From Pseudacidovorax intermedius (GTDB lineage Bacteria > Pseudomonadota > Gammaproteobacteria > Burkholderiales > Burkholderiaceae_C), in NCBI RefSeq assembly GCF_003350475.1, contig NZ_QQAV01000001.1, positions 860,836 through 924,835 of the forward strand: a DNA stretch of 64,000 bases. The letters run 5' to 3'. Positions 1 through 64,000 of this stretch are shown piece by piece (position 1 is the stretch's first letter; the number at the start of each line of letters is the position of its first letter). A program made the translations under genes and the position numbers. Below the pieces are notes generated by a model that was not told where the DNA came from, made no database searches, and saw nothing but the letters and a program-made list of their open reading frames with translations.

Positions 1-1
1 G

Positions 2-973
2 GGCTTCATGGCGGCCTGCAACGACCGCAGCGCGGCACGCACGACGCAGGCCCTGCTGCAGCTGGCCGCTGCGAGCCGCGAGGGCTTCGAGGCCATGCGC
101 GCGCAGCTTCAGCCCGACTGCGACTTTGCCGAGGCCGGCAAGCTGGTGCTCTACGGCAGTGCCGCGGGCGTGGAGGCGGCACGCCGGCAGGTGGCGCTGC
201 AGCAATCGCTGGGTGGCGCGGCGCAGCGCGTGGTGACGCCGGACGAGGCCGTCGCGCTGGAGCCCGCCCTCGCCGGCTATCGCGGCCGTTTCGCCGGTGC
301 CGTCTACACCGCAAGCGAGTGCGTGGCCGATTGCCTGAAGGTGTGCCAGGCGCTCGCTGCGGCCCTGCAGGCGCGCGGCGTGCAGTTCATCACGGCCGAG
401 GTGCAGGGCTTCGAAGCCTCGCGTGGCCGTGCGAGGGCGGTGCGCACGCGCGAGCAAGGCGCCATCGCCGCCGATGCCTTCGTGGTCGCCGTCGGCGCCA
501 CCGCGGCGCGCTTCGGCCGCATGCTGGGCGCCTACCTGCCGGTATACCCCCTCAAGGGCTACAGCATCACGCTGCCGGTGCACGACACGCCGGGCGCGGC
601 GCCGGTGGTGAGCGTGACGGACACGGCACGCAAGACGGTGTTCGCGCGCATCGGCCAGCGCCTGCGCGTGGCCGGCATGGCGGAGCTGGTGGGGGAGGAC
701 CTGCGCATCCCGCCCGCGCGCATCGCCACGCTGCAAGCGGCCACGCAGGCGGTGTTTCCGCAGGCTGCGGTGCAGGGCGCCGACCCGCAGCCCTGGGCGG
801 GCCTACGGCCGGCCACGCCAAGCGGACTGCCGGTGGTGGGCCGCGCCGGGCGTGCGCCGGCCAACGTGCTCTTCAACGTCGGCCATGGCGCGCTGGGCTT
901 CACGCTGGCCTTCGGCACGGCGCGCCAGGTGGCACACCTGTTGGCGGCGGACACCGCCCTGGTATCGGCCTGA
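2..973 (+). CDS. dadA: D-amino-acid dehydrogenase small subunit, 5'-truncated
   Basis: This is the C-terminal three quarters of a membrane-associated FAD enzyme that oxidises D-amino acids (typically D-alanine) to 2-oxo acids. The reading frame is open to the window edge, so the ATG at 8 is internal. The family is usually about 410-435 residues and roughly 95-100 residues are missing, including the N-terminal GxGxxG FAD motif. The FAD-binding C-terminal half is intact, with GLRPATPSGLPVVGRA followed by NVGHGALGFTLAFGTA. Related DAO-fold deaminating oxidases are possible, but the pattern fits DadA best. It converges on the OmpW gene, 73 bases away. Confidence 0.88.
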   Translation, partial: GFMAACNDRSAARTTQALLQLAAASREGFEAMRAQLQPDCDFAEAGKLVLYGSAAGVEAARRQVALQQSLGGAAQRVVTPDEAVALEPALAGYRGRFAGAVYTASECVADCLKVCQALAAALQARGVQFITAEVQGFEASRGRARAVRTREQGAIAADAFVVAVGATAARFGRMLGAYLPVYPLKGYSITLPVHDTPGAAPVVSVTDTARKTVFARIGQRLRVAGMAELVGEDLRIPPARIATLQAATQAVFPQAAVQGADPQPWAGLRPATPSGLPVVGRAGRAPANVLFNVGHGALGFTLAFGTARQVAHLLAADTALVSA

Positions 974-1046
974 AGAAACCACGGGAGCGGCGCCGGCATG
1001 CCCGTCCGCGGGCACGACGGTGGCCTGCGCACGCCCCTGGGCCGCG

Positions 1047-1787
1047 TCAGAAGCGGTAGGTGGCCGACAGGTAGGTCACCACGGGGTTGAGCTTGAGCCG
1101 CGCCTCGCTGGTGAGCAGCGGCAGGCCGGTCGCAGTCGTCGTGGTCAGCGTCGCCTTGGTCTTCAGCGGGATGTACGATACCGACAGCGAGATGCCCCAG
1201 TGGCGGTCGAACTGCCAGGCCGCGCCCACGTTGAACACCGGGGCGAAGGAGCTGTCGAGCTTGGCCGAGGTGACGGTGCTGAGCGGTGGGCGACCGGCCA
1301 GGCCGCCGACGGCGCCCTGCAGGCCCGGCGTGAGGCTCACGTCGCTGTACCAGACATAGGTGCCGCCTGCGCCGACAAAGGGCCGGAAGGCGTCGTTGCC
1401 GTTGCCGAAGTAGTACTTGCCCAGGATCGTGGGACTCCACTGCCGCGCCTCGCCCAGCTGGCCGACCCGCGCCAGCGTGCCTTCGCCATTGAGCTTGAAC
1501 TTGGGCGGCACGCCGAGCACGCCTTCCACCGCCCAGTTCGGGTCGATGAAGTAGACGGCGCTCAGCCCCAGGGTGTCGGCACTGCTGACACCGGCGCCGG
1601 AGCCTGGCACCACGCTGGGAATGGGCGAGGTCACCGTCAGCGGCTTGCTGGAGTCGCGCGGGGAGAAATGGAGCCAGCCGGCGCCCATGACCCAGTCGCC
1701 CGCCTGCTGGGCCAGCGCCGGGGTGGCGGCCAGGCCACCCAGGGCGGCGAGGGTCAGAGTCTGGAGGAGTCGTTGTTGTCTCTGCAT
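1047..1787 (-). CDS. OmpW-family outer membrane protein
   Basis: A 246-residue precursor of a small eight-stranded beta-barrel porin; OmpW proteins form narrow channels for hydrophobic molecules. A clear signal peptide covers residues 1-26 with cleavage after ATPALA. The mature part alternates aromatic and small residues as expected for beta strands and ends in YRF, the C-terminal aromatic that the BAM machinery recognises. It is slightly longer than E. coli OmpW. The gene stands alone, read leftward from a short intergenic region shared with the end of a LysR gene. Confidence 0.9.
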   Translation of the reverse strand: MQRQQRLLQTLTLAALGGLAATPALAQQAGDWVMGAGWLHFSPRDSSKPLTVTSPIPSVVPGSGAGVSSADTLGLSAVYFIDPNWAVEGVLGVPPKFKLNGEGTLARVGQLGEARQWSPTILGKYYFGNGNDAFRPFVGAGGTYVWYSDVSLTPGLQGAVGGLAGRPPLSTVTSAKLDSSFAPVFNVGAAWQFDRHWGISLSVSYIPLKTKATLTTTTATGLPLLTSEARLKLNPVVTYLSATYRF

Positions 1788-1871
1788 GGAAGAGTCCTTT
1801 GGATGAGGAATGCGTGCCGCCCACGGGCCGGCTCCAGGGCAGAGCCGACGATGCGAACGACCGTTCGCTTT

Positions 1872-2786
1872 TTATCCCAATTCCGGGGTGGACGCCGTCA
1901 GGACTTGTCTTACACACGCGAGCAGCGTGCGCATGGGCACCGACTCGCCCGCCTGCTCGGCCCGCAGCACGCGCACCGGCACCGGCAAGGCCGGCACCAG
2001 CGCCAGGCGGTCGACCTTGGCCGGGTCGGCCGACAGCGCCGTGCAGCCATCCACCAGGGCCGCGCCCAGGCCGTGGTGGGCCATGGCCAGTGCCGCGTGG
2101 TAGGTCTGCACCGTGACCACCGCCTGCAGGCCGACGCCGGCCTCGCGGCAGGCCTGGGCCACGCCCAGGCCGAGCGGATCGCGGCCATCCAGCGCGATCA
2201 CCGGCACGTCGGCCAGGTCGGGCAGCGACAGGCGCCCCGCCTTCACCAACGCCGCCGGCAGCAGGCCGCGCGGCGCCACGCAGACCATGCGGCTGTCGGC
2301 CACCGGCTCGTTCACCAGGCCCGCATGCGGCAGCGCACTGAAGGCGAAGCCGATGTCCGCCTCGCGCAGCAGCAGGGCCGAGACGATCTGCGGCGTGTGC
2401 AGGGCCTCCACGCGGATCGCGACCGCCGGATGCTTGGCACGGAAGGCGACCAGCGCGCGCGGCAGCACCTCGTGGGTCAGCGCCATCACCGCCAGGATGC
2501 GCAGCTCGCCCGCCACTTCGCCGCCATGGCGCAGCTGGCTGGCCAGGCGCTGCACCTCGTCGAGCTGCGCGAACAGCCGCTCGATGCGTGGATAGAGCGC
2601 CTGCGCCTCGGCCGTGGGAATGAGCCGCCCCTTGGCACGCCGGAAAAGCGCGAAGCCCAGCTGCAGCTCGGCATGCTGCAGCGTGCGGCTGACCGCCGGC
2701 TGCGTGACGTTGATGAGCCGCGCCGCCGCGCTCACGCTGCCGGTGAGCATCACGGCATTGAAGACCTCGATGTGGCGCAGGCGCAT
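1872..2786 (-). CDS. LysR-family transcriptional regulator
   Basis: A 304-residue LTTR. The N-terminal winged helix-turn-helix lies at about residues 3-60 (HIEVFNAVMLTGSVSAAARL, then TQPAVSRTLQHAE), followed by the periplasmic-binding-protein-like effector domain from about residue 90. It lies 9 bases downstream of the cobalamin adenosyltransferase gene on the same strand, so the two are probably co-transcribed. This is unusual, since LTTRs are normally divergent from their targets. The effector cannot be deduced. Confidence 0.9.
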   Translation of the reverse strand: MRLRHIEVFNAVMLTGSVSAAARLINVTQPAVSRTLQHAELQLGFALFRRAKGRLIPTAEAQALYPRIERLFAQLDEVQRLASQLRHGGEVAGELRILAVMALTHEVLPRALVAFRAKHPAVAIRVEALHTPQIVSALLLREADIGFAFSALPHAGLVNEPVADSRMVCVAPRGLLPAALVKAGRLSLPDLADVPVIALDGRDPLGLGVAQACREAGVGLQAVVTVQTYHAALAMAHHGLGAALVDGCTALSADPAKVDRLALVPALPVPVRVLRAEQAGESVPMRTLLACVRQVLTASTPELG

Positions 2787-2795
2787 GCGGTGGGG

Positions 2796-3380
2796 TCAGT
2801 CGCCGGAGGTCGATGCGTCCTGCGCCGCGCGCGCCATGCGCTCGCTCTTCCAGTAGACGTCATCGCCGCCATCCACGCGGTTCAGCACGCGGGCCAGCAC
2901 GAAGAGCAGGTCCGAGAGCCGGTTGAGGTAGCGCCGCGGCGCGTCGTTGACCACCTCCACCGCGCCCAGCGCGACGATGGCCCGCTCGGCCCGGCGGGCC
3001 ACGGTGCGGCACACATGGGCCTGCGCGGCGGCGCGCGTGCCGGCGGGCAGGATGAACTCGGCCAGGCGCGGCAGCGTGGCGTTGTGCGTCTCCAGCGCCT
3101 GGTCCAGCTGCAGCAGCGCCTCGTCCTTGAGCAGCGTGTAGCCGGGCATGGCCAGTTCGCCGCCGAGGTTGAAGAGCTGGTGCTGCACATCGACCAGCAG
3201 CTCGCGCACGTCGGCGGGCAGCGGCTCGCACAGCAACAGGCCGATGTGGGAGTTGAGCTCGTCCACATCGCCCATGGCATGCACGCGCAGGTGGCCCTTG
3301 GAGACGCGGGTGTTGTCGCCCAGGCCGGTGCTGCCGTCGTCGCCGGTGCGGGTGGCGATCTGGGTGAGGCGGTTGCCCAT
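2796..3380 (-). CDS. Cob(I)yrinic acid a,c-diamide adenosyltransferase, PduO type
   Basis: A 194-residue ATP:corrinoid adenosyltransferase that attaches the 5'-deoxyadenosyl group of ATP to cobalt to make adenosylcobalamin. The family N-terminal ATP-binding signature TRTGDDGSTGLGDNTRVSK is at residues 10-28. A conserved Arg-rich helix (CRTVARRAERA) and NRLSDLLFVLARVLN follow. The reading frame continues upstream, but the ATG at 3380 has an AAGGA ribosome-binding site at good spacing and gives the normal family start. It is divergent from the FAD-linked dehydrogenase. Confidence 0.93.
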   Translation of the reverse strand: MGNRLTQIATRTGDDGSTGLGDNTRVSKGHLRVHAMGDVDELNSHIGLLLCEPLPADVRELLVDVQHQLFNLGGELAMPGYTLLKDEALLQLDQALETHNATLPRLAEFILPAGTRAAAQAHVCRTVARRAERAIVALGAVEVVNDAPRRYLNRLSDLLFVLARVLNRVDGGDDVYWKSERMARAAQDASTSGD

Positions 3381-3459
3381 GCGGAATCCTTCCTTGACTG
3401 CGGTTCCTAGAATGGTAGACCGCGCCGGCATACGCCCGGCAGCCTGAAGGAGACACCCC

Positions 3460-4884
3460 ATGAACGCCCCCGCCGACCTCGCCCGCCTGCATCCCGCCGT
3501 AGCACCGCGCCCGGTGCCCGAGTCGCTGCTGGCCGCGCTGCGCGAGCGCTTCGGCGCGCAATGTTCCACGGCGATGGCCGTGCGCGAGCAGCATGGGCGC
3601 GACGAGTCCCCCTTCGACGTGCCGCCGCCTGCCGCCGTCGTCTTTGCCGAAAGCACGCGCGACGTGGCCGATGCGGTGAAGCTCGCGTCGGACGCGGACG
3701 TGCCTGTGATCCCCTTCGGCGTGGGCTCTTCGCTGGAAGGCCACCTGCTGGCCGTGCAGGGCGGCATCAGCATCGACCTGTCGCGCATGAAACAGGTGCT
3801 GGCGGTCAACGCCGAGGACCTCACGGTGACCGTGCAGCCGGGTGTGACCCGTCGGCAACTCAATGAGGAGTTGCGTTCCATCGGCCTCTTCTTTCCCATC
3901 GACCCGGGCGCGGATGCCAGCATCGGCGGCATGACGGCCACACGCGCCAGCGGCACGAATGCCGTGCGCTACGGCACCATGCGCGAGAACGTGCTGGCGC
4001 TGGAGGTGGTGACGGCCAGCGGCGAGACCATTCGCACCGGCACGCGCGCGCGCAAGTCCTCGGCCGGCTACGACCTCACGCGACTGATCGTGGGCAGCGA
4101 AGGCACGCTGGGCATCGCCACCGAGATCACCCTGCGCATCTATCCGCTGCCCGAGGCAGTGTCGGCCGCCATCTGCTCCTTCCCGAGCATCGAGGCGGCG
4201 GTGCGCACCACCATCCAGGTCATCCAGCTGGGCGTGCCGATCGCGCGGGTGGAGCTGATCGACGTGAACTCGGTGCGCATGGTCAATGCCCACTCCAGGT
4301 TGAATCTGCGCGAGCAGCCGATGCTGCTGATGGAGTTCCACGGCTCGCCCGCCGGCGTGCAGGAGCAGGCCGAGACGGTGCAGGCCATCGCCAGCGAGAT
4401 GGGTGGCAACGACTTCGAATGGGCCACGACGCCGGAGGAGCGCACCCGGCTGTGGACGGCGCGGCACAACGCCTACTTCGCGGCCGTGCAGTCGCGCCCC
4501 GGCTGCCGCGCCGTGACCACCGACACCTGCGTGCCGATCTCGCGCCTGGCCGACTGCCTGCTGGCCTCGGTGGACGAGGTGGACGCCAGCGGCATCCCCT
4601 ACTTCCTGGTGGGTCATGTGGGCGACGGCAACTTCCACTTCGGCTACCTGATCGATCCGCACGACCCCGACGAGCGCCTGCGCGCCGAGCAGCTGAGCCA
4701 CAACCTGGTGTCGCGCGCCATCGCCATGGGCGGCACCTGCACCGGCGAGCATGGCATCGGCCTGCACAAGATGGGCTTCCTGATCGACGAGGCCGGCGAA
4801 GGCGCGGTGGCCATGATGCGCACGCTGAAGAAGGCGCTGGACCCGAAGAACATCCTCAACCCGGGCAAGATCTTCAGCCTGTAA
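3460..4884 (+). CDS. FAD-linked oxidase, D-lactate dehydrogenase (cytochrome) / GlcD type
   Basis: A 474-residue flavoprotein of the FAD-binding type 4 family that oxidises D-2-hydroxy acids such as D-lactate or glycolate. The PCMH-type FAD-binding domain spans about residues 50-230 and includes PFGVGSSLEGHL. The C-terminal domain carries GHVGDGNFHFGYLI and CTGEHGIGLHKMGFL, the latter starting at Cys427 and typical of cytochrome-type D-lactate dehydrogenases. The start ATG follows AAGGAGA. No GlcE/GlcF partner genes are adjacent, so a stand-alone D-lactate dehydrogenase is more likely than a glycolate oxidase subunit. Confidence 0.9.
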   Translation: MNAPADLARLHPAVAPRPVPESLLAALRERFGAQCSTAMAVREQHGRDESPFDVPPPAAVVFAESTRDVADAVKLASDADVPVIPFGVGSSLEGHLLAVQGGISIDLSRMKQVLAVNAEDLTVTVQPGVTRRQLNEELRSIGLFFPIDPGADASIGGMTATRASGTNAVRYGTMRENVLALEVVTASGETIRTGTRARKSSAGYDLTRLIVGSEGTLGIATEITLRIYPLPEAVSAAICSFPSIEAAVRTTIQVIQLGVPIARVELIDVNSVRMVNAHSRLNLREQPMLLMEFHGSPAGVQEQAETVQAIASEMGGNDFEWATTPEERTRLWTARHNAYFAAVQSRPGCRAVTTDTCVPISRLADCLLASVDEVDASGIPYFLVGHVGDGNFHFGYLIDPHDPDERLRAEQLSHNLVSRAIAMGGTCTGEHGIGLHKMGFLIDEAGEGAVAMMRTLKKALDPKNILNPGKIFSL

Positions 4885-4905
4885 GCGCATGCCGTGGCGG
4901 GCCGC

Positions 4906-4931
4906 GGCTTCGACGAGCTCAGCCCGAACGG
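4906..4931. repeat. Interspersed short repeat, single copy form
   Basis: The stretch contains CTTCGACGAGCTCAGCCCGAACGG. This is nearly the reverse complement of the element at 15198-15223. It sits just after the FAD-linked dehydrogenase gene and before the convergent lipoprotein gene. Similar elements are common between genes in GC-rich Proteobacteria. Confidence 0.55.
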
Positions 4932-4966
4932 TTGCGGGAAAAAGCCGGCGTCCACCGGCCCCGCCC

Positions 4967-5851
4967 TTACTTCTTCTGCCGCGGCGCCGAGGTCTGCGAC
5001 GGCGCGACGCCGCCATCCACGCCCAACCGGCCACCACCGCCCAGACCCTGGCCCCGCACCGTCTGCGCCTGGTAGTTGCGCAGCGACACCACCATCTGGT
5101 TGTAGGCATCCATGAAGGCAGCGCTGATCACCTTGCCCTGGGCCGTGTTGGCGTAGCCCCCCACCGCACCGCCCGCCCGGCTGCCGAAGAGCGAGCCCAT
5201 GGCGCCGAAGTCGGTCTTGGAGGCGCTGCCCTCGGCCGCCGCGATCTGCACGCCCGAGCGGTTGTCGATCAGGGTCAGCATCGTGCTGGCTTCCTTGGTC
5301 TGCATGCTGCCGCCCACGGCCGCCAGGGCGCGGCCCCGGTTGCCGCCGATCAGGCCGCCCAGCGTGCCGCCGATGCCACCCGCGTCGTTGTTGTTGAAGA
5401 CGACCTCGGGCGACAGGCCGTAGTCCGAGGCCACCATCTGGCCGCGGCCGAAGTTGCTTCCCTGGCGCATCTCGCCCGACTGCATCAGCGCGCGCTCGCG
5501 GCTCATGGCGTTCATGCCGGCGGCGCCGCGCTCCACCACCACGAAGCAGTTGGACTGCTGGATCAGGAGGCGCAGCAGGGTGGCCGTGGGCGGCAGCTTG
5601 TACTGGTTGGTCAGCACCGTGTACCAGCCGGCCGACTGGTTCTCGATGAGGGAGACGGTGCCCAGCGGCGACTCGCAGCGCTCCAACTGGCCGCTGGCAT
5701 TGACGCTGGTGCCACCCGCCGCGCCGCCGGTGGCCACGGTCTTGGCGGACTGGCTGCCCATCTGCAGGTCGGTGGTCTGGCAACCGGCCAAGGCCAGCAG
5801 GCCGGTCAATGCCAGGGCAAGGCGGGGAAGAATGGGCGTCGTCGAATTCAT
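4967..5851 (-). CDS. CsgG/HfaB-family lipoprotein
   Basis: A 294-residue predicted outer-membrane lipoprotein. The signal peptide ends in a lipobox LALAGC with the acylated cysteine at residue 24. The mature domain contains conserved CsgG-type segments (FVVVERGAAGMNAMSRERAL; ASDYGLSPEVV) followed by glycine-rich stretches. CsgG forms the curli secretion pore, but no csgA, csgB, csgE or csgF gene is nearby. It is better read as one of the widespread CsgG-like lipoproteins of unknown cargo. An ATG eleven codons upstream is an alternative start, but the chosen one leaves a normal signal peptide. Confidence 0.8.
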   Translation of the reverse strand: MNSTTPILPRLALALTGLLALAGCQTTDLQMGSQSAKTVATGGAAGGTSVNASGQLERCESPLGTVSLIENQSAGWYTVLTNQYKLPPTATLLRLLIQQSNCFVVVERGAAGMNAMSRERALMQSGEMRQGSNFGRGQMVASDYGLSPEVVFNNNDAGGIGGTLGGLIGGNRGRALAAVGGSMQTKEASTMLTLIDNRSGVQIAAAEGSASKTDFGAMGSLFGSRAGGAVGGYANTAQGKVISAAFMDAYNQMVVSLRNYQAQTVRGQGLGGGGRLGVDGGVAPSQTSAPRQKK

Positions 5852-5994
5852 GGTCGGCCTCTCGCGGGTTGGAGACATGCCGTCGTGCCAGGGCAGACGG
5901 TGCGGCCGCAGCTTATCGGTGCGCCTGTGCACCCCGCATCCGACGAAAGTGGAAGGCGGCGGCATAGAACTGCCGCGCCCATCTTGCGGGTCGC

Positions 5995-6963
5995 CTATCC
6001 CGCCGTGGAGCCACGCAGCCGTTCGATCAGGCCATTCAGCGCATCCAGCGAGCCGAAGTGGATCGCCAGTTCGCCGCTCATCTGCGTCTGGCCGCCGCGC
6101 TTGCTCTGCTTCTTGATGCGCACCTCGACGGCGGCGGTGAGCAGGTCGGCCAGTTCTTCCTCGACGCGCTGCAGGTCGCGCGGCTTCTCGGGGGCTGCGC
6201 GCTGGGCCTGGGGCTGCAGACTGAATTCGGCGGACAGCTTCTTGACCAGGCCCTCCGTCTCGCGCACCGACAGCTTGCGGGCCACGATCTGGTTGGCGGC
6301 GGTGATCTGCGCGGCACGGTCCAGGGCCAGCAGTGCGCGGGCATGGCCCATGTCCAGGTCGCCGGCCATGAGCAGGCCCTGCACTGGATCGGCCAGGTTG
6401 AGCAAGCGCAGCAGATTGCTGGCCGCGCTGCGCGAACGGCCCACGGCCTGGGCGGCCTGTTCGTGCGTGAGGCCGAACTCGCTCACCAGCCGTTGCAGGC
6501 CCTGGGCCTCTTCCAGCGGGTTGAGGTCCTCGCGCTGGATGTTCTCGATCAGCGACATGGCCGCGGCGGCCTCGTTGGGCACGTCGCGCACCAACACGGG
6601 CACGCTGTCCAGGCCCGCGATCTTCGCGGCGCGGAAGCGCCGCTCGCCGGCGATGATTTCGTATTCGGCGTTCTTGGCGGCGGCCTGCTCGGCATCGAGC
6701 CGGCGCACCAGGATCGGCTGCATGATGCCCTGGGCCTTGATGCTCTCGGCCAGCTCGTACAACGCGCCCTCGTCCATGCGGGTGCGAGGCTGGTAGACGC
6801 CCGCCACCATCTGGTTCAGGGCCAGGGTGCTGGGATTGCCGTTGTGGCGCGGCGTGGTGGACTCTGCCTCGGCCGTGGCCGCGTCGTCGGTATTGCGGCC
6901 CGCGGCGGGGCCCAGCAGGGCTTCGAGGCCGCGTCCGAGGCCCTTGGGTTTCTTGGTTGCCAT
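5995..6963 (-). CDS. parB: Chromosome-partitioning protein ParB
   Basis: A 322-residue centromere-binding CTPase that loads at parS and spreads to form the partition complex moved by ParA. The N-terminus MATKKPKGLGRGLEALL is the ParA-interacting tail typical of chromosomal ParB. The nuclease-like N-terminal domain contains GERRFRAAKIAG, the phosphate-binding motif. A central HTH (GLTHEQAAQAVGRSRSAASN) and a C-terminal dimerisation segment follow. Its start overlaps the stop of the upstream hydrolase gene in TGATG, so translation is coupled. Two parS sites lie 2.3 and 3.4 kb upstream in the same cluster. Confidence 0.97.
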   Translation of the reverse strand: MATKKPKGLGRGLEALLGPAAGRNTDDAATAEAESTTPRHNGNPSTLALNQMVAGVYQPRTRMDEGALYELAESIKAQGIMQPILVRRLDAEQAAAKNAEYEIIAGERRFRAAKIAGLDSVPVLVRDVPNEAAAAMSLIENIQREDLNPLEEAQGLQRLVSEFGLTHEQAAQAVGRSRSAASNLLRLLNLADPVQGLLMAGDLDMGHARALLALDRAAQITAANQIVARKLSVRETEGLVKKLSAEFSLQPQAQRAAPEKPRDLQRVEEELADLLTAAVEVRIKKQSKRGGQTQMSGELAIHFGSLDALNGLIERLRGSTAG

Positions 6964-7541
6964 CAGCAGGGAGAAGAAGTGGGTTGCGGGGGGCGGATAA
7001 GCGCATCCAGCAGGGCGCGGCCTTCCGGCCAGTCGCCCAGGCCCGAGTCGGCATTGAGATGGCCGCAGGCGCCGGCATCCACGAAGCGGGCGCCCCAGTG
7101 GCGCGCCAGTTCGCGGGCCTTGTCGGCGTCGCAGTAAGGGTCGTTGGTGGCGCCCACCAGCACGGCCGGGAAGGGCAAGGCCTGGCGCACGATGGGCGCC
7201 CAGCCGGGAATCTGGTGGCGCAGCGATTCGCGCTCGACGTCGCCGGGCGCCACCAGCAGCGCGCCACGCACGCGGGCCGTGTGGCGCGAATGGGCGGCCC
7301 AGGCCGCGGTCAGGATGCAGCCCAGGCTGTGAGCGGCCAGCACCACCGGCCCAGGCGCAGCGAGGATCTCCTCCTCCAGCCGCGCGCACCAGTCGCCGCG
7401 CAGCGGGCGCATCCAGTCGTGCTGCTCGACGCGGTGGTCGCCATGCAGCGCCTCCCAGCGCGTCTGCCAGTGGCCGGGTCCGCTGTTCTGCCAACCTGGC
7501 AGCAGGAACACGTTTACCGGCTCGGTAGGATGTGGATTCAT
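6963..7541 (-). CDS. RBBP9/YdeN-type alpha/beta hydrolase
   Basis: A 192-residue serine hydrolase of the RBBP9/YdeN family (DUF1234-like). The oxyanion region is LLPGWQNSGPGHWQTRWE, the nucleophile Ser lies in AAHSLGC, the acid is likely Asp in ATNDPYCD, and the His is in GHLNADSGLGDW. The substrate is unknown. The gene is inserted between parA (20-base gap) and parB (one-base overlap), so it must be co-transcribed with the partition genes although nothing suggests a role in segregation. The start ATG at 7541 gives the family's usual length. Confidence 0.88.
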   Translation of the reverse strand: MNPHPTEPVNVFLLPGWQNSGPGHWQTRWEALHGDHRVEQHDWMRPLRGDWCARLEEEILAAPGPVVLAAHSLGCILTAAWAAHSRHTARVRGALLVAPGDVERESLRHQIPGWAPIVRQALPFPAVLVGATNDPYCDADKARELARHWGARFVDAGACGHLNADSGLGDWPEGRALLDALIRPPQPTSSPC

Positions 7542-7561
7542 TGCTATGAAAAGCGTAGCGA

Positions 7562-8455
7562 TCAGGCGGCCGACGGAGGCGCGTCGCCCGCCTCGTCCGG
7601 GGCCGCGTCCGCCTGCTCCTCGCCCGCCACGGCATGCAGCACCGGCACCGTCTGCGGTGCGGGCGGCGTGGGCGCGGCCAGGGCGCTGGCCGGCGGCATC
7701 TTGCGCACCAGTTCCTCGGCGAAGGCCACATAGGCCTGGCTGCCGCGCGCGCCGGCGTCGAAGACCACGCCGGGCAGGCCATAGCTCGGCGCCTCGGCGA
7801 GGCGCACATTGCGGGGAATGACGGTGTCGAACACCTTGTCGCCGAAATGCGCCTTCAGCTGGTCGCTCACCTGCTGCTGGAGGGTGATGCGCGGATCGAA
7901 CATCACCCGCAGCAGGCCGATGATCTGCAGGTTCTTGTTGAGGTTGGCGTGCACCTGCTTGATGGTGTTGACCAGATCGGTCAGGCCTTCGAGCGCGAAG
8001 TATTCGCACTGCATGGGCACGATCACGCCATGGGCGGCGCACAGGCCATTGAGCGTCAGCAGGCTGAGCGAGGGCGGGCAATCGATGAGCACGAAGTCGT
8101 ACTCGGCGCCAACGGCGGCCAGCGCGGTGCGCAGACGCTTCTCGCGGCGGTCCAGGGCGACCATCTCCACCTCGGCGCCCGCCAGCTCGCGGTTGGCGGG
8201 CAGCACGTCGTAGCCGCAGGCCTCCACCGACACCCTGGCTTCGGCCACCGAGGCCGATTCGAGCAGCACGTCGTAGACGGTGTACTCGGCGCTGCGCTTG
8301 TCGATGCCCGAACCCATGGTCGCGTTGCCCTGCGGATCCAGGTCGATCATCAGCACACGCTGGCCGACCTTCGCCAGGCCGGCGGCGAGGTTGACGGTGG
8401 TGGTGGTCTTGCCCACCCCACCCTTTTGGTTGGCGATGCAGAAGATGCGGGCCAT
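7562..8455 (-). CDS. parA: Chromosome-partitioning ATPase ParA (Soj)
   Basis: A 297-residue Walker-type ATPase that binds the nucleoid in the ATP state and moves ParB-parS complexes. The deviant Walker A motif KGGVGKTTTTVNLAAGL is at about residues 10-26, with VLMIDLDPQGN and DFVLIDCPPSLSLLT as further nucleotide-binding motifs. Chromosomal ParA is usually near 255-265 residues. Here an Ala/Pro-rich tail of about 40 residues follows the conserved core and looks disordered. It is transcribed with the rest of the mnmG-parB cluster. Confidence 0.97.
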   Translation of the reverse strand: MARIFCIANQKGGVGKTTTTVNLAAGLAKVGQRVLMIDLDPQGNATMGSGIDKRSAEYTVYDVLLESASVAEARVSVEACGYDVLPANRELAGAEVEMVALDRREKRLRTALAAVGAEYDFVLIDCPPSLSLLTLNGLCAAHGVIVPMQCEYFALEGLTDLVNTIKQVHANLNKNLQIIGLLRVMFDPRITLQQQVSDQLKAHFGDKVFDTVIPRNVRLAEAPSYGLPGVVFDAGARGSQAYVAFAEELVRKMPPASALAAPTPPAPQTVPVLHAVAGEEQADAAPDEAGDAPPSAA

Positions 8456-8495
8456 GTCGCTTGGATTCCTGATGTCGGCGGCGGGGTGGGAGGGT

Positions 8496-9110
8496 TTACT
8501 GGCTCAGTGCCAGCTTGACGCCGAAAGCCACCAGCACACCACCCGCTGTCTTTTCGAGCAGGCTGGACAGGCGGCGGTTGGCGCGCAGCTTGTCGGCCAG
8601 ATGGCGGGTGAGCAGCACGGCCACCAGTCCGTAGCCAAAAGTGAGGGCCGCGATCGTCAACGACATCGCAGCGAAGGTCAGCATGCCCCGGTGGTGGGCC
8701 GGATCGATGAAGAGCGGGAAGAAGGCCATGTAGAACACGATGGCCTTGGGATTCAGGAGGGTGATCGCCAGCGACTGCCGCAGGTAGTGGCCCGGACGGA
8801 TGTCGATCACGGCCTTGTCACCCGGGCGGGCCCGCAGCATCCGCAGCCCCATCCAGGCGAGGTAGCCGGCGCCCAGCCATTGCACGGCATGGAAGGCTGC
8901 AGGATAGGCGGCCAGCAGCGCAGCCACGCCCGCGACGGCGGACCACATCAGCACCTGGTCGCCCAGGATCACGCCCAGCGTGGCCGCCAGACCCCCACGC
9001 ACGCCGCCCTTGGCCGTGGAACTCACCAAGGCCAGGTTGCCCGGACCGGGAATGGCCAGGAACACGAGGATGGCGGCGACAAAGGCGCCGTAGTCGGAGA
9101 TGCCGAACAT
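8496..9110 (-). CDS. LysE/RhtB-family amino-acid exporter
   Basis: A 204-residue inner-membrane protein with about six hydrophobic segments. The N-terminal segment includes FLAIPGPGNLALVSSTAKGG, the signature region of LysE/RhtB exporters that remove lysine, homoserine, threonine or related amino acids. The middle part (LNPKAIVFYMAFFPLFID) is also typical. It lies between rsmG and parA on the same strand. Substrate specificity cannot be read from sequence. Confidence 0.9.
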   Translation of the reverse strand: MFGISDYGAFVAAILVFLAIPGPGNLALVSSTAKGGVRGGLAATLGVILGDQVLMWSAVAGVAALLAAYPAAFHAVQWLGAGYLAWMGLRMLRARPGDKAVIDIRPGHYLRQSLAITLLNPKAIVFYMAFFPLFIDPAHHRGMLTFAAMSLTIAALTFGYGLVAVLLTRHLADKLRANRRLSSLLEKTAGGVLVAFGVKLALSQ

Positions 9111-9191
9111 GGGAGTGAGCTGCGGGAGGGAGCGGCGAGTCTACGCGAGCAAGGCGACGGAGCTGCCGTTTGGCAGCCGCTTGCAGGCAAG

Positions 9192-9845
9192 TCAGCTTTG
9201 TTTTTTGCGCATCCAGACGATGCAGCGCTCGGCGTCCAGGCCGGGGACAATAAGTTGTTCCACGTGAAACACATCCACGGAGGCCTGAAGCCGCTCGATC
9301 TCCTCGTCCGGTTGCTTTCCCTTCATCGCCATCCAGATGCCCGCGGGAGTCAGAAGCTGGGCAGAGCCATCCACGAAATCGACCAGCGACGCAAAAGCGC
9401 GCGAAGTGATCACGTCGTAGCGTCCCTCCAGCGTCTCCACGCGCGCGTGGAGACCGCGAAGTCGGGGCAATCGCAGGGCGCCGGCCATCTGCTGGACAAA
9501 AGCCATCTTCTTGGCGACCGCATCCAGGCAATGCACTTCCAGGTCGGGACGGCAAATGGCGATCACGACCCCGGGCAGGCCGGCGCCCGAGCCCACGTCC
9601 AGCAGGCGCCCTTCCCCCGGTTGCTGTCGCCCCAGGGCTGGAATCGCAGCAAGGCTGTCCAGCAGGTGGTGCGTGATGACCAGCGCCGGATCGCGTAGCG
9701 CCGTGAGGTTGTAGACCTTGTTCCACTTGAGGATGGCACTGCCGTAGTCCAGCAGCTGACCGATCTGCGCATCGGTCAAGTCCAGTCCCAGCGTTCGGGC
9801 GCCCTCCTCCAGTTGTTCGCGTTTCGCTTGGCTCACGACACTCAT
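9192..9845 (-). CDS. rsmG: 16S rRNA (guanine527-N7)-methyltransferase RsmG
   Basis: A 217-residue SAM-dependent methyltransferase (formerly GidB) that makes m7G527 in 16S rRNA. The SAM-binding motif is [17 protein letters not shown], followed by [19 protein letters not shown] and [15 protein letters not shown], all diagnostic of RsmG. Its start overlaps the mnmG stop by four bases (ATGA), giving translational coupling. A near-consensus parS site lies inside the gene at 9256-9271, so those bases serve both as coding sequence and as a ParB site. Confidence 0.97.
9256..9271. promoter_or_regulatory. parS site, one mismatch (inside rsmG)
   Basis: TGTTCCACGTGAAACA differs from the 16-base parS consensus TGTTTCACGTGAAACA at one position. 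ParB nucleates at such palindromes near the replication origin. The parA and parB genes lie just downstream and a perfect parS is 1.1 kb away, which supports function. Confidence 0.88.
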
Positions 9846-11788
9846 GCGGGCACCGTCTCCGTGTCCTTCTGCTGGAAGGCCTTGTAGCCACCCTTGCGCA
9901 GATGAATCATCAACAAGGAAATCGCCGCAGGCGTGATGCCGGAGATGCGCGACGCTTGCCCCAGGGTTTCCGGCCGATGCTTGCTGAGCTTCTGCCGCAC
10001 CTCGATGCTGAGTGCCTGGACCTGCATGTAGTCGAGGTCGTCCGGCAGGCGCAGGCTCTCGAAGTGCGCGGCGCGCTGCACTTCTTCGTGCTGCTTTTCG
10101 ATGTAGCCCGCGTACTTGGCCGCGATCTCCACCTGCTCCACTTCGTCCGGCGCCAGCGGCTGCGCGGGCCGGTACTTGCCGCCGTCCAGCGACAACAGGC
10201 TGTCGTAGCTGATGTTCGGCCGGCGCAGCAGATCGCCCAGGTTGTATTCGTGCTCGATGGCCTTGCCCAGCACACGTTCGGACTCGCTGGCCGGCAGGTT
10301 GCGGGGATTCACCCAGGTCGATTTGAGCCGCTCTGTTTCACGTGAAACAGCGTCGCGCTTCCGGCAGAAGGCGTCCCATTGCGCCTCGCCCACCAGCCCC
10401 AGCACCCGGCCCGCCTCGGTCAGGCGCATGTCCGCGTTGTCCTCGCGCAGCTGGAGCCGGAACTCGGCCCGGCTCGTGAACATGCGGTAGGGCTCGGTCA
10501 CACCCTTGGTGATCAGGTCATCCACCAGCACGCCCAGGTAGGCCTCGTCCCGCCGGGGCACCCAGGCCTCCTTCTCCTGGCACAGCAGCGCGGCATTCAG
10601 CCCGGCGAATAGGCCCTGCGCCGCGGCCTCCTCGTAGCCCGTGGTGCCGTTGATCTGCCCGGCAAAGAACAGGCCCTGGATCGCGCGCGTCTCGAAGCTG
10701 CTCTTCAGGCCGCGCGGGTCGAAGTAGTCGTATTCGATCGCGTAGCCCGGGCGCAGGATGTGTGCGTTCTGCAGGCCCGGCATGCTGCGCACCATGGCGA
10801 GCTGGATGTCGAAGGGCAGGCTTGTGGAAATGCCGTTGGGGTAGTACTCGTGTGTGGTCAGGCCTTCGGGCTCCAGGAAGATCTGGTGGCTGTCCTTGTC
10901 CGCGAAGCGATTGATCTTGTCTTCGACGCTCGGGCAGTAGCGGGGGCCCACACCGTCGATGCGGCCGGTGAACATGGGCGAACGATCGAAGCCCGAGCGG
11001 ATGATGTCGTGCGTCTGCGCATTGGTGTGCGTGATCCAGCACGGCATCTGCTGCGGATGCATGTCGGCCCGGCCCATGAAGCTGAACACCGGCATGGCGG
11101 GATTGCCGCCCCCGGGCATGCCGTCGCCCGGCTGCTCCGTGCACTGCGAAAAGTCGATGGTGCGGCCATCGATGCGCGGCGGCGTGCCGGTCTTCAGGCG
11201 TCCCTGCGGCAGCTTGAGTTCCTTGAGCCGCGCCGACAGGCTGACCGCAGGTGGGTCCCCTGCCCGGCCGGCCTGGTAGTTGTCCAGTCCGACGTGGATG
11301 CGGCCATCCAGAAAGGTGCCCGCCGTCAGCACCACCGCCCGCGCGCGGAAGGCAACGCCCACCTGCGTGACGGCGCCGACCACGCGGTCGCCCTCCAGCA
11401 GCAGATCGTCCACGGCCTGCTGGAACAGCGTGAGGTTGGGCTGGTTCTCCAGCCGATGCCGGATGGCGGCCTTGTACAGGATGCGGTCCGCCTGCGCCCG
11501 AGTGGCGCGCACGGCCGGTCCCTTGCTGGAATTGAGGATGCGGAACTGGATGCCCGCCTCGTCGGTCGCGATGGCCATGGCGCCGCCCAGGGCGTCCACT
11601 TCCTTGACCAGATGGCCCTTGCCGATGCCGCCGATGGACGGATTGCAGCTCATCTGGCCGAGGGTCTCGATGTTGTGCGTGAGCAGCAGCGTGCGGCAGC
11701 CCATTCGGGCTGCGGCCAGCGCCGCCTCGGTGCCGGCGTGGCCGCCACCGACGACGATCACGTCGAAGGAATCGGGATGGATGTACAT
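9842..11788 (-). CDS. mnmG: tRNA uridine-5-carboxymethylaminomethyl modification enzyme MnmG
   Basis: A 648-residue FAD enzyme (formerly GidA) that acts with the GTPase MnmE to make the cmnm5 modification of wobble uridine in several tRNAs. The Rossmann FAD motif [19 protein letters not shown] is near the N-terminus, with [15 protein letters not shown] close behind. Other family marks are [11 protein letters not shown] and the C-terminal helical MnmE-binding region with YAGYIEKQ and [11 protein letters not shown]. It is slightly longer than the E. coli protein. It opens the leftward cluster that runs through parB, and a perfect parS site lies inside it. Confidence 0.98.
10334..10349. promoter_or_regulatory. 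parS site, perfect consensus (inside mnmG)
   Basis: TGTTTCACGTGAAACA matches the universal chromosomal parS 16-mer exactly. It lies inside the mnmG coding region, 3.4 kb from the start of parB. Perfect matches of this length are not expected by chance in a window of this size. Confidence 0.96.
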
Positions 11789-11812
11789 GTGAATGTCTCG
11801 AAAAAAGGGATC

Positions 11813-12232
11813 TCAGGCGTCGATCAATTCGGTGCGCAAGCCGACGGCGGCGGCCGCAGCCGCTTGGCGCCGGTCGGCCGTCACGAACAGGTCGACGCCG
11901 GCCGCCTGTGCCGTGCCGATGGGCAGTGCATCGAAGGCATGGAGCCGGGTCGCTTCCATGGCCGCCATGGCCAGCGCCTCGACGCGCCGGTCCATGGCCA
12001 TGCACTCCAGCTCGGCAAAGTCTTCGTGGATGACTGCCATGATGCGGCGGTAGTCTTCATCGGCCAGCACGCCTTCGTGGCGCTGCCGGTTGAGGGCGCT
12101 GGCAATCTCGGCCTTGCAATGGGCCGCCACCACCACGGCCGAGGCCTGGGCGCTCAGTGCGAGCAGTTGCTCCCGGCCAGGTTCGGCGATGTAGCGCTTG
12201 GCCAGCGCCGAGGCATCGAACAGCACGCGCAT
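11813..12232 (-). CDS. PIN-domain toxin, VapC family
   Basis: A 139-residue PIN-domain ribonuclease, the toxin of a type II toxin-antitoxin pair; VapC proteins cut tRNA or rRNA. The metal-binding acidic residues can be placed at Asp6 (LFDASALAKRY), Glu42 (CKAEIASALN), Asp101 (HAFDALPIG) and Asp120 (FVTADRRQ), so the active site looks intact. It begins 3 bases after the antitoxin stop. It is 24 bases upstream of mnmG on the same strand, so readthrough into mnmG is possible. RNA target unknown. Confidence 0.88.
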   Translation of the reverse strand: MRVLFDASALAKRYIAEPGREQLLALSAQASAVVVAAHCKAEIASALNRQRHEGVLADEDYRRIMAVIHEDFAELECMAMDRRVEALAMAAMEATRLHAFDALPIGTAQAAGVDLFVTADRRQAAAAAAVGLRTELIDA

Positions 12233-12235
12233 GCT

Positions 12236-12487
12236 TCAGGCGCCCCGCTCGCGCTCGTCGATGATGAGCTGGGCGCCCGTGCGGCCGTCGGGGCGTACCA
12301 GCTGCAGCGGTTCGATGGGTTGCTTCCAGCGCGGGACGCGGGCCACTGGCTCGGCCGCCTCGCCCACCGGTACCAGGTCGGCCACCGGCCGGCCGTGGCG
12401 CAGGATGCGCACGCGCTCGCCACGCTCGACGAGATCGAGCATGGCCGACGCATTGGCACGGAACTCACTCAGGGGAAGGGTGTGCAT
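12236..12487 (-). CDS. Phd/YefM-family antitoxin
   Basis: An 83-residue antitoxin with the N-terminal Phd/YefM DNA-binding fold: LPLSEFRANASAMLDLVERG followed by RVRILRHGRPVADLVPV. The C-terminal segment should wrap the PIN toxin encoded 3 bases downstream. I chose the ATG at 12487; a TTG fifteen codons upstream would add residues encoded across the palindromic operator and is less likely. The operator touches the start codon and no clear Shine-Dalgarno is present, so transcription and translation initiation are probably closely linked. Confidence 0.85.
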   Translation of the reverse strand: MHTLPLSEFRANASAMLDLVERGERVRILRHGRPVADLVPVGEAAEPVARVPRWKQPIEPLQLVRPDGRTGAQLIIDERERGA

Positions 12488-12517
12488 GAATGTACAAAAT
12501 CGGCGTTTTGTACATTC
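12488..12517. promoter_or_regulatory. Perfect inverted repeat, likely antitoxin operator
   Basis: GAATGTACAAAA at 12488-12499 and its exact reverse complement TTTTGTACATTC at 12506-12517 are separated by 6 bases. The repeat directly abuts the antitoxin start codon. Phd/YefM antitoxins autoregulate by binding such palindromes, so this is the expected site for the antitoxin-toxin complex. Confidence 0.8.
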
Positions 12518-12574
12518 TAGAAAAAGGCGCAATCCCTTCGTCGGCCGAAGGGTGCGCGGACCGGCCCCAAAAAC

Positions 12575-12605
12575 AAAAGAGCGCAGGGATCACCTGCGCT
12601 CTTTT
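12575..12605. terminator. Bidirectional intrinsic terminator
   Basis: A 13-bp perfect stem AAAAGAGCGCAGG / CCTGCGCTCTTTT with a 5-base loop. The stem ends in A and T tracts, so it can terminate in both directions. On the minus strand it follows the DUF1328 gene and the small frame at 12644-12838. On the plus strand no gene precedes it. Confidence 0.88.
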
Positions 12606-12643
12606 GTCGGTGAGGGGGACCCCGGCCCCCGAGGTCCGGCGAA

Positions 12644-12838
12644 TCAGGCCGTGACCAGTTCGCGGATCGGCTGGGCCGCTGCGGTCACGGCGCGCTTGCG
12701 CCGGCTTACAGGCAGCTGCCAATTGCGCTGGGTGACGTCGATCACATGACGTACCCGCTCCTTGGGCGACACCAGCGCGCCGATCCGGCGCGTCCCTGCA
12801 ATGGAACGGAGGATGTCCAGCGTGTCCACGGTGTTCAA
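12644..12838 (-). CDS. Possible small basic protein (64 aa), unrecognised
   Basis: A 64-residue frame opening with TTG that overlaps the stop of the DUF1328 gene (ATTGA arrangement). It ends 39 bases before a strong terminator. The peptide is basic, with [19 protein letters not shown] and a PVSRRKRAV stretch. I do not recognise a family. Position, coupling to the upstream gene and the downstream terminator support expression; the TTG start and short length count against it. It could also be untranslated 3' sequence. Confidence 0.35.
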
Positions 12839-13020
12839 TCCAGCACCTTCTTGGCAGCGCCCACGCCCAGTGCGGCGAGCACCACGAACACCACGGCCAT
12901 CAGCAGGAACAGGCCGAACAGCAGCTTGGCAATGCCAGCGGCACCCGCAGCAACACCGCCGAAACCCAGGGCACCGGCCACCAGGGCGATCAGGGCAAAG
13001 ATCAGTGCGTACTTGAGCAT
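12835..13020 (-). CDS. DUF1328-family small membrane protein (YtjA-like)
   Basis: A 61-residue, almost entirely hydrophobic protein with two predicted membrane segments: [20 protein letters not shown] and a second from [20 protein letters not shown]. This matches the DUF1328/YtjA family of stress-associated inner-membrane miniproteins, whose biochemical role is not established. The start has an AAGGAG ribosome-binding site at about 13027-13032 on the opposite strand. It is divergent from the glutathione transferase gene. Confidence 0.88.
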
Positions 13021-13249
13021 GGTTGACTCCTTTGTCGTCTCGTTGTGCGGCGAGCATTCGACTGAGCCTGCCGCGGTGCCTGAAGCGTAGTTGCGGCCTG
13101 TGCACCAAGCTGGACAGTGCCGCCCGCATGACCCCGTAGGACAAGCTCGCGCGCCGATCCAAGTACATTCGCGCTGCCGTGCAGGCCGCCACCGGACTGC
13201 ACGCCACCCTCTCGCTTCCAGACCTTTTCCAACAGAAGGAGCCCTCTCC

Positions 13250-13858
13250 ATGAAGCTGTATTACTCCCCCGGCGCCTGCTCGCTCTCCCCGCACATCGCC
13301 CTGCGCGAGGCCGGCCTGGCCTTCGAGCCGGTGCTCGCCAGCACCAAGTCGCACAAGCTGCAGGACGGTACCGACTACTACGGCATCAACCCGCTCGGCT
13401 ACGTGCCGATGCTGGAACTGGACGACGGCACCCGCCTGCGCGAAGGCCCCGCCATCGTGCAGTACATCGCCGACCAGGTGCCCGCCAAGAACCTGGCACC
13501 TGCCAACGGCACGCTGCAGCGCTACCGCCTGCAGGAATGGCTGACCTTCATCGGCACCGAGATCCACAAGGGCTTCAGCCCGCTGTTCAACCCGGCCGTG
13601 CCCGAGGAGGCCAAGAAGGTCTTCGCCGACAAGCTCAAGACCCGCTTCCAGTGGCTGGACAGCCAGCTGGAAGGCAAGGACTACCTGATGGGCGAGCACT
13701 TCAGCGTCGCCGACGGCTACCTCTTCACCACCGTCAACTGGGCCAAGCCGATGAACATCGACCTGAGCGCCTACAAGCACCTGCTGGCCTGGCATGCGCG
13801 CGTGGGCGCACGTCCGGCCGTGCAGGAAGCGCTCAAGGCCGAAGGACTGCTGAAGTAA
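13250..13858 (+). CDS. Glutathione S-transferase, beta class
   Basis: A 202-residue cytosolic GST. The thioredoxin-like N-terminal domain begins [20 protein letters not shown], with Cys10 at the position that binds glutathione in bacterial beta-class enzymes. [12 protein letters not shown] is the second glutathione-contact loop. The helical C-terminal domain ([12 protein letters not shown]) is complete. An AAGGAG site precedes the ATG. It stands as a single gene closed by its own terminator. Confidence 0.94.
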
Positions 13859-13881
13859 GGCAGGGTCCATTGGCCGACCAG

Positions 13882-13920
13882 GGCGGGCGACGTGCCAAGG
13901 CGCGACGCCCGCCTTTTTTT
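13882..13920 (+). terminator. Intrinsic terminator after the GST gene
   Basis: An 8-bp GC stem GGCGGGCG (13882-13889) / CGCCCGCC (13906-13913) is followed by seven T residues at 13914-13920. It ends the GST transcript 24 bases after the stop codon. Confidence 0.88.
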
Positions 13921-14039
13921 GGGCGGTCCGGCCGGCACGCCTACACCGAAAGCCACAACCCTGCCGTGGCGCCGTCACTGTCCCTGGCCTACCCTGCCGC
14001 CTTCGTCTTTCTCATCCTCACCTCTACATCGATCGAGCC

Positions 14040-15149
14040 ATGAGTTCTTCCCTCTTCGACCCCGTCCAGGCTGGCGACCTCCAGCTCGCCAATCGCATCG
14101 TGATGGCACCGCTGACGCGCAACCGTTCGCCCAACGCCGTCCCCAAGCCGATCACCGCCACCTATTACGCGCAGCGTGCCACCGCCGGCCTGCTGATCAC
14201 CGAGGCCACCGCCATCAGCCACCAGGGCCAGGGCTATGCCGATGTGCCGGGCCTGTATGGCACCGAGCAGCTGGACGGCTGGAAGCGCGTCACGCAGGCC
14301 GTGCACGAGGCCGGCGGCAAGATCGTCACCCAGCTGTGGCATGTGGGCCGCGTCTCGCACGACAGCCTGCAGCCCGACGGCCGGCCGCCGGTCGCACCCT
14401 CGGCCATCGCCGCCAAGACCAAGACCTACCTGATCGACGCGCAGGGCAACGGCAGCTTCGCGCCCACCTCCACGCCCCGCGCGCTGGACCTGGAAGAGCT
14501 GCCCGGCATCGTCCACACCTTCGCGGCCGCCGCCCGCAATGCGGTGGAAACCTGCGGCTTCGACGGCGTGGAAATCCATGCCGCCAACGGCTACCTGCTG
14601 GACCAGTTCCTCAAGGACGGCGCCAATCAGCGCACCGACGACTACGGCGGCAGCATCGAGAACCGCGCACGCCTGCTGCTGGAATGCACCCGTGCCGTGG
14701 TCGACGCGGTGGGCGGCGGCAAGGTGGGCATCCGGTTGTCGCCGGTCACGCCGGCCAACGACATCGTCGACAGCGATCCCCAGCCGCTGTTCGACCACGT
14801 GGTACGCCAGCTGGGCCCGCTGGGCCTGGCCTATGTGCACGTGATCGAGGGCGCCACCGGTGGCCCGCGCGAAGTGGAAGGCCGGCCCTTCGACTACGAG
14901 GCGCTGAAGAAGGCCTACCGCGAGGCCGGCGGCAAGGGCGCCTGGATGGTCAACAACGGCTATACCCGCGAGCTGGCCGAAGAGGCGGTGAAGAAGGGCG
15001 CCGACCTGGTCGCCTTCGGCCGCCCCTACATCGCCAACCCGGACCTGGTGCGCCGGCTGAAGGAGAACGCCCCGCTCAACACGCCGGACACCAAGACCTT
15101 CTACGGCGGCGGCGAGAAGGGCTACACGGACTATCCGACGCTGAGCTGA
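14040..15149 (+). CDS. Old-yellow-enzyme-family alkene reductase (NemA-like)
   Basis: A 369-residue FMN-dependent NADPH reductase of the OYE family; relatives reduce N-ethylmaleimide, nitrate esters and activated alkenes. The barrel contains VMAPLTRNRSPNAVPKPI, TEATAISHQGQGY, QLWHVGRVSH, and the strongly conserved YLLDQFLKDGANQRTDDYGG. The FMN phosphate region is GRPYIANPDLV. No TetR/NemR gene is adjacent. The start ATG lacks a strong Shine-Dalgarno but gives the family's usual length. Confidence 0.94.
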   Translation: MSSSLFDPVQAGDLQLANRIVMAPLTRNRSPNAVPKPITATYYAQRATAGLLITEATAISHQGQGYADVPGLYGTEQLDGWKRVTQAVHEAGGKIVTQLWHVGRVSHDSLQPDGRPPVAPSAIAAKTKTYLIDAQGNGSFAPTSTPRALDLEELPGIVHTFAAAARNAVETCGFDGVEIHAANGYLLDQFLKDGANQRTDDYGGSIENRARLLLECTRAVVDAVGGGKVGIRLSPVTPANDIVDSDPQPLFDHVVRQLGPLGLAYVHVIEGATGGPREVEGRPFDYEALKKAYREAGGKGAWMVNNGYTRELAEEAVKKGADLVAFGRPYIANPDLVRRLKENAPLNTPDTKTFYGGGEKGYTDYPTLS

Positions 15150-15197
15150 GCGCTTGCTGAGGCGCGGGCCAGACAGGCGTCGATGCCTCCGCCCCAG

Positions 15198-15258
15198 CCG
15201 TTCGGGCTGAGCCTGTCGAAGCCTTGCGCGGCGCTTCGACGCGCTCAGCGTGAGCGGC
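15198..15258. repeat. Interspersed hairpin repeat at the 3' end of copA
   Basis: A left arm CCGTTCGGGCTGAGCC...TCGAAGCC and a right arm GCTTCGACGCGCTCAGCGTGAGCGG form an imperfect hairpin with a short loop. The right arm includes the copA stop codon. The left arm is nearly the reverse complement of 4906-4931. It may act as a REP-like transcription end or mRNA-stabilising element. Confidence 0.6.
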
Positions 15259-17506
15259 TTCTTTTCAGCAGCAGCGCATTGGCCATCACGCTGACGCTCG
15301 AGGCCGCCATGGCCGCACCGGCCACCACCGGGCTGAGCAGACCGAAGGCCGCAAACGGAATGCCGACCACGTTGTAGGCGAAGGCCCAGAACAGGTTCTG
15401 CCGGATCTTGGCCACCGTGCGGGCCGACAGGTCGAAGGCCTGTTCCACGAGGGCGAGGTCGCCGCGCATCAGGGTGATGCCCGCGGCTTCCATGGCCACG
15501 TCGGTGCCGTTGGCCATGGCCAGGCCCACATCGGCCGCGGCCAGCGCCGGCGCGTCATTGGCGCCGTCGCCGACCATGGCGACCACGCGTGCGCCGCCTT
15601 CCTTCAAGGCCGCGACGGCGGCCGCCTTGTCGCCCGGCAGCACCTGTGCCCGCACGTCCTCGGCCGCGATGCCGACGCGCCGGGCCAGCGCCTGCGCGGC
15701 CCGGGCGTTGTCGCCGGAGATCATCACCACCCGCAGTCCCCGGGCACGCAGGGCCGCCACCGCCTCTGCCGCCCCCGGCTTGGGCTCGTCGGTGAAGCCG
15801 AGCAATGCCTCGATGGCCTTCACCCGCTCACCCTCCGCATCGAGGCGCAGCAGCGCGGACACCGAGGAACCTGTGGACAACAGGGCTTCGACCTTCTCCG
15901 CGGGCAACACAGCACCCAGCTCTTCGCACCAGCGCAGGCTGGCGAGCGCCCAGGGCGCGCCGTCGATCACGGCGCGGATCCCGCGGCCCGGCACGGCGCG
16001 AACCTCACGCGCCTCGTCGGGCGATAGGCCTCGCGAATTCGCGGCCTCCATCACCGCCCGCGCCAGCGGATGTTCGCTGCCCTGCTGCAGCGTGGCGGCG
16101 ATGCGCAGCACCTGCCCGTCGTCCAACGTCCCCACGGCGTCGAGCCGGCTGAGCTGCGGCTGTCCGCGCGTGAGCGTGCCCGTCTTGTCGAAAGCCACCG
16201 TATCCACCCGGTGCGCGCGTTCCAGCGCCGTCGCGTCCTTGATCAGGATGCCGTGGCGTGCGGCGACGCCGGTGCCGGCCATCACCGCCACCGGCGTTGC
16301 CAGGCCCAGCGCGCAGGGGCAGGCGATCACCAGCACGGCCACGGCGTGGATCAGCGCCGTTTCAAGCGGCACACCTCCCAGGAACAGCCAGCCCAGCAGC
16401 GTCAGCAGCGCCAGGCCCAGCACGACCGGCACGAACACGGCGGCCACCCGGTCCACCAGCCGCTGAATGGGCGCCTTGGCCGCTTGCGCGTCCTCCACCA
16501 GCCGGATGATGCGGGCGAGCACGCTTTCCGTGCCGACGGCCAGCACCTCCACCACCAGGCGGCCGGCGCCATTGACCGAGCCGCCCGTCAGCCGGCTACC
16601 CGCCGACTTGGCCACGGGCAGCGGCTCGCCCGTGAGCATGGATTCGTCCACTTCCGATTCGCCTTCCAGCACGCGGGAGTCGGCCGGGATGCGTTCGCCG
16701 GGCCGCACCGCCAGCCGGTCGCCCACCATCACCTCGGCCAGCGGCACATCGCTTTCCTCGGTGCGGCGACCACGCGACTGCAGCAGGTGCGCCGTCTCGG
16801 GCCGCAGCTGCTGCAGCGCGCGGATGGCCGACGTGGCCTGCCGCTTGGCCCGCGCCTCCAGCCACTTGCCCAGCAGCACCAGCGCGATCACGACCGACGA
16901 GGCCTCGAAATAGAGATGGGGTTCGCCGCCGTGCGCGTCATGCAGGCTGGCGCGCCACCAGAGCCACAGCGACAACCCGAAGGCGGCGCTGGTGCCCAGG
17001 GCGACCAGCAGGTCCATGTTGCCGGTTCCCGCCCGGGCCGCGTGCCAGCCTGCGCGGTAGAAGCGTGCCCCCAGCACGAACTGCACGGGCGCCGCCAGCA
17101 GCAGTTGCAGCCAGGCCGGCAGCATCCAGTCCAGCCCGAAAGGCATCCCCATCATGGGCAGCACCAGAGGAAAGGACAGCAGCAGCGCCGCGGCCACCGG
17201 GCCGAATCCTGCCCACGGCCCCGCCTCCGCTTCTGCCTGCGTCGCCTCGGCACTGCGCGGTTCGTAGCCAGCCTGCCGCACGGCGCGCCGCAACCGGAGC
17301 GCGGCATCGGCACCGTCGTCGCCCGACCAGCGGACGCGGGCCGATTCCGTCGCCAGGTTCACGCTGGCCTCCTGCACACCCGGCACCTGACGCAGGGCCT
17401 TTTCCACACGGGACACACAGGAGGCACAGGTCATGCCGCCGATGCCGAGGTCCAGCGTCTGCGCAGCCCCCGGGGCGGGCGCGGTGTCGATAGAAGTTGC
17501 ATTCAT
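15245..17506 (-). CDS. copA: Copper-exporting P1B-type ATPase
   Basis: A 753-residue heavy-metal P-type ATPase that exports Cu(I). One N-terminal metal-binding domain carries GMTCASC (Cys27 and Cys30). Eight hydrophobic segments follow, with [10 protein letters not shown] as the transmembrane metal site, [11 protein letters not shown] as the phosphorylation site, an HPLARA histidine-proline motif and [19 protein letters not shown], the CueR-like neighbour and the copZ-like gene all indicate copper. An upstream ATG at 17530 is possible. The one at 17506 is preferred because the predicted promoter -10 ends at 17514, which would make the mRNA leaderless or nearly so. Confidence 0.95.
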
Positions 17507-17513
17507 GGACGCA

Positions 17514-17544
17514 AGGCTACGGCTTGACACCGTGGCAAGGTCAA
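17514..17544 (-). promoter_or_regulatory. MerR/CueR-type promoter of copA
   Basis: On the minus strand a -35 TTGACC (17544-17539) and -10 TAGCCT (17519-17514) are separated by 19 bases, the over-long spacer typical of MerR-family activation. The spacer carries the dyad CTTGACACCGTGGCAAG (plus strand). CueR is encoded nearby. The expected transcription start falls within one or two bases of the copA ATG. Confidence 0.82.
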
Positions 17545-17609
17545 GACGTCCTCGTCACGTCGACGGACATCGGAAACGCGCAGCACGGCGCCAACAGGGT
17601 TTTGTTGCC

Positions 17610-17640
17610 TTGACCTTCACATCGTGTCAAGGTCCACACT
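17610..17640 (+). promoter_or_regulatory. MerR/CueR-type promoter of copZ-cueR
   Basis: On the plus strand a -35 TTGACC (17610-17615) is followed by a 19-base spacer with the dyad CTTCACATCGTGTCAAG and a weak -10 CACACT (17635-17640). The layout aligns base for base with the copA promoter on the other strand. It would drive the copZ-like gene at 17686. Confidence 0.72.
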
Positions 17641-17685
17641 CCAGGGTGTTCCCTTTTTTTTAGGCCTTCTCACAGGTTTTTTTCC

Positions 17686-17892
17686 ATGACTTCTCCTCTC
17701 CACGTCTTCCAGGTCAGCGGAATGAGCTGCCAACACTGCGTCCGTGCCGTCACCCAGGCGGTCCAGGATGTCGATCCCGATGCCGATGTGCGCATCGATC
17801 TGCCCGCCGGTCGTGTGGAGGTGCAGAGCGCCGAAGCCTCCACCGCACTGCAGGACGCGATCCGCGAAGCGGGCTATACCGTCCAGGGCTGA
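17686..17892 (+). CDS. CopZ-like copper chaperone (heavy-metal-associated domain)
   Basis: A 68-residue single HMA domain with the ferredoxin-like fold pattern and metal-binding GMSCQHC (Cys15 and Cys18). It probably carries Cu(I) to CopA, encoded divergently. The Q-H in the CxxC loop differs from the A-S loop of the CopA domain. The gene is preceded by a CueR-type promoter and followed 31 bases later by cueR. Confidence 0.92.
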   Translation: MTSPLHVFQVSGMSCQHCVRAVTQAVQDVDPDADVRIDLPAGRVEVQSAEASTALQDAIREAGYTVQG

Positions 17893-17923
17893 CGCCTTTT
17901 TCCTCACGGAACCCGGTCCGGCC

Positions 17924-18370
17924 GTGGCCCCCCGTTCCTCTTCGCCGTCCACAGCGACGGCCCCACCGCTCACCATCGGCCAGGCCGCCGCCCGCTCCGG
18001 CGTGTCGGCCCGCATGGTGCGTCACTACGAGACGCTGGGGCTGCTACCCGCCGTCTCGCGCACCGACGCCGGTTATCGCCTCTACGGCGATGCCGACGTC
18101 CACTCCCTCCGTTTCATCAAGCGAGCCCGCGACCTGGGCTTCTCCATCGACGAGATCCAGCAGCTCGTCGGCCTCTGGCATGACCGCAGCCGCTCGAGCG
18201 CAGCGGTGAAGCGCATTGCCCGCACCCACCTGGACGACCTGGACCGGCGCATTGCCGAACTCCAGGCCATGCGCGGCACGCTCGCGCACCTGGTCCATGG
18301 CTGCCGGGGCGACCATCGGCCCGATTGCCCCATCCTCGAAGACCTCGCAAGAAGCGGCCTACCGCGCTGA
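17924..18370 (+). CDS. cueR: Copper-responsive MerR-family regulator CueR
   Basis: A 148-residue MerR-family activator. The N-terminal HTH is LTIGQAAARSGVSARMVRHY, the wing and dimerisation helix follow, and the C-terminal metal loop is CRGDHRPDC with Cys127 and Cys135 spaced as in E. coli CueR (Cys112/Cys120). It should sense Cu(I) and activate the two 19-base-spacer promoters nearby. The start appears to be GTG at 17924 behind a GGAA-like site. About 15 residues precede the HTH, more than in E. coli CueR. Confidence 0.9.
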   Translation: MAPRSSSPSTATAPPLTIGQAAARSGVSARMVRHYETLGLLPAVSRTDAGYRLYGDADVHSLRFIKRARDLGFSIDEIQQLVGLWHDRSRSSAAVKRIARTHLDDLDRRIAELQAMRGTLAHLVHGCRGDHRPDCPILEDLARSGLPR

Positions 18371-18479
18371 ACACGCGTCGGATCGCCCAGGCCCGGCGAT
18401 CCGGCCGGGCGAATGCGCCCATCGCGACCCTCCATCACGCCACACGAACGCTTGCGCGAAGCCGCGGAAGGCCTCCGTT

Positions 18480-18488
18480 TGTGGAAAA
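18480..18488 (-). promoter_or_regulatory. DnaA-box-like site, inverted
   Basis: TGTGGAAAA on the plus strand reads TTTTCCACA on the minus strand, matching TTWTNCACA. It lies just outside the left edge of the first origin-like module. Confidence 0.5.
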
Positions 18489-18739
18489 GCGGCCTCCCTC
18501 CCCCCGAACGGCGCTCAAGACGCCGTGTTGGCCGCTTCTCCCCAGCTGGACTGGATAACTTTGTGGGCAACTCGCGCGTTGTCTTGTAAAGGCAGTGCAA
18601 GTCCTTGATTTTGCTGGGCTTTCAACAATCTGCACAAATAATCAGCAGTGCATATTTAAGGCGTCCAAAGCCCAATCCCACATTTGCATCCCCCTTGTCA
18701 AAGGACAACTGTGGGGATGAATCCGGCACAACTGCCCGG

Positions 18740-18748
18740 TTATCCACA
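18740..18748 (+). promoter_or_regulatory. DnaA box, perfect (copy A)
   Basis: TTATCCACA, exact consensus. The equivalent box in copy B is at 19259-19267. Confidence 0.8.
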
Positions 18749-18859
18749 CCCGAGGGCGGACGGCCGGCATTTGTCCCCATCGGTGCGACATCCACGAAGC
18801 AACCCTGCCCACATGGGCCAAGGAAGGCCAAATGCCTGTCCGGCCGAGGGATTCGTGGG

Positions 18860-18900
18860 TTTTCCACAGGCCGGCGGCTTCCTTATCTATTACGACTATT
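18860..18900 (+). promoter_or_regulatory. DnaA box plus GC cluster plus DnaA-trio-like tract (copy A)
   Basis: TTTTCCACA (18860-18868) is followed by the GC-rich GGCCGGCGGC and then CTATTACGACTATTC, which parses as triplets CTA-TTA-CGA-CTA-TTC. The complement of CTA is the 3'-GAT trio. Box, GC cluster and trios in this order match the basal unwinding system described for bacterial origins. Confidence 0.62.
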
Positions 18901-19258
18901 CAGATATTGAAGATGAAGGAAGGAAAACAGGGACAACGGGCGCCCGCAAAAAAAGTGGGGGCGTGGCGGCGCGCCGATCCGATTGGGCGCCTCAACCGGT
19001 CGGGCGGAGAACGACCGAAGCGACGCTGGCGACGAGACGCCGAAAACGCCGTCTGTCCCCATATTCGTTGGACAACTTTGTGGGCAACTGTCGGACTGCC
19101 TTGTAAAGCCAACGCAACTCATTGATTTACAAGAATTATCTTTGGCTGCTCATTTTTTTGGCAGTGCATAGTTTGGGCCGGCATTGGCACTTGGCAGCCA
19201 GAAAGCGGACGCCCTGTCAAAGAACAACTCTGGGGACGGCTGTGGAACAAGCGCCCTC

Positions 19259-19267
19259 TTATCCACA
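19259..19267 (+). promoter_or_regulatory. DnaA box, perfect (copy B, inner)
   Basis: TTATCCACA, exact consensus, 519 bases from its partner at 18740. Confidence 0.8.
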
Positions 19268-19377
19268 GCGAGAGCGCTTCGGCCCCAGTTGTTCGCCCGC
19301 CCACGACAGCACGGACGCAAGGTTGCCCACATCCGTCGCTCGGCGCCAAATCCTTGGCAGGCCGCCGAAAACCATGG

Positions 19378-19418
19378 TTATCCACAGACCGGGTGCATCC
19401 TTATCTATGACGACTAAT
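19378..19418 (+). promoter_or_regulatory. DnaA box plus GC cluster plus DnaA-trio-like tract (copy B)
   Basis: Perfect TTATCCACA (19378-19386) is followed by GACCGGGTGC and then CTATGACGACTAATG (triplets CTA-TGA-CGA-CTA-ATG). The downstream stretch to 19436 is AT-rich. The element is at the same relative place as 18860-18900 in copy A. Confidence 0.64.
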
Positions 19419-19537
19419 GTTGAAATAAAAGAAAAGAGCCAAGTCAGGACAACTTCTGCGTCGTGCGTCAAAGCGGGATTCACGGTCTTTCCGAAATCGC
19501 TGGGTGCCCTGCGTCCGCACCGCTACGATCCGCCCCC

Positions 19538-20341
19538 ATGCCGAATCCACCCCCTGCCGTTGCCACGGCCCCGACCGCGCCATCGGTCGGGGTTCGGCCG
19601 CGCATCCTGGTGGCGGAGGACGAGCCGGGCATCGCCGACACGGTGCAGTACGTGCTGCGCAGCGACGGCTTTGTGCCGGTGTGGTGTGCCACCGGGGGCG
19701 CCGCCCTGGCGGAATTCGCTGCAGAACCGCCGGCGCTCGCCATCCTGGACATCGGCCTGCCCGACATGAACGGCTTCGACCTCTTCCGGCGATTGCAGGC
19801 CCTGCCGGGTGCGGCGGATGTGCCCATCGTCTTCCTCACGGCCCGCACCGACGAGATCGACCGCGTGGTGGGGCTGGAGCTGGGCGCCGACGACTACATC
19901 GCCAAGCCCTTCTCGCCGCGCGAACTGGTGGCGCGGGTGCGGGGCATCCTGCGACGCAGCCAGCGGGCGGGTCCGGTGCCTGCGATGCCGGTGGCGACAC
20001 CAGCCCCGGCGCCCCAGGCACCCGCCCTGCCCTTCGTGGTCGACGACGAACGCCTGCAGATCCGCTACTACGGCCGCGTGCTCGAGCTGTCGCGCTACGA
20101 ATTCGGCCTGCTGCGCCTGCTGGTGCAGCGTCCGGGCCGCGTGTTCAGCCGCGAGGAACTGCTCGACCGTGTCTGGGGCGGCGACAGCGAGAGCCTGGAC
20201 CGCACCGTCGACGCCCATGTCAAGACCGTGCGCGCCAAGCTGCGGGCCGTGGCGCCCGAGGTCGAGGCCATTCGCACCCACCGCGGCACCGGCTACGCGC
20301 TGCACGAAGACCTGCCGCCTTCCACGCCCCTCGTCCCATGA
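19538..20341 (+). CDS. creB: OmpR-family response regulator, CreB-like
   Basis: A 267-residue response regulator. The receiver domain shows the acidic pair EDE at 27-29, phospho-acceptor Asp71 in LAILDIGLPDMNGFDL and the conserved Lys in GADDYIAKPFSP. A Pro/Ala linker leads to an OmpR-type winged helix (RPGRVFSREELLDRVWGGD...RTHRGTGYAL). Its stop overlaps the kinase start in ATGA. The partner kinase and a TTCAC-N6-TTCAC tag upstream of a gene 5 kb away support CreB. I chose the ATG at 19538; longer frames upstream run into the origin-like region. Confidence 0.85.
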   Translation: MPNPPPAVATAPTAPSVGVRPRILVAEDEPGIADTVQYVLRSDGFVPVWCATGGAALAEFAAEPPALAILDIGLPDMNGFDLFRRLQALPGAADVPIVFLTARTDEIDRVVGLELGADDYIAKPFSPRELVARVRGILRRSQRAGPVPAMPVATPAPAPQAPALPFVVDDERLQIRYYGRVLELSRYEFGLLRLLVQRPGRVFSREELLDRVWGGDSESLDRTVDAHVKTVRAKLRAVAPEVEAIRTHRGTGYALHEDLPPSTPLVP

Positions 20342-21807
20342 GGCGTTCGCCGAGACGGCGCACCCGCATCTTCCTGGCCGTGCTGCTGATCTACGTGGCC
20401 GGCATCACCTGGCTGCTGTGGCGGGTGGTGGGCGACATCGACCCGCGCTACCGCGAATCGGCCGAGGAGGCGCAGGTGGAGATCGCCCAGCTCATGGCCA
20501 CGCTGGTCGAGCAGGACGTGATCGCCGGCGCCATCGACACCCGGCGGCTGGAGCCGCTGTTCCGCGCCCTCTATGCGCGCGAGTTCTCGGCCCAGATCTA
20601 CAACCTGCACAAGCAGAAGGTGGAACTGCGGGTCTACGTCACCGACCGCAGCGGCCGCGTGATCTACGACTCCACCGGCCGTGCCGTGGGCGCCGACTAT
20701 TCGCGCTGGATCGACGTCAGCCGCACGCTGGCCGGCGGCTATGGCGCCCGCGCCACGCGCGACGTGGAGGCCGACCCGCTCAGCTCGGTGCTCTACGTGG
20801 GCGCGCCCATCCGCTGGGCAGGCGAGATCGTCGGCATGGTGGGCGTGGGCAAGCCGGTGCAGAGCTTCGGCCAGTTCGTGCAGGACGCCCGGCAGCGCGT
20901 GATCTGGGTCGGTGCCGGTTCGGCGGCGGCATTGCTGGTGCTGGCGCTGATCGTCTCGGTGTGGCTGGTGCGCCCCTTCGGCCTCACGGCCGACTACATC
21001 CGCTGGCTGCGCACGCAGCGGGGTTTTCATCCGCTGCGCATGCTGCGCCGGGCCGCCGCCATGGCGCGCGCGGCGGTGCAGGAGATGGGCGATGCCTTCA
21101 CCGGCCGCAACTACGTGGCCGACTACGTCCAGACCTTCACCCACGAGATCAAGAGCCCGCTGTCGGCCATCCGCGGCGCCGCCGAGTTGCTGCAGGAGGC
21201 CGGCATGCCGCCCGAGGAGCGCGAGCGCTTCCTGGCCAACATCGGCCGCGAGAGCGAGCGCATCCAGCAGCTGGTGGACCGCATGATGGAGCTCACGGCC
21301 CTGGAGACGCGCCGCGTGCTCGACCAGGTGCAGCCCGTGGCCCTCGGTGCCCTGCTGCGCGAGGCCGCCCAGGGCGTGGCGCCGGCCGCCGCGCGCCGTG
21401 GCGTCGTGATCGACGTGCAGGGCCTGCGCGAGGACCTGGGCGAGGTGCATGCCGACGGCGACCCGCTGCTGCTGCGACAGGCCGTGGGCAACCTGCTGGA
21501 CAACGCCATCGACTTCTCGCCCGAGGGCGGCACCGTGCGGCTGAGCCTGCGGCTGCAGGGGCGGCGCGGCGTGATCGCGGTGCGCGACCAGGGACCGGGC
21601 ATCCCGGCCTATGCACAGGCGCAGGTCTTCCAGAAGTTCTATTCGCTCGCGCGTCCGCACAGCCAGAAGAAGAGCACCGGCCTGGGCCTCGCCTTCGTGC
21701 GCGAGATCGCGGCGCTGCACGGTGGCAGCATCGCGCTCGGCAATGCGGAAGGCGGTGGCGCGCAGGCCACGCTGACCTTGCCGCTGATCAGTGGGCCGCT
21801 GCGATGA
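20338..21807 (+). CDS. creC: Sensor histidine kinase, CreC-like
   Basis: A 489-residue membrane kinase partner of CreB. One N-terminal membrane segment (FLAVLLIYVAGITWLLWRVV) is followed by a periplasmic sensor region of about 170 residues. A second membrane segment and a HAMP-like stretch follow, then the DHp helix with QTFTHEIKSPLSAIRGAAEL and the ATPase domain (NLLDNAIDFSPEGG, DQGPGIP, STGLGLAFVREIAALHGG). CreC in enterobacteria responds to metabolic state, and in Pseudomonas CreBC responds to PBP inhibition. The location beside mrcA favours an envelope signal, but that is inference. Confidence 0.87.
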   Translation: MRRSPRRRTRIFLAVLLIYVAGITWLLWRVVGDIDPRYRESAEEAQVEIAQLMATLVEQDVIAGAIDTRRLEPLFRALYAREFSAQIYNLHKQKVELRVYVTDRSGRVIYDSTGRAVGADYSRWIDVSRTLAGGYGARATRDVEADPLSSVLYVGAPIRWAGEIVGMVGVGKPVQSFGQFVQDARQRVIWVGAGSAAALLVLALIVSVWLVRPFGLTADYIRWLRTQRGFHPLRMLRRAAAMARAAVQEMGDAFTGRNYVADYVQTFTHEIKSPLSAIRGAAELLQEAGMPPEERERFLANIGRESERIQQLVDRMMELTALETRRVLDQVQPVALGALLREAAQGVAPAAARRGVVIDVQGLREDLGEVHADGDPLLLRQAVGNLLDNAIDFSPEGGTVRLSLRLQGRRGVIAVRDQGPGIPAYAQAQVFQKFYSLARPHSQKKSTGLGLAFVREIAALHGGSIALGNAEGGGAQATLTLPLISGPLR

Positions 21808-21847
21808 GTCAACCGGGCCGATGCCCGCCAACCCGCACCTTCCCCGC

Positions 21848-22258
21848 ATGCCGACGATCCACGCTGCCATGACCCCCGACGACCCCCAAGACCTGTTCGC
21901 CCACCTGCAACTGCTGGAGGTGGAACTGCACCATCCCGGCGTGCCCTGCGACGCTGAGCGGCTGGAGGCGCTGCTCCATGCCGATTTCCACGAGGTGGGC
22001 CGTTCCGGCCGGCCCTACGACCGCGCCACCGTCGTGCGCTACCTGTCGCAGGTGCTGACGCCGCCGGCGGTGGATTCCTGCGATTTCCGGCTGGAACGGC
22101 TGGCGCCGGACCTGGCGTTGCTCAGCTACCGCTCAGCGCAGCGAGCGGCCGACGGTGGCCCCGCGTTGCAGACGCTGCGGGTCTCGCTGTGGAAGCGCGA
22201 GGGCCAGGCGTGGCAGCTGCGCTATCACCAGGGAACGCCCGCAGCGTCCGCTGATTGA
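21848..22258 (+). CDS. NTF2-like / DUF4440-type protein
   Basis: A protein of about 136 residues with the SnoaL/NTF2-like pattern: LEVELHHPGVPCDAERLEALLHADFHEVG..., then LAPDLALLSYRS and a final WQLRYHQGTP strand. DUF4440 proteins form small cone-shaped dimers with diverse or unknown roles. The start is uncertain; ATGs at 21821, 21848 and 21869 are in frame and none has a strong ribosome-binding site. It follows creC closely on the same strand and may be co-transcribed. Confidence 0.72.
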   Translation: MPTIHAAMTPDDPQDLFAHLQLLEVELHHPGVPCDAERLEALLHADFHEVGRSGRPYDRATVVRYLSQVLTPPAVDSCDFRLERLAPDLALLSYRSAQRAADGGPALQTLRVSLWKREGQAWQLRYHQGTPAASAD

Positions 22259-22349
22259 GGGAGGGGCGCCCAATTCGGGCCTGCGCCGGCCCGGCATTTG
22301 CATGGCCGGAGTCATCCAGGCCCGCGGGCCGCGTTTTCCCCTCCCTCCC

Positions 22350-22628
22350 ATGCGTGCATCCTCTCCCTCTTCGCGGCCGACCATCGTGGCCGGCATTCCC
22401 AAGCTGCCGGCACGCAGTGCCGCCATCGTCGTACCCCTCCTGCTGTCGTTGCTGATGAGCGGCGTCGTGTCGGCCATCAGCACGTTGCGCGGCGCGGGCT
22501 GGACGCCCGATTTCCTGCATCTCTGGCTGGGCGCCTGGATGCTGTCCTGGGCGGTGGCCTTTCCGCTGGTCGTGGTGCTGCTGCCCACGGTGCGCCGCCT
22601 GACCGGGCTGGTGGTCGACCTGCGCTGA
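22350..22628 (+). CDS. DUF2798-family membrane protein
   Basis: A 92-residue protein with two hydrophobic segments: AAIVVPLLLSLLMSGVVSAI and LGAWMLSWAVAFPLVVVLLP. The first segment matches the DUF2798 pattern in which LLxSxxMSxxVSxxxT is conserved. The function of the family is not known. The start is an ATG without an obvious Shine-Dalgarno. It converges on mrcA. Confidence 0.78.
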   Translation: MRASSPSSRPTIVAGIPKLPARSAAIVVPLLLSLLMSGVVSAISTLRGAGWTPDFLHLWLGAWMLSWAVAFPLVVVLLPTVRRLTGLVVDLR

Positions 22629-22648
22629 CGACGCAGCCGCGTGCCATG

Positions 22649-22672
22649 AAAAAACCCGGCCGAGGCCGGGTT
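22649..22672 (-). terminator. Intrinsic terminator of mrcA
   Basis: A 9-bp stem AACCCGGCC / GGCCGGGTT with a 2-base loop. On the minus strand it is followed by a run of T (plus-strand A run at 22649-22654). It ends the leftward mrcA transcript. Confidence 0.85.
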
Positions 22673-22697
22673 GTCGGGACAGGCGGCGCGCGGCGCC

Positions 22698-25151
22698 TCA
22701 GCGGAACATGTTCAGGATCCGGTTGCGCTCGTCCGGCTGCGCAGGCGTTGCAGGTTGCCCAGGCTGAGCAGGCTGGCCCGGCACGGCCGGGATGACCGGC
22801 TGGTTGCCCCACGACGGCGCAGGGCCGGTCGTCGGGGCGCCGCTGTTGACCTCCACCGGCGTGATCGGCGTCAGGGCGGCTTCCACCCCGAGCGACTGCA
22901 CGCCCTGGCCGTTCGCGTACTCGTCGTACATCCATTCGCCGCTGGCGTTGGTCACGCCCGGTGGCACGTCCAGCTTGGCCACCGGCACGCCCTTGAGCGC
23001 GCCCTGCATGTAGCGCGTCCAGGCCGGCAGCGCCAGGCTGCCGCCGGTCTCGCCGCGCACGCCCAGCTGGCGCGGCGTGTCGTAGCCGATCCAGGCCACG
23101 CCCACGCGGGTCGGCTGGAAGCCGGCGAACCAGGCATCGTGCGAATCGTTGGTGGTGCCGGTCTTGCCATAGAGGTCGTCGCGTCGCAGCGTCGTGTAGG
23201 CGCGGCGGCCGGTGCCGTTCTTCACCACGCTGTTCAGCAGCGTGTCGATCACGAAGGCATTGCGTGCGGGGATCACGCGGCCGGCCTCGTCGGCGGGCTT
23301 GGGCGGCGTGTCCTCCAGCACCTGGTCGCGGGCGTCGGTGATGCGGGCGATCAGGCGCGGCTCCACCTTCAGCCCGCCGTTGGCGAAGACCAAGTAGGCC
23401 GTCGCCATCTGCAGCGGCGTCACCGAGCCGGCGCCCAGGCCCATGGTGAGGTAGGCCGGGTGCTTGTCGGCCGCGAAGCCGAAATGCGTGATCCATTCCT
23501 GCGCATAAGCCGGCGTGATCGCATCCAGCACGCGGATGGTCACCACGTTCTTCGACTGCTCCAGCCCCTGCCGCAGCGTGATCGGGCCGGCGTAGGTGTT
23601 GTCGTAGTTCTTGGGTTCCCAGGGCGCGCCACCGGTGGCGGCGGCGTCGAAGGACAGCGGCGCGTCGTTGACGATGGTGGCGGGCGTGAAGCCCTTCTCC
23701 AGCGCAGCCGAGTAGATGAAGGGCTTGAAGCTGGAGCCCGGCTGGCGCCAGGCCTGCGTCGCATGGTTGAACTTGTTCTTGTTGAAGTCGAAGCCGCCCA
23801 CCAGCGCCTTGATGGCCCCATCACGCGGATCGACAGCGACGAAGGCACCTTCGACCTCGGGCAGCTGGGTCACTTCCCAGCTGCTCTGCGGGCCGGTGCG
23901 GGCGATGCGCACGATGCTGCCCCGGCGTATGCGCAGCGGCTCGGCCGCCTTCTCCACCAGGCCGCGCTGCACGGCCTGCAGGCCGCGGCCGGTGATCTCC
24001 ACCGAATCGCCGTTGGCGCGCACCGCCACCACCTTGCGCGGGCCCGCCTCCAGCACCACGGCGGCCATCATGCCGCCGCTGTCGGGCTTGTCCGAGAGCG
24101 CGTCGTCCACTGCGTTGTCCACATCGGCACTGTCGGTGGGCAGTTCGACGAAGCCTTCGGGGCCGCGGTAGGGCTGGCGCTGCTCGTAGTCGACGATGGC
24201 CTCGTGCAGGCCTTCATAGGCCGAGCCCTGGTCGTTGCGCGTGACGGTCGTGTAGACCTTGAAGCCCTTGGTGTAGGTGTCGTCGCCGTACTTCGCCACC
24301 ATCTGCTGGCGCACCATCTCGGCCACGTAGTCGGCATGCAGCTGCGACGGATCGCCGGCATCGCGCAGCTTGAGCGGCTCCTGGCGGGCCTTGGCGGCGT
24401 CGGCCTCGCTCAGGTAGCCGGTCTCGACCATGCGGTTGATCACGTACTGCTGGCGCGCCACCGCACGGCGCGGGTTGGCGATGGGGTTGTTGCTGCTGGG
24501 CGCCTTGGGCAGACCGGCCAGCATGGCGGCCTCGGCCACCGTGATGTCCTGCAAGGGCTTGCCGAAGTAGGTCTGGGCCGCGGCCGCAAAACCGTAGGCG
24601 CGGTTGCCCAGGTAGATCTGGTTCAGGTAGATCTCGAGGATCTGGTCCTTGGTCAGCTCGTCCTCCAGCCGCCAGGCCAGCAGGGCTTCCTTCAGCTTGC
24701 GGCTGAAGGTGCGCTCCGAGCTGAGGAACATGTTGCGCGCCACCTGCTGCGTGATGGTCGACGCGCCCTGCCGTACGCCGCCGTGCAGCGCATTGGAGAC
24801 CACCGCCCGCGCCAGGCCGATGGTGTCGAGCCCGCCGTGCTGGTAGAAGCGCGCGTCCTCGGTGGCCAGCACCGCGTCCTTGAGCACCTTGGGGATCTTG
24901 TCGATGGGCACCAGCTGGCGGCGCTCTTCGCCGAACTCGCCGATCAGGTCGCCATCGGCGGTGAACACGCGCAGCGGCAGTTTGGGCTGGTAGTTCTGCA
25001 GCGTGCTCACGTCGGGCAGCTGGCGCGACATCAGGGCCGCGGCAATGCCGACGATGGCGGCGCCGCACACCACAGCGGTGGCACTGCCGATGGCAGTCCA
25101 CTTGGCGGCCCGGCGCAGGCGGGGATCGGACAGACGGTCTTTGAAGGACAT
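22698..25151 (-). CDS. mrcA: Penicillin-binding protein 1A (bifunctional transglycosylase/transpeptidase)
   Basis: An 817-residue class A PBP that polymerises and cross-links peptidoglycan in the periplasm. A single N-terminal membrane segment is at about residues 17-40. The GT51 domain has ATEDARFYQHGGLD with the catalytic Glu, and GASTITQQVARNMFL. The transpeptidase has PGSSFKP (nucleophile Ser), SKN (EQSKNVVTIR) and KTGTT. The C-terminal tail is rich in Pro, Gly and Gln. The ATG at 25151 gives a normal cytoplasmic N-terminus; the longer upstream frame crosses the promoter region. Confidence 0.96.
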   Translation of the reverse strand: MSFKDRLSDPRLRRAAKWTAIGSATAVVCGAAIVGIAAALMSRQLPDVSTLQNYQPKLPLRVFTADGDLIGEFGEERRQLVPIDKIPKVLKDAVLATEDARFYQHGGLDTIGLARAVVSNALHGGVRQGASTITQQVARNMFLSSERTFSRKLKEALLAWRLEDELTKDQILEIYLNQIYLGNRAYGFAAAAQTYFGKPLQDITVAEAAMLAGLPKAPSSNNPIANPRRAVARQQYVINRMVETGYLSEADAAKARQEPLKLRDAGDPSQLHADYVAEMVRQQMVAKYGDDTYTKGFKVYTTVTRNDQGSAYEGLHEAIVDYEQRQPYRGPEGFVELPTDSADVDNAVDDALSDKPDSGGMMAAVVLEAGPRKVVAVRANGDSVEITGRGLQAVQRGLVEKAAEPLRIRRGSIVRIARTGPQSSWEVTQLPEVEGAFVAVDPRDGAIKALVGGFDFNKNKFNHATQAWRQPGSSFKPFIYSAALEKGFTPATIVNDAPLSFDAAATGGAPWEPKNYDNTYAGPITLRQGLEQSKNVVTIRVLDAITPAYAQEWITHFGFAADKHPAYLTMGLGAGSVTPLQMATAYLVFANGGLKVEPRLIARITDARDQVLEDTPPKPADEAGRVIPARNAFVIDTLLNSVVKNGTGRRAYTTLRRDDLYGKTGTTNDSHDAWFAGFQPTRVGVAWIGYDTPRQLGVRGETGGSLALPAWTRYMQGALKGVPVAKLDVPPGVTNASGEWMYDEYANGQGVQSLGVEAALTPITPVEVNSGAPTTGPAPSWGNQPVIPAVPGQPAQPGQPATPAQPDERNRILNMFR

Positions 25152-25494
25152 GGGAAAGAAACAGGAAGAGGTCGCCGGCGGGACGGAACGCGAGCATGCC
25201 CGCCCGCCGGAAGGCCGCCGTAACAAGGCGTTGCCTGCACACCGGCAGGCGCGCAAGCCTCGCGCCGCCACGGCAGCCACGCTGTCGGACGGCGGCAGCA
25301 TTCTCGGTGCGGCGGGTGCCACGCCGCCGGCAGGGCCATCGTCGCCGCGGATCTTGAAAGGAGGCTGAAGGGCGATGCACACGGACTTCACACAGGCTTC
25401 ACACGGCCCGGGAGGCTTCATCGGCCCTTCCTTCTGGCTTCGGACATCGCAGGGACAGTCCTTCCCATCGCACACACCGAGGAAGGAACCGACC
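25152..25494. promoter_or_regulatory. Divergent control region between mrcA and the VIT/VWA operon
   Basis: This 343-base gene-free stretch separates two divergent envelope operons. It holds the CreB-type tag at 25387-25402, a GC-rich hairpin-prone part near 25180-25350 and an AGGAAGGAA ribosome-binding site at about 25480-25488. No credible gene was seen in it. Confidence 0.6.
25387..25402 (+). promoter_or_regulatory. CreB-binding tag (TTCAC-N6-TTCAC)
   Basis: TTCACACAGGCTTCAC matches exactly the direct-repeat tag bound by CreB in E. coli and by BlrB in Aeromonas. It lies 93 bases upstream of the VIT/VWA gene start, and creBC-like genes are encoded 5 kb away. Confidence 0.72.
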
Positions 25495-27561
25495 ATGAAT
25501 CCGAACTTGTCCTGGCGCCGCCGGCGCAGTCCCGAAGCCTGCGGCTGCGGCCTGTGGGCGTTCACGGCGCTGATGGCGCTGGCCGCCTTTGCGTTGCTGG
25601 TGTGTCGGCCTGTCCTTGCACAGGAAGCTGGCAACGATGCCACCGCGAGTCCCTATCTGGTGGTGCAAAGCGACACCCCCGGCACCGACCGCCTGCCCCT
25701 CAAGCGCACCGACGTCGACGTGCGCATCGCCGGTGTCATCGCCGACGTGCGGGTGACGCAGACCTACCGCAACGAAGGCGAGCGCACGCTGGAGGCGCGC
25801 TATGTCTTTCCCGGCTCAACGCGCGCCGCCGTGGGCGGCATGAACGTGCGCATCGCCGACCGGCTGATCACGGCGCAGATCCGCGAGAAACAGCAGGCGC
25901 GGCTGGAGTACCAGGAAGCGAAGCAGGCCGGCCAGACGGCCGCGCTGCTCGAGGCCGAACGGCCCAACGTCTTCCAGATGAATGTGGCCAACATCCGGCC
26001 CGGCGACGAGGTGCGGGTGGAACTGCGCTACAGCGAGCTGCTGCTGCCGCAGTCGGGCCGCTACCAGTTCGTCTACCCCACCGTGGTGGGCCCGCGCTAT
26101 GTGGGCACCGGTGGTGGCGGGGGACAGTGGAGCGCGCAGCCCACGCTGCCCGCCGGCACGGCCAGTGCCGCAGCCTTCTCGCTCAGGCTGAGCCTCGATG
26201 CGCCGCTGGCGCTGGCGGACATCCGCTCGTCCAGCCACGCGCTGGCCCTCCAACCCGGGCGCGACGACCGGCATGCCGCCCTCACCTTGCGCGAGGATGG
26301 CCGGCCGCTGGCCAACCGCGACTTCGTGCTCGACTTCGCCCTCGCCGGCGAGCGCATCCAGTCGGGCCTGATGCTCTATCCGGGCAGCGGGCCGGATGCG
26401 GAGAACTTCTTCCTCGCCATGGTCGAGCCGCCGCGCGCCGTGGCCGCCGAGCGCATCGTGCCGCGCGACTACCTCTTCGTGGTGGACATCTCCGGCTCCA
26501 TGCACGGCTTTCCGCTGGACACGGCGCGTGCCCTGTTGTCCCGCCTGATCGGCGGTCTGCGGCCCAGCGACACCTTCAACGTGATGCTCTTCGCCGGCAG
26601 CAACCGCATGCTGTCGCCCAGGCCGGTGCCGGCGACACGGCCCAACATCGAGCGGGCGCTCAGGACGCTCACCGACATCCAGGGCGGCGGCAGCACCGAA
26701 CTGATCCCGGCCTTGCGCCAGGCCTATGCCCAGCCCAAGGCCGAGGGCGTCTCGCGCAGCATCGTGGTGGTGACCGATGGCTATGTCACCGTGGAGCGCG
26801 AGTCCTTCGCGCTGGTGCGCGAGCACCTGGACCAGGCCAACCTGTTCGCCTTCGGCATCGGCTCCTCGGTCAACCGGCACCTGATCGAGGGCCTGGCCCG
26901 GGCGGGCCGTGGCGAGCCCTTCGTCATCACCGACGAACGGCAGGCGCCCGAGCAGGCGGCACGCTTCCGTCGCATGGTGGAGTCGCCCGTGCTCACCGGC
27001 CTGAAGGCGCGCTTCGACGGCCTGGCGGTGTACGACGTGGAACCGGCGCGGCTGCCCGACGTGCTGGGCGAGCGGCCCGTGGTGCTGTTCGGCAAGTGGC
27101 GCGGCACGCCGCAGGGCCAACTGGTGGTCGAAGGCCGCAGCGCCGAAGGCCCGTGGCGCCAGGTGCTGCCGGTGAGCGACGACAGCCTCGCCCCGCAGGC
27201 CACGGCCCTGCGCGCCCTGTGGGCCCGTGACCGCATCGCGGCATTGGATGACCAGGAGGGCCTGGAAGGCAGCGGCCAGCAGCGCGTGGCCATCACCGCG
27301 CTGGGGCTCAAGTACAGCCTGCTCACGGCCTACACCAGCTTCATCGCCGTCGACCAGGTGGTGCGCGGCACGGGCGATGCGGGCACGACGGTCGACCAGC
27401 CGCAGCCGCTGCCCGAGGGCGTGAGCGAACTCGCGCTGGGCATGCCGGTGCCCGCCACGCCCGAGCCGGAGACGCTGGGCGCCGTGGCCGTGGCGCTGGG
27501 CATGCTCGCCATGCTGCGCCGCCGGCTGCGTCGGCACGACGCGCGGCGGCTGACGGCCTGA
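25495..27561 (+). CDS. Secreted VIT/VWA-domain protein with PEP-CTERM-like tail
   Basis: A 688-residue exported protein. A signal peptide precedes QEAGNDA. A VIT domain lies at about residues 50-180 (TYRNEGERTLEARYVFPG). A von Willebrand A domain from about residue 320 has the MIDAS motif VDISGSMHG. The C-terminus starting at residue 655 is TPEPETLG, a hydrophobic stretch, then RRRLRR. This is the Pro-Glu-Pro / transmembrane / basic layout of an exosortase substrate. An exosortase gene begins 17 bases downstream. It is probably cut after translocation and anchored or released at the surface. Confidence 0.88.
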   Translation: MNPNLSWRRRRSPEACGCGLWAFTALMALAAFALLVCRPVLAQEAGNDATASPYLVVQSDTPGTDRLPLKRTDVDVRIAGVIADVRVTQTYRNEGERTLEARYVFPGSTRAAVGGMNVRIADRLITAQIREKQQARLEYQEAKQAGQTAALLEAERPNVFQMNVANIRPGDEVRVELRYSELLLPQSGRYQFVYPTVVGPRYVGTGGGGGQWSAQPTLPAGTASAAAFSLRLSLDAPLALADIRSSSHALALQPGRDDRHAALTLREDGRPLANRDFVLDFALAGERIQSGLMLYPGSGPDAENFFLAMVEPPRAVAAERIVPRDYLFVVDISGSMHGFPLDTARALLSRLIGGLRPSDTFNVMLFAGSNRMLSPRPVPATRPNIERALRTLTDIQGGGSTELIPALRQAYAQPKAEGVSRSIVVVTDGYVTVERESFALVREHLDQANLFAFGIGSSVNRHLIEGLARAGRGEPFVITDERQAPEQAARFRRMVESPVLTGLKARFDGLAVYDVEPARLPDVLGERPVVLFGKWRGTPQGQLVVEGRSAEGPWRQVLPVSDDSLAPQATALRALWARDRIAALDDQEGLEGSGQQRVAITALGLKYSLLTAYTSFIAVDQVVRGTGDAGTTVDQPQPLPEGVSELALGMPVPATPEPETLGAVAVALGMLAMLRRRLRRHDARRLTA

Positions 27562-27578
27562 CAGGGGGAGCAACGCCA

Positions 27579-28463
27579 ATGAACCTCGTCGATTGGGCCA
27601 GCCGCCATCCCCGCAGCCTGGAGGCGGCGATCCGTCTCGACCGCCTGCCGCCCGTGCTGTGGCTGCTGGCGACCGCCCTGGTGCTCTGGCCCACCTGGGG
27701 CTGGATGGGCGCCCGCATGCTGGACCGTTCGGACGACCCGCTGGGCCTGCTGGCGCTCGCTGCGCTGGGCCTGTTCGCCTGGCAGGGTCGGCGGTCGCTG
27801 CGCGCCTCGCCGCGGCTGGGGCTGCTGTCCGTGGCTGCGCTTGGCGTGCTGGCCTCTTCGCTGCTGCGGGCCGGCGGTGCGCTGCCGCCGCTGGCCACCG
27901 GCCTGCTGGCCGTGCTGGCCCTGGCCTGCGTGCTGCTCGCCTTCCTGCCGCATGGGCAGCCTGCCCTGCCGGTATTGGGCCTGGCGGTGCTCGCCCTGCC
28001 CCTGCTGTCTTCGCTGCAGTTCTATGCGGGCTACCCGCTGCGGCTGGTCACGGCCGAGGCGGCGCGCTGGCTGCTGGCGCCGTTCTTCGTCGTCGAGCGT
28101 GCCGGCAGCAGCCTGTGGATCGACGGCCGGCTGGTGATCGTCGACGCACCCTGCTCCGGCGTGCAGATGGTGTGGATGGGCTACTTCACCGCCTGCGGGG
28201 TGGCGCTGTTCATGACGCGGATGGACGACCGCGCCTTCCTGCGCCGGCTTCCCGTCGTGGGCCTGGTGGTGCTCGGCGGCAATGTGCTGCGCAATGCACT
28301 GCTGGTGGGCCTGGAGGGCGCCGGCCATGCGCTGGGGCCGCTGCTGCACCAGGCGCTGGGGCTGGCGCTGCTCGCCGTGGTGTGCGGTGCCATCGGGCGG
28401 CGCATGCTGCGCGCGGCACCGCAGGGCCTGGCCCTCGGAGAGGATCGCCATGCGCTGGCCTGA
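27579..28463 (+). CDS. Exosortase-family transpeptidase
   Basis: A 294-residue multi-membrane-segment protein of the exosortase/archaeosortase family, which cleaves PEP-CTERM-like tails. Candidate catalytic residues are Cys192 in DAPCSGVQMVWMGYFTACG, Arg238 in GGNVLRNALLVGLE and His250 in GAGHALG, in the order and spacing expected. It is separate from, and overlaps by 14 bases, an EpsI-like gene. The neighbouring VIT/VWA protein looks like its dedicated target. The exact Xrt subtype cannot be fixed from sequence alone. Confidence 0.87.
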   Translation: MNLVDWASRHPRSLEAAIRLDRLPPVLWLLATALVLWPTWGWMGARMLDRSDDPLGLLALAALGLFAWQGRRSLRASPRLGLLSVAALGVLASSLLRAGGALPPLATGLLAVLALACVLLAFLPHGQPALPVLGLAVLALPLLSSLQFYAGYPLRLVTAEAARWLLAPFFVVERAGSSLWIDGRLVIVDAPCSGVQMVWMGYFTACGVALFMTRMDDRAFLRRLPVVGLVVLGGNVLRNALLVGLEGAGHALGPLLHQALGLALLAVVCGAIGRRMLRAAPQGLALGEDRHALA

Positions 28464-29028
28464 TGTCTTCGCGCCTTCGCCCTGGCGCAACCACTTCGCG
28501 CACCGGGTGCTGCACAAGCTGGCGTTCGCGCTCGTGCTGGTGGTGAGCCTGGGGGCCAGCCTCTGGCCACTGGCCCAGGACGGTGTCGTGCCGTCGCCGT
28601 CCCATGCCGCCTCGCCCGAATGGCCCGCCACCTGGGACGGCGTGCCGTTGAGGCCGCAGGCGCTGGGCGAGGTGGAGGCCCGCTTCGCCCGCCACTTTCC
28701 CGGCCACATCGCCCGCTTCACCGACGGCCGGCAGGTGCTGGTGATGCGGCAGGTCGAGCGTCCCACGCGCCTGCTGCATCCGGCCGAGGACTGCTGGCGC
28801 GCGCTGGGCTACCGCATCCTCCAGGCCCGGCTCGAACACGATGCGCGCGGCCGGCTGTGGCGCTGCTTCCACGCCGAGCGCGCGGGGCGCAGCGCCCAGC
28901 GCGTGTGCGAGCGCATCGAGGATGCCGCGGGCCGTTCTTTCACCGACACTTCCGCCTGGTACTGGGCCAGCTGGCGCACGAGCGCCGCCGGTCCCTGGAC
29001 GGCGGTGACCGTGGTCTCGCCGCCATGA
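28450..29028 (+). CDS. EpsI-like exosortase accessory protein (DUF3485-like)
   Basis: A 192-residue protein with one N-terminal membrane segment (LAFALVLVVSLGASLWPLA) and a periplasmic domain containing RLLHPAEDCWRALGYRILQA. This recalls the HxPxxCxxGxGW core of EpsI proteins that accompany exosortases. A second half with WRCFHAER and WYWASWRT follows. In many exosortases this domain is fused to the C-terminus; here it is a separate gene overlapping the exosortase end by 14 bases. Its biochemical role is not established. Confidence 0.68.
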   Translation: MRWPDVFAPSPWRNHFAHRVLHKLAFALVLVVSLGASLWPLAQDGVVPSPSHAASPEWPATWDGVPLRPQALGEVEARFARHFPGHIARFTDGRQVLVMRQVERPTRLLHPAEDCWRALGYRILQARLEHDARGRLWRCFHAERAGRSAQRVCERIEDAAGRSFTDTSAWYWASWRTSAAGPWTAVTVVSPP

Positions 29029-29055
29029 ACGACACGACAGACAACGGGACGCGAT

Positions 29056-30336
29056 GTGAACAAGGGGCTGCGTTTGCTGCTGTGGGGCCTGCTGGCCCTG
29101 CTGCTGACGGCAGCGGTGGCGGCCGTGGCGGTGGTGCGCATCGCGCTCGCGCCGGCCAAGGACGAATGGGCGGTGGACTGGCGCGTCGGTCCCTTCACGG
29201 TGCCGGTGGGCGTGCCGACGGTGCTGCGGCTGGCCACCTCGTCCTGGATCGCGCCGCGACTGGACGGCCGCCGGCTGCAGACGACCCAGGGCCCCATCGA
29301 CCTGCACTGGGACGCGCCACGTACGCAACTCGCCCTGCGCTGCGCGCCCTGTCGCCTCGGGCTCGCGGCGATGGGCTCGCAGCCGCTTCAGCTGACCGAG
29401 CTGCGCCTGACCGCACGGCGCGACGTGGATGTGCTGCGCGGCGAGCTCGACGCGGTGCCAGCCAGCGCGAGTACCGAAAGCCTGCATGGCCGCTGGCAGG
29501 GCCGGCTCACGCAGCGTGACCTGCACATCGACGCCAGCTTCGACGAAGCGCCCATCGCCCGCTGGTATGCCGTGCTGGCCACGGGCCTGCCCGAGCTGGA
29601 GCGCGCCCGCATCGGCGGCACGGCGTCGGGCCGCCTGCAGGTGCAGCTGCCCTCGGGCACGCTGGGGCTGCAGCCGCGCATCAGCGGCTTCACCGTGGAG
29701 GGCCTGGGCACCGAGGCGCTGCTGAATGCGCGCAGCCAGTGCGGACCGTCCGCGCAACTCAAGGCCGACAGCTGGCTCGCCCGCGCCGTCATCGCGGCGG
29801 AGGACCAGCGCTTCTTCCAGCATCCCGGCTTCGACCTGATCGAGCTGCAGGCCGCCTTCGACCGCAACCAGCACAAGGGTGCGGTCGAGCGCGGCGGCAG
29901 CACGCTCACCCAGCAACTGGCCAAGGTGCTGGTGACCGGCAGCGAGCGCAGCCTGCAGCGCAAGCTGCGCGAATTGCTCTACGCGGTGGACATGGAGCAG
30001 CAGCTGGGCAAGGCGCGCATCCTGCAGCTGTACCTGGACCATGCGCCCTGGGGCCGGGTCTGCGGCGCCGAGGCGGCAGCGCGCTTCTATTTCGGCCGCC
30101 CGGCGGCGCGGCTGGAGCCGGCCCAGGCGGTCTGGCTGGCGGCCATGCTGCACGCGCCCAGCGCCGCTGCCGAGCGCTGGCAGCGTGAGGGCAGCCTGGA
30201 CCCGCAGCGCGTGCAGTGGGTGGCCGAGGGCATCCGCGGCATCAGCCGCGGCCAGCGCGAGGCCCTGCTGCGCAACGTGACGCAGGCGCGCTACCCCTGG
30301 CCGGGCAACCTGCCGCCCTCCCCGCCCGCGCGCTGA
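29056..30336 (+). CDS. Monofunctional peptidoglycan transglycosylase (GT51) with N-terminal extension
   Basis: A 426-residue membrane-anchored glycosyltransferase without a transpeptidase domain. A membrane segment is at about residues 5-27. About 200 residues of unassigned, beta-rich sequence precede the GT51 core: AAEDQRFFQHPGFD (catalytic Glu), RGGSTLTQQLAKVLV and LQLYLDHAPWGRVCGAEAAA. MtgA is normally near 240 residues, so the extension is notable. The start is GTG. The gene follows the EpsI-like gene by 27 bases and probably belongs to the same operon. Confidence 0.87.
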   Translation: MNKGLRLLLWGLLALLLTAAVAAVAVVRIALAPAKDEWAVDWRVGPFTVPVGVPTVLRLATSSWIAPRLDGRRLQTTQGPIDLHWDAPRTQLALRCAPCRLGLAAMGSQPLQLTELRLTARRDVDVLRGELDAVPASASTESLHGRWQGRLTQRDLHIDASFDEAPIARWYAVLATGLPELERARIGGTASGRLQVQLPSGTLGLQPRISGFTVEGLGTEALLNARSQCGPSAQLKADSWLARAVIAAEDQRFFQHPGFDLIELQAAFDRNQHKGAVERGGSTLTQQLAKVLVTGSERSLQRKLRELLYAVDMEQQLGKARILQLYLDHAPWGRVCGAEAAARFYFGRPAARLEPAQAVWLAAMLHAPSAAAERWQREGSLDPQRVQWVAEGIRGISRGQREALLRNVTQARYPWPGNLPPSPPAR

Positions 30337-30571
30337 ATGCCACGGCTGGGGGCCGCCCCCCGCGCCAAGCGCGGCGACGTAGGAACAATCCCACAGGCTG
30401 CCTGGCCTTATTGTTTCCTGATCGTGAACAGCACGTTCGGCAACGACCAGGGTTTTCCCTAGCTCAACGGTCCACAATTCATCTCACGGGCCAGCGATTG
30501 AACGCAGACCCGAAGCCGGTGGGGCAGGTGCCCCGCCCGCTCTGTTCAACGCTCTGCTTAGGAGAAAAATC

Positions 30572-30925
30572 ATGACCAAGACCTCGAAGATCATCGCCCT
30601 TGCCGCTCTTTCGTTCGCCGCTGTTGCCGGCGCCAGCGCCGAGGAATACCAAGGCGTCATCGCCCCCGTGTCGGCCTTCAGCCGCGCCGAAGTGAACGCC
30701 CAGGCTGTGCAGGCCGCTCGCGCCGAGCAGAACCTGGAATACGTCGGCCAGCAGGTCGCCGTGGCCCCGGCCGCGCCCCGCAGCCGTGCCGCCGTGCAGG
30801 CCGAAGCCGTCGCCGCTGCCCACAGCCCGACCTGGAACCTGGACTCCAAGGCCTTCGTGAACAGCACCATCCCGGCCCAGTACACCCAGGGCAGCCTGTC
30901 CGTCTACCGCAAGGCCGGCCTGTAA
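30572..30925 (+). CDS. Small secreted protein with an internal repeat, unknown function
   Basis: A 117-residue precursor with a clear signal peptide ending ASAEE. Two related segments, SRAEVNAQAVQAARA and SRAAVQAEAVAAAHS, suggest an internal duplication of a short helical unit of the DUF4148-like type common in Burkholderiales. A strong AGGAGA ribosome-binding site precedes the ATG. The 235 bases upstream hold no gene. The gene is monocistronic and followed by a structured region and terminator. No function can be named. Confidence 0.8.
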   Translation: MTKTSKIIALAALSFAAVAGASAEEYQGVIAPVSAFSRAEVNAQAVQAARAEQNLEYVGQQVAVAPAAPRSRAAVQAEAVAAAHSPTWNLDSKAFVNSTIPAQYTQGSLSVYRKAGL

Positions 30926-31245
30926 TCAGGCCGCCACGCCACGCCGCGCGATTCCCGAGGGATCGGCAGCGCGTGGCGATCCCCCGGCAGAACGGGATGG
31001 AGGCGGACCGGGCCTGACACCGGGTTCGTCTTCGTCCCCTCAGGCGGGCACCGCCTGTGAAAGAGGTCCGGGATGGGGCCTGGGAGGCGCCTGACTGCAG
31101 CCGGCACGTGCAAGCGTGCCGGCTTTTTCGGTGTGGGCGAGGCCTCGGTGAGCAGCCGGCAGGGCCGGCGGCAGGAAGCGGCAGGCGCGGGGCGCACGAC
31201 AATGCCGCCCGACCCCTTTCCTCCCCTCCTTCTCACGGCACCCTC
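30926..31245. other. Structured intergenic region upstream of proC
   Basis: This 320-base stretch has no gene. It is rich in potential stems, including CCACGC/GCGTGG around 30935-30978 and AGGCGG/CCGCCT around 31000-31062, and ends in a strong terminator at 31099-31128. It may be a long 3' untranslated region of the secreted-protein gene or a separate small RNA. The last 117 bases must hold the proC promoter. I could not match it to a known RNA family. Confidence 0.4.
31099..31128 (+). terminator. Intrinsic terminator
   Basis: A 10-bp stem AGCCGGCACG / CGTGCCGGCT with a 6-base loop, followed by a T tract. It ends the transcript that covers the secreted-protein gene or a small RNA downstream of it. 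Confidence 0.88.
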
Positions 31246-32061
31246 ATGAAAGTCCTGTTCCTCGGCTACGGCAACATGGGCCGCGCCCTCGGCGAGGCCT
31301 GGCGCGACAGCGGTCGCGTCCAGACCTTGCTGGCCATCGATCCCGCGCCCCTGCCTGAAGGCGCTGCGCCGGTACCCGGTCGGCATGCCAGCGTGCAGTC
31401 GCTGCAATCCTCAGGCGATGCGGCGGGCGGTGTCGACCTGGTGGTCGTGGCCGTCAAGCCGGCCATGGCGGCCGACGCCTTGCGCGCCCTGCCGGCCGAC
31501 TGGCTGGCCCAGGCCGTGGTGGTGAGCGTGGCCGCCGGCGTCACCGTCGCCACGCTCGAGGCCGCCCTGCCCCTGGGCACGCCGGTCATCCGCGTGATGC
31601 CCAACACACCGGCCATGCTGCGCGCCGGCTGCACCGGCCTCTATGCCGCGCCGGGCGTGGACGAAGCTCGGCGCGAGCGGGTCGGCGCCTTGTTCGCCAC
31701 CGTGGGCAGTGCGCACTGGGTGGACCAGGAATCGCAGATCGACCTGGTCACCGCCATCAGCGGCAGCGGCCCCGCCTACTACCACCTGTTCAGCGAGGCG
31801 CTGGCCCAGGCCGGTGTGGCGCTGGGCCTGGCGCCCGAGCTGGCCCGTGCCCTGGCCGCCGACACGGCCTGGGGTGCCGCCGCGCTGCAGCACCAGCCGG
31901 ATGCCGACTTCGCAGCCCTGCGCCGCGCCGTCACCTCGCCCAACGGCACGACGGCGGCGGCCATCGCGGTGTTCGAAGAGGGCGAGGCCCTGCGCGCGCT
32001 GGTGAAGAAAGCGGCCGAGGCCGCCCACCGGCGCGCCGTGGAACTCTCGGCGGGCGGCTGA
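31246..32061 (+). CDS. proC: Pyrroline-5-carboxylate reductase
   Basis: A 271-residue NAD(P)H-dependent enzyme for the last step of proline synthesis. The N-terminal Rossmann fold starts MKVLFLGYGNMGRAL. VMPNTPAMLRAGCTGLYA and the C-terminal signature SGSGPAYYHLFSEAL...TAWGAAALQ...VTSPNGTTAAAI are diagnostic. It is a single gene that converges on a hydrolase gene across a perfect hairpin. Confidence 0.96.
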   Translation: MKVLFLGYGNMGRALGEAWRDSGRVQTLLAIDPAPLPEGAAPVPGRHASVQSLQSSGDAAGGVDLVVVAVKPAMAADALRALPADWLAQAVVVSVAAGVTVATLEAALPLGTPVIRVMPNTPAMLRAGCTGLYAAPGVDEARRERVGALFATVGSAHWVDQESQIDLVTAISGSGPAYYHLFSEALAQAGVALGLAPELARALAADTAWGAAALQHQPDADFAALRRAVTSPNGTTAAAIAVFEEGEALRALVKKAAEAAHRRAVELSAGG

Positions 32062-32109
32062 GCCCGCGTCTGCGCTGCCGCTCGCGGCGCCGGCGCCTGC
32101 TTCCTCAGT

Positions 32110-32139
32110 GGCCTGCGGCCGGCCCACAGGCCGCAGGCC
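32110..32139. terminator. Perfect hairpin between convergent genes
   Basis: An 11-bp perfect stem GGCCTGCGGCC / GGCCGCAGGCC with an 8-base loop between proC and a convergent hydrolase gene. It has no T tract, so intrinsic termination is uncertain, but the position suggests a shared transcription end. Confidence 0.5.
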
Positions 32140-32158
32140 GAACGCAAGCGCTGGAAGT

Positions 32159-32959
32159 TCAGGCCGCGCGCCGCGCCAGGAAGTCCAGCACCGCCGCGTT
32201 GAACGCCCGCGGCTGTTCGAAATAGGCCGAGTGCCCCGCATCGGCCACCACCACCAGTTCGCTGCCGGCCACCCGTTCGTGGAACTCGCGGGCCACGGCC
32301 ACCGGCACGATCGGGTCCTGGTCGCCCACGACGAACAGCGTCGGGCAGTCCAGCGCATCCAGCGCCGTCAGCGGAATCAGCCGCCCCGGCGCCATCAGCC
32401 CCTGCAGCGCCGCGCCCCAGTCGGCGGCGGGAATCGAATGGGCGCTGGGGTTGAAGTGGTTGATCTGCGCGTAGAGCGCGGCCTTTTCCGGCTCATGCTC
32501 CAGGAACCAGCGCCCCAGCGAACGCTGCTCGATGCTCACCGCCTTCTGCGAGAGCTGGCGCGTGGCCAGGATGTCCAGCAGCACCGGATGGTCCACCGCC
32601 ATCGACGTGTCGCAGGCCGCGAAGGCCGCCACCCGCCCGGGATGCGTCAGTGCGAGCTTGAGGCCGATCATGCCGCCCAGCGACTGGCCGACCAACCGCA
32701 CTTGGTCGATGCCCTCCCGGTCGAGGATGGCGATCACGTCGTCCACGAACAGCGCCAGATCGAACTCGGTCAGCGGTGCGGCCGAGCGCCCGAAGCAGCG
32801 GCTGTCCATCGTCAGGCAGCTATACCGGCCGGCGAAGGCCGGCAGCTGCTGCCACCAGGTGGCGGCGTTGGAGCCGGCGCCGTGGCAGAACAGCACGGCC
32901 GGGCCATCGCCCTGGCGTTCGTAGTAGATGGCGCGGCCGTGGGAAGTGACGAAGGGCAT
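32159..32959 (-). CDS. Alpha/beta-fold hydrolase
   Basis: A 266-residue hydrolase. The oxyanion-hole region is LFCHGAGSNAATWW, the nucleophile elbow is GQSLGG, the acid is likely Asp in VVGDQDPIVP, and the catalytic His is in VADAGHSAYFEQP. This pattern fits carboxylesterases and 3-oxoadipate enol-lactonase-like enzymes. It lies 31 bases downstream of a Bug-type binding protein on the same strand, so it may act on the compound that protein binds. The exact substrate is unknown. Confidence 0.87.
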   Translation of the reverse strand: MPFVTSHGRAIYYERQGDGPAVLFCHGAGSNAATWWQQLPAFAGRYSCLTMDSRCFGRSAAPLTEFDLALFVDDVIAILDREGIDQVRLVGQSLGGMIGLKLALTHPGRVAAFAACDTSMAVDHPVLLDILATRQLSQKAVSIEQRSLGRWFLEHEPEKAALYAQINHFNPSAHSIPAADWGAALQGLMAPGRLIPLTALDALDCPTLFVVGDQDPIVPVAVAREFHERVAGSELVVVADAGHSAYFEQPRAFNAAVLDFLARRAA

Positions 32960-32990
32960 GGTGGTCGGACGGGAAGGAAGGGGAAGGACC

Positions 32991-33974
32991 TCAGTTGGCC
33001 TTGAGGTGGAGGCTGCGCACCAGCTGGCCCCAGCGCTCGGTGTCGCTGCGCACCAGCTGGGTGTACTGCTCTGGCGTTGTGGACAGCACCGCCATGCCCT
33101 CGAACTCGAGCTGCCTGCGCGTGGCCGGATCGGCCAGGGCGGCCATGAGCGCCTCATGCAGCCGCCGCACGACGGGCGCGGGCGTGCCCTTGGGGGCCGA
33201 GAGCCCGATCCAGGCGCTGACCGTGAGCTGTGGATAACCCAGCTCGGCAAAGGTGGGCACCTGCGGGGCCAACGGGCTGCGCTGCGCGCTGGAGACCGCC
33301 AGCACCTTGAGCTTGCCTGCCTGCACCGGGGCCAGTGCGCTGTTGGAGGGGATCACGATCAGCGGCACCACGCCGGCCAGCACGTCCTGCAGCGCGGGTG
33401 CGCCGCCCTTGTAGGGCACATGCGTCAGCTTCACGCCGGTGGCCCGCTGCAGCTGTTCCATCACCAGGTGGCCGGTGCTGCCCGCGCCCGAGCTGGCGTA
33501 GTCGAACTTGCCGGGCGCGCGCCTGGCCTGCTGGACGAAGTCGTTGAAGTCCTTGAAGCCGGCGTCGGGCCGCGCCACCAGCCATTGGGCGCCCTCGCCG
33601 ATGCTGCCGATGTGCTCGAAGTCCCGCACGATGTCGAAGCCGATGCCGTCGTACATGGACTGGGCGATGGCGTTGAGCGAGCCGGTGGCCACCAGCGTGT
33701 AGCCGTCGGGTGGCGCCGAAGCCGCCATCTGCGTGCCGACGATGTTGCCGGCGCTGGCCTTGTTGTCGATCACCACCGGCTGCTTCAGGGTCTGGCCCAT
33801 GTGCTGGGCCAGCGGCCGGATGGTGCGGTCGTAGGGGCCGCCGGCCGGGGCCGGCACGATGATGCGGATGGGGCGGCTGGGCCAGTCGGCGCTGCCCTGG
33901 GCGTGCGCCCTGGTGGCCGTGGCGAGCAGGGCGCCCAGGGCGGCGAGCGCGCGTCGGCGGTCGGGGGAATGCAT
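32991..33974 (-). CDS. Bug-family (TctC) tripartite tricarboxylate transporter binding protein
   Basis: A 327-residue periplasmic solute-binding protein. A signal peptide (RRRALAALGALLATATRAHA) is followed by the Bug signature WPSRPIRIIVPAPAGGPYD and later YKGGAPALQDVLAG. These proteins bind carboxylates; no TctA/TctB membrane genes are adjacent, as is usual for the expanded Bug families of Burkholderiales. The ATG at 33974 follows AGGAGAC. It is divergent from a LysR gene and followed by a hydrolase. Confidence 0.93.
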   Translation of the reverse strand: MHSPDRRRALAALGALLATATRAHAQGSADWPSRPIRIIVPAPAGGPYDRTIRPLAQHMGQTLKQPVVIDNKASAGNIVGTQMAASAPPDGYTLVATGSLNAIAQSMYDGIGFDIVRDFEHIGSIGEGAQWLVARPDAGFKDFNDFVQQARRAPGKFDYASSGAGSTGHLVMEQLQRATGVKLTHVPYKGGAPALQDVLAGVVPLIVIPSNSALAPVQAGKLKVLAVSSAQRSPLAPQVPTFAELGYPQLTVSAWIGLSAPKGTPAPVVRRLHEALMAALADPATRRQLEFEGMAVLSTTPEQYTQLVRSDTERWGQLVRSLHLKAN

Positions 33975-34099
33975 GGTCGTGTCTCCTGGGATGGCGCGTG
34001 GACGCGCTCGTGTGTCTGCGGATCGAGCCCGCATCTTCATCGCCGCAGCGATCAGCGACCAATTAAATCGGGCGCCCAGTCATTAGACTTTGCGATGGC

Positions 34100-35086
34100 A
34101 TGACGACCCCGCCCCTGGCCACCACCCTGCTCAACCGCCTGCTCGCCCGCGGCAAGTTCCGCCATGTGCAGGTGCTGCTGCAACTGGCGGAGCTGGGCAG
34201 CGTGCAGCGCACGGCCGATGCCATCGGCATGACCCAGTCCGCCGTCACCCAGACGCTGGCCTACCTGGAGCGGTTGCTGGACGTGCGCCTGTTCGAGCGC
34301 CATGCGCGCGGCGTTCGGCCCACGCCGGCCTGCACCGACCTGCTGCCGGTGGCCCGCCAGCTGATGCTGGGCATGGCCGACGTGGCGGGCGCGGTGGACG
34401 CGCGGCGGCGCCAGGGCCTGGGCTTCGTGCGGGTGCTCGCGTCGGTGTCCGCCATCCATGGCGTGCTGGTGGATGCGCTGCCCGCCTTCGCCCAGGCGCA
34501 GCCGGCCATCCGGGTGCAACTGGCCGAAGCCGAGGGCGAGGACCAGCTGCTGGCCATTGCCCGCGCCGAGGTCGACCTGGTGGTCTGCCGCCGGCCGGGC
34601 GCCATGCCGCAGGGCTGGGAATTCCATGCGTTGCGCGAGGACCGTTTTGCCGTGGTCTGCCGTGCGGACCATCCGCTGCTGGCCGATGCCGCCGTCTCCG
34701 GCGCCTCACCCGCAGCCGGTCTGCCGGCCGACCAGGCCTGGGCGGCGCTGGCGGCCCATCCCTGGCTGCTGCTGCCGGCCGGCGTGGCCGCACGCGGGCA
34801 TTTCGATGCGCTGTGCGAGCGCTTCGGCCGCACGCCGCCGATCTACCCGGTCAGCACCCGCTCGCTGCCGCTCATGGGCTGGCTGCTGCGCCACCAGCCG
34901 TTGCTGGCGCTGCTGCCGCTGAACCTGGCGCGGCCCTGGCTGGCGACCGGCGAGCTGCGCGAGCTGGCACTGCGCGACATGGCCGCCATCGAGCCCATCG
35001 GTCTCCTGCAGCCGCAGTCGGGCATGGGCGAGGCGGCCCTGGCGCTCAGCGACTTCCTGCGTGGGCGGATCGGGGCCGGTGACTGA
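34100..35086 (+). CDS. LysR-family transcriptional regulator
   Basis: A 328-residue LTTR with the HTH in the first 75 residues (VQVLLQLAELGSVQRTADAI, then TQSAVTQTLAYLERLLDVRL) and an effector domain from about residue 105. It is divergent from the Bug protein and hydrolase genes across 125 bases, the classic LTTR layout. It probably controls their expression in response to the transported carboxylate. Confidence 0.9.
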   Translation: MTTPPLATTLLNRLLARGKFRHVQVLLQLAELGSVQRTADAIGMTQSAVTQTLAYLERLLDVRLFERHARGVRPTPACTDLLPVARQLMLGMADVAGAVDARRRQGLGFVRVLASVSAIHGVLVDALPAFAQAQPAIRVQLAEAEGEDQLLAIARAEVDLVVCRRPGAMPQGWEFHALREDRFAVVCRADHPLLADAAVSGASPAAGLPADQAWAALAAHPWLLLPAGVAARGHFDALCERFGRTPPIYPVSTRSLPLMGWLLRHQPLLALLPLNLARPWLATGELRELALRDMAAIEPIGLLQPQSGMGEAALALSDFLRGRIGAGD

Positions 35087-35173
35087 ACGGCCGACCGGCC
35101 TGTGGGGCCGGCGCGGGATCACGGAGCACAAGTGACCCGGCCAACGGCGGCCGACCGCCGCGGTCCTGATGGC

Positions 35174-36073
35174 TCAGGTCGCTGCCTGCCCCACCAGCCA
35201 TTGCCGGAACAAGGCCAGCGCCGGCCGCGTGTCTTCCACCGCCGGCTCCACCAGGTAGTGGCTGCGCTCCCCGCGCAGCGGGCGCGGGCAGGCGATGGCG
35301 AGTTCGCCTCGGGCCAGCTCGGCCTCGATCAGCAGCGGCGGCAAGAGCGCGACGCCCAGCCCGTGCGCCGCAGCCACCGCCAGCATGGAGAAGAGCTCGT
35401 AGCGCGGCCCGGCGCCCCCGCGGGGGTTGTCCACACCCTGCGCCTCGAACCACTGCCGCCAGCCGTCGGGCCGGGTGCTCTGCTGCAGCAGCGGCAGGCG
35501 CGCCACCTGCGCGGGCGTGAGGGCGGCGCGGCCGTCCATCAGCGCGGGGCAGCACACGGGCACCACCTCCTCGTGCCGCAGCAGCGTATGGCGGGTGCCG
35601 GCCCAGGTCGCGGCCTGCTGCGGCGTGCCGGTGTAGAGCGCGGCGTCGAAGGGCGTGTCGTTGAAGAGGAACGGCCGCGTCTGCGTCTCGATGTGGACGG
35701 TGATGTCCGGATACGCCTTCGCCAGCAGCGGCAGCCGCGGGATCAGCCAGCGCGTAGCCAGCGTGGGCACGGCCGCCAGCTGCAGCGAACCGCCGGCGCC
35801 CTGGCGGGCCATGGCGTCCAGCGTGTCGCGCTCCATGGCGTCGAGCTGGCGGCGGATCTGCCGCGCATAGTCGGCGCCCGCCGCCGTCAGCTGCACGCCG
35901 TGGCGGGTGCGGCGAAACAGCGCCAAGCCCATGAAGGTCTCCAGCGCGCCGATCTGGCGCGAGACGGCGCTCTGCGTCAGGGCCAGCTCTTCGGCCGCGC
36001 GCGTGTAGCTCTCGTGCCGGGCCGCGGCCTCGAAGCAGGCCAGCGCCTGGGTGGAGGGGATCTTGCGTCGCAT
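35174..36073 (-). CDS. LysR-family regulator, GcvA-like, likely GcdR
   Basis: A 299-residue LTTR of the GcvA subgroup: IPSTQALACFEAAARHESYT, TQSAVSRQIGALETFMG, then the effector domain. It is divergent from a glutaryl-CoA dehydrogenase gene and a CoA-transferase gene. This order (regulator, gcdH, CoA-transferase) matches the gcdR-gcdH-gcoT cluster of Pseudomonas glutarate catabolism, so GcdR is the likely role. That assignment rests on context. Confidence 0.85.
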   Translation of the reverse strand: MRRKIPSTQALACFEAAARHESYTRAAEELALTQSAVSRQIGALETFMGLALFRRTRHGVQLTAAGADYARQIRRQLDAMERDTLDAMARQGAGGSLQLAAVPTLATRWLIPRLPLLAKAYPDITVHIETQTRPFLFNDTPFDAALYTGTPQQAATWAGTRHTLLRHEEVVPVCCPALMDGRAALTPAQVARLPLLQQSTRPDGWRQWFEAQGVDNPRGGAGPRYELFSMLAVAAAHGLGVALLPPLLIEAELARGELAIACPRPLRGERSHYLVEPAVEDTRPALALFRQWLVGQAAT

Positions 36074-36281
36074 GGTCCAGTTCAGCCTCGAAGGTATGCC
36101 GTCGCTACATAGTTGATGGCGACTCTCAGCACTGCGTCAGCCGCGGCACATTGTCGTGAGATATGAAGGATGCGCATGCCTGGGTGCTGATTTCTCGTTT
36201 GCGCCGCCGCTGGCGCCGGGCGTACGATGCCGCGCATCCCCCGCAACCTGCAGCCGCTCACGCGCACGGAGACCGCACACC

Positions 36282-37478
36282 ATGGCCACCAAAGCCGCCT
36301 TCCACTGGGACGATCCCTTCCTCCTCGACCAGCAACTGACCGACGACGAACGCGCCGTGCGCGAGGCGGCCAATGCCTACTGCCAGGACAAGCTGGCGCC
36401 GCGCGTGCTGGAGATGTTCCGCGGCGAGAAAACCGACCTGTCGATCTTCCGCGAGATGGGCGAGCTGGGCCTGCTGGGCCCGACCATCCCCGAGCAGTAC
36501 GGCGGCCCCGGCCTCAACTACGTCTGCTACGGCCTGATCGCCCGCGAGGTCGAGCGTGTCGATTCCGGCTACCGCTCCATGGCCAGCGTGCAGTCCTCGC
36601 TGGTGATGGTGCCCATCTACGAATTCGGCACCGAGGCGCAGAAGCAGAAGTACCTGCCCAAGCTGGCCAGCGGCGAATTCATCGGCTGCTTCGGCCTGAC
36701 CGAGCCCGACCACGGCTCCGATCCGGGCAGCATGGCCACCCGCGCCTACAAGACCGACGGTGGTTATCGCCTCAAGGGCAACAAGATGTGGATCACCAAC
36801 TCGCCCGTGGCCGACGTCTTCGTCGTCTGGGCGAAGGAAGTGAGCGAGGGCGGCGCCGTCGGCCCGATCCGCGGTTTTGTGCTCGAGAAGGGCATGAAGG
36901 GCCTGTCGGCCCCGGCTATCCACGGCAAGGTGGGCCTGCGTGCCTCCATCACCGGCGAGATCGTCATGGACGACGTCTTCGTGCCCGAAGAGAACGCCTT
37001 CCCCGAAGTGCAGGGCCTGAAGGGCCCCTTCACCTGCCTGAACAGCGCCCGCTACGGCATCAGCTGGGGCGCCATCGGCGCCGCGGAAGACTGCTTCCAC
37101 CGCGCCCGCCAGTACGTGCTGGACCGCAAGCAGTTCGGCCGCCCGCTCGCTGCCAACCAGCTGATCCAGAAGAAGCTGGCCGACATGCAGACCGAGATCA
37201 CGCTGGGCCTGCAGGGCAGCCTGCGCCTGGGCCGCATGAAGGACGAGGGCATCGCCGCGGTCGAGATCACCTCCATCATGAAGCGCAACAACTGCGGCAA
37301 GTCGCTGGACATCGCCCGCCTGGCGCGCGACATGATGGGCGGCAACGGCATCAGCGACGAGTTCGGCGTGGCGCGCCACCTGGTGAATCTGGAGGTGGTC
37401 AACACCTACGAGGGCACGCACGACGTGCACGCGCTGATCCTCGGCCGCGCGATCACCGGCATCGCGGCATTTAGCTGA
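36282..37478 (+). CDS. gcdH: Glutaryl-CoA dehydrogenase
   Basis: A 398-residue FAD acyl-CoA dehydrogenase that oxidises and decarboxylates glutaryl-CoA to crotonyl-CoA in lysine, tryptophan and glutarate breakdown. Family signatures include [17 protein letters not shown] and [18 protein letters not shown]. The catalytic region [20 protein letters not shown] has the Glu base placed as in GCDH enzymes. It is followed by a CoA-transferase gene and divergent from a LysR gene. The ATG at 36282 gives the family's normal length. Confidence 0.95.
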
Positions 37479-37484
37479 CAACCC

Positions 37485-37600
37485 CCAGGCTGCGCGCTTC
37501 GCGCTCCGCCAACCCCCTTCTGCTGCGCGAAGGGGGCGCACCCGGCGGCCCGGCAAAGCCGGTTCCGGGGGTGCCCGCGAACGGGCTTCGCTGCGCTTGC
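37485..37600. repeat. Interspersed GC-rich hairpin repeat block
   Basis: A compact block of hairpins: CCCCCTTC (37513-37520) / GAAGGGGG (37529-37536), followed by a palindrome-rich GGCGGCCCGGC...GCCGGTTCCGGGGG stretch. Its base pattern resembles multicopy intergenic repeats seen in Comamonadaceae. It separates gcdH from the CoA-transferase gene. Confidence 0.5.
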
Positions 37601-37629
37601 CTTGGCCGATACATTCCTCGCACGCTTCG

Positions 37630-38880
37630 ATGCCCATGACAGATCCTTCTCATCCAGCCGCCCTCGACGGCATCAAGGTCCTCGACCTGTCCCGCGTGCT
37701 CGCGGGCCCCTGGTGCACCCAGATCCTGGCGGACCTGGGGGCGGACGTGGTCAAGATCGAGCGGCCCGGCGTGGGCGACGACACCCGCAGCTGGGGCCCG
37801 CCCTTCCTCAAGGACGCCGAAGGCCAGGACACCACGCAGTCCACCTACTTCACCGCCTGCAACCGCAACAAGCGCAGCATGACGGTGGATATGGCCTCGG
37901 CCGAGGGCCAGCAGATCCTGCGCCGCATGGCGGCCGAGGCCGACGTGGTGGTCGAGAACTTCAAGACCGGCGGCCTGGCCCAGTACGGGCTGGACTACGC
38001 CAGCCTGCGCGCCCTCAACCCGCGGCTGGTGTACTGCAGCGTGACCGGCTTCGGCCACGACGGCCCCTATGCCGAGCGCGCCGGCTACGACCTGATGATC
38101 CAGGCCATGAGCGGCATGATGAGCATCACCGGTCGGCCCGATGCCGAGCCCGGCGGCGGCCCGCTGCGGGTGGGTGTGGCGCTGATCGACCTGTTCACCG
38201 GCTGCTATGCCTCCACCGCCATCCTGGCCGCGCTGCGTGCGCGCGAGGCCAGCGGCGAAGGTCAGCACATCGACATGGCGCTGCTGGATGTGTCCATGGC
38301 CATCCTGGCCAACCAGGCCACCGCCTTCCTCAACACCGGCAAGCCGCCGCAGCGCCAGGGCAACACGCACCCCAGCCTCGCGCCCTACCAGGACATCGCG
38401 ACGCAGGATGGGTCGATGCTGCTGGCCATCGGCAACAACGGCCAGTTCGCGCGCTTCTGCGAGGCGGCCGGCCATGCCGGATGGGCGGCCGACGAACGCT
38501 TTGCGAGCAACACGCTGCGCGTGAAGCACCGCGCCGAGTTGATCGCGCTGATGGAGGCCGTCACCCGCACCCGCACCACGGCGCAATGGGTGACCCTGCT
38601 CGAAGACAAGGCCGTGCCCTGCGGCCCCATCAACGACATCGGCCAGGCCTTCGGCGACGCGCAGGTCCAGGCGCGCGGCCTGGCCGTCACGCTGCCGCGC
38701 GATGCGGGCGACGGCATCGAAGCCATCACCGGCGTGGCCAGTCCGCTGCGGCTGACCGCCACGCCGCCGGTGCTGCGCCGCGCGCCCCCGGCGCTGGGGC
38801 AGCACACGGACGAGGTGCTGGCCGAACTGGGTTTTTCGGCTGAGGAGATCGCGCGCTTCAGGGCGGAAGCGGTGGTGTAG
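37630..38880 (+). CDS. CaiB/BaiF-type CoA-transferase, probably glutarate CoA-transferase
   Basis: A 416-residue class III CoA-transferase. Conserved segments are VLDLSRVLAGPWCTQILADL, GADVVKIERPGVGDDTRSWG and YSLRAL-like QYGLDYASLRALNPRLVYCS. Class III enzymes use an active-site Asp to form CoA thioester intermediates. Placement after gcdH and near a GcvA-like LysR suggests it activates glutarate with CoA from succinyl-CoA. Two starts, MPM at 37630 and M at 37636, are equally possible. A hairpin repeat lies between it and gcdH. Confidence 0.92.
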   Translation: MPMTDPSHPAALDGIKVLDLSRVLAGPWCTQILADLGADVVKIERPGVGDDTRSWGPPFLKDAEGQDTTQSTYFTACNRNKRSMTVDMASAEGQQILRRMAAEADVVVENFKTGGLAQYGLDYASLRALNPRLVYCSVTGFGHDGPYAERAGYDLMIQAMSGMMSITGRPDAEPGGGPLRVGVALIDLFTGCYASTAILAALRAREASGEGQHIDMALLDVSMAILANQATAFLNTGKPPQRQGNTHPSLAPYQDIATQDGSMLLAIGNNGQFARFCEAAGHAGWAADERFASNTLRVKHRAELIALMEAVTRTRTTAQWVTLLEDKAVPCGPINDIGQAFGDAQVQARGLAVTLPRDAGDGIEAITGVASPLRLTATPPVLRRAPPALGQHTDEVLAELGFSAEEIARFRAEAVV

Positions 38881-38941
38881 GCCACAGACATATCTGTCCT
38901 TCAGGGCGCTGCGGCGACGGGTCGCTACCTAGAATCGCACG

Positions 38942-39712
38942 ATGGACATGCAACCGGTCAGCCTCAGCCTGCACGATGAGTCGGAGGGCTACCAGATCTC
39001 GCCCGAGCGAGTGCCGATGGCCGTCCTGCGGAACTTCACCAAAGACGTCGATGACTTTCTGAAGGGCGAATCGGGTGAGGTCGACACCTCGGCGCTCGAC
39101 GTGTCCGTGGTCCATGGTTCGATCGGCATCCGCACCGAGCCGATTGCGCATACCGGGCTGTTCGCGGATCTGCGGCGGCTGAGTACGTCCTCCCTGCTGG
39201 ACGGCATCGATCCCCGTCGCCGCAAAGTGGTTGAGCGATGGCAGAAGATGGCACGTTCCCATTGCAGGTTATGGATCACGATCGCCACACCCGCCCTGGC
39301 GCAACCGTTGGTGGTGTCGGCAGCCACTGACTTTCGTGCTGATGATGCCGATCAGTGGGTACGCGTTGAGCGCTATCTGCAAGGCGAGGTCGTGGAGATG
39401 GGCGGAACACGAACCGTCAATGCCCATATCCGGCTGCCCGACGGCCGCACGCTGATCGCCGAATCGAGTCGCGAAGTGTTTCGCAGCGACAAGGTGAATC
39501 GTCTCTACAAGGTGGCCATGGCGCGCATCGTCGCGGAATACAACGTGGTCACCCGTGAATACCGCGATGTTCATCTGCTGGCCTTCGAGGAGCACCACAA
39601 CGTACTGGACGAAGCGTCCCTCGCACGTTTGACCGAGCGCGGCGCCAAAGCCTGGAAGGACATCCCCTCGGCATCGAGCTGGGTAGACGGCATGAGGGGG
39701 AACAAGGCTTGA
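38942..39712 (+). CDS. Unknown protein coupled to a PIN-domain gene
   Basis: A 256-residue soluble protein I do not recognise. It has an acidic N-terminal half, a helical middle and a strand-rich part near VHLLAFEEHHNVLDEASLARL. Its stop codon overlaps the TTG start of a PIN-domain frame (TTGA), so the two would be co-translated. That suggests an antitoxin-like or regulatory partner, but this is inference. Base composition is visibly less GC-rich than the flanking genes, consistent with lateral transfer. Confidence 0.75.
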   Translation: MDMQPVSLSLHDESEGYQISPERVPMAVLRNFTKDVDDFLKGESGEVDTSALDVSVVHGSIGIRTEPIAHTGLFADLRRLSTSSLLDGIDPRRRKVVERWQKMARSHCRLWITIATPALAQPLVVSAATDFRADDADQWVRVERYLQGEVVEMGGTRTVNAHIRLPDGRTLIAESSREVFRSDKVNRLYKVAMARIVAEYNVVTREYRDVHLLAFEEHHNVLDEASLARLTERGAKAWKDIPSASSWVDGMRGNKA

Positions 39713-40188
39713 TCTCCATTCTTCTGGACACGAGCTTCCTCATCACATTGGCAGATCCTGGGAGGCCGCATCACTAGACCGCCGTGCTTTACTTTCGCGA
39801 GGCATTACAGCGGGCGTGTCCGCTGTACCTCTCGTCGATCGTGGCATCGGAGTTTCAGGTCAAGCAGGCCGTCACGGACCTGCCGTTGCGAAATCTGCAG
39901 GTACTGCCGTTCAACATCGACCATGCGATGACGGCCGGACAGCTCATGCGCTCTTTGCAGCGGGATCGCGAAGACGACCGTGCCGCTGTGAAGGACGACA
40001 TCAAGCTGATCGGCCAGATGGTGTGCGAATCGATCACGCATCTGCTGACCGAAGACCGCAACCTTGCCGCCAAGCACCTGGCACGCCTGCATGACCAAGG
40101 ACTGACGACGGCCAGAGCGGTGCTACTGGCAGATGGATTCGAGACCGATTGGTTCGAAGGCGGGCAGCGTCGGCTGCTCGGGGACTGA
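39709..40188 (+). pseudogene. PIN-domain nuclease interrupted by an in-frame TAG
   Basis: Reading from the TTG at 39709 gives ISILLDTSFLITLADPGRPHH, then TAG at 39775-39777, then TAVLYFREALQRACPLYLSS in the same frame to a stop at 40188. The N-terminal LLDTS motif (first PIN acid) lies before the stop. The later acids (Glu in SSIVASEFQ, Asp in KDDIKL, Asp in LLTEDRN) lie after it. The TAG is one base from CAG (Gln). A GTG restart at 39784 would lack the first catalytic Asp. Alternatives are a sequencing error or amber readthrough. Confidence 0.72.
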
Positions 40189-40200
40189 GGCGGAGTCGGC

Positions 40201-41115
40201 TCAGCCCGCCGCGCCCGGCGCCTCGCGCCGCACCAGGTACAGACCGCTGGCGATGATGATGGCGCTGCCCGCCAGCGTCCAGGCATCGGGCGTGGCGCGC
40301 CAGATCAGCCAGTCCAGCAGCAGGCCCCAGGCCAGGGCGCTGTATTCGAAGGGGGCGACGGCGGCGGCCTGGCCGTGGCGGAAGGCTTCCGAGATGGCGA
40401 GCTGCGCCAGGAAGCCCGCGACGGCCAGCGTCGCAATGGCCGGCACATGCTGGGCCGACACGGGCGTCCACACGGGCAGGGCCAACGCGCCGCCGCCCAC
40501 GGCCAGGCTCACGGTGGTCCAGAACACCAGCGCGCTGCTCGGCTCCGTGCGGCTGGCCAATCGGCCCAGCACATTGCTCAGCGCATAGCAGACGGCGGCG
40601 CCCAGCACCGCCAAGGCGCCGGTCGTGAGGAAGGCGTCGCCGTCCGGCCGAAGCGCCACCACCACGCCGCCGAAGCCCACCACGATGGCCACCCAGTGCC
40701 GCGGCTGGATTCGCTCGCCCAGCAGCGGCACGGCCAGCAGGCTGATGAGCAGCGGCGCGACGAAGCTCAGCGTGTAGGCCTCGCCCAGCCCCATGGTGCG
40801 CAGGCCGGAGGTGTACAGCACCAGCATCAACACGCTGAGCACGCCTCGCATCAGATGCAGGTGCCAGCGCATGCCGCGGTGGAACACCTGCCCACCCTCG
40901 CGTCGCCACAGGATGTACAGCGCGATCATCGGCAGCGAGCTCCAGCCCCGCAGCGCCACCACCTGTGCCGGCGCGAAGTGGCCGCCCAGCACCTTGAGCA
41001 TGGCGTCCACCACGCCAAAGGCGGCGCATGCCGCCAGCATGGCGACGATGCCGCGCAGCGTGCCCGACAGGCGCGCGCCGGGGACCGCCCCGCTCACCGG
41101 CCCAGTCCGCCGCAT
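40201..41115 (-). CDS. EamA/DMT-family transporter
   Basis: A 304-residue inner-membrane protein with about ten hydrophobic segments forming two EamA repeats (GIVAMLAACAAFGVVDAML; LAVLGAAVCYALSNVLGRLA). The substrate is unknown; DMT members export amino acids, nucleobases or drugs. It starts at the ATG at 41115 and ends 12 bases after the PIN pseudogene, which is read convergently. Confidence 0.9.
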   Translation of the reverse strand: MRRTGPVSGAVPGARLSGTLRGIVAMLAACAAFGVVDAMLKVLGGHFAPAQVVALRGWSSLPMIALYILWRREGGQVFHRGMRWHLHLMRGVLSVLMLVLYTSGLRTMGLGEAYTLSFVAPLLISLLAVPLLGERIQPRHWVAIVVGFGGVVVALRPDGDAFLTTGALAVLGAAVCYALSNVLGRLASRTEPSSALVFWTTVSLAVGGGALALPVWTPVSAQHVPAIATLAVAGFLAQLAISEAFRHGQAAAVAPFEYSALAWGLLLDWLIWRATPDAWTLAGSAIIIASGLYLVRREAPGAAG

Positions 41116-41143
41116 CGAGCGGGATGCGCGTGCGAATGCGCCC

Positions 41144-41614
41144 TCATCCAGCGCGACCCAGCAGCGCGACCACGAAGACCAGCACGCCCAGCACCAGGTT
41201 GACCGACACGCGCAGCCGGATGCGGTTGAGCGCCGCGCCGGCCTCGGGCCACTGGTGGGCAGCCACCGCGCGGCGAAGTGCCGGAAAGGCGCTGGCGCGG
41301 ATGGTGATGTAGATGAGCGTCATCACCGCCGCCAACCCGGCCATCGCATGCACCCGCCAGTGGGCGTTCGCGAAGCCGCCCATCTGCCCCAGCATCGCGA
41401 AGCCGCTGAGCCACAGCGTGGCGATCGCGATATCCACGCCGATCAGGAAGCGCCGCAACACGGCGGCCATCAGCGGCAGTCGCTGCGGCGGGGCCAGCAG
41501 CGCGGCGGCAGCCGGCCGCACGGCGAGGTGCAGCGTGGCCATGCCACCCACCCAGAAGGTGGCGGCGAGCACATGCAGCAGAAGAAGCAGGGCGTAAAGG
41601 ATGGCGGGGCTCAT
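41144..41614 (-). CDS. CopD-domain membrane protein
   Basis: A 156-residue protein with four hydrophobic segments and the CopD pattern: LLLLHVLAATFWVGGMATLH, MAAVLRRFLIGVDIAI, WRVHAMAGLAAVMTLIYITI, and LRVSVNLVLGVLVFVVALLG. Conserved His residues (LLHVLAATF, HLAVRP) may bind metal or heme. CopD proteins are linked to copper uptake, but this short form often lacks any copper genes nearby. It lies 28 bases upstream of the EamA gene. Confidence 0.85.
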   Translation of the reverse strand: MSPAILYALLLLLHVLAATFWVGGMATLHLAVRPAAAALLAPPQRLPLMAAVLRRFLIGVDIAIATLWLSGFAMLGQMGGFANAHWRVHAMAGLAAVMTLIYITIRASAFPALRRAVAAHQWPEAGAALNRIRLRVSVNLVLGVLVFVVALLGRAG

Positions 41615-41669
41615 GGGGCTCGGGTCCTGGGGGGAGGTGGAGATGTCTCGAAGGGCGTGGGCCGGCCGA

Positions 41670-43328
41670 TCATCCCATTGCCGCGCGTCGGACGGCACGC
41701 CGTGGTGGCGGCTCCAGCGCCAGCAGCTCGGCGGGCAGCGCGTCGTTCCAGACGTCGCGAAAGTAGGCGCGGTCGCTGGCCACCAGCTGCGGCAGCACGG
41801 TGCGCAGCCGGGCCAGGGCCGCGGCTGCGGTGCGCAGGTCGCGGCCGTGGGCGGCGAACCAGGCCTGCTCGAACAGCAGGCCGGCCAGCTGCAGGCCGGG
41901 GTAGCGGCGCTGGCCCGCATCGTGATCGGCCAGATGCTGCGCGGCCACACCGGCCCAGCCGCCGCGCGCGGCGGGGCCATCCAGGCCTGGCGCGAGGCGG
42001 TCCTCTGCGCTCTCCTCGGCCAGGGCGCGGGGCGTGAGCGGCCGCAGGGCGGCGAACTCGGCCAGTGGCAGGCTGGGGCGCGGCTGGCAGTCGCCGCGGG
42101 CGATGCGCATCAGGTAGATGGCGTTCCAGGCCGAGCGGCCCTGTCCATCGGCCAGGCTACACAGCCATTCGCTGAAGGCGATCCACTGCACCGCGTGCCG
42201 GCGCGCCTGCGCACCGCGTGCCTGCGCCGCCGCCTGCACGCCCAGGCCCACGCGGTCGAACAGCCACACGGCCATGCCCATGTTGGCGGCCACGTGCTGG
42301 GCGGCGTCGAAGGCATGCGATTCGAAGGCCGCGGCCAGCGCGCGGCCGAAGTGGGCCATGGCCTCGTCGGCTTGCAGTGTGGCGGTGGCGGCGTCCGTGG
42401 TGGCCAGGCCCAGCGCACGCGAGCGGCAGGCGAGCGCCCACAGGTTGCTCCACTCGAAGCGCACCTGCGGATGGTGGCGCAGCAGTGGCGCCTGCTGCGC
42501 ATCGCGCGTCATGGCGGCCAGCTGGGTCTGGGCCTGCGGCAGATCGCGGGCGGTGTAGCTGCACCACGCGCCCACGATGGCGGCCATCGCGCCCAGGTAG
42601 TCGTGGCTTGCCACCTGGCGGGCCAGGCGCTGGCGTTGCAGGGCGGCCAGGCGCTTGCGGGCCTGTGCGTCGTCGCCCAGGCGGCGCCAGAGCAGCGCCT
42701 CGTTGAGCGTGACCAGCGCGCGCTGGTAGTCGTCCTGGGCCAGGTCGGCCGCCTGGCGCATGGCGGCCAGCGCGCTGGTGGGCGCCTTGGCATCGCGCTG
42801 GCCTTGCACCGGAGCGGCCCAGCGGCCCTGCCGCATGGCCTGCTGCGCGGCGGCGAGCTGGTGCCAGAAGCGGGCGTCCTGCAGTTGCACCGCGCTGGCC
42901 TGTGCTTCTGCGGCGCTGGTACGAGCGCGCCGTGGCGATGCGGAAAGACCCAGGTACGCAGCCACATCGGCCGGCCGGGCTGCCTGCCCGTCGACGCGCA
43001 GACGCAGGCGCCGCGCCTCGGCGGCGGGCAGCCAGAACGGGCCCTGGCTGCGGCCCTCGGCATTGAGGAAGCGCGGGTCGCGCGCCGTGTCCGGGCCCCA
43101 GCCCACGCGCAGGCCCCAGGCCTTGAAGTCACGGAAGGCGCGGCTGACCACCATGCGCAGCGTTCGCGCCGACGACACCTGCCCGCGCAGGGCATCGAGC
43201 GCCACCACGTCGCCAATTCGCTGCGCATGGTGCAGCCGCACCAGCAGCCACAGTGACTGATAGGCCGCCGGCCGTCCGTCCACCGACTGGGGTGAGCTGA
43301 GTTCGATGTCGATGGAGGGCAATGGCAT
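41670..43328 (-). CDS. Large unknown protein with possible N-terminal winged helix and TPR-like body
   Basis: A 552-residue protein not matching a family I know. The first 120 residues (DALRGQVSSARTLRMVVSRA, then GPFWLPAAEARRLRLRVDG) recall a winged-helix fold. From about residue 150 the sequence is Ala/Gln/Leu-rich and helical, with TPR-like periodicity (YQRALVTLNEALLWRRLGDD; QADEAMAHFGRALAAAFESH). No signal peptide or membrane segment was seen. DNA-binding-plus-TPR would suggest a regulator, but this is inference. It is divergent from a beta-lactamase gene. Confidence 0.72.
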   Translation of the reverse strand: MPLPSIDIELSSPQSVDGRPAAYQSLWLLVRLHHAQRIGDVVALDALRGQVSSARTLRMVVSRAFRDFKAWGLRVGWGPDTARDPRFLNAEGRSQGPFWLPAAEARRLRLRVDGQAARPADVAAYLGLSASPRRARTSAAEAQASAVQLQDARFWHQLAAAQQAMRQGRWAAPVQGQRDAKAPTSALAAMRQAADLAQDDYQRALVTLNEALLWRRLGDDAQARKRLAALQRQRLARQVASHDYLGAMAAIVGAWCSYTARDLPQAQTQLAAMTRDAQQAPLLRHHPQVRFEWSNLWALACRSRALGLATTDAATATLQADEAMAHFGRALAAAFESHAFDAAQHVAANMGMAVWLFDRVGLGVQAAAQARGAQARRHAVQWIAFSEWLCSLADGQGRSAWNAIYLMRIARGDCQPRPSLPLAEFAALRPLTPRALAEESAEDRLAPGLDGPAARGGWAGVAAQHLADHDAGQRRYPGLQLAGLLFEQAWFAAHGRDLRTAAAALARLRTVLPQLVASDRAYFRDVWNDALPAELLALEPPPRRAVRRAAMG

Positions 43329-43503
43329 GGGAAGACGGCGATGTGACAGGTGTGACAGCAGTGCGGCGCGGGCGGGCCCGCGGGCTTGGTGGCTGGGGCG
43401 GGCCTTCCTACGATGCGGGCTCGTCGCGACGCCCTTGCCCTTGACCGCCTGCCCCGCATTGTGGGCGGCCTTCCCGCTCCCATCATCTGTCCACAGGATC
43501 TCC

Positions 43504-44433
43504 ATGACCTTCCGCCACCCGGCTGCTTCTCTCGAACTCGCGCAGCGCCGTCGCCTCTTGTCCGCCCTCGCCGCCGCGCCGCTGGTGCTGGCCACGACCG
43601 CATGCGCCACCGCCGCCGCGCCCGCCGACCGCGAGGCGCAGGCCGCGCTGAAAGCCCTGGACGAAGGCTTCGATGGCCGGCTTGGCGTGTTTGCGCTCGA
43701 CACCGGCTCCGGCGCCACGCTGAGCCATCGTGCGGGCGAACGCTTTCCCATGTGCAGCAGCTTCAAGGCGGTACTGGCAGCGTCCATGCTGGACCGCAGC
43801 CGTCGGCAGCCGGACTGGCTGTCCCACCGCGTGCGCTATGCCAAGGCCGACCTGGTCAGCTATTCGCCCGTCACCGAGCGCCATGTGGGCGAGGGCATGA
43901 CGGTGGCCGAACTCTGCGCCGCCACCGTGCAGTACAGCGACAACGGCGCCGCCAACCTGCTGATGGCCCAGAGCGGCGGCCCGCAGGCACTCACGGCCTT
44001 CGCGCGCAGCCAGGGCGACGACAGCTTCCGGCTCGACCGCATCGAGCCTGCACTCAACAGCGCCATTCCGGGCGACGAGCGCGACACCACCACGCCCGAG
44101 GCCATGGCCCGGCTGCTGCAGCGGCTGGTGGTGGGCGAGGGCCTGCCGCCGCGCGAGCGGCAGCAGCTGGGCGACTGGCTGCGTGGCAACACCACGGGCG
44201 CGCGGCGCATCCGCGCGGGCGTGCCGGCGGCCTGGACCGTGGGTGACAAGACGGGCACCGGCGCCCACGGCTCGGCCAGCGACATCGGCGTCGTGTGGCG
44301 TCCGGGCAGGGCACCGCTGACGCTGGCCATCTACACGACGCGGCCGAAGGCCGATGCACCGGCCGACGAGGCCGTGATTGCCGAAGCGGCGCGCATCGTG
44401 GCCCGCTGGGCGGGCGCGGGACGGCCGGCCTGA
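43504..44433 (+). CDS. Class A beta-lactamase
   Basis: A 309-residue serine beta-lactamase. The N-terminus has RRRLLSALAAAPLVLATTAC, a Tat- or Sec-type signal with a poor lipobox. Catalytic motifs are Ser85-Xaa-Xaa-Lys88 in MCSSFKAVLAA, YSDN, the omega-loop EPALNSAIPGDERD with the general-base Glu, and DKTGTG. Cys84 corresponds to Ambler position 69; no cysteine follows the KTG motif, so the Cys69-Cys238 disulfide of KPC-type carbapenemases is absent. No ampR-type regulator is adjacent, and no CreB tag was seen upstream. Spectrum cannot be predicted. Confidence 0.94.
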   Translation: MTFRHPAASLELAQRRRLLSALAAAPLVLATTACATAAAPADREAQAALKALDEGFDGRLGVFALDTGSGATLSHRAGERFPMCSSFKAVLAASMLDRSRRQPDWLSHRVRYAKADLVSYSPVTERHVGEGMTVAELCAATVQYSDNGAANLLMAQSGGPQALTAFARSQGDDSFRLDRIEPALNSAIPGDERDTTTPEAMARLLQRLVVGEGLPPRERQQLGDWLRGNTTGARRIRAGVPAAWTVGDKTGTGAHGSASDIGVVWRPGRAPLTLAIYTTRPKADAPADEAVIAEAARIVARWAGAGRPA

Positions 44434-44586
44434 GCCCACCTTCGCGCGACAAGGCCATCGGCGTTTGTGTCGATGCCGCGCCGCCCGCGCTGTCACCGGC
44501 GCAACAGCGCCGGGCGCGTGGGCCGGTCAACATGGGCGAGCGCCCATCCACGGCCCTGCGTGGACGCACCTTGAACGGAGACCTGA

Positions 44587-45012
44587 ATGTCCATGTCGCT
44601 GCCTTCCGACCGCGTCGCCATCGATCCGACGCGCGACAGCTTCAAGCAGTTGTTCGACCAGGTGCCGGCGGGCACCCCGGTGCTCATGCTCAACCTGCTG
44701 GCCTTCCGCGCGCAGGCCGCCGATGCACCGGGCGCGCCGGTGCGCTCGGGCCGCGCCGCCTACGCCACCTACAGCGAGGCGGTGGCGCCGCTGCTGGCGA
44801 AGGTCGGCGGGCAGGTGCGCTGGGTCGGCGATGCGCGCCATGCGCTGGTGGCGCCGCCCGGCGAGGCCTGGGACGAAGTGCTGCTGGTGGAGTACCCCAC
44901 GCGCGACGCCTTCGCCGCCATGATCCAGTCGCCCGAGTACCGGGCCATCGTGCATCACCGTACGGCGGCGCTGCGCGATGCGCGGCTGATCGCCACCACG
45001 CAGCGGCCCTGA
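44587..45012 (+). CDS. DUF1330-family protein
   Basis: A 141-residue protein with the ferredoxin-like DUF1330 pattern: PVLMLNLLAFR, AAYATYSEAVAPLLAKVGGQ, WDEVLLVEYPTRDAFAAMIQ, SPEYRAIVHHRTAALRDARL. The family's role is unknown. It may share a transcript with the beta-lactamase gene 153 bases upstream, though that gap could hold its own promoter. The ATG follows GGAGA. Confidence 0.88.
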   Translation: MSMSLPSDRVAIDPTRDSFKQLFDQVPAGTPVLMLNLLAFRAQAADAPGAPVRSGRAAYATYSEAVAPLLAKVGGQVRWVGDARHALVAPPGEAWDEVLLVEYPTRDAFAAMIQSPEYRAIVHHRTAALRDARLIATTQRP

Positions 45013-45021
45013 GGCCCCGCC

Positions 45022-45312
45022 TCAGCGGCCCAGATGGCCGAGCAGTTCGCAGCGGCCCACGCCCAGGTCGTTGAGCTCGTGCTGGCCCATGGCCATCAGC
45101 AGCGCGCCCTCTTCCCGCAGGCGGCGCGCCTGGATGCGGCGAACGCGCTGCTGCGCTGCTGCATCGCGCAGACGCTGCAGCAGGCCGGCGCGGGCCGGAT
45201 TCGCAGCGGCCTCGACCATGGCCTCGCGCGGCACGGCACCCGGCACGATGGCGCGACGGGGGGTGGCGGCGCTCGGGCAGGCGGTGGCGGGTTGCAGCAC
45301 GAGGGTGTTCAT
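45022..45312 (-). CDS. DUF1127-family small protein
   Basis: A 96-residue protein whose C-terminal half carries the DUF1127 signature: QRVRRIQARRLREEGALLMA then HELNDLGVGRCELLGHLGR. DUF1127 proteins are short, basic and often phosphate- or RNA-linked, but with no agreed function. It is divergent from a LysR gene across 113 bases, suggesting that regulator controls it. Confidence 0.85.
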   Translation of the reverse strand: MNTLVLQPATACPSAATPRRAIVPGAVPREAMVEAAANPARAGLLQRLRDAAAQQRVRRIQARRLREEGALLMAMGQHELNDLGVGRCELLGHLGR

Positions 45313-45425
45313 GATCGGCTCCTGGCGTGTGTTTCTGGCACGAAGTGGTGAAGGAGCCGTGATCATGCGCTGCGGCGCAGCATCGGAGAAGTTGAGAGTT
45401 CTGAGGGCTGCGATCAGAATGCCTG

Positions 45426-46328
45426 ATGCGCCAACTGAACCTCGACCAGGTGCGCACCCTGGTCGCCATCGCCGACCTGGGCAGCTTCTCGGCCGCCGCT
45501 CAGGCCCTGCACCTGGCCCAGCCCACCGTCAGCCTCCATGTGAGCGAGCTGGAGTCGCGGCTGGGCGTGCCGCTGCTGCTGCGCTCGCCGCGGCATGTGC
45601 AGCCCACGCCAGCCGGGGCCGAGCTGGTCGAGCGTGGCCGTCGCCTGTTGCGCGATGCCGACGAAGCCATGGATGCGGCCCGCCGTCGGCATGCGGGCCT
45701 GGAGGGGCGCGTGCGCATCGGCGTCTCCACCACCAGCGTGGTGGTCGACCTCCTGCCGCCGGTCTTCGAGGCGCTGGCCGCCCGCTACCCGGGCATCGAG
45801 CTGTCGCCCGTGTTCGTGGGCTCGGCCGACTCGGCGACCGGGCTGGTCGGTGGATCAGTGGACCTCGCGGTCGTCGCCCTGCCCCAACCGGCCCTGCCCG
45901 GCGTGCGCTTCACGCCCTGGTTGCGGCATGAGATGCGGGCGCTGGTGCCGGCTGCCTGGCCGGCCTTGCCCAAGCGCGCCACGCCGGCCTGGCTGGCGCA
46001 GCGGCCGCTCATCATGAACGAGCCCGGCACGCGCATGCAGACGCTCACGCTCGAATGGTTCGGCCGAGCCGGCTTCTCGCCGCGGGCCCGCATCGAGCAC
46101 AACTACGACGTGGCCATGCGCGGCCTCGTCGAGGCCGGCTACGGCGCCGCCCTGCTGCCGCTGCGGGCCAGCCATGAGGAGGCCGCCGGCTCGCGCGTGC
46201 GGGTGCTGCCGCTCAGCCCGCGGCTGGTGCGTCAGCTGGTGATCGGCCATCGCACGCAGGAGCCCGCGGGCGGACCGGTGCGGCGGGTCGTGGACATGCT
46301 GATGGAGATGGCGGGCCAGGTGGGCTGA
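45426..46328 (+). CDS. LysR-family transcriptional regulator
   Basis: A 300-residue LTTR with HTH at residues 3-62 (LNLDQVRTLVAIADLGSFSA; AQPTVSLHVSELESRLG) and a substrate-binding-like domain from about residue 92. It is divergent from the DUF1127 gene, which is its most likely target. Confidence 0.9.
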   Translation: MRQLNLDQVRTLVAIADLGSFSAAAQALHLAQPTVSLHVSELESRLGVPLLLRSPRHVQPTPAGAELVERGRRLLRDADEAMDAARRRHAGLEGRVRIGVSTTSVVVDLLPPVFEALAARYPGIELSPVFVGSADSATGLVGGSVDLAVVALPQPALPGVRFTPWLRHEMRALVPAAWPALPKRATPAWLAQRPLIMNEPGTRMQTLTLEWFGRAGFSPRARIEHNYDVAMRGLVEAGYGAALLPLRASHEEAAGSRVRVLPLSPRLVRQLVIGHRTQEPAGGPVRRVVDMLMEMAGQVG

Positions 46329-46387
46329 GCGACTGCCGTGCAAAGGCCGCCGCCCATCTTGCTGCGCATCTCAGGCGATCACAGGCC

Positions 46388-47518
46388 TCAGGCCGCGGCA
46401 GTTGCTGCGCGGGCGGCGTACGCCCGGAACTCGGCGTTTCGCTGATCCAACGCTTCCTGGGTAGGCGGCACCATGATCGGCGCGCCATGGTGGGCGAAGG
46501 CCTGGCACTGCTGCACATAGGGGCGAAGCTGAGCATGGTAAGCCGGCGAAGCGGCCGTCATGTCTCCTCCATGGGCGGTCCAAATGGTGGCAAGAAGTTC
46601 GGCAGACACCATCGCCAGCGTGGTGCCCATCCCCGAGAGAAGCGCCGCGCAATGCCCGGCATCGCCGATCACGGCGACATTGCCTTGCGTCCAGCTCGGC
46701 ATATGCGTCTGGCTGACCGAGTCGAAGTAGAAGCCTTGCGCCGAGGGGTCTACGAACGCGGCGCGCAAGGCTGGCACCTGCCACGCATCCACAGCGGCCG
46801 TGAATCGTGCGATCAGATGCCGCTGCGCGTCGAGGTCGCGCCAGTCGTAATCGATCGGCGCACTGGCGGCCACCATCATGGCCTGCGGGCCGTCGCCCGC
46901 GTCACGCACCGCGATCATGAGACCCGGCACGTTGAGCATGGCGCGCTCCCAGTCCCGATCAGGTGGCAGGTCCACCAAGGCAACGTAGTGGCCGAAGTGG
47001 CGGACGTAGTCCTTCTCCGGGCCGAAGGCGAGCCGCCGCACATTGGAGTGGAGGCCGTCGGCGCCTACCACCAGGTCGTAGCGACCGTGGTTGCCATCGC
47101 TGAATGCGACATCCACCCCATGCGGGCCATCCGCCAGCGACGCGATGGAGACCTTGAAGCGGAACTCCACGTCCTCAGGCACTGCATCGAGCAGGATGCG
47201 GTTGAGGCGGTCGCGCGTGATCTCGACATCCTCGTCGGTCTCGTTGGCGAACCAGCGCAGATCGAGCGTCGCCACCTGTTGCCCTGTGCCGTCGAGCACC
47301 CGGCCCGGCTCGACGACGCTCACCTTCTGCGCCTGGATGGCGGCCAGGATGCCCATGCGCTGCGCCGTGCCCAGCGCCTTTCCACGCACGTCGATGGGTG
47401 CGCCTCCAGGACGCAGACCCCCGGCGCGTTCGACCACGAGGACCCGATGGCCCAGTTGCGCGAACCAATATGCGGCCGACAGTCCGGCCATGCTGGCACC
47501 TGAAACGAGAACGTCCAT
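46388..47518 (-). CDS. FAD-dependent monooxygenase, PHBH type
   Basis: A 376-residue flavoprotein hydroxylase. FAD motifs are VLVSGASMAGLSAAYWFAQL (GxGxxG-like), the DG motif LVVGADGLHSNVRRL, and the GD motif AVIGDAGHCAALLSGMGTTL. Such enzymes hydroxylate aromatic or heteroaromatic rings with NAD(P)H and O2. It is the last gene of a seven-gene leftward operon with an ABC importer, a hydrolase and a VOC protein, so it probably acts on the imported compound. The substrate is unknown. Confidence 0.9.
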   Translation of the reverse strand: MDVLVSGASMAGLSAAYWFAQLGHRVLVVERAGGLRPGGAPIDVRGKALGTAQRMGILAAIQAQKVSVVEPGRVLDGTGQQVATLDLRWFANETDEDVEITRDRLNRILLDAVPEDVEFRFKVSIASLADGPHGVDVAFSDGNHGRYDLVVGADGLHSNVRRLAFGPEKDYVRHFGHYVALVDLPPDRDWERAMLNVPGLMIAVRDAGDGPQAMMVAASAPIDYDWRDLDAQRHLIARFTAAVDAWQVPALRAAFVDPSAQGFYFDSVSQTHMPSWTQGNVAVIGDAGHCAALLSGMGTTLAMVSAELLATIWTAHGGDMTAASPAYHAQLRPYVQQCQAFAHHGAPIMVPPTQEALDQRNAEFRAYAARAATAAA

Positions 47519-47536
47519 GGTGGGGCTCCTCGGGGG

Positions 47537-48634
47537 CTAGAGCTTGAAGGACTTGGCCATGCCGACCACCGCCTGCTTGTCGAAGGCATTGATGTCGTCG
47601 ATCAGCTCGTTGGTGAACAGGCGGTTCGGGTCGCCGAGTTCCTCGGCAAGGCGCGGGTTCCTGCTGCTCTCGGCTGCCAGGTCGACGTTGGCCTTCCACT
47701 CTGCCAGCGACGAGGCGCCCATGCGCTGGTCGGGGTCAGCGGGGCGCCGCATCCAGCTGTTCTTGCGGTCCTTCAGGATGAAGTTCAGCTCCTTGCGTGC
47801 CTCGTCCAGGCTGCGGCTCTTGGGCTTGCTCTCGGGATACACCGCCCAGTGCAGGTCGATGGCGGCATCGAGATTGGCGTTGGAGAAGATCGTCGACTTC
47901 GCGATGCCCTGGAACAATGCCACCAGGGATTTGCGGTCCTCCTTGAGCAGCTTGCGGGGCACGCACAGCCAGCCCGAGCCCAGCTGTGCGAATTTCGGGG
48001 TCAGTGGCACGTAGCGCAGCGGGGTGCCGACGAGTTCGATGCGGGCGGTCGCGGTGTCGAAGGCCACCATCGCATCCACCCGGTCTGCGTCGATCGCTGC
48101 GCCAGCCGGCGCGCCATCGCCGATGGCGATGTATTCGCATTTGTCGTCCTTCAGGCCCAGCTCGGCCAGCATGGCCTTGAGGACGACCACGCCACTGTCG
48201 CCCTGGCTGCGCACACCGATGCGCTTGCCGGCCAGGTCGGCCACGGACTTGATGGGGCTCGTCGGCTTGACCACGACCGTGTTGGCATTGCCCGGCAGCC
48301 ACTTGTAGACGCTCACCAAGTCCAGCGACGGGTCCTTGGCCATGGCCGGCAGCAGGATGCCGGGGACCGCGGGTCCGAACTCCACATGCCCGGCGCGCAG
48401 GCTCTGCAGTGCCTGCGTCATGCTCGACATGTTGACGTACTCGGGATCGACGCCGTTGGGCTTGTAGAAGTTGAGCCGCGGGTGCTGTCCCGCAGTGACG
48501 AAGCATTGCTGCGGGTCGTTGACGGCGGCCGTGTTGGCCAGCCTCATCACCCGCACGTTCTGCGCGATGGCCGGCAGGCCCCCGCTAATGCCCAGGGCAG
48601 CCAGGCCCAGGCCGAAATCACGACGATTCAACAT
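47537..48634 (-). CDS. ABC-transporter solute-binding protein (SsuA/NMT1-like)
   Basis: A 365-residue periplasmic binding protein. The N-terminus LNRRDFGLGLAALG is a twin-arginine signal. The body has the NMT1/SsuA-type pattern (VDPEYVNMSSMTQALQSLRA; ADLAGKRIGVRSQGDSGVVV), found in importers of sulfonates, nitrate-like anions, thiamin precursors and aromatic carboxylates. The ATG at 48634 has a GGAA site; another ATG lies five codons upstream. It works with the permease and ATPase encoded directly upstream. Confidence 0.9.
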   Translation of the reverse strand: MLNRRDFGLGLAALGISGGLPAIAQNVRVMRLANTAAVNDPQQCFVTAGQHPRLNFYKPNGVDPEYVNMSSMTQALQSLRAGHVEFGPAVPGILLPAMAKDPSLDLVSVYKWLPGNANTVVVKPTSPIKSVADLAGKRIGVRSQGDSGVVVLKAMLAELGLKDDKCEYIAIGDGAPAGAAIDADRVDAMVAFDTATARIELVGTPLRYVPLTPKFAQLGSGWLCVPRKLLKEDRKSLVALFQGIAKSTIFSNANLDAAIDLHWAVYPESKPKSRSLDEARKELNFILKDRKNSWMRRPADPDQRMGASSLAEWKANVDLAAESSRNPRLAEELGDPNRLFTNELIDDINAFDKQAVVGMAKSFKL

Positions 48635-48676
48635 GACGCGTTCCTTCATGAAATGGCAAGCGGTTGGGCGCAACGG

Positions 48677-49573
48677 TCAGACGCTGACCGTGCGCTGCGA
48701 GGTATCGGTGGGCATCCAGTGCAGCACGCGGCGCTGGACGCGTCGCAACACGTCGGTCATCACGATGCCGATCACCGACAGCACCACGCAGACCGCGAAG
48801 CTGCCGCCCGTGTCGGCCTGGGCCTCCATCTGCAGGATCAGCACGCCCAGCCCTGCCTGCGCGCCGACGAACTCGCCCACCACGGCCCCCACCACGCTGA
48901 AGGCCGCGGCCATGTTGAGGCCGGCGAAGATATAGGGCAGTGCGCTCGGGAACTTGGCCTTGCGGAAGATCTGCCAACGCGTGGCCGACAGGGAGCGCAG
49001 CAGGTCGATGCGGTCCGCATCCACGGCCTTGAAGCCGGCGATGCTGGTCACCAGCACCGGAAAGAAGGTGAGCAGGCAGATGATCATCACCTTCGAGCCG
49101 ATGCCGAAGCCCAGCCACACGACGATGATCGGTGCGATGGCCACCTTGGGCACGCTCTGCAGCGCTGCGACGTAGGGCTCCAGCAGTGCCTCGAGCTTCG
49201 GCATCTGAGACACCACGATGCCGATCGCCAGGCCGACTCCGCTGCCGATGAGGAAGCCCAGCAGGATCTCGGCCACGGTCACACCGCCGTGATACCAGAA
49301 GCCGTCCTTCGCCATCGGGCTGGTGGCCAGCCCCCGCCAGAGGGCGACAGCGATGTTGCTGACCGGCGGCACCAGGTGCACGGGCACCTTGAACAGACGG
49401 ACTGCGCCTTCCCATGCGCCCAGCAGGGCAACGAGCAGGAGCATCGACTGCACGCGCGTCGAGGCGAGCAGACGGGTGCGTCGCACGCGCGGCGCCGGGC
49501 GTAGCGGCATCTTGGGGGTGGCGGACGCGGGGGGCGTCCCTGCGTCGTCCTGGGTCAGCATGGCGGTGCTCAT
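48677..49573 (-). CDS. ABC-transporter permease (SsuC-like)
   Basis: A 298-residue inner-membrane permease with about six hydrophobic segments and the EAA-type cytoplasmic loop EPYVAALQSVPKVAIAPIIV followed by WLGFGIGSK. It pairs with the ATPase encoded 13 bases upstream and the binding protein 42 bases downstream. Confidence 0.92.
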   Translation of the reverse strand: MSTAMLTQDDAGTPPASATPKMPLRPAPRVRRTRLLASTRVQSMLLLVALLGAWEGAVRLFKVPVHLVPPVSNIAVALWRGLATSPMAKDGFWYHGGVTVAEILLGFLIGSGVGLAIGIVVSQMPKLEALLEPYVAALQSVPKVAIAPIIVVWLGFGIGSKVMIICLLTFFPVLVTSIAGFKAVDADRIDLLRSLSATRWQIFRKAKFPSALPYIFAGLNMAAAFSVVGAVVGEFVGAQAGLGVLILQMEAQADTGGSFAVCVVLSVIGIVMTDVLRRVQRRVLHWMPTDTSQRTVSV

Positions 49574-49586
49574 GGCGGGTCCTCGG

Positions 49587-50387
49587 TCAGTCGAAGGAGG
49601 CAGCGTGGGAGAAGCGTTCGCGGATGGAGGCGGACGCGGCGGCGAAATCGGGATGCGACATCACGTCCATCGCGCGCGGGCGTGGCAGGTCGATCGTCAG
49701 CACGCGCTCCAGCGTGCCGGGGCGCGGCGACATCACGAAGACGCGATCCCCGAGGAACACCGCCTCGGGAATGGAGTGCGTGATGAGAACGACCGTCTTG
49801 CCGCTCTCCATCCAGATGCGCTGCAGCTCCAGGTTCATGCGCTCCCGCGTCATGGCGTCCAGGGCGCCGAAGGGCTCGTCCATCAGCAGGATCTTGGGGT
49901 CGTGCAGCAGCGCCCGCGCGATCGAGGCGCGCTGCTGCATGCCGCCGCTGAGCTGGCGTGGCAGCTTGTGCTCGAAGCCCTCCAGCCGGACCATGGCCAA
50001 AAGCTGCATCGCACGGTCGCGCGCCTGCTTGAACGGAATGCCCAGCACCTCGGCCGGCAGCATGACGTTCTCGAGGATGGTGCGCCAGGGCAGCAGGATC
50101 GAACTCTGGAACACCACGCCGACGTCGCGCCGCGTGCCGTGGATGGGTTGTCCGTCGAGGGTGACCCGCCCGATGTCGTAGTCGAGCAGGCCGGCCAGGA
50201 TGCGAAGCAGCGTGCTCTTGCCGCAGCCGCTCGGCCCCACGATCGTGACGAAGCTGCCCTGCTCGATGCTGCAGTCGACGTCCTTCAGCGCCAGCACGCC
50301 ATCGCTGCCGTCGCCGAAATGCTTGGAAAGGCCCTCGATGCGGATGTAGTCGGGGCGTCCGCGGGCCCGTTCGGGGTTCGTGCTCAT
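49587..50387 (-). CDS. ABC-transporter ATP-binding protein (SsuB-like)
   Basis: A 266-residue ATPase with Walker A GPSGCGKSTLLR, signature LSGGMQQRASIARAL, Walker B ILLMDEPFGALD and a conserved ITHSIPEAVFL switch His. It energises the SsuC-like permease encoded downstream. Its start overlaps the stop of the hydrolase gene by four bases (ATGA). Confidence 0.94.
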   Translation of the reverse strand: MSTNPERARGRPDYIRIEGLSKHFGDGSDGVLALKDVDCSIEQGSFVTIVGPSGCGKSTLLRILAGLLDYDIGRVTLDGQPIHGTRRDVGVVFQSSILLPWRTILENVMLPAEVLGIPFKQARDRAMQLLAMVRLEGFEHKLPRQLSGGMQQRASIARALLHDPKILLMDEPFGALDAMTRERMNLELQRIWMESGKTVVLITHSIPEAVFLGDRVFVMSPRPGTLERVLTIDLPRPRAMDVMSHPDFAAASASIRERFSHAASFD

Positions 50388-51175
50388 GCCTTGGCTCCTT
50401 CAGGGTGGAGGAAACGAACGATGTGCTGGGCCAGCACCTGCGGTGCCTGCAGTGCCGTGACATGGCCCACGCCGGGCAGCAACACGGTGTCCGCGTTCCG
50501 GATGCGCCCAGCCATGGACAGGGTGACGCCGGGCGGCACCACGCGGTCGAGTTCGCCGGCGAGCACCAGCGTTGGCGCGACGATGTCGGCCACCCCCCGC
50601 TCGAGCGTGGTCCGCACCGTGGCGCCGCGCCGCGCCGAGCGGGCCGAGGCCGGCAGCGCGCCGGCGAACAGGCGGCGCAGCTCCGGGCGCGTGCGCAGGA
50701 AGTCCTCGGGAAAGAACCAGGTGGCCAGTTCCTCCGCCGTGGAAGGCAGACCGGCGCGCAGATTGGCCAGCTGGGGCGCATCGGGACACAGCTCCTCGTA
50801 GGGGCGCGGCAGCGGCCAGGTGCTGCCGAGAACGAGGTGGTCGACCGTGCGTGGATGCAGCAGCGCGAGCGCCTGCGCCACACGGCCACCGAAGGACGAT
50901 CCGAACACATGGGCGCGCCGGAAGCCCAACGCCTGGAGGAGCTGCTGCGCATCGCCGGCCAGGTCGGCCAGGGTGGCAGGCCGCTCCGGCGCCTCGGTCT
51001 CGCCGCAGTCGCGCTGGTCGTACGCGATCACGGTGAAGTGCGGCGCGAGCAGTGGCACCAGCGCGCTGAACATCTGCCTCGATGCCTCGGCGCCGTGCAT
51101 GAGCAGCAGCGCGTCGCCTTTGCCCTCGACATCGCAAGCGATGCGCGTCTCGCCGGCCTGGACGAAGCGGGTCAT
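50384..51175 (-). CDS. Alpha/beta-fold hydrolase
   Basis: A 263-residue hydrolase with LLLMHGAEASRQMF (oxyanion region), nucleophile elbow GSSFGGRVAQALALLHP, acidic residue in LAGELDRVVPP and catalytic His in PGVGHVTALQAP. The pattern fits 3-oxoadipate enol-lactonase or meta-cleavage hydrolase relatives. It overlaps by four bases both the VOC gene upstream and the ABC ATPase gene downstream, so it is firmly part of the operon. Confidence 0.9.
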   Translation of the reverse strand: MTRFVQAGETRIACDVEGKGDALLLMHGAEASRQMFSALVPLLAPHFTVIAYDQRDCGETEAPERPATLADLAGDAQQLLQALGFRRAHVFGSSFGGRVAQALALLHPRTVDHLVLGSTWPLPRPYEELCPDAPQLANLRAGLPSTAEELATWFFPEDFLRTRPELRRLFAGALPASARSARRGATVRTTLERGVADIVAPTLVLAGELDRVVPPGVTLSMAGRIRNADTVLLPGVGHVTALQAPQVLAQHIVRFLHPEGAKA

Positions 51176-51579
51176 GCCGTCGCTCCCTCTTCCTGGTCCA
51201 TCCAGAAGGTCATCTCGATGCGCAGGCCGCGCGGATCATGGAGAAAGAGCTGGTGGATGGCCCAGCCAGGAATCGGCGCTTCGGTGAAGTCGATGCCCGA
51301 TGCGCAAAGGTGTGCGCGCATCTCCGCCAGGCCGCGTGCACGAAAGGAGATGTGGTCCACATGGCCGGTGGCCGGCAGGGCAGGGGCGTCGGCGCTCGCC
51401 AGATGAGCGTAGAGATGGACGATGGGCTGCCCATCTGCATAGAGCCATGCGCCGGGCGCCGGGATGTCGGGCCGCGCGCCCACAACCAGCCGCATGACGC
51501 GGGTGTAGAAGTCCACCAGCGGCGGCAGTTCGTCGGGCGTGCAGCGGATGGTGAAGTGGTGCAATGCGTGGACGGGCAT
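51172..51579 (-). CDS. VOC-family (glyoxalase/dioxygenase-like) protein
   Basis: A 135-residue single-module VOC protein with HALHHFTIRCTPDELPPLVD, DHISFRARGLAEMRAHL and HQLFLHDPRGLRIEMTFW. The likely metal ligands are His near residue 7, His in VDHISF, and Glu in RIEMTF. VOC enzymes include extradiol dioxygenases, glyoxalases and isomerases. Context suggests a ring-cleavage or isomerisation step, but that is inference. Confidence 0.88.
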   Translation of the reverse strand: MPVHALHHFTIRCTPDELPPLVDFYTRVMRLVVGARPDIPAPGAWLYADGQPIVHLYAHLASADAPALPATGHVDHISFRARGLAEMRAHLCASGIDFTEAPIPGWAIHQLFLHDPRGLRIEMTFWMDQEEGATA

Positions 51580-51606
51580 GCGGCGGCTCCTTGGGCTGTC
51601 TCGTGC

Positions 51607-52182
51607 TCAGGCACCGATGGCGGCGGCGGCCGGTTCGGTGGTCTGTCCGAAGTGGTAACTCAGTGCGGGTGCGACGGGCACCCACCGCGCGGCCGCCAGC
51701 GCCAGCAGACGGAATGCCAACACCTGCTCCGGTCGCCACCGCGCAGCGGTGCCGAAGACGTTGAACGTCGCGTAGCAGAGCGGCCCCTGCATGAGAGGCA
51801 CGTTGACCACGCTGCGCAGGCCGAAAGCCCGCATCTGCTCGAAGTCGTCAAAGTGTTCGGCCAGCTCAGCCTCGCCCTCACCGATGAAGGGGCGGCCCTC
51901 GACGAACAGGCGGTGGGTCCAGCGCGTCAGGGTCTTGCGCTTGGCGCCATTGACCGGAAAGGTGCCTGACGCGGACGAGTAGAAGCGGCGCAGCAGCACT
52001 TGGCCGGGGGCGTCGTCCGCGCATGTCACGTTCTGCTGGATGCTGAAGATGCCCCCTCCGGCAATCCGGTCGCGGCAGGCATCGATCAGCGCCAGCGCCT
52101 GCGGCGCGTGGGCGGCACACGCCAGCATGTCGAGAAATTCAGCCGTGACGGCAGAGGGAGCGGTCGTTCTTTGCGCTTGCAT
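51607..52182 (-). CDS. GAF-domain protein
   Basis: A 191-residue single GAF-like domain (LALIDACRDRIAGGGIFSIQ; RFYSSASGTFPVNGAKRKTL; RSVVNVPLMQGPLCYATFNVFG). No DNA-binding or output domain is attached. As first gene of the operon it may bind the operon's substrate or sense its redox state; single-GAF proteins also occur as accessory factors of aromatic hydroxylases. It is divergent from a LysR gene. Confidence 0.85.
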   Translation of the reverse strand: MQAQRTTAPSAVTAEFLDMLACAAHAPQALALIDACRDRIAGGGIFSIQQNVTCADDAPGQVLLRRFYSSASGTFPVNGAKRKTLTRWTHRLFVEGRPFIGEGEAELAEHFDDFEQMRAFGLRSVVNVPLMQGPLCYATFNVFGTAARWRPEQVLAFRLLALAAARWVPVAPALSYHFGQTTEPAAAAIGA

Positions 52183-52237
52183 GCAAAAAAGTCTAGGACC
52201 ACGAATTCACCAAAATGAAATAAATTCTGATGGACCG

Positions 52238-52253
52238 ATAACCCTCAAGTTAT
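52238..52253. promoter_or_regulatory. Inverted repeat over the LysR start
   Basis: ATAAC-N6-GTTAT forms a 16-base dyad, close to an LTTR box, and its right arm overlaps the ATG of the LysR gene at 52252. It sits in the AT-rich 69-base gap between that gene and the divergent GAF operon. It is a candidate for LysR autoregulation. Confidence 0.45.
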
Positions 52254-53229
52254 GGCTATGCCGAATGCGAGAGATCCCGCCACCGAGCTGCACCATGCCC
52301 TGCTGTCGCGCCTGAAGCTGCGGCAACTGGCGCTGCTGCAGACCATCGATCACCACCGGTCTCTCGGCCGGGTTGCCGCCGAGATGCAGCTGAGCCAGCC
52401 GGCGATCACCAAGGCGCTGCACGAGATCGAGGACATCTTCGGAAACGCGCTGTTCGTGCGCAGCAGCCGCGGGCTGGTGCCGACACCGGCCGGCGATGCG
52501 GTGCTGCACTACGCACGCCGATGGCTGGCGGAGCTGGAGGCCACGACCCGCGTGCTGACCTCGATCGGGGCGGGCCGCAGCGGCCGCCTGCGGCTGGGCC
52601 TGACGCAGCAGGTGCCGCAGCAGCTCATGTCCGCGGCGCTGACACATCTGCTCGACCGCACGCCGCGCATCTCGGTGGTGGTGCGCGAAGGCACCACCGA
52701 CGAACTGGTGGCGAACGTGCTGGCACGCGAGATCGACTGCGCCATCGGCCGTTCCTACGACGGCGATGCAGGCGGGCTCGTACAGCAGGCCATCTACGAG
52801 CAGGAGCCCTGCCTGGTCGTGGGCGCGCCCAACGTGAAGCGGCTCTCACGCGGGCCGCTCGACTGGGCGCGGCTCGCGAAGCTCGACTGGATCCTCCCGC
52901 CACCGAACACGCCCATGCGCCGGACCTACAACGCGGTCTTCGTCGGGGCCGGCGTGCAGCCGCCCCTGCCGATTCTGGAGACCACGTCGCTTCGCAGCAT
53001 CGAGACGGTGCTGCGCCAGGAGCCCAATGCCGTGACCATCTTCGCGCGCGACGTGATGGAGGAGATGGAGCGTGGCAGCGGCTGGGCGGCGCTACCCTAC
53101 CGCCTGAACTGGAATCTGCCGCCGGTGAGCTTCTTCACGCTCGAGGACCTCGATGCCCATCCGACCGTGCAGGCACTGCGCCAAGTGGTGGTCGCCACCG
53201 CGCAGCGCATGAAGCGGCGCTCTGCCTGA
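52252..53229 (+). CDS. LysR-family transcriptional regulator
   Basis: A 325-residue LTTR with HTH at about residues 20-80 (LKLRQLALLQTIDHHRSLGR; LSQPAITKALHEIEDIFGNA) and an effector domain with LSRGPLDWARLAKLDWILPP typical of the aromatic-responding group. It is divergent from the GAF-to-monooxygenase operon and is the likely regulator of that operon. A second ATG two codons downstream is an alternative start. Confidence 0.9.
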   Translation: MAMPNARDPATELHHALLSRLKLRQLALLQTIDHHRSLGRVAAEMQLSQPAITKALHEIEDIFGNALFVRSSRGLVPTPAGDAVLHYARRWLAELEATTRVLTSIGAGRSGRLRLGLTQQVPQQLMSAALTHLLDRTPRISVVVREGTTDELVANVLAREIDCAIGRSYDGDAGGLVQQAIYEQEPCLVVGAPNVKRLSRGPLDWARLAKLDWILPPPNTPMRRTYNAVFVGAGVQPPLPILETTSLRSIETVLRQEPNAVTIFARDVMEEMERGSGWAALPYRLNWNLPPVSFFTLEDLDAHPTVQALRQVVVATAQRMKRRSA

Positions 53230-53238
53230 GCATCGTCC

Positions 53239-54435
53239 TTAGGCACCGGCGTCTCGCGCGGCCGTCACGAGGCCGCTTGGCGCCGGCCCGGTGTAGCGCG
53301 CACGCGGCCGGATCAGCGTGCCCGTGGCCTGCTGCTCCAGTGCATGGGCGATCCAGCCCACGGCACGTGCCAGGGCGAACAGCACCAGCGGGGCATGCGC
53401 CGGCAGCCGGTGCGCGGTGGTGAGGGCGGCGAGCGCGAAGTCCACGTTGGCCTTCTCGCCCATCAGACGCTCGCCCGCCTCCCGCAGCTCGGCATAGGGC
53501 GCAGGCAGGTCGACGTGGGCGAGCAGCGCCTGGCACCGCACATCGCCCTGCGGATAGAGCGGATGGCCGAAGGCCGGCAGCCGCCGACCCAGCGACAGCC
53601 ATTCATGCATCGCCGCGTCCACGCCCTCGCGCTCGGCCGCGCGGATCAGGCCCAGCGTGGCGCGGGCCGCGCCGCCGTGCAAAGGGCCGTTCAGTGCCGC
53701 CAGCCCGCTCAGCACGCTGGCGGCCAGCGAGGCGCCGGTGGAGGCCGTGACCCGCGCCGCGAAGGTGGAGGCATTGAGTTCGTGGTCGGCCAGCAGCACC
53801 AGCGCGCGCCGGATCAGGTCGGCCGCCTTCGGCCGGCGCCAGGCGGCGGCCAGGCGCTCGTGCACGCGCTCGCCGCGTGACGGGCCGGCCAGTGCATCGG
53901 CCAGCAGGCCCATGAGCCCCGCGGCTTCCTGGAGCAGCGCGGGGCGGCCCCTGCCTCGCGCGGGCGGATCGGCCGCGGCACGCGCCGCCAGCGCCGTCAT
54001 CGCGGCCGCGAGTGGGGCGGTGGACGAAGCCGGTGCGCCTGTCCCTCCCGGCGAGGCAAAGGGATGCGCGGGCCCGTCCCACAGCAGCGCGGAGACCTGC
54101 TCCAGCGTGCCCTCTTCTGCCAGCGCACAGGCATCCTGCCCGCGGTAGTAGAGCCGCCCGGCCACCACCGTCGAGATGCCCGAGGCCAGCACCGGTTCGC
54201 CCCACTGGATGGCCTCTCCCGCCAGCACCGCGTCGCTGCGCCGGCCCTGGCGGCGCGCGGCCAGGCGTTGCACGTCGTCGCGGTGGTAGAGGCTGCGCCG
54301 CGGGTCTGCCGTGTCAGCCCGCGTGCGGATGCGCCCGCGGCTCACGTTGGCATAGAGCGTCTGCGGACGCACTTTCAGCAAGGCCAGGGCATCGGCGGCA
54401 GGCAGCCACAGTGGAAGCTTCTCGGCAGCGGTCAT
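53239..54435 (-). CDS. Citrate-synthase-family protein with N-terminal helix-turn-helix
   Basis: A 398-residue protein. Residues 10-60 (LPAADALALLKVRPQTLYAN, GRIRTRADTADPRRSLY) look like an excisionase/MerR-type HTH and wing. The rest is a citrate synthase fold: LNGPLHGGAARATLG (catalytic His), AFGHPLYPQGDVR (catalytic His) and ANVDFALAALTTAHRLP (catalytic Asp). All three catalytic residues are present, so it may be both an enzyme and a DNA-binding protein. It is divergent from a plain citrate-synthase-family gene. Substrate (oxaloacetate with acetyl- or propionyl-CoA) cannot be fixed. Confidence 0.88.
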   Translation of the reverse strand: MTAAEKLPLWLPAADALALLKVRPQTLYANVSRGRIRTRADTADPRRSLYHRDDVQRLAARRQGRRSDAVLAGEAIQWGEPVLASGISTVVAGRLYYRGQDACALAEEGTLEQVSALLWDGPAHPFASPGGTGAPASSTAPLAAAMTALAARAAADPPARGRGRPALLQEAAGLMGLLADALAGPSRGERVHERLAAAWRRPKAADLIRRALVLLADHELNASTFAARVTASTGASLAASVLSGLAALNGPLHGGAARATLGLIRAAEREGVDAAMHEWLSLGRRLPAFGHPLYPQGDVRCQALLAHVDLPAPYAELREAGERLMGEKANVDFALAALTTAHRLPAHAPLVLFALARAVGWIAHALEQQATGTLIRPRARYTGPAPSGLVTAARDAGA

Positions 54436-54455
54436 GTTGATGGAATGAATCAAGA

Positions 54456-54486
54456 TTGACGTCAACATTGTGCGGTTTCCACAATG
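54456..54486. promoter_or_regulatory. Two palindromes in the divergent citrate-synthase promoter
   Basis: TTGACGTCAA (54456-54465) is a perfect 10-base palindrome. Immediately next, CATTGTG (54466-54472) and CACAATG (54480-54486) form a perfect inverted repeat with a 7-base spacer. Both lie in the 86-base gap between the HTH-fused and plain citrate synthase genes and are good operator candidates. Confidence 0.6.
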
Positions 54487-54521
54487 CCTCGCATCCCCAA
54501 CGACACACGAAAGGCTGCGAC

Positions 54522-55652
54522 ATGACGGACGACGACAACAACGGGCTCGAGGGCGTGGTGGCGGCCCACACGGTGCTGTCCGAGGTGGACGGCGCTGCGG
54601 GCCGGCTGGTGCTGCGCGGCCATGCGCTGGACGACATCGCTGGCCGCTGGCGCTACGAGGACATGCTGGCGCTGCTCTGGCAGGACTTCTTCGCGCAGCT
54701 GCCTTCAGCGCCCGAGTTGGCCCTTGCGTTGGGCCGTGCGCGCACCGACGTCGCGGCCCTTCTGCGCGCGGACGATCACGCCATGCTGTCGGCCCTGACG
54801 CCGCTGGAGGCAATGCGTGCCCTGCTCGCCCGCGTGCCCGACGGCGACGATCTGCCCACCGCCCTGCGCCTTGTGGCTGCGCCCGTGGTCTTCACGGCTG
54901 CGGTGCTGCGCTGGAAGGCGGGCGAGCCGGCCCTTGTGCCCGAGCCCGAGGCTTCCCATGCGGCCGACTTCCTGCGCATGGTGTCTGGCCGGCCGGCCAC
55001 GTGGGCCCAGGCGGCGGCGCTCGACGCCTACCTGGTCACGGTGGCCGACCACGGCCTGAACGCCTCCACCTTCGCGGCGCGCGTGGTCGCGTCCACCGGC
55101 GCGGGCCTCGCCTCGGCCGTGCTCGCGGGCCTGAGCGCGCTGAAGGGCCCGCTGCATGGCGGCGCGCCGGGGCCGGTGCTGGACATGCTCGATGCCATCG
55201 GCCATGCCGATGCAGCTGCGCACTGGCTGGAGGCGGCGTTGGATCGCGGCGAGCGGCTGATGGGCTTCGGCCACCGCATCTACCGGGTGCGCGATCCGCG
55301 CGCCGATGCGCTGAAGAAGGCGCTGCGCCAACTGGCCCAGGCCGGCGGTGTGGAAGCCGGCCGTGTCGCGCTCGCCGAGGCCGTGGAGCGCACCGCCCTC
55401 GCCTCGCTGCAAGCCCGCAAGCCGGGCCGCGTGCTGGAGACCAATGTCGAGTTCTACACCGCCCTGCTGCTCGAAGCCGTGGGCCTGCCGCGCGAGGCCT
55501 TCACCGCCGTCTTCGCGGCCGGCCGGGTCGGCGGCTGGGTGGCGCATGCGCGTGAGCAGGTGCAGCGCGGGCGGCTGATCCGGCCGCAGTCGGTGTACGT
55601 TGGGCCAGCACCCGCGGCGGCGACTCGGGTGGCCGAGCCGGCCGCGGTCTGA
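54522..55652 (+). CDS. Citrate-synthase-family protein
   Basis: A 376-residue citrate/2-methylcitrate synthase homologue. The catalytic His are in LKGPLHGGAPGPVLDML and MGFGHRIYRVRDPRAD. The third catalytic position is Glu rather than Asp (ETNVEFYTALLLEAVG), a replacement also found in some actinobacterial citrate synthases. It is shorter than TCA-cycle CS and lies opposite the HTH-fused homologue. The two may form a heteromer or regulate each other. It starts at the ATG at 54522. Confidence 0.9.
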   Translation: MTDDDNNGLEGVVAAHTVLSEVDGAAGRLVLRGHALDDIAGRWRYEDMLALLWQDFFAQLPSAPELALALGRARTDVAALLRADDHAMLSALTPLEAMRALLARVPDGDDLPTALRLVAAPVVFTAAVLRWKAGEPALVPEPEASHAADFLRMVSGRPATWAQAAALDAYLVTVADHGLNASTFAARVVASTGAGLASAVLAGLSALKGPLHGGAPGPVLDMLDAIGHADAAAHWLEAALDRGERLMGFGHRIYRVRDPRADALKKALRQLAQAGGVEAGRVALAEAVERTALASLQARKPGRVLETNVEFYTALLLEAVGLPREAFTAVFAAGRVGGWVAHAREQVQRGRLIRPQSVYVGPAPAAATRVAEPAAV

Positions 55653-55795
55653 CGGCGAGACGGCGCGAGGCCGCGGGACGTGCCATTGGGGGGCCGGCCT
55701 TTGGCATCGCCGAAGCCAACGCCCCTTAGACTCCGCGCCCCGTGCCGACCCCCGCGCATCCGGCGCGCGACGGCATGGGCGGCAGAAAGCGAACC

Positions 55796-56854
55796 ATGGC
55801 CCCATCCGACCTGTGCGATCCCGAGCTCGTCCCCACCCACACCACGGTCGCCGCGCGCTCCGTGGCGGCGTGGGTGCAGCGGCACTACGGGCTGGCCGTC
55901 GAACACTGCGCGCTGATCCGCCGCGGGCTCAACGACAACTACGCCCTGCGGGTGGCAGGCGGCGCCCGGCATGTGGCGCGGCTCTACACCCTCCGCCCAC
56001 GGGGCCCGTTCAACGTCGAGTTCGAGACCGCACTGCTCGCGCATCTGCAAGGCCGCGGTGTGGGCGTGGCTGCTTCCGTCGACACGGCGGCGGGCAGCTC
56101 GCATGTGCGCCTGCAATGTCCCGAAGGCGAGCGCGCGCTGGCACTCTTCCACCACGTCGATGGTGCAGTGCCGGACGCCCTGGACGAGTTCGCCGCGACC
56201 GGCGAGGCGCTGGCCCGCCTGCATGCCGCGGCGCGCGACTACGCCGGGCCGCCCAGCCTCTACCCACTCGATGGCCACGGCATGGCCGGCCGGACGCTGG
56301 CGTGGCTGCGGGCCTACCCGGGCCTCGACGCCCGCGTGCTCGCCAGCTACGAATCGCTGATCGACGCCCTGCTGGACGAACTGGCCGCGGCCGAGCCCAT
56401 GCTGACCCGGGTGCTGTGCCATGGCGACACCCATGGCTTCAACAACCATGTGGTGGCCGACGACGCGGGTGGCAAGCGCGCCGTCTTCTTCGACTTCGAC
56501 GATGCCGGCCCGGGCTTCCTGGCCTACGACCTGGGCGTGATGCCCTGGTCCTACCTGTTCCGCAAGGGACTGCGCGAAACGGAGGACACGCTGCAAGAGC
56601 GCTGGGCGCACTACCTGGCTGGCTACCGCGCTGCCGGCGGCGTGGTCACCGACGCGGACCTGGCAGCCCTGCCGCTGTTCATCCAGCTGCGCCATCTCTG
56701 GAACCTGGGCGAGGCCGTCGGGCGCCTGCACCATTGGGGGACCAGCGCGGCGCCCGAAGACTGGCTGCGCAAGCAGATCGAGGTGATGGCGGCGTGGCAG
56801 AAGCTGGACCTGCACCCGGCTCGCACCGACACCGCGGCAGGGCCGCCTGTGTGA
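55796..56854 (+). CDS. Aminoglycoside-phosphotransferase-fold kinase (SrkA-like)
   Basis: A 352-residue protein kinase-like-fold phosphotransferase. The catalytic loop is [15 protein letters not shown] (HxDxxxxN) and the metal motif is [17 protein letters not shown]. The N-terminal lobe has a modified nucleotide loop ([14 protein letters not shown]). Relatives include SrkA/YihE stress kinases, homoserine kinase ThrB2 and choline kinases. The start is uncertain; ATG at 55796 is preferred over ATGs at 55742 and 55775. The next gene follows after 2 bases. Confidence 0.85.
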
Positions 56855-56856
56855 CG

Positions 56857-57456
56857 ATGCCTGCCATGCGCCCGACCGACGCCACCGTCCGCCTCGCCAT
56901 CGCCGACCTGCTGGCGCAACGTTCGGCCGAGGCGACGGTCTGCCCCTCGGAGGTGGCCCGTGCACTGTCGGCCGACGATTGGCGACCGCTCATGCCCCAG
57001 GTGCGGGCCGTTGCCATCGAGATGGCGAGGCAGGGCGATCTGGAGATCCGCCAGCATGGCCAGGCCCTGTCGGCCGAAGCGGCGTTGCGCGGCCCGATCC
57101 GGCTGGGCCGCACGAGCTCGGCCGCCGCCGCTGGTGCAGACACCGGCGGCCATCCCACCACGCCCGACGGCCGCTACTTCGTCGTGCGCGGCCGGCTGTG
57201 GCGCAAGGCCAATCCAGGCCTGCCGCAAGAGGAACGCGACGCCCTGGTGCGCCAACTGATGGACGCCCGCCGCGCCTTGCGCGGCCGCTGCTCCGAAGCC
57301 GAACGCCAGGCCGCGCGCGAGCGGGTCGACCAGGCCAAGCGCGCCCTGGGCGAGCGCGGGCCCGTGTGGTGGACCGACGGCGCGCCCGACTTCAACCGCC
57401 GCATGGCCCGCAACACGCCCTACCGCGACTGGTTCGCCGCACTGCCGGAAGGTTGA
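56857..57456 (+). CDS. DUF3253-type protein
   Basis: A 199-residue protein. The first 75 residues ([20 protein letters not shown], then PSEVARAL and [20 protein letters not shown]) form a winged-helix-like DUF3253 domain. A second region ([20 protein letters not shown], then [20 protein letters not shown]) resembles a small domain often found with it. It starts 2 bases after the kinase stop and its last 37 bases overlap the convergent MFS gene. Function unknown. Confidence 0.82.
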
Positions 57457-58607
57457 GCCGGACGCAGCCCCAGCCACAGCAGCGCCGCGGCGATCAGGCC
57501 CAGCGGCAACAGCGAGCCCAGGTTCAGCAGCGTCCACCCGCGTGTGGTGACCAGCGCACCCGAGGCGAACGAGGTGCCCGCCAGCACGGCGAACTGCAGG
57601 AAGTTCATCGCGCCCTGGGCCCGGTTGCGCTCTTGCGGCGTGTGCGACTGCAGCGAAAGCGTGGTGCTGCCGGTGAACAGGAAGTTCCAGCCGACGCCCA
57701 GCAGGAAGAGCGCGATGGCGAAGTGGTGCAGCTCTACGCCCGACAGCGCAATGGCCACGCACAGCATGTTCAGCAGCACCCCTGTGCCCATGATCGGCAG
57801 CGTGCCGAAGCGCTGGATCAGGTGGCCGGTGAAGAAGCCGGGCGCGAACATGCCGATCACATGCCACTCCAGCACGAAGGCCGCGTCCGAGAAGGGCAGG
57901 CCGCATTGCTGCATGGCCAGCGGCGTGGCCGCCATCAGCAGGTTCATCACGCCGTAGGCCAGCGCGCCGCCCAGCGCCGCGACCAGGAAGGGCGGTTGCC
58001 GCAGCAACTGCACCACGCTGCGGCCGGCCGAGGCCGACGAGGCGGCCACGGGCGGCGGAAAGCGCATCAGGGCGAGCAGGCCCAAGGCCAGCAGCGCGAC
58101 GATCGCCAGCGCCAGGTAGGCGCCCACGAAGGGTGCGGCCGTGAGGTCGCGCGTGCGGGCCGCCAGGTTGGGCCCCACGACGGCGCCGATGAGCCCGCCT
58201 GCCATCACGTACGACACCGCCTTGCTGCGCATCGCCGGCGCGCACAGCTCAGCCGAAGTGAAGCGGTAGAGCTGGCCGTTGGCCGAGTAGTAGCCCGCCA
58301 GCAGCGTGGCGACGCAAAGCAGCCAGAACTGGCGCGTGAAGGCCGCGAAGGCGCACAGCAGGGCCGAGCCCAGCGCCACGAGCAGGCCGAGCAAGAAGCC
58401 CGTCTTGCGCCCGAAGCGCCCCTGCACCCAGGCCACCGGTGCGGTGAACAATGCGCCGCCCACCACATAGCCCATCACCGGCAGGGTCGCCATCCAGCCG
58501 TAGGGCGCCAGGGCCAGCCCCACCAGGCCGTTGATGGCGATGAAGGTCACGTTGTTGGTGAGGAACAGCCCCTGCAGGGCCGTCAGCAGCCAGAGGTTGC
58601 GGTTCAT
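57420..58607 (-). CDS. Major facilitator superfamily transporter
   Basis: A 395-residue MFS protein with about twelve membrane segments. The loop 2-3 signature is [18 protein letters not shown], and a cytoplasmic loop after segment six is short. The substrate is unknown; similarity in pattern is to drug or organic-acid efflux carriers. Its start overlaps the panE stop by four bases, so the two are coupled. It overlaps by 37 bases the convergent DUF3253 gene. Confidence 0.9.
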
Positions 58608-59506
58608 CGTGCCGCTGGTTTCGCTTCGAGCAGCTTCACCAGGCTGTGCAGCAGGCGGTTCAGCGGCACCGGCACGCCCAGTGCATCGCCGCGGCGCACC
58701 ACGTAGCCGTTGATGTGGTCGATCTCGGTGGGCTTGCCGCGCATCAGGTCCTGCGCGGTGGAGGAGAACTGCGCCGGCATGGTGGCCGCGATGGCGTCCA
58801 CCGCCGCATACGGATCGCCCGGCACCTGCACGCCATCGGCGCGGGCCACCGCCAGGCATTCGTCGGCGATGGCACGCAGCGTCGGCAGGATGCCCGGCGC
58901 GGGGTAGAGCACGCCGTAGGGCTGGCGCGTGATGGCCGACAGCGCGTTGTAGGCGGCATTGAGGATCAGCTTGGCCCACAGCGCGCCGATGGCCTGCGCC
59001 GACACCTCGGTGGGCACGCCGGCGGCCTCCAGCAGGGCCGCGACGTCGGCACTGCGCGCCGACGGGCCGATCACCAGCTCGCCGCGGCCGTGGTGGCGCA
59101 GATGGCCGGGTCCTTCCATCTCGGTGGCGACGTAGACCACGGCCGGCACCACCGTCTGCTGCGGCAGCACCGCCTGCAGGCGCTCTGCGTTGTCCACGCC
59201 GTTCTGCAGGCTCAGCACCAGCGCGCCGGGCGGCAGGTGCGGGCGCATCTGTTCGCCCGCGGCCTCGGTGTCGGGCGACTTGACGCAGAAGAGCACCAGG
59301 TCGGCACCATCCACGGCCTCAGGCCCGGTCGCGGCCTGCAGCGGCACCTGCTCGTCGAAGCGCGTGGTCTGCATGCGCAGGCCCTTGGCGCGCACCGCCT
59401 CCACATGAGTCGGCCGGCCGATCAGCACCACCGAATGGCCCGCGCGGGCCAGCATGCCTCCGTAGTAGCAGCCGACCGCGCCGGCACCCATCACTGCGAC
59501 CTTCAT
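58604..59506 (-). CDS. panE: 2-dehydropantoate 2-reductase
   Basis: A 300-residue NADPH-dependent ketopantoate reductase of pantothenate synthesis, or a paralogue acting on other 2-oxo acids. It begins [20 protein letters not shown], the Rossmann motif, and has [20 protein letters not shown] and the catalytic Lys in [17 protein letters not shown]. Coupling to an MFS gene and placement after a glutaminase suggest a catabolic paralogue, so the symbol is tentative. Confidence 0.88.
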
Positions 59507-59525
59507 CCTTCGCTCCTTCTCATAT

Positions 59526-60461
59526 TCAGAAAACGGACAGCCCGGTGCGGGCCACGAACAGCTCCAACGCCTTCATGCCCAGGTGCGAGTTGCCCGTGGC
59601 ATCGAGCGCGGGTGACCACACGCACAGCGTGAGCTGGTCGGGCACCACGGCCACGATGCCGCCGCCCACGCCACTCTTGCAGGGCAGGCCGATGCGGAAG
59701 GCGAACTCGCCCGCCGCGTCGTAGGTGCCGCAGGTGAGCATCAGCGCATTGATGCGACGCGCCTGCCGCTCGGTCACCACCTGCTCGTCGGCATTGGCAG
59801 GATGGGCGCCGTCGCGGGCCAGGTAGCTGGCGGCGCGGGCCAACTGGCGGCAACTCAGGGCCAGCGCGCACTGGTGGAAGTACAGGTCCAGCACCTCGGC
59901 CACCGGATGGTCCAGCTTGCCGAAGCTCTTCATGAAATGGGCCAGCGCCAGGTTGCGGTGGCCGGTGGCGGCCTCGGAGGCGGCGACCTCCTCGTCGAAG
60001 ACGATCGGCTCGCCCGCGAGGTGGCTCAGGAAGCCGCGCAGCGTGCCCCGCGCATCGGCGCCGTACAGCTCGACGATGCGGTCGGCCACGGCGATGGCGC
60101 CGGCATTGATGAAAGGGTTGCGCGGCTTGCCCTGCTCGCTCTCCAGCTGCACCAGCGAGTTGAAGGGATTGCCCGAAGGCTCGCGCCCGATGCGCGCCCA
60201 CAGCGCGGCCTCGGGCATGTGCCGCATGGCCAGCGTGAGCGAGAAGAGCTTGGAGATGCTCTGGATCGAGAAGGGCACATCGCCATCGCCTGCCACGGCC
60301 TCGTGGCCATCGCAGGTGCGCAGCGCGATGCCGAAGCGGTGGGCGTCCACGCGGGCCAGCGCGGGGATGTAGCTGGCGACCTTGCCCTCGCGCCCGGCCT
60401 CGGGCTGCAGGGTGTGGACGATGTCGTCGAGGACGGCCTGGAAGTCGAGGGAGCTGTTCAT
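59526..60461 (-). CDS. glsA: Glutaminase
   Basis: A 311-residue beta-lactamase-fold glutaminase converting glutamine to glutamate and ammonia. The Ser-Lys dyad is in PFSIQSISKLFSLTLAM, with EPSGNPFNSLVQLE, NPFINAGAIAV, SEAATGHRNLALAHFMKSF and GGGIVAVVPDQL, all family signatures. The length is normal for the short bacterial glutaminases. It belongs to a long leftward run of genes. Confidence 0.96.
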   Translation of the reverse strand: MNSSLDFQAVLDDIVHTLQPEAGREGKVASYIPALARVDAHRFGIALRTCDGHEAVAGDGDVPFSIQSISKLFSLTLAMRHMPEAALWARIGREPSGNPFNSLVQLESEQGKPRNPFINAGAIAVADRIVELYGADARGTLRGFLSHLAGEPIVFDEEVAASEAATGHRNLALAHFMKSFGKLDHPVAEVLDLYFHQCALALSCRQLARAASYLARDGAHPANADEQVVTERQARRINALMLTCGTYDAAGEFAFRIGLPCKSGVGGGIVAVVPDQLTLCVWSPALDATGNSHLGMKALELFVARTGLSVF

Positions 60462-60537
60462 GGAAAAGGGGGTGGTGGCTGCCCGTTCGGACGCCCCTGC
60501 ATATGGAAGAAACTTTCTTCAGTTTGCACGTCGAGCT

Positions 60538-61428
60538 TCAGCCTCTGCGGTTCAGCAGCACCAGCCCCACCGACACGCCGGCCAACGCCGCCACCAGCTG
60601 CGCCGTCAGCGGCTCGCGCAGCAGCAGCACGCCGAAGAGCAGCGCGAACAGCGGCGTGAGGAAGGTGAAGGGGGAGATGCGGGTGGCCGGGTAGTGCCGC
60701 AGCAGCCACATCCAGGCCAGGTAGCTGGCAAAGGCGCCAATGAAGGTCTGGGCCGCGATGGAGGTCCAGGCGTAGGCCGAATAGCCCAGGCCCCAGGTCT
60801 CGCCGCGCACCAGCGAGGCCACCGGTACCACCACGGCCGTGACGGCCAGTTGATAGAACAGCGTCTTCTCGGCACTGGCGGTGGCCAGCCGGCTGCTGCG
60901 GATCACCAGCGTGGTCAGCCCCCACAGCAGGCCCGCCAGCAGGGCCAGCGCGTCGCCCCGCAATTGCCCGGGCTGGGCATGGCCCAGGCTTTCGCTGAAG
61001 GCCACCACCACGGCCGCGAAGGCCAGGGCCAGGCCGATCCACTGCACGCCCCGCAGCCGTTCGGCCGGCACCAGCCGCGGCAGCAGCAGGGCCACGAAGA
61101 AGGGCGAGGTGTAGAGGAAGACGGTGAGCCGCGAGGCGGTGGTCAGCTGCAGGCCCAGGTAGATGCAGATGAACTCGCCGGAAAACAGCAGACCCGCCAG
61201 CAGCCCGGCCGCCAGCGTCCCGTCGCGCCGGAACAGCGCCACGCCGCGCACCGCGCACCACACGAGCAGCAGCACCGTCGCACCCACCATGCGCAGCGTG
61301 GCCTGCCACATGGGCGGCACCTCGGCCACGGTTGTCTTGATGAGGATCTGCTGCAGGCCCCAGAACGCGCAACAGGCGACGAGGATCAGGAGGGCACGGG
61401 TGTCGAGGTGGTCTTTGCGGTCGGTCAT
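60538..61428 (-). CDS. EamA/DMT-family transporter
   Basis: A 296-residue protein with about ten hydrophobic segments in two EamA repeats (LLILVACCAFWGLQQILIKT; LALLAGLLWGLTTLVIRSSR) and the C-terminal pattern FTFLTPLFALLFGVLLLREP. It is likely an exporter or importer of small metabolites. It lies 76 bases upstream of glsA and 47 bases downstream of an amidohydrolase gene. Confidence 0.9.
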   Translation of the reverse strand: MTDRKDHLDTRALLILVACCAFWGLQQILIKTTVAEVPPMWQATLRMVGATVLLLVWCAVRGVALFRRDGTLAAGLLAGLLFSGEFICIYLGLQLTTASRLTVFLYTSPFFVALLLPRLVPAERLRGVQWIGLALAFAAVVVAFSESLGHAQPGQLRGDALALLAGLLWGLTTLVIRSSRLATASAEKTLFYQLAVTAVVVPVASLVRGETWGLGYSAYAWTSIAAQTFIGAFASYLAWMWLLRHYPATRISPFTFLTPLFALLFGVLLLREPLTAQLVAALAGVSVGLVLLNRRG

Positions 61429-61475
61429 GCAGCGGGCGGTGTGTCTCGGCGTTGTTCTGGGAACAGCCGCCGATC

Positions 61476-62903
61476 CTAGCCCGCGGGGCTAAAAGCTGCT
61501 GGGGGCTGCAGCGCCTGCGCGCGGTGCGCGTCCGAGGTCGCATGCACCCGCTGGATGGGCGCCCGTGCCACGTCGCGCCGCGCGATGGCGGCCACCTCGC
61601 GCATCAGCGCGCGGGCGTCCCAGTCCACCGGCCAGCCCTGCCACAGCCGCAGCGCGCCCTGCACGAAGACGGCGTCGATCTGGTCGCGGTTGGCGAAGCG
61701 CACCAGCTCCCAGCCCAGATCCCAGCTGGGCACGAACTCGGGCACGTCCACGTCCAGCAGCAGGAAGTCGGCCGCGTGACCGGCCGCGATGCGGCCGGTG
61801 ATGTGGCCCAGGCCGGCGGCGCGCGCGCCTTCGTGCGCGGCATGGTCCAGCCAGGTCCAGCCGCCGCCGCAGGAGGAGTCGCCCTTGGCGATGCCCTGCG
61901 TCAGGCGCTGGGCCATCTCGGCGGCGTCCATCAGCCGCAGCGCGTCGGCGCGGGTGCCGTCGGTGCCCAGGCCGAAGGGCACGCCCAGCATCTGCAGGAG
62001 GCCGGCGTCGAGCACGGCATTGCCCTTCCAGGCGCTGGCCACGGGGTTGTAGGCCACGGCGGCGCCGCTGTCCCGCAGCAGGCCCAGCTCGCGCGGCGTG
62101 AGCAGCGTGGCATGGGCGAGCAGCGCGCTCTCGTTGAGCGCGCCCACGGCATGCAGGAGCTCCAGCGGGCGCAGGCCGCGCGCGACCAGCGAGCGCTCGA
62201 CGGCGGCCAAGTGCTCGTTCACATGGGTCTGGAAGCGCGCCCCGGCCTCGCGGGTGAGCGCGGCCACGTCGTGCAGCATGCGGTCGGTGGCGGCCTCGGG
62301 GATGGAGATGGCCAATGACGGATGCACCAGCGGGTCGTGCTCGTGCGTCGCCAGGAAGCCCGCCGCCCGGTCGAGGATGCGGCGCGCGCCGGCCTCGCCC
62401 TCGGTGTTGCCGGCATCGTTGCAGATCAGGCCGAGCACGCAGCGGATGCCCACCTCGCGCGCGGCCCGCGCCACGCCGCCCAGGCCCTCTTCGGAGCGCG
62501 TGCCGGCATCGACCACGGTGGTGAAGCCGCCGCGCAGCGACTCCAGCGCGGCCAGCTTGGCCGACAGGTAGGCGGCGTGTTCGTCCAGCACGCCTTCCAT
62601 CGGCACCCAGATGCGGCGGAAGATCTCCGACGGTTCGCCGAAGGCCAGCGACTTGCCGAAGGCCTGCGTGAGGTGGGTGTGGGTGTCGATGAGGCCCGGC
62701 ATCAGCAGATGGTTCGGGGCCTCGTGCACCGGCAGGCCCGGATGGGCGGCCCGCACCTCGTCGACCGGGCCGACCTGCGTGAAGCGGCCGTTCTGCACGG
62801 CGACGGCCAGGCCCTGCTTCATGCCATCGGGCTGCAGCAGGTGGCCGGGGGCGATCAGGAGCGGGGCATCGCCGGCGGAGCGGAGTTGGTCAGCGGACAG
62901 CAT
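61476..62903 (-). CDS. Amidohydrolase of the TRZ/ATZ/guanine-deaminase group
   Basis: A 475-residue metal-dependent hydrolase. The metal-binding HxH is in PGLIDTHTHLTQAF, a further His is in TQTHVNEH-like QTHVNEHLAAV, and the Asp is in FGLGTDGTRADALRL. A C-terminal strand domain closes the composite beta-sandwich (HITGRIAAGHAADFLLLDVD). It probably deaminates or hydrolyses an N-heterocycle. Location beside glutaminase, transporters and a Bug protein suggests nitrogen-compound use. The ATG at 62903 gives the family length. Confidence 0.92.
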   Translation of the reverse strand: MLSADQLRSAGDAPLLIAPGHLLQPDGMKQGLAVAVQNGRFTQVGPVDEVRAAHPGLPVHEAPNHLLMPGLIDTHTHLTQAFGKSLAFGEPSEIFRRIWVPMEGVLDEHAAYLSAKLAALESLRGGFTTVVDAGTRSEEGLGGVARAAREVGIRCVLGLICNDAGNTEGEAGARRILDRAAGFLATHEHDPLVHPSLAISIPEAATDRMLHDVAALTREAGARFQTHVNEHLAAVERSLVARGLRPLELLHAVGALNESALLAHATLLTPRELGLLRDSGAAVAYNPVASAWKGNAVLDAGLLQMLGVPFGLGTDGTRADALRLMDAAEMAQRLTQGIAKGDSSCGGGWTWLDHAAHEGARAAGLGHITGRIAAGHAADFLLLDVDVPEFVPSWDLGWELVRFANRDQIDAVFVQGALRLWQGWPVDWDARALMREVAAIARRDVARAPIQRVHATSDAHRAQALQPPAAFSPAG

Positions 62904-62953
62904 GGAGAAGGTGTTCGGAAAGGCGCGCTCACCGCGGAGCGCAGGAAGACGTG

Positions 62954-63703
62954 TCACTTCAGGATCAGAAGGGCGAACCAGCCACCCGTGGCCAGCAGCA
63001 GCACGGCCACGCCGCGTTGCAGTTGGGCGATGGGCAGCCGCCGCGCGGCGCGCTGGCCCAGCAGGCTGCCGGCCATCAGCAGCAGGCCGCACGTCAGCGC
63101 CAGGCGCCAGTCCAGCCGGCCCGCCAGCGCATGGACGGTGCTGGCCGACACGGCCACCGGCAGCTGGACGGCCTGGGCCGCGGCGACCGCGAAGACCAGC
63201 GGCTGGCGCAGCAGCATCAGCAGCGGCAGCAGCAGCACCGGGCCGCCGGTGCCCGTCAGCGCCGAGCCGGCACCGACCGCCCCACCCAGCGCCGCGAGCG
63301 CCCCGGTGCCCAGCGTCGGCGCGCCTCCGTGGACGCCGGCCGACGCCGGCCGCAGCCCGCGCCAGCCTGCCAGCAGCACCAGCGCCGTGACGCCGGCCAG
63401 CAGCACCTGCACCGGCAGCCAGCGCACCACCAGCGCGCCGACAACAGCACCCACGAGGGCACCCGCCAGCAGCGGCACGCAGCGGCGCGCGAGTTCGGGC
63501 CGCTGCCGCAGGGGGCCGAGCGCTACCAGCGCCGGCAGCAGGAAGGCCAGCGACGAGGCCGCGATGGCCTGCGGGGCCGGCACGCCGCCCAGCGTGGTCA
63601 GCAGCGGCACCACCAGCACGCCGCCGATGCCCGTCGCGCCGATCAGCGCGCCGGCCACCAGCAGCAGCGGCGCGACGATCCAGGCGTGGGCGATCAGCGG
63701 CAT
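62954..63703 (-). CDS. TauE/SafE-family sulfite/organoacid exporter
   Basis: A 249-residue membrane protein with about eight hydrophobic segments. It begins with the TauE/SafE signature LLVAGALIGATGIGGVLVVP and repeats it in GGAVGAGSALTGTGGPVLLL. The family exports sulfite, sulfoacetate or other anions. It lies 10 bases from the Bug-family gene upstream and 50 bases from the amidohydrolase gene downstream. Confidence 0.92.
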   Translation of the reverse strand: MPLIAHAWIVAPLLLVAGALIGATGIGGVLVVPLLTTLGGVPAPQAIAASSLAFLLPALVALGPLRQRPELARRCVPLLAGALVGAVVGALVVRWLPVQVLLAGVTALVLLAGWRGLRPASAGVHGGAPTLGTGALAALGGAVGAGSALTGTGGPVLLLPLLMLLRQPLVFAVAAAQAVQLPVAVSASTVHALAGRLDWRLALTCGLLLMAGSLLGQRAARRLPIAQLQRGVAVLLLATGGWFALLILK

Positions 63704-63713
63704 TGGGGAAGCC

Positions 63714-64000
63714 TCACTCTGCCTTGATGCCCGCTCGGGTGACCACGTCCTGAATCGTCTGGCGCTCCTTCTTCAGGTACTCGCCGAAGGCCGGGCCGGT
63801 GGTCACCACGGGGCGCACGGCGATCTCGGCCAGGCGGCGCACCACCTCCGGGTCCTTCATCGTGGCCTGCACGGCATCGGCCAGCTTGGCAGCCACCGGG
63901 GCAGGCACATTGGCGGGCGCCAGGATGCCCAGCCAGGAGTCGAGCTCGAAGCCCTTGAGCGCCGGCGTCTCGGCCAGGGCCGGCACCTGCGGCGCGATGG
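63714..64000 (-). CDS. Bug-family (TctC) binding protein, 3' part only
   Basis: The C-terminal 95 or so residues of a tripartite-tricarboxylate transporter binding protein; the gene continues past the window edge. Typical segments are APQVPALAETPALKGFELDS, then WLGILAPANVPAPVAAKL and MKDPEVVRRLAEIAVRPV. It is the first visible gene of the leftward run and lies 10 bases from the TauE/SafE gene, suggesting one transcript. The ligand is unknown. Confidence 0.88.
   Translation of the reverse strand, partial: IAPQVPALAETPALKGFELDSWLGILAPANVPAPVAAKLADAVQATMKDPEVVRRLAEIAVRPVVTTGPAFGEYLKKERQTIQDVVTRAGIKAE

Follow-up and report, generated by a model that had tools for sequence, protein, structure and literature searches.

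Introduction

The oriC of Escherichia coli is composed of a DUE, R1, an IHF site, and further boxes, and is located near gidA (mnmG). The basal unwinding system (BUS) of Bacillus subtilis arranges DnaA boxes, a GC-rich spacer, DnaA-trios, and AT-rich DNA in a set order and with single-strand polarity, and the BUS search rule given in the cited passage asks for at least three trios (3'-NAN-5') at most 16 bp from a DnaA box (Pelliciari 2021, PMC8287927). According to the cited passages on the bipartite origins of B. subtilis, Helicobacter pylori, and their relatives, one half is unwound (PMC5043019, PMC13220808).

Rare putative double oriCs have been listed for Acidaminococcus, Dehalobacter, Ralstonia pickettii, and Ochrobactrum, with no evidence at that time of two functional origins on one chromosome (Gao 2015, PMC4403523). 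Pseudomonas aeruginosa contains two autonomously replicating elements, only one of which is essential (cited in PMC4403523). For chromosome 1 of Burkholderia cenocepacia, the passage cited here treats the exact origin position as uncertain and mentions a second DnaA-box cluster (PMC4948915). Among the matches listed from the open-licence PMC literature, titles and abstract openings held no description of tandem complete modules in the family considered here, which is a weak absence. We analyzed a 64-kb stretch of Pseudacidovorax intermedius DNA (hereafter the window), in which an origin-like module is present twice, and compared it with related loci in the genus, family, and order.

Materials and methods

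Profile R1 is a sequence-only profile derived from alignment A1, which comprises 32 modules, both window copies included. The closed family genomes (33) are single-contig genomes picked by hand from the earlier part of the family match table, not all such genomes. Sites for IHF, KOPS, and parS were called with what we take to be their consensus strings.

Results

Two diverged copies of one module in a gene-free interval

The interval, its borders, and the two copies are as follows.

18371..19537, + strand: gene-free putative oriC region flanked by merR and a response-regulator gene (adjoining Pfam hits and R1 matches)
17978-18370, + strand: merR gene (Pfam MerR-DNA-bind), left border of the gap
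19538 onward: response-regulator gene (Pfam Response_reg and Trans_reg_C), right border of the gap
18518..18937, + strand: putative origin module, copy 1, aligned to copy 2; R1 E=1.6e-31, a value flattered because both copies are among the 32 R1 rows
19035..19453, + strand: putative origin module, copy 2, aligned to copy 1; R1 E=1.0e-32, flattered in the same way

The preliminary description had reported a gene-free stretch holding a module twice at a constant offset, with two DnaA boxes in each copy, and this was borne out: the borders coincide with the end of merR (18370) and the start of the response-regulator gene (19538), the repeats occupy 18518-18937 and 19035-19453, and copy 1 has its boxes at 18740 and 18860, copy 2 at 19259 and 19378. 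The copies are diverged direct repeats, identical at 271 of 425 columns of a gapped alignment (~64%). Their alignment score of 99 lies far above the values from 500 dinucleotide shuffles (mean 10.9, max 16), and a chance repeat was therefore rejected. The repeat search returned ungapped blocks in families of 94, 72, 56, and 29 nt with a start-to-start spacing of 517-519 bp, and CTATNACGACTA was found in both copies. A coding origin of the gap was likewise rejected, given that the open reading frames across it are mechanical and that the flanking genes stop and begin exactly at its borders. An assembly artefact was rejected because identity between the copies is just 64% and six separate genomes each contain both. 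The composition profile of the 64-kb window was weak or uninformative on the origin.

Putative DnaA boxes, trio-like tracts, IHF sites, and unstable elements

The following elements were located in and beside the two copies.

18740..18748, + strand: DnaA box 1, copy 1, TTATCCACA
18860..18868, + strand: DnaA box 2, copy 1, TTTTCCACA, adjoining the trio-like tract
19259..19267, + strand: DnaA box 1, copy 2, TTATCCACA
19378..19386, + strand: DnaA box 2, copy 2, TTATCCACA
18480, - strand: extra DnaA box shortly before copy 1, TTTTCCACA
18885..18898, + strand: trio-like tract, copy 1, ATCTATTACGACTA, degenerate relative to the family CTACTACTACTA
19403..19416, + strand: trio-like tract, copy 2, ATCTATGACGACTA, degenerate relative to the family CTACTACTACTA
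18598..18610, - strand: IHF consensus, copy 1, WATCAANNNNTTR, one of two exact matches in 64 kb
19115..19127, - strand: IHF consensus, copy 2, WATCAANNNNTTR, the other exact match in 64 kb
18878..18927, no strand: 50-bp stretch with the lowest duplex stability in the window, putative unwinding element (copy 1)
19396..19445, no strand: next lowest in duplex stability among non-overlapping 50-bp stretches, putative unwinding element (copy 2)

Four boxes with at most one mismatch lie inside the modules and one more at 18480, forming a DnaA-box cluster of the kind expected of an oriC. The two boxes of a copy are 119-120 bp apart in both window copies, and three of the 14 exact occurrences of TTATCCACA in the 5.98-Mb assembly fall inside the interval. 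The two lowest-stability windows, starting at 18878 and 19396, place an AT-rich element beside the boxes, as is also expected of an oriC; the third least stable 50-bp stretch of the window, at 52204, is near in value to these two.

The trio-like tracts are weaker in both window copies than in one-copy relatives, which carry CTACTACTACTA where the window has CTATTACGACTA and CTATGACGACTA. Read in the register of the family consensus CTACTACTACTA, copy 1 gives CTA TTA CGA CTA and copy 2 gives CTA TGA CGA CTA; the tracts start 18 nt behind box 2 and are interrupted by CGA. When the trio rule was applied in a loose form of our own coding, the window copies passed in another register (TTCCTTATC, ATCCTTATC at 10 nt) and failed in the family register. 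Of the DnaA-trios earlier proposed for each copy, the presence of a trio-like tract in both is upheld, but the tracts are degenerate compared with CTACTACTACTA and stand 18 nt behind box 2. Set against the published rule, the tracts fall outside it in the family register and inside it in another, and the IHF site and the AT-rich element may carry more weight in P. intermedius. In another genome (G179; L240:474-536, C21), the trio tract of one of two modules consists of 21 TAC repeats directly behind the DnaA box, a microsatellite that could allow origin strength to vary via slippage.

The exact IHF consensus occurs only twice in the 64-kb window, once per module. Among genus modules, the IHF core is present in 27/27 and the full consensus in 23/27. 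The full pattern was found in 10 of 29 other family loci at a different place, 34 nt before box 2, and in 2 of 33 modules of closed multi-module genomes, for which the span searched was shorter and left the genus's upstream position uncovered. The IHF site is a genus feature of the module, not a family-wide one.

Homology to modules adjoining dnaA

In the P. intermedius genome, the R1 search at E<=0.001 gave no match outside the two repeats. DNA matches to the interval were obtained in 14/14 same-genus genomes and in 0/25 others in that draw, while a scan for the box-plus-trio pattern found family members (43 of 250 genomes). The exact motif pair was present in 15 stretches from Pseudacidovorax, Xenophilus, and some isolates or bins assigned to Comamonadaceae, Proteobacteria, or Pseudomonadota. 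In the family, R1 matched 386 of 397 genomes, and the module was present in all 33 picked closed genomes.

By hand from the coordinates, the module was placed directly downstream of the dnaA end in 11 of the 33 closed genomes and just upstream of dnaA in one (G150), and it lies <100 kb from mnmG in 31. At three loci (L070, L073, L078), inspection of the flanks by eye put it between the apparent dnaA 3' end and an ATG read as that of dnaN. Its distance from dnaA reaches ~300 kb in G258, and G299 has one module behind dnaA and one beside mnmG.

Neighborhood and strand polarity

The following features of the window lie to the left of the interval.

9842..11788, - strand: mnmG (gidA), classic oriC neighbor (PF01134)
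7562..8455, - strand: gene for a ParA-type ATPase (PF13614/PF01656)
10334..10349, no strand: exact match to the presumed parS consensus (palindrome), inside mnmG

A one-mismatch parS-like palindrome is present at 9256, inside the rsmG gene. Together, parA, mnmG, and both parS-like sites are located ~7-11 kb from the interval, which combines homology to dnaA-linked modules with proximity to mnmG, parA, and parS. The earlier expectation that parABS would lie near the putative oriC agrees with parA at 7562..8455 and the exact parS at 10334, with mnmG nearby. The dnaA gene is ~210 kb away on the same contig (668 kb) and is preceded by one exact DnaA box (contig 667933) and one one-mismatch box, CTATCCACA, a pair that may serve dnaA's own control. 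A dnaA-linked origin in this genome was rejected, as R1 has no match there at E<=0.001.

GC skew, proposed in the preliminary description as a check, was computed and gave no clean answer in the own genome. The mean was -0.008 in 13 samples to the left and +0.002 in nine to the right (p=0.11). With finer sampling of the contig, the cumulative curve was weak and flat over ~880-1240 kb; among the sampled points, the lowest was that at 1160-1180 kb, 280 kb from the interval. The polarity of KOPS-like GGGNAGGG was lowest at 965-985 kb, ~105 kb to the right of the interval; it runs steadily past dnaA (668 kb), which argues against replication starting there. One conjecture is that the origin moved recently and that the skew lags behind for this reason.

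A closed genome of the family, G101, carries two modules on one strand, at 394.7 and 398.8 kb. The cumulative GC skew of its samples reaches its low where the 370-390 kb sample ends and climbs from the one at 400 kb onward, so that the sampled minimum lies beside the modules and 260 kb from dnaA. With the arms split at 394 kb and at 2.0 Mb (the latter chosen by eye after the data had been seen), 19 of 21 samples were negative on one arm and 14 of 15 positive on the other. Nine of the ten samples from dnaA (134 kb) to the modules were negative; dnaA is therefore not the turning point. In G101, too, the turn of the KOPS-like count comes before the modules, at 360-370 kb, which is ~25-35 kb away from them.

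These results have to be set against the reading in which the interval is a DnaA-regulated promoter region or titration locus and replication starts near dnaA or elsewhere on the contig. The weak skew of the own genome, in which the KOPS-like and GC samples are lowest at 965-985 kb and 1160-1180 kb, respectively, and the two boxes ahead of a distant dnaA would fit it. Against it stand the restriction of R1 matches at E<=0.001 to the two repeats, the same module directly behind dnaA in 11/33 closed genomes, and the homologous double module beside the sampled skew minimum of G101, and we consider it highly unlikely. The dnaA-linked homologs, the proximity to mnmG, and the skew turn in G101 point to the module as the oriC of the family, and the interval is very probably the chromosomal oriC of P. 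intermedius. The earlier identification of the interval as oriC is supported on these grounds, together with the absence of a second R1 match and the nearby parA and parS.

Module number in the genus, family, and order

According to the R1 and repeat searches, the genus contains six genomes with two modules (G000, G001, G006, G007, G009, G011) and seven with one (G002, G005, G008, G010, G012, G013, G014), and two further genomes, G003 and G004, with four repeat copies, of which R1 recognizes three in each. In G003 and G004, the trio tract or boxes have been lost in some copies. Both genomes (loci L026 and L027) are Xenophilus-like, with four tandem module copies, some visibly decayed. R1 scores were 114.6 and 110.8 bits for the window copies, 123.8-136.8 for the seven single-copy relatives, and 42.3 and 75.9 for decayed copies of G003/G004, two more of which were not found.

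Across the family, a hand tally gave at least two matches in 126 of 397 genomes (three matches in 14 of these), some of the genomes being drafts with matches on different contigs. Two or three modules are present in 15 of the 33 closed genomes, at spacings from 266 bp to 28.7 kb. The earlier view that an origin with two units in series would be unusual holds against the textbook picture, but not within this family, in which multi-module origins are common. Twenty-five of the 33 modules of the 15 closed multi-module genomes satisfy the loose trio rule (three NTN triplets <=16 nt from a box, own coding), and box spacing, taken by hand, is exactly 119 nt in 22 and 118 or 120 in three more. All modules share the same strand in 14/15 of these genomes, an arrangement that gives no hint of a symmetric pair in which each module would load a helicase for one direction. 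Among the matches listed, opposite-strand pairs ~1.8-29 kb apart were seen in G074, G161, G271, G299, G301, G333, G357, and G384.

In a sample of 150 genomes from the order, 40 matched; 35 of these belong to other families, and many match weakly. Clear tandems in other families of the order were observed in G478 (L241, three modules) and G030 (L242, two modules; 189/234 columns identical). The second box cluster mentioned for B. cenocepacia may belong to a broader pattern within the order.

Age and constraint of the duplication

The tree built from 27 modules of the genus places all six copy-1 sequences in one group (100/98) and all six copy-2 sequences in another (100/100), and the duplication is therefore older than the six species; the deeper joins, four-copy species included, have no resolved order. 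Constraint was assessed on 63 core columns. These are the columns conserved across the 26 A1 rows outside the two-copy group, the six rows belonging to the window, G006, and G009 having been set aside. In copy 1, 5/63 core and 72/140 other columns vary (Fisher p=4e-10); in copy 2, 6/63 core and 60/140 other columns do (Fisher p=9e-7). All six species depart from the family at four core columns in copy 1 and at three in copy 2, and some of these columns lie in the trio tract.

The alternative offered in the preliminary description, an active origin plus a fossil, could draw on the drift of the copies to 64% identity and on the clearly decayed copies known in G003 and G004. The retention of both copies in six species and the concentration of constraint on family-core columns weigh against it, as do the R1 scores of both window copies, well above those of decayed copies of relatives. 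Because both copies predate the six species and are constrained on core columns, a simple fossil is improbable, and the interval likely contains two selected units, as judged from substitution patterns. Selection does not prove firing, and constraint on a copy could also keep DnaA titration.

Discussion

Like the B. subtilis BUS, the modules described here run from boxes through spacer and trio-like tract to AT-rich DNA, with single-strand polarity, and one-copy relatives of the window carry the textbook CTACTACTACTA. They differ in that two units stand in series with a degenerate trio tract in both window copies, that the spacer is 18 nt in the window and in the dnaA-linked L070 but 14 nt in many closed relatives, and that an IHF site is part of the module in the window's genus. 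The E. coli oriC resembles the interval in its DUE next to a box, its IHF consensus site, its mnmG neighborhood, and the location of dnaA elsewhere (in part PMC13220808), but its module is single and not duplicated. With the bipartite origins of B. subtilis and H. pylori (oriC1-dnaA-oriC2), the interval shares two DnaA-box clusters close together; in contrast to two clusters flanking dnaA with one unwinding element, here both same-orientation repeats keep all parts, an unstable element is present in each, and dnaA lies not between them but 210 kb away. The putative double oriCs of Gao 2015 and the P. aeruginosa elements likewise represent the idea of more than one origin-like region per chromosome. 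The Gao 2015 candidates are single cases, mostly 150-882 kb apart or arising from a second dnaA, whereas here a short tandem repeat of the whole module has both copies constrained and recurs in the family.

The bipartite origins provide the precedent for the strongest competing account, in which one module melts and the other is a non-melting DnaA platform (an enhancer, titration, or reactivation site), as proposed for B. subtilis oriC1. It would explain the constraint on both copies without double firing, and the degenerate trio tracts of both copies agree with it. In the cited passages, published bipartite origins unwind only in oriC2, and B. subtilis oriC1 is a possible enhancer (PMC5043019, PMC13220808). 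On the other hand, the AT-rich element and the box spacing, not boxes alone, are kept in both copies, and the two lowest-stability windows fall one in each copy, whereas the published bipartite origins described in those passages are unwound in one half only (PMC5043019, PMC13220808). This account is possible yet doubtful. The earlier claim of two complete units is borne out for the structure of both copies and by their constraint in six species; the trio tracts are degenerate, and melting of either unit has the standing of a proposal.

We consider it fairly probable that the interval is an oriC in which the whole initiator module is present twice in direct repeat and in which the pair works together as follows. 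Each repeat would be a directional DnaA loading platform consisting of the IHF site, weak and strong boxes, a GC-rich spacer, the trio-like tract, and the AT-rich element. We infer that DnaA and IHF bind there, with IHF bending DnaA into place and DnaA loading from box 1 to box 2 before running into the adjoining AT-rich tract on one strand. Either module might then melt, or both might jointly form one larger DnaA platform, so that both modules would take part. Given the speed of replication forks, a fork from one module would copy its partner almost at once, and the pair would therefore behave as one origin firing once per cycle.

The repeated gain, decay, and relocation of modules suggest origin birth and death, in which module number would rise and fall through duplication and decay and the origin could move away from dnaA. 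More tentatively, and with the chances somewhat against it, the family origin might be an array of complete, individually competent unwinding modules that arise through duplication, persist under selection, and disappear as they decay. Under this view, DNA would be opened by both window units, and the number of modules (1 to 4) would determine how strongly or when initiation occurs and provide the route by which origins shift along the chromosome.

The rule of one unwinding unit has so far been questioned mainly through isolated, widely spaced candidates. What we describe here is a tandem of complete putative origin modules that has been conserved and is found in several genera and beyond the family, and it makes an old question addressable, namely whether two initiation units can coexist and what prevents double firing. 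Relatives with different module numbers also form a natural set in which initiation timing can be compared with module number and the departure of origins from dnaA can be followed. The usual picture of one start unit per bacterial chromosome becomes testable on these natural one-, two-, and four-module relatives.
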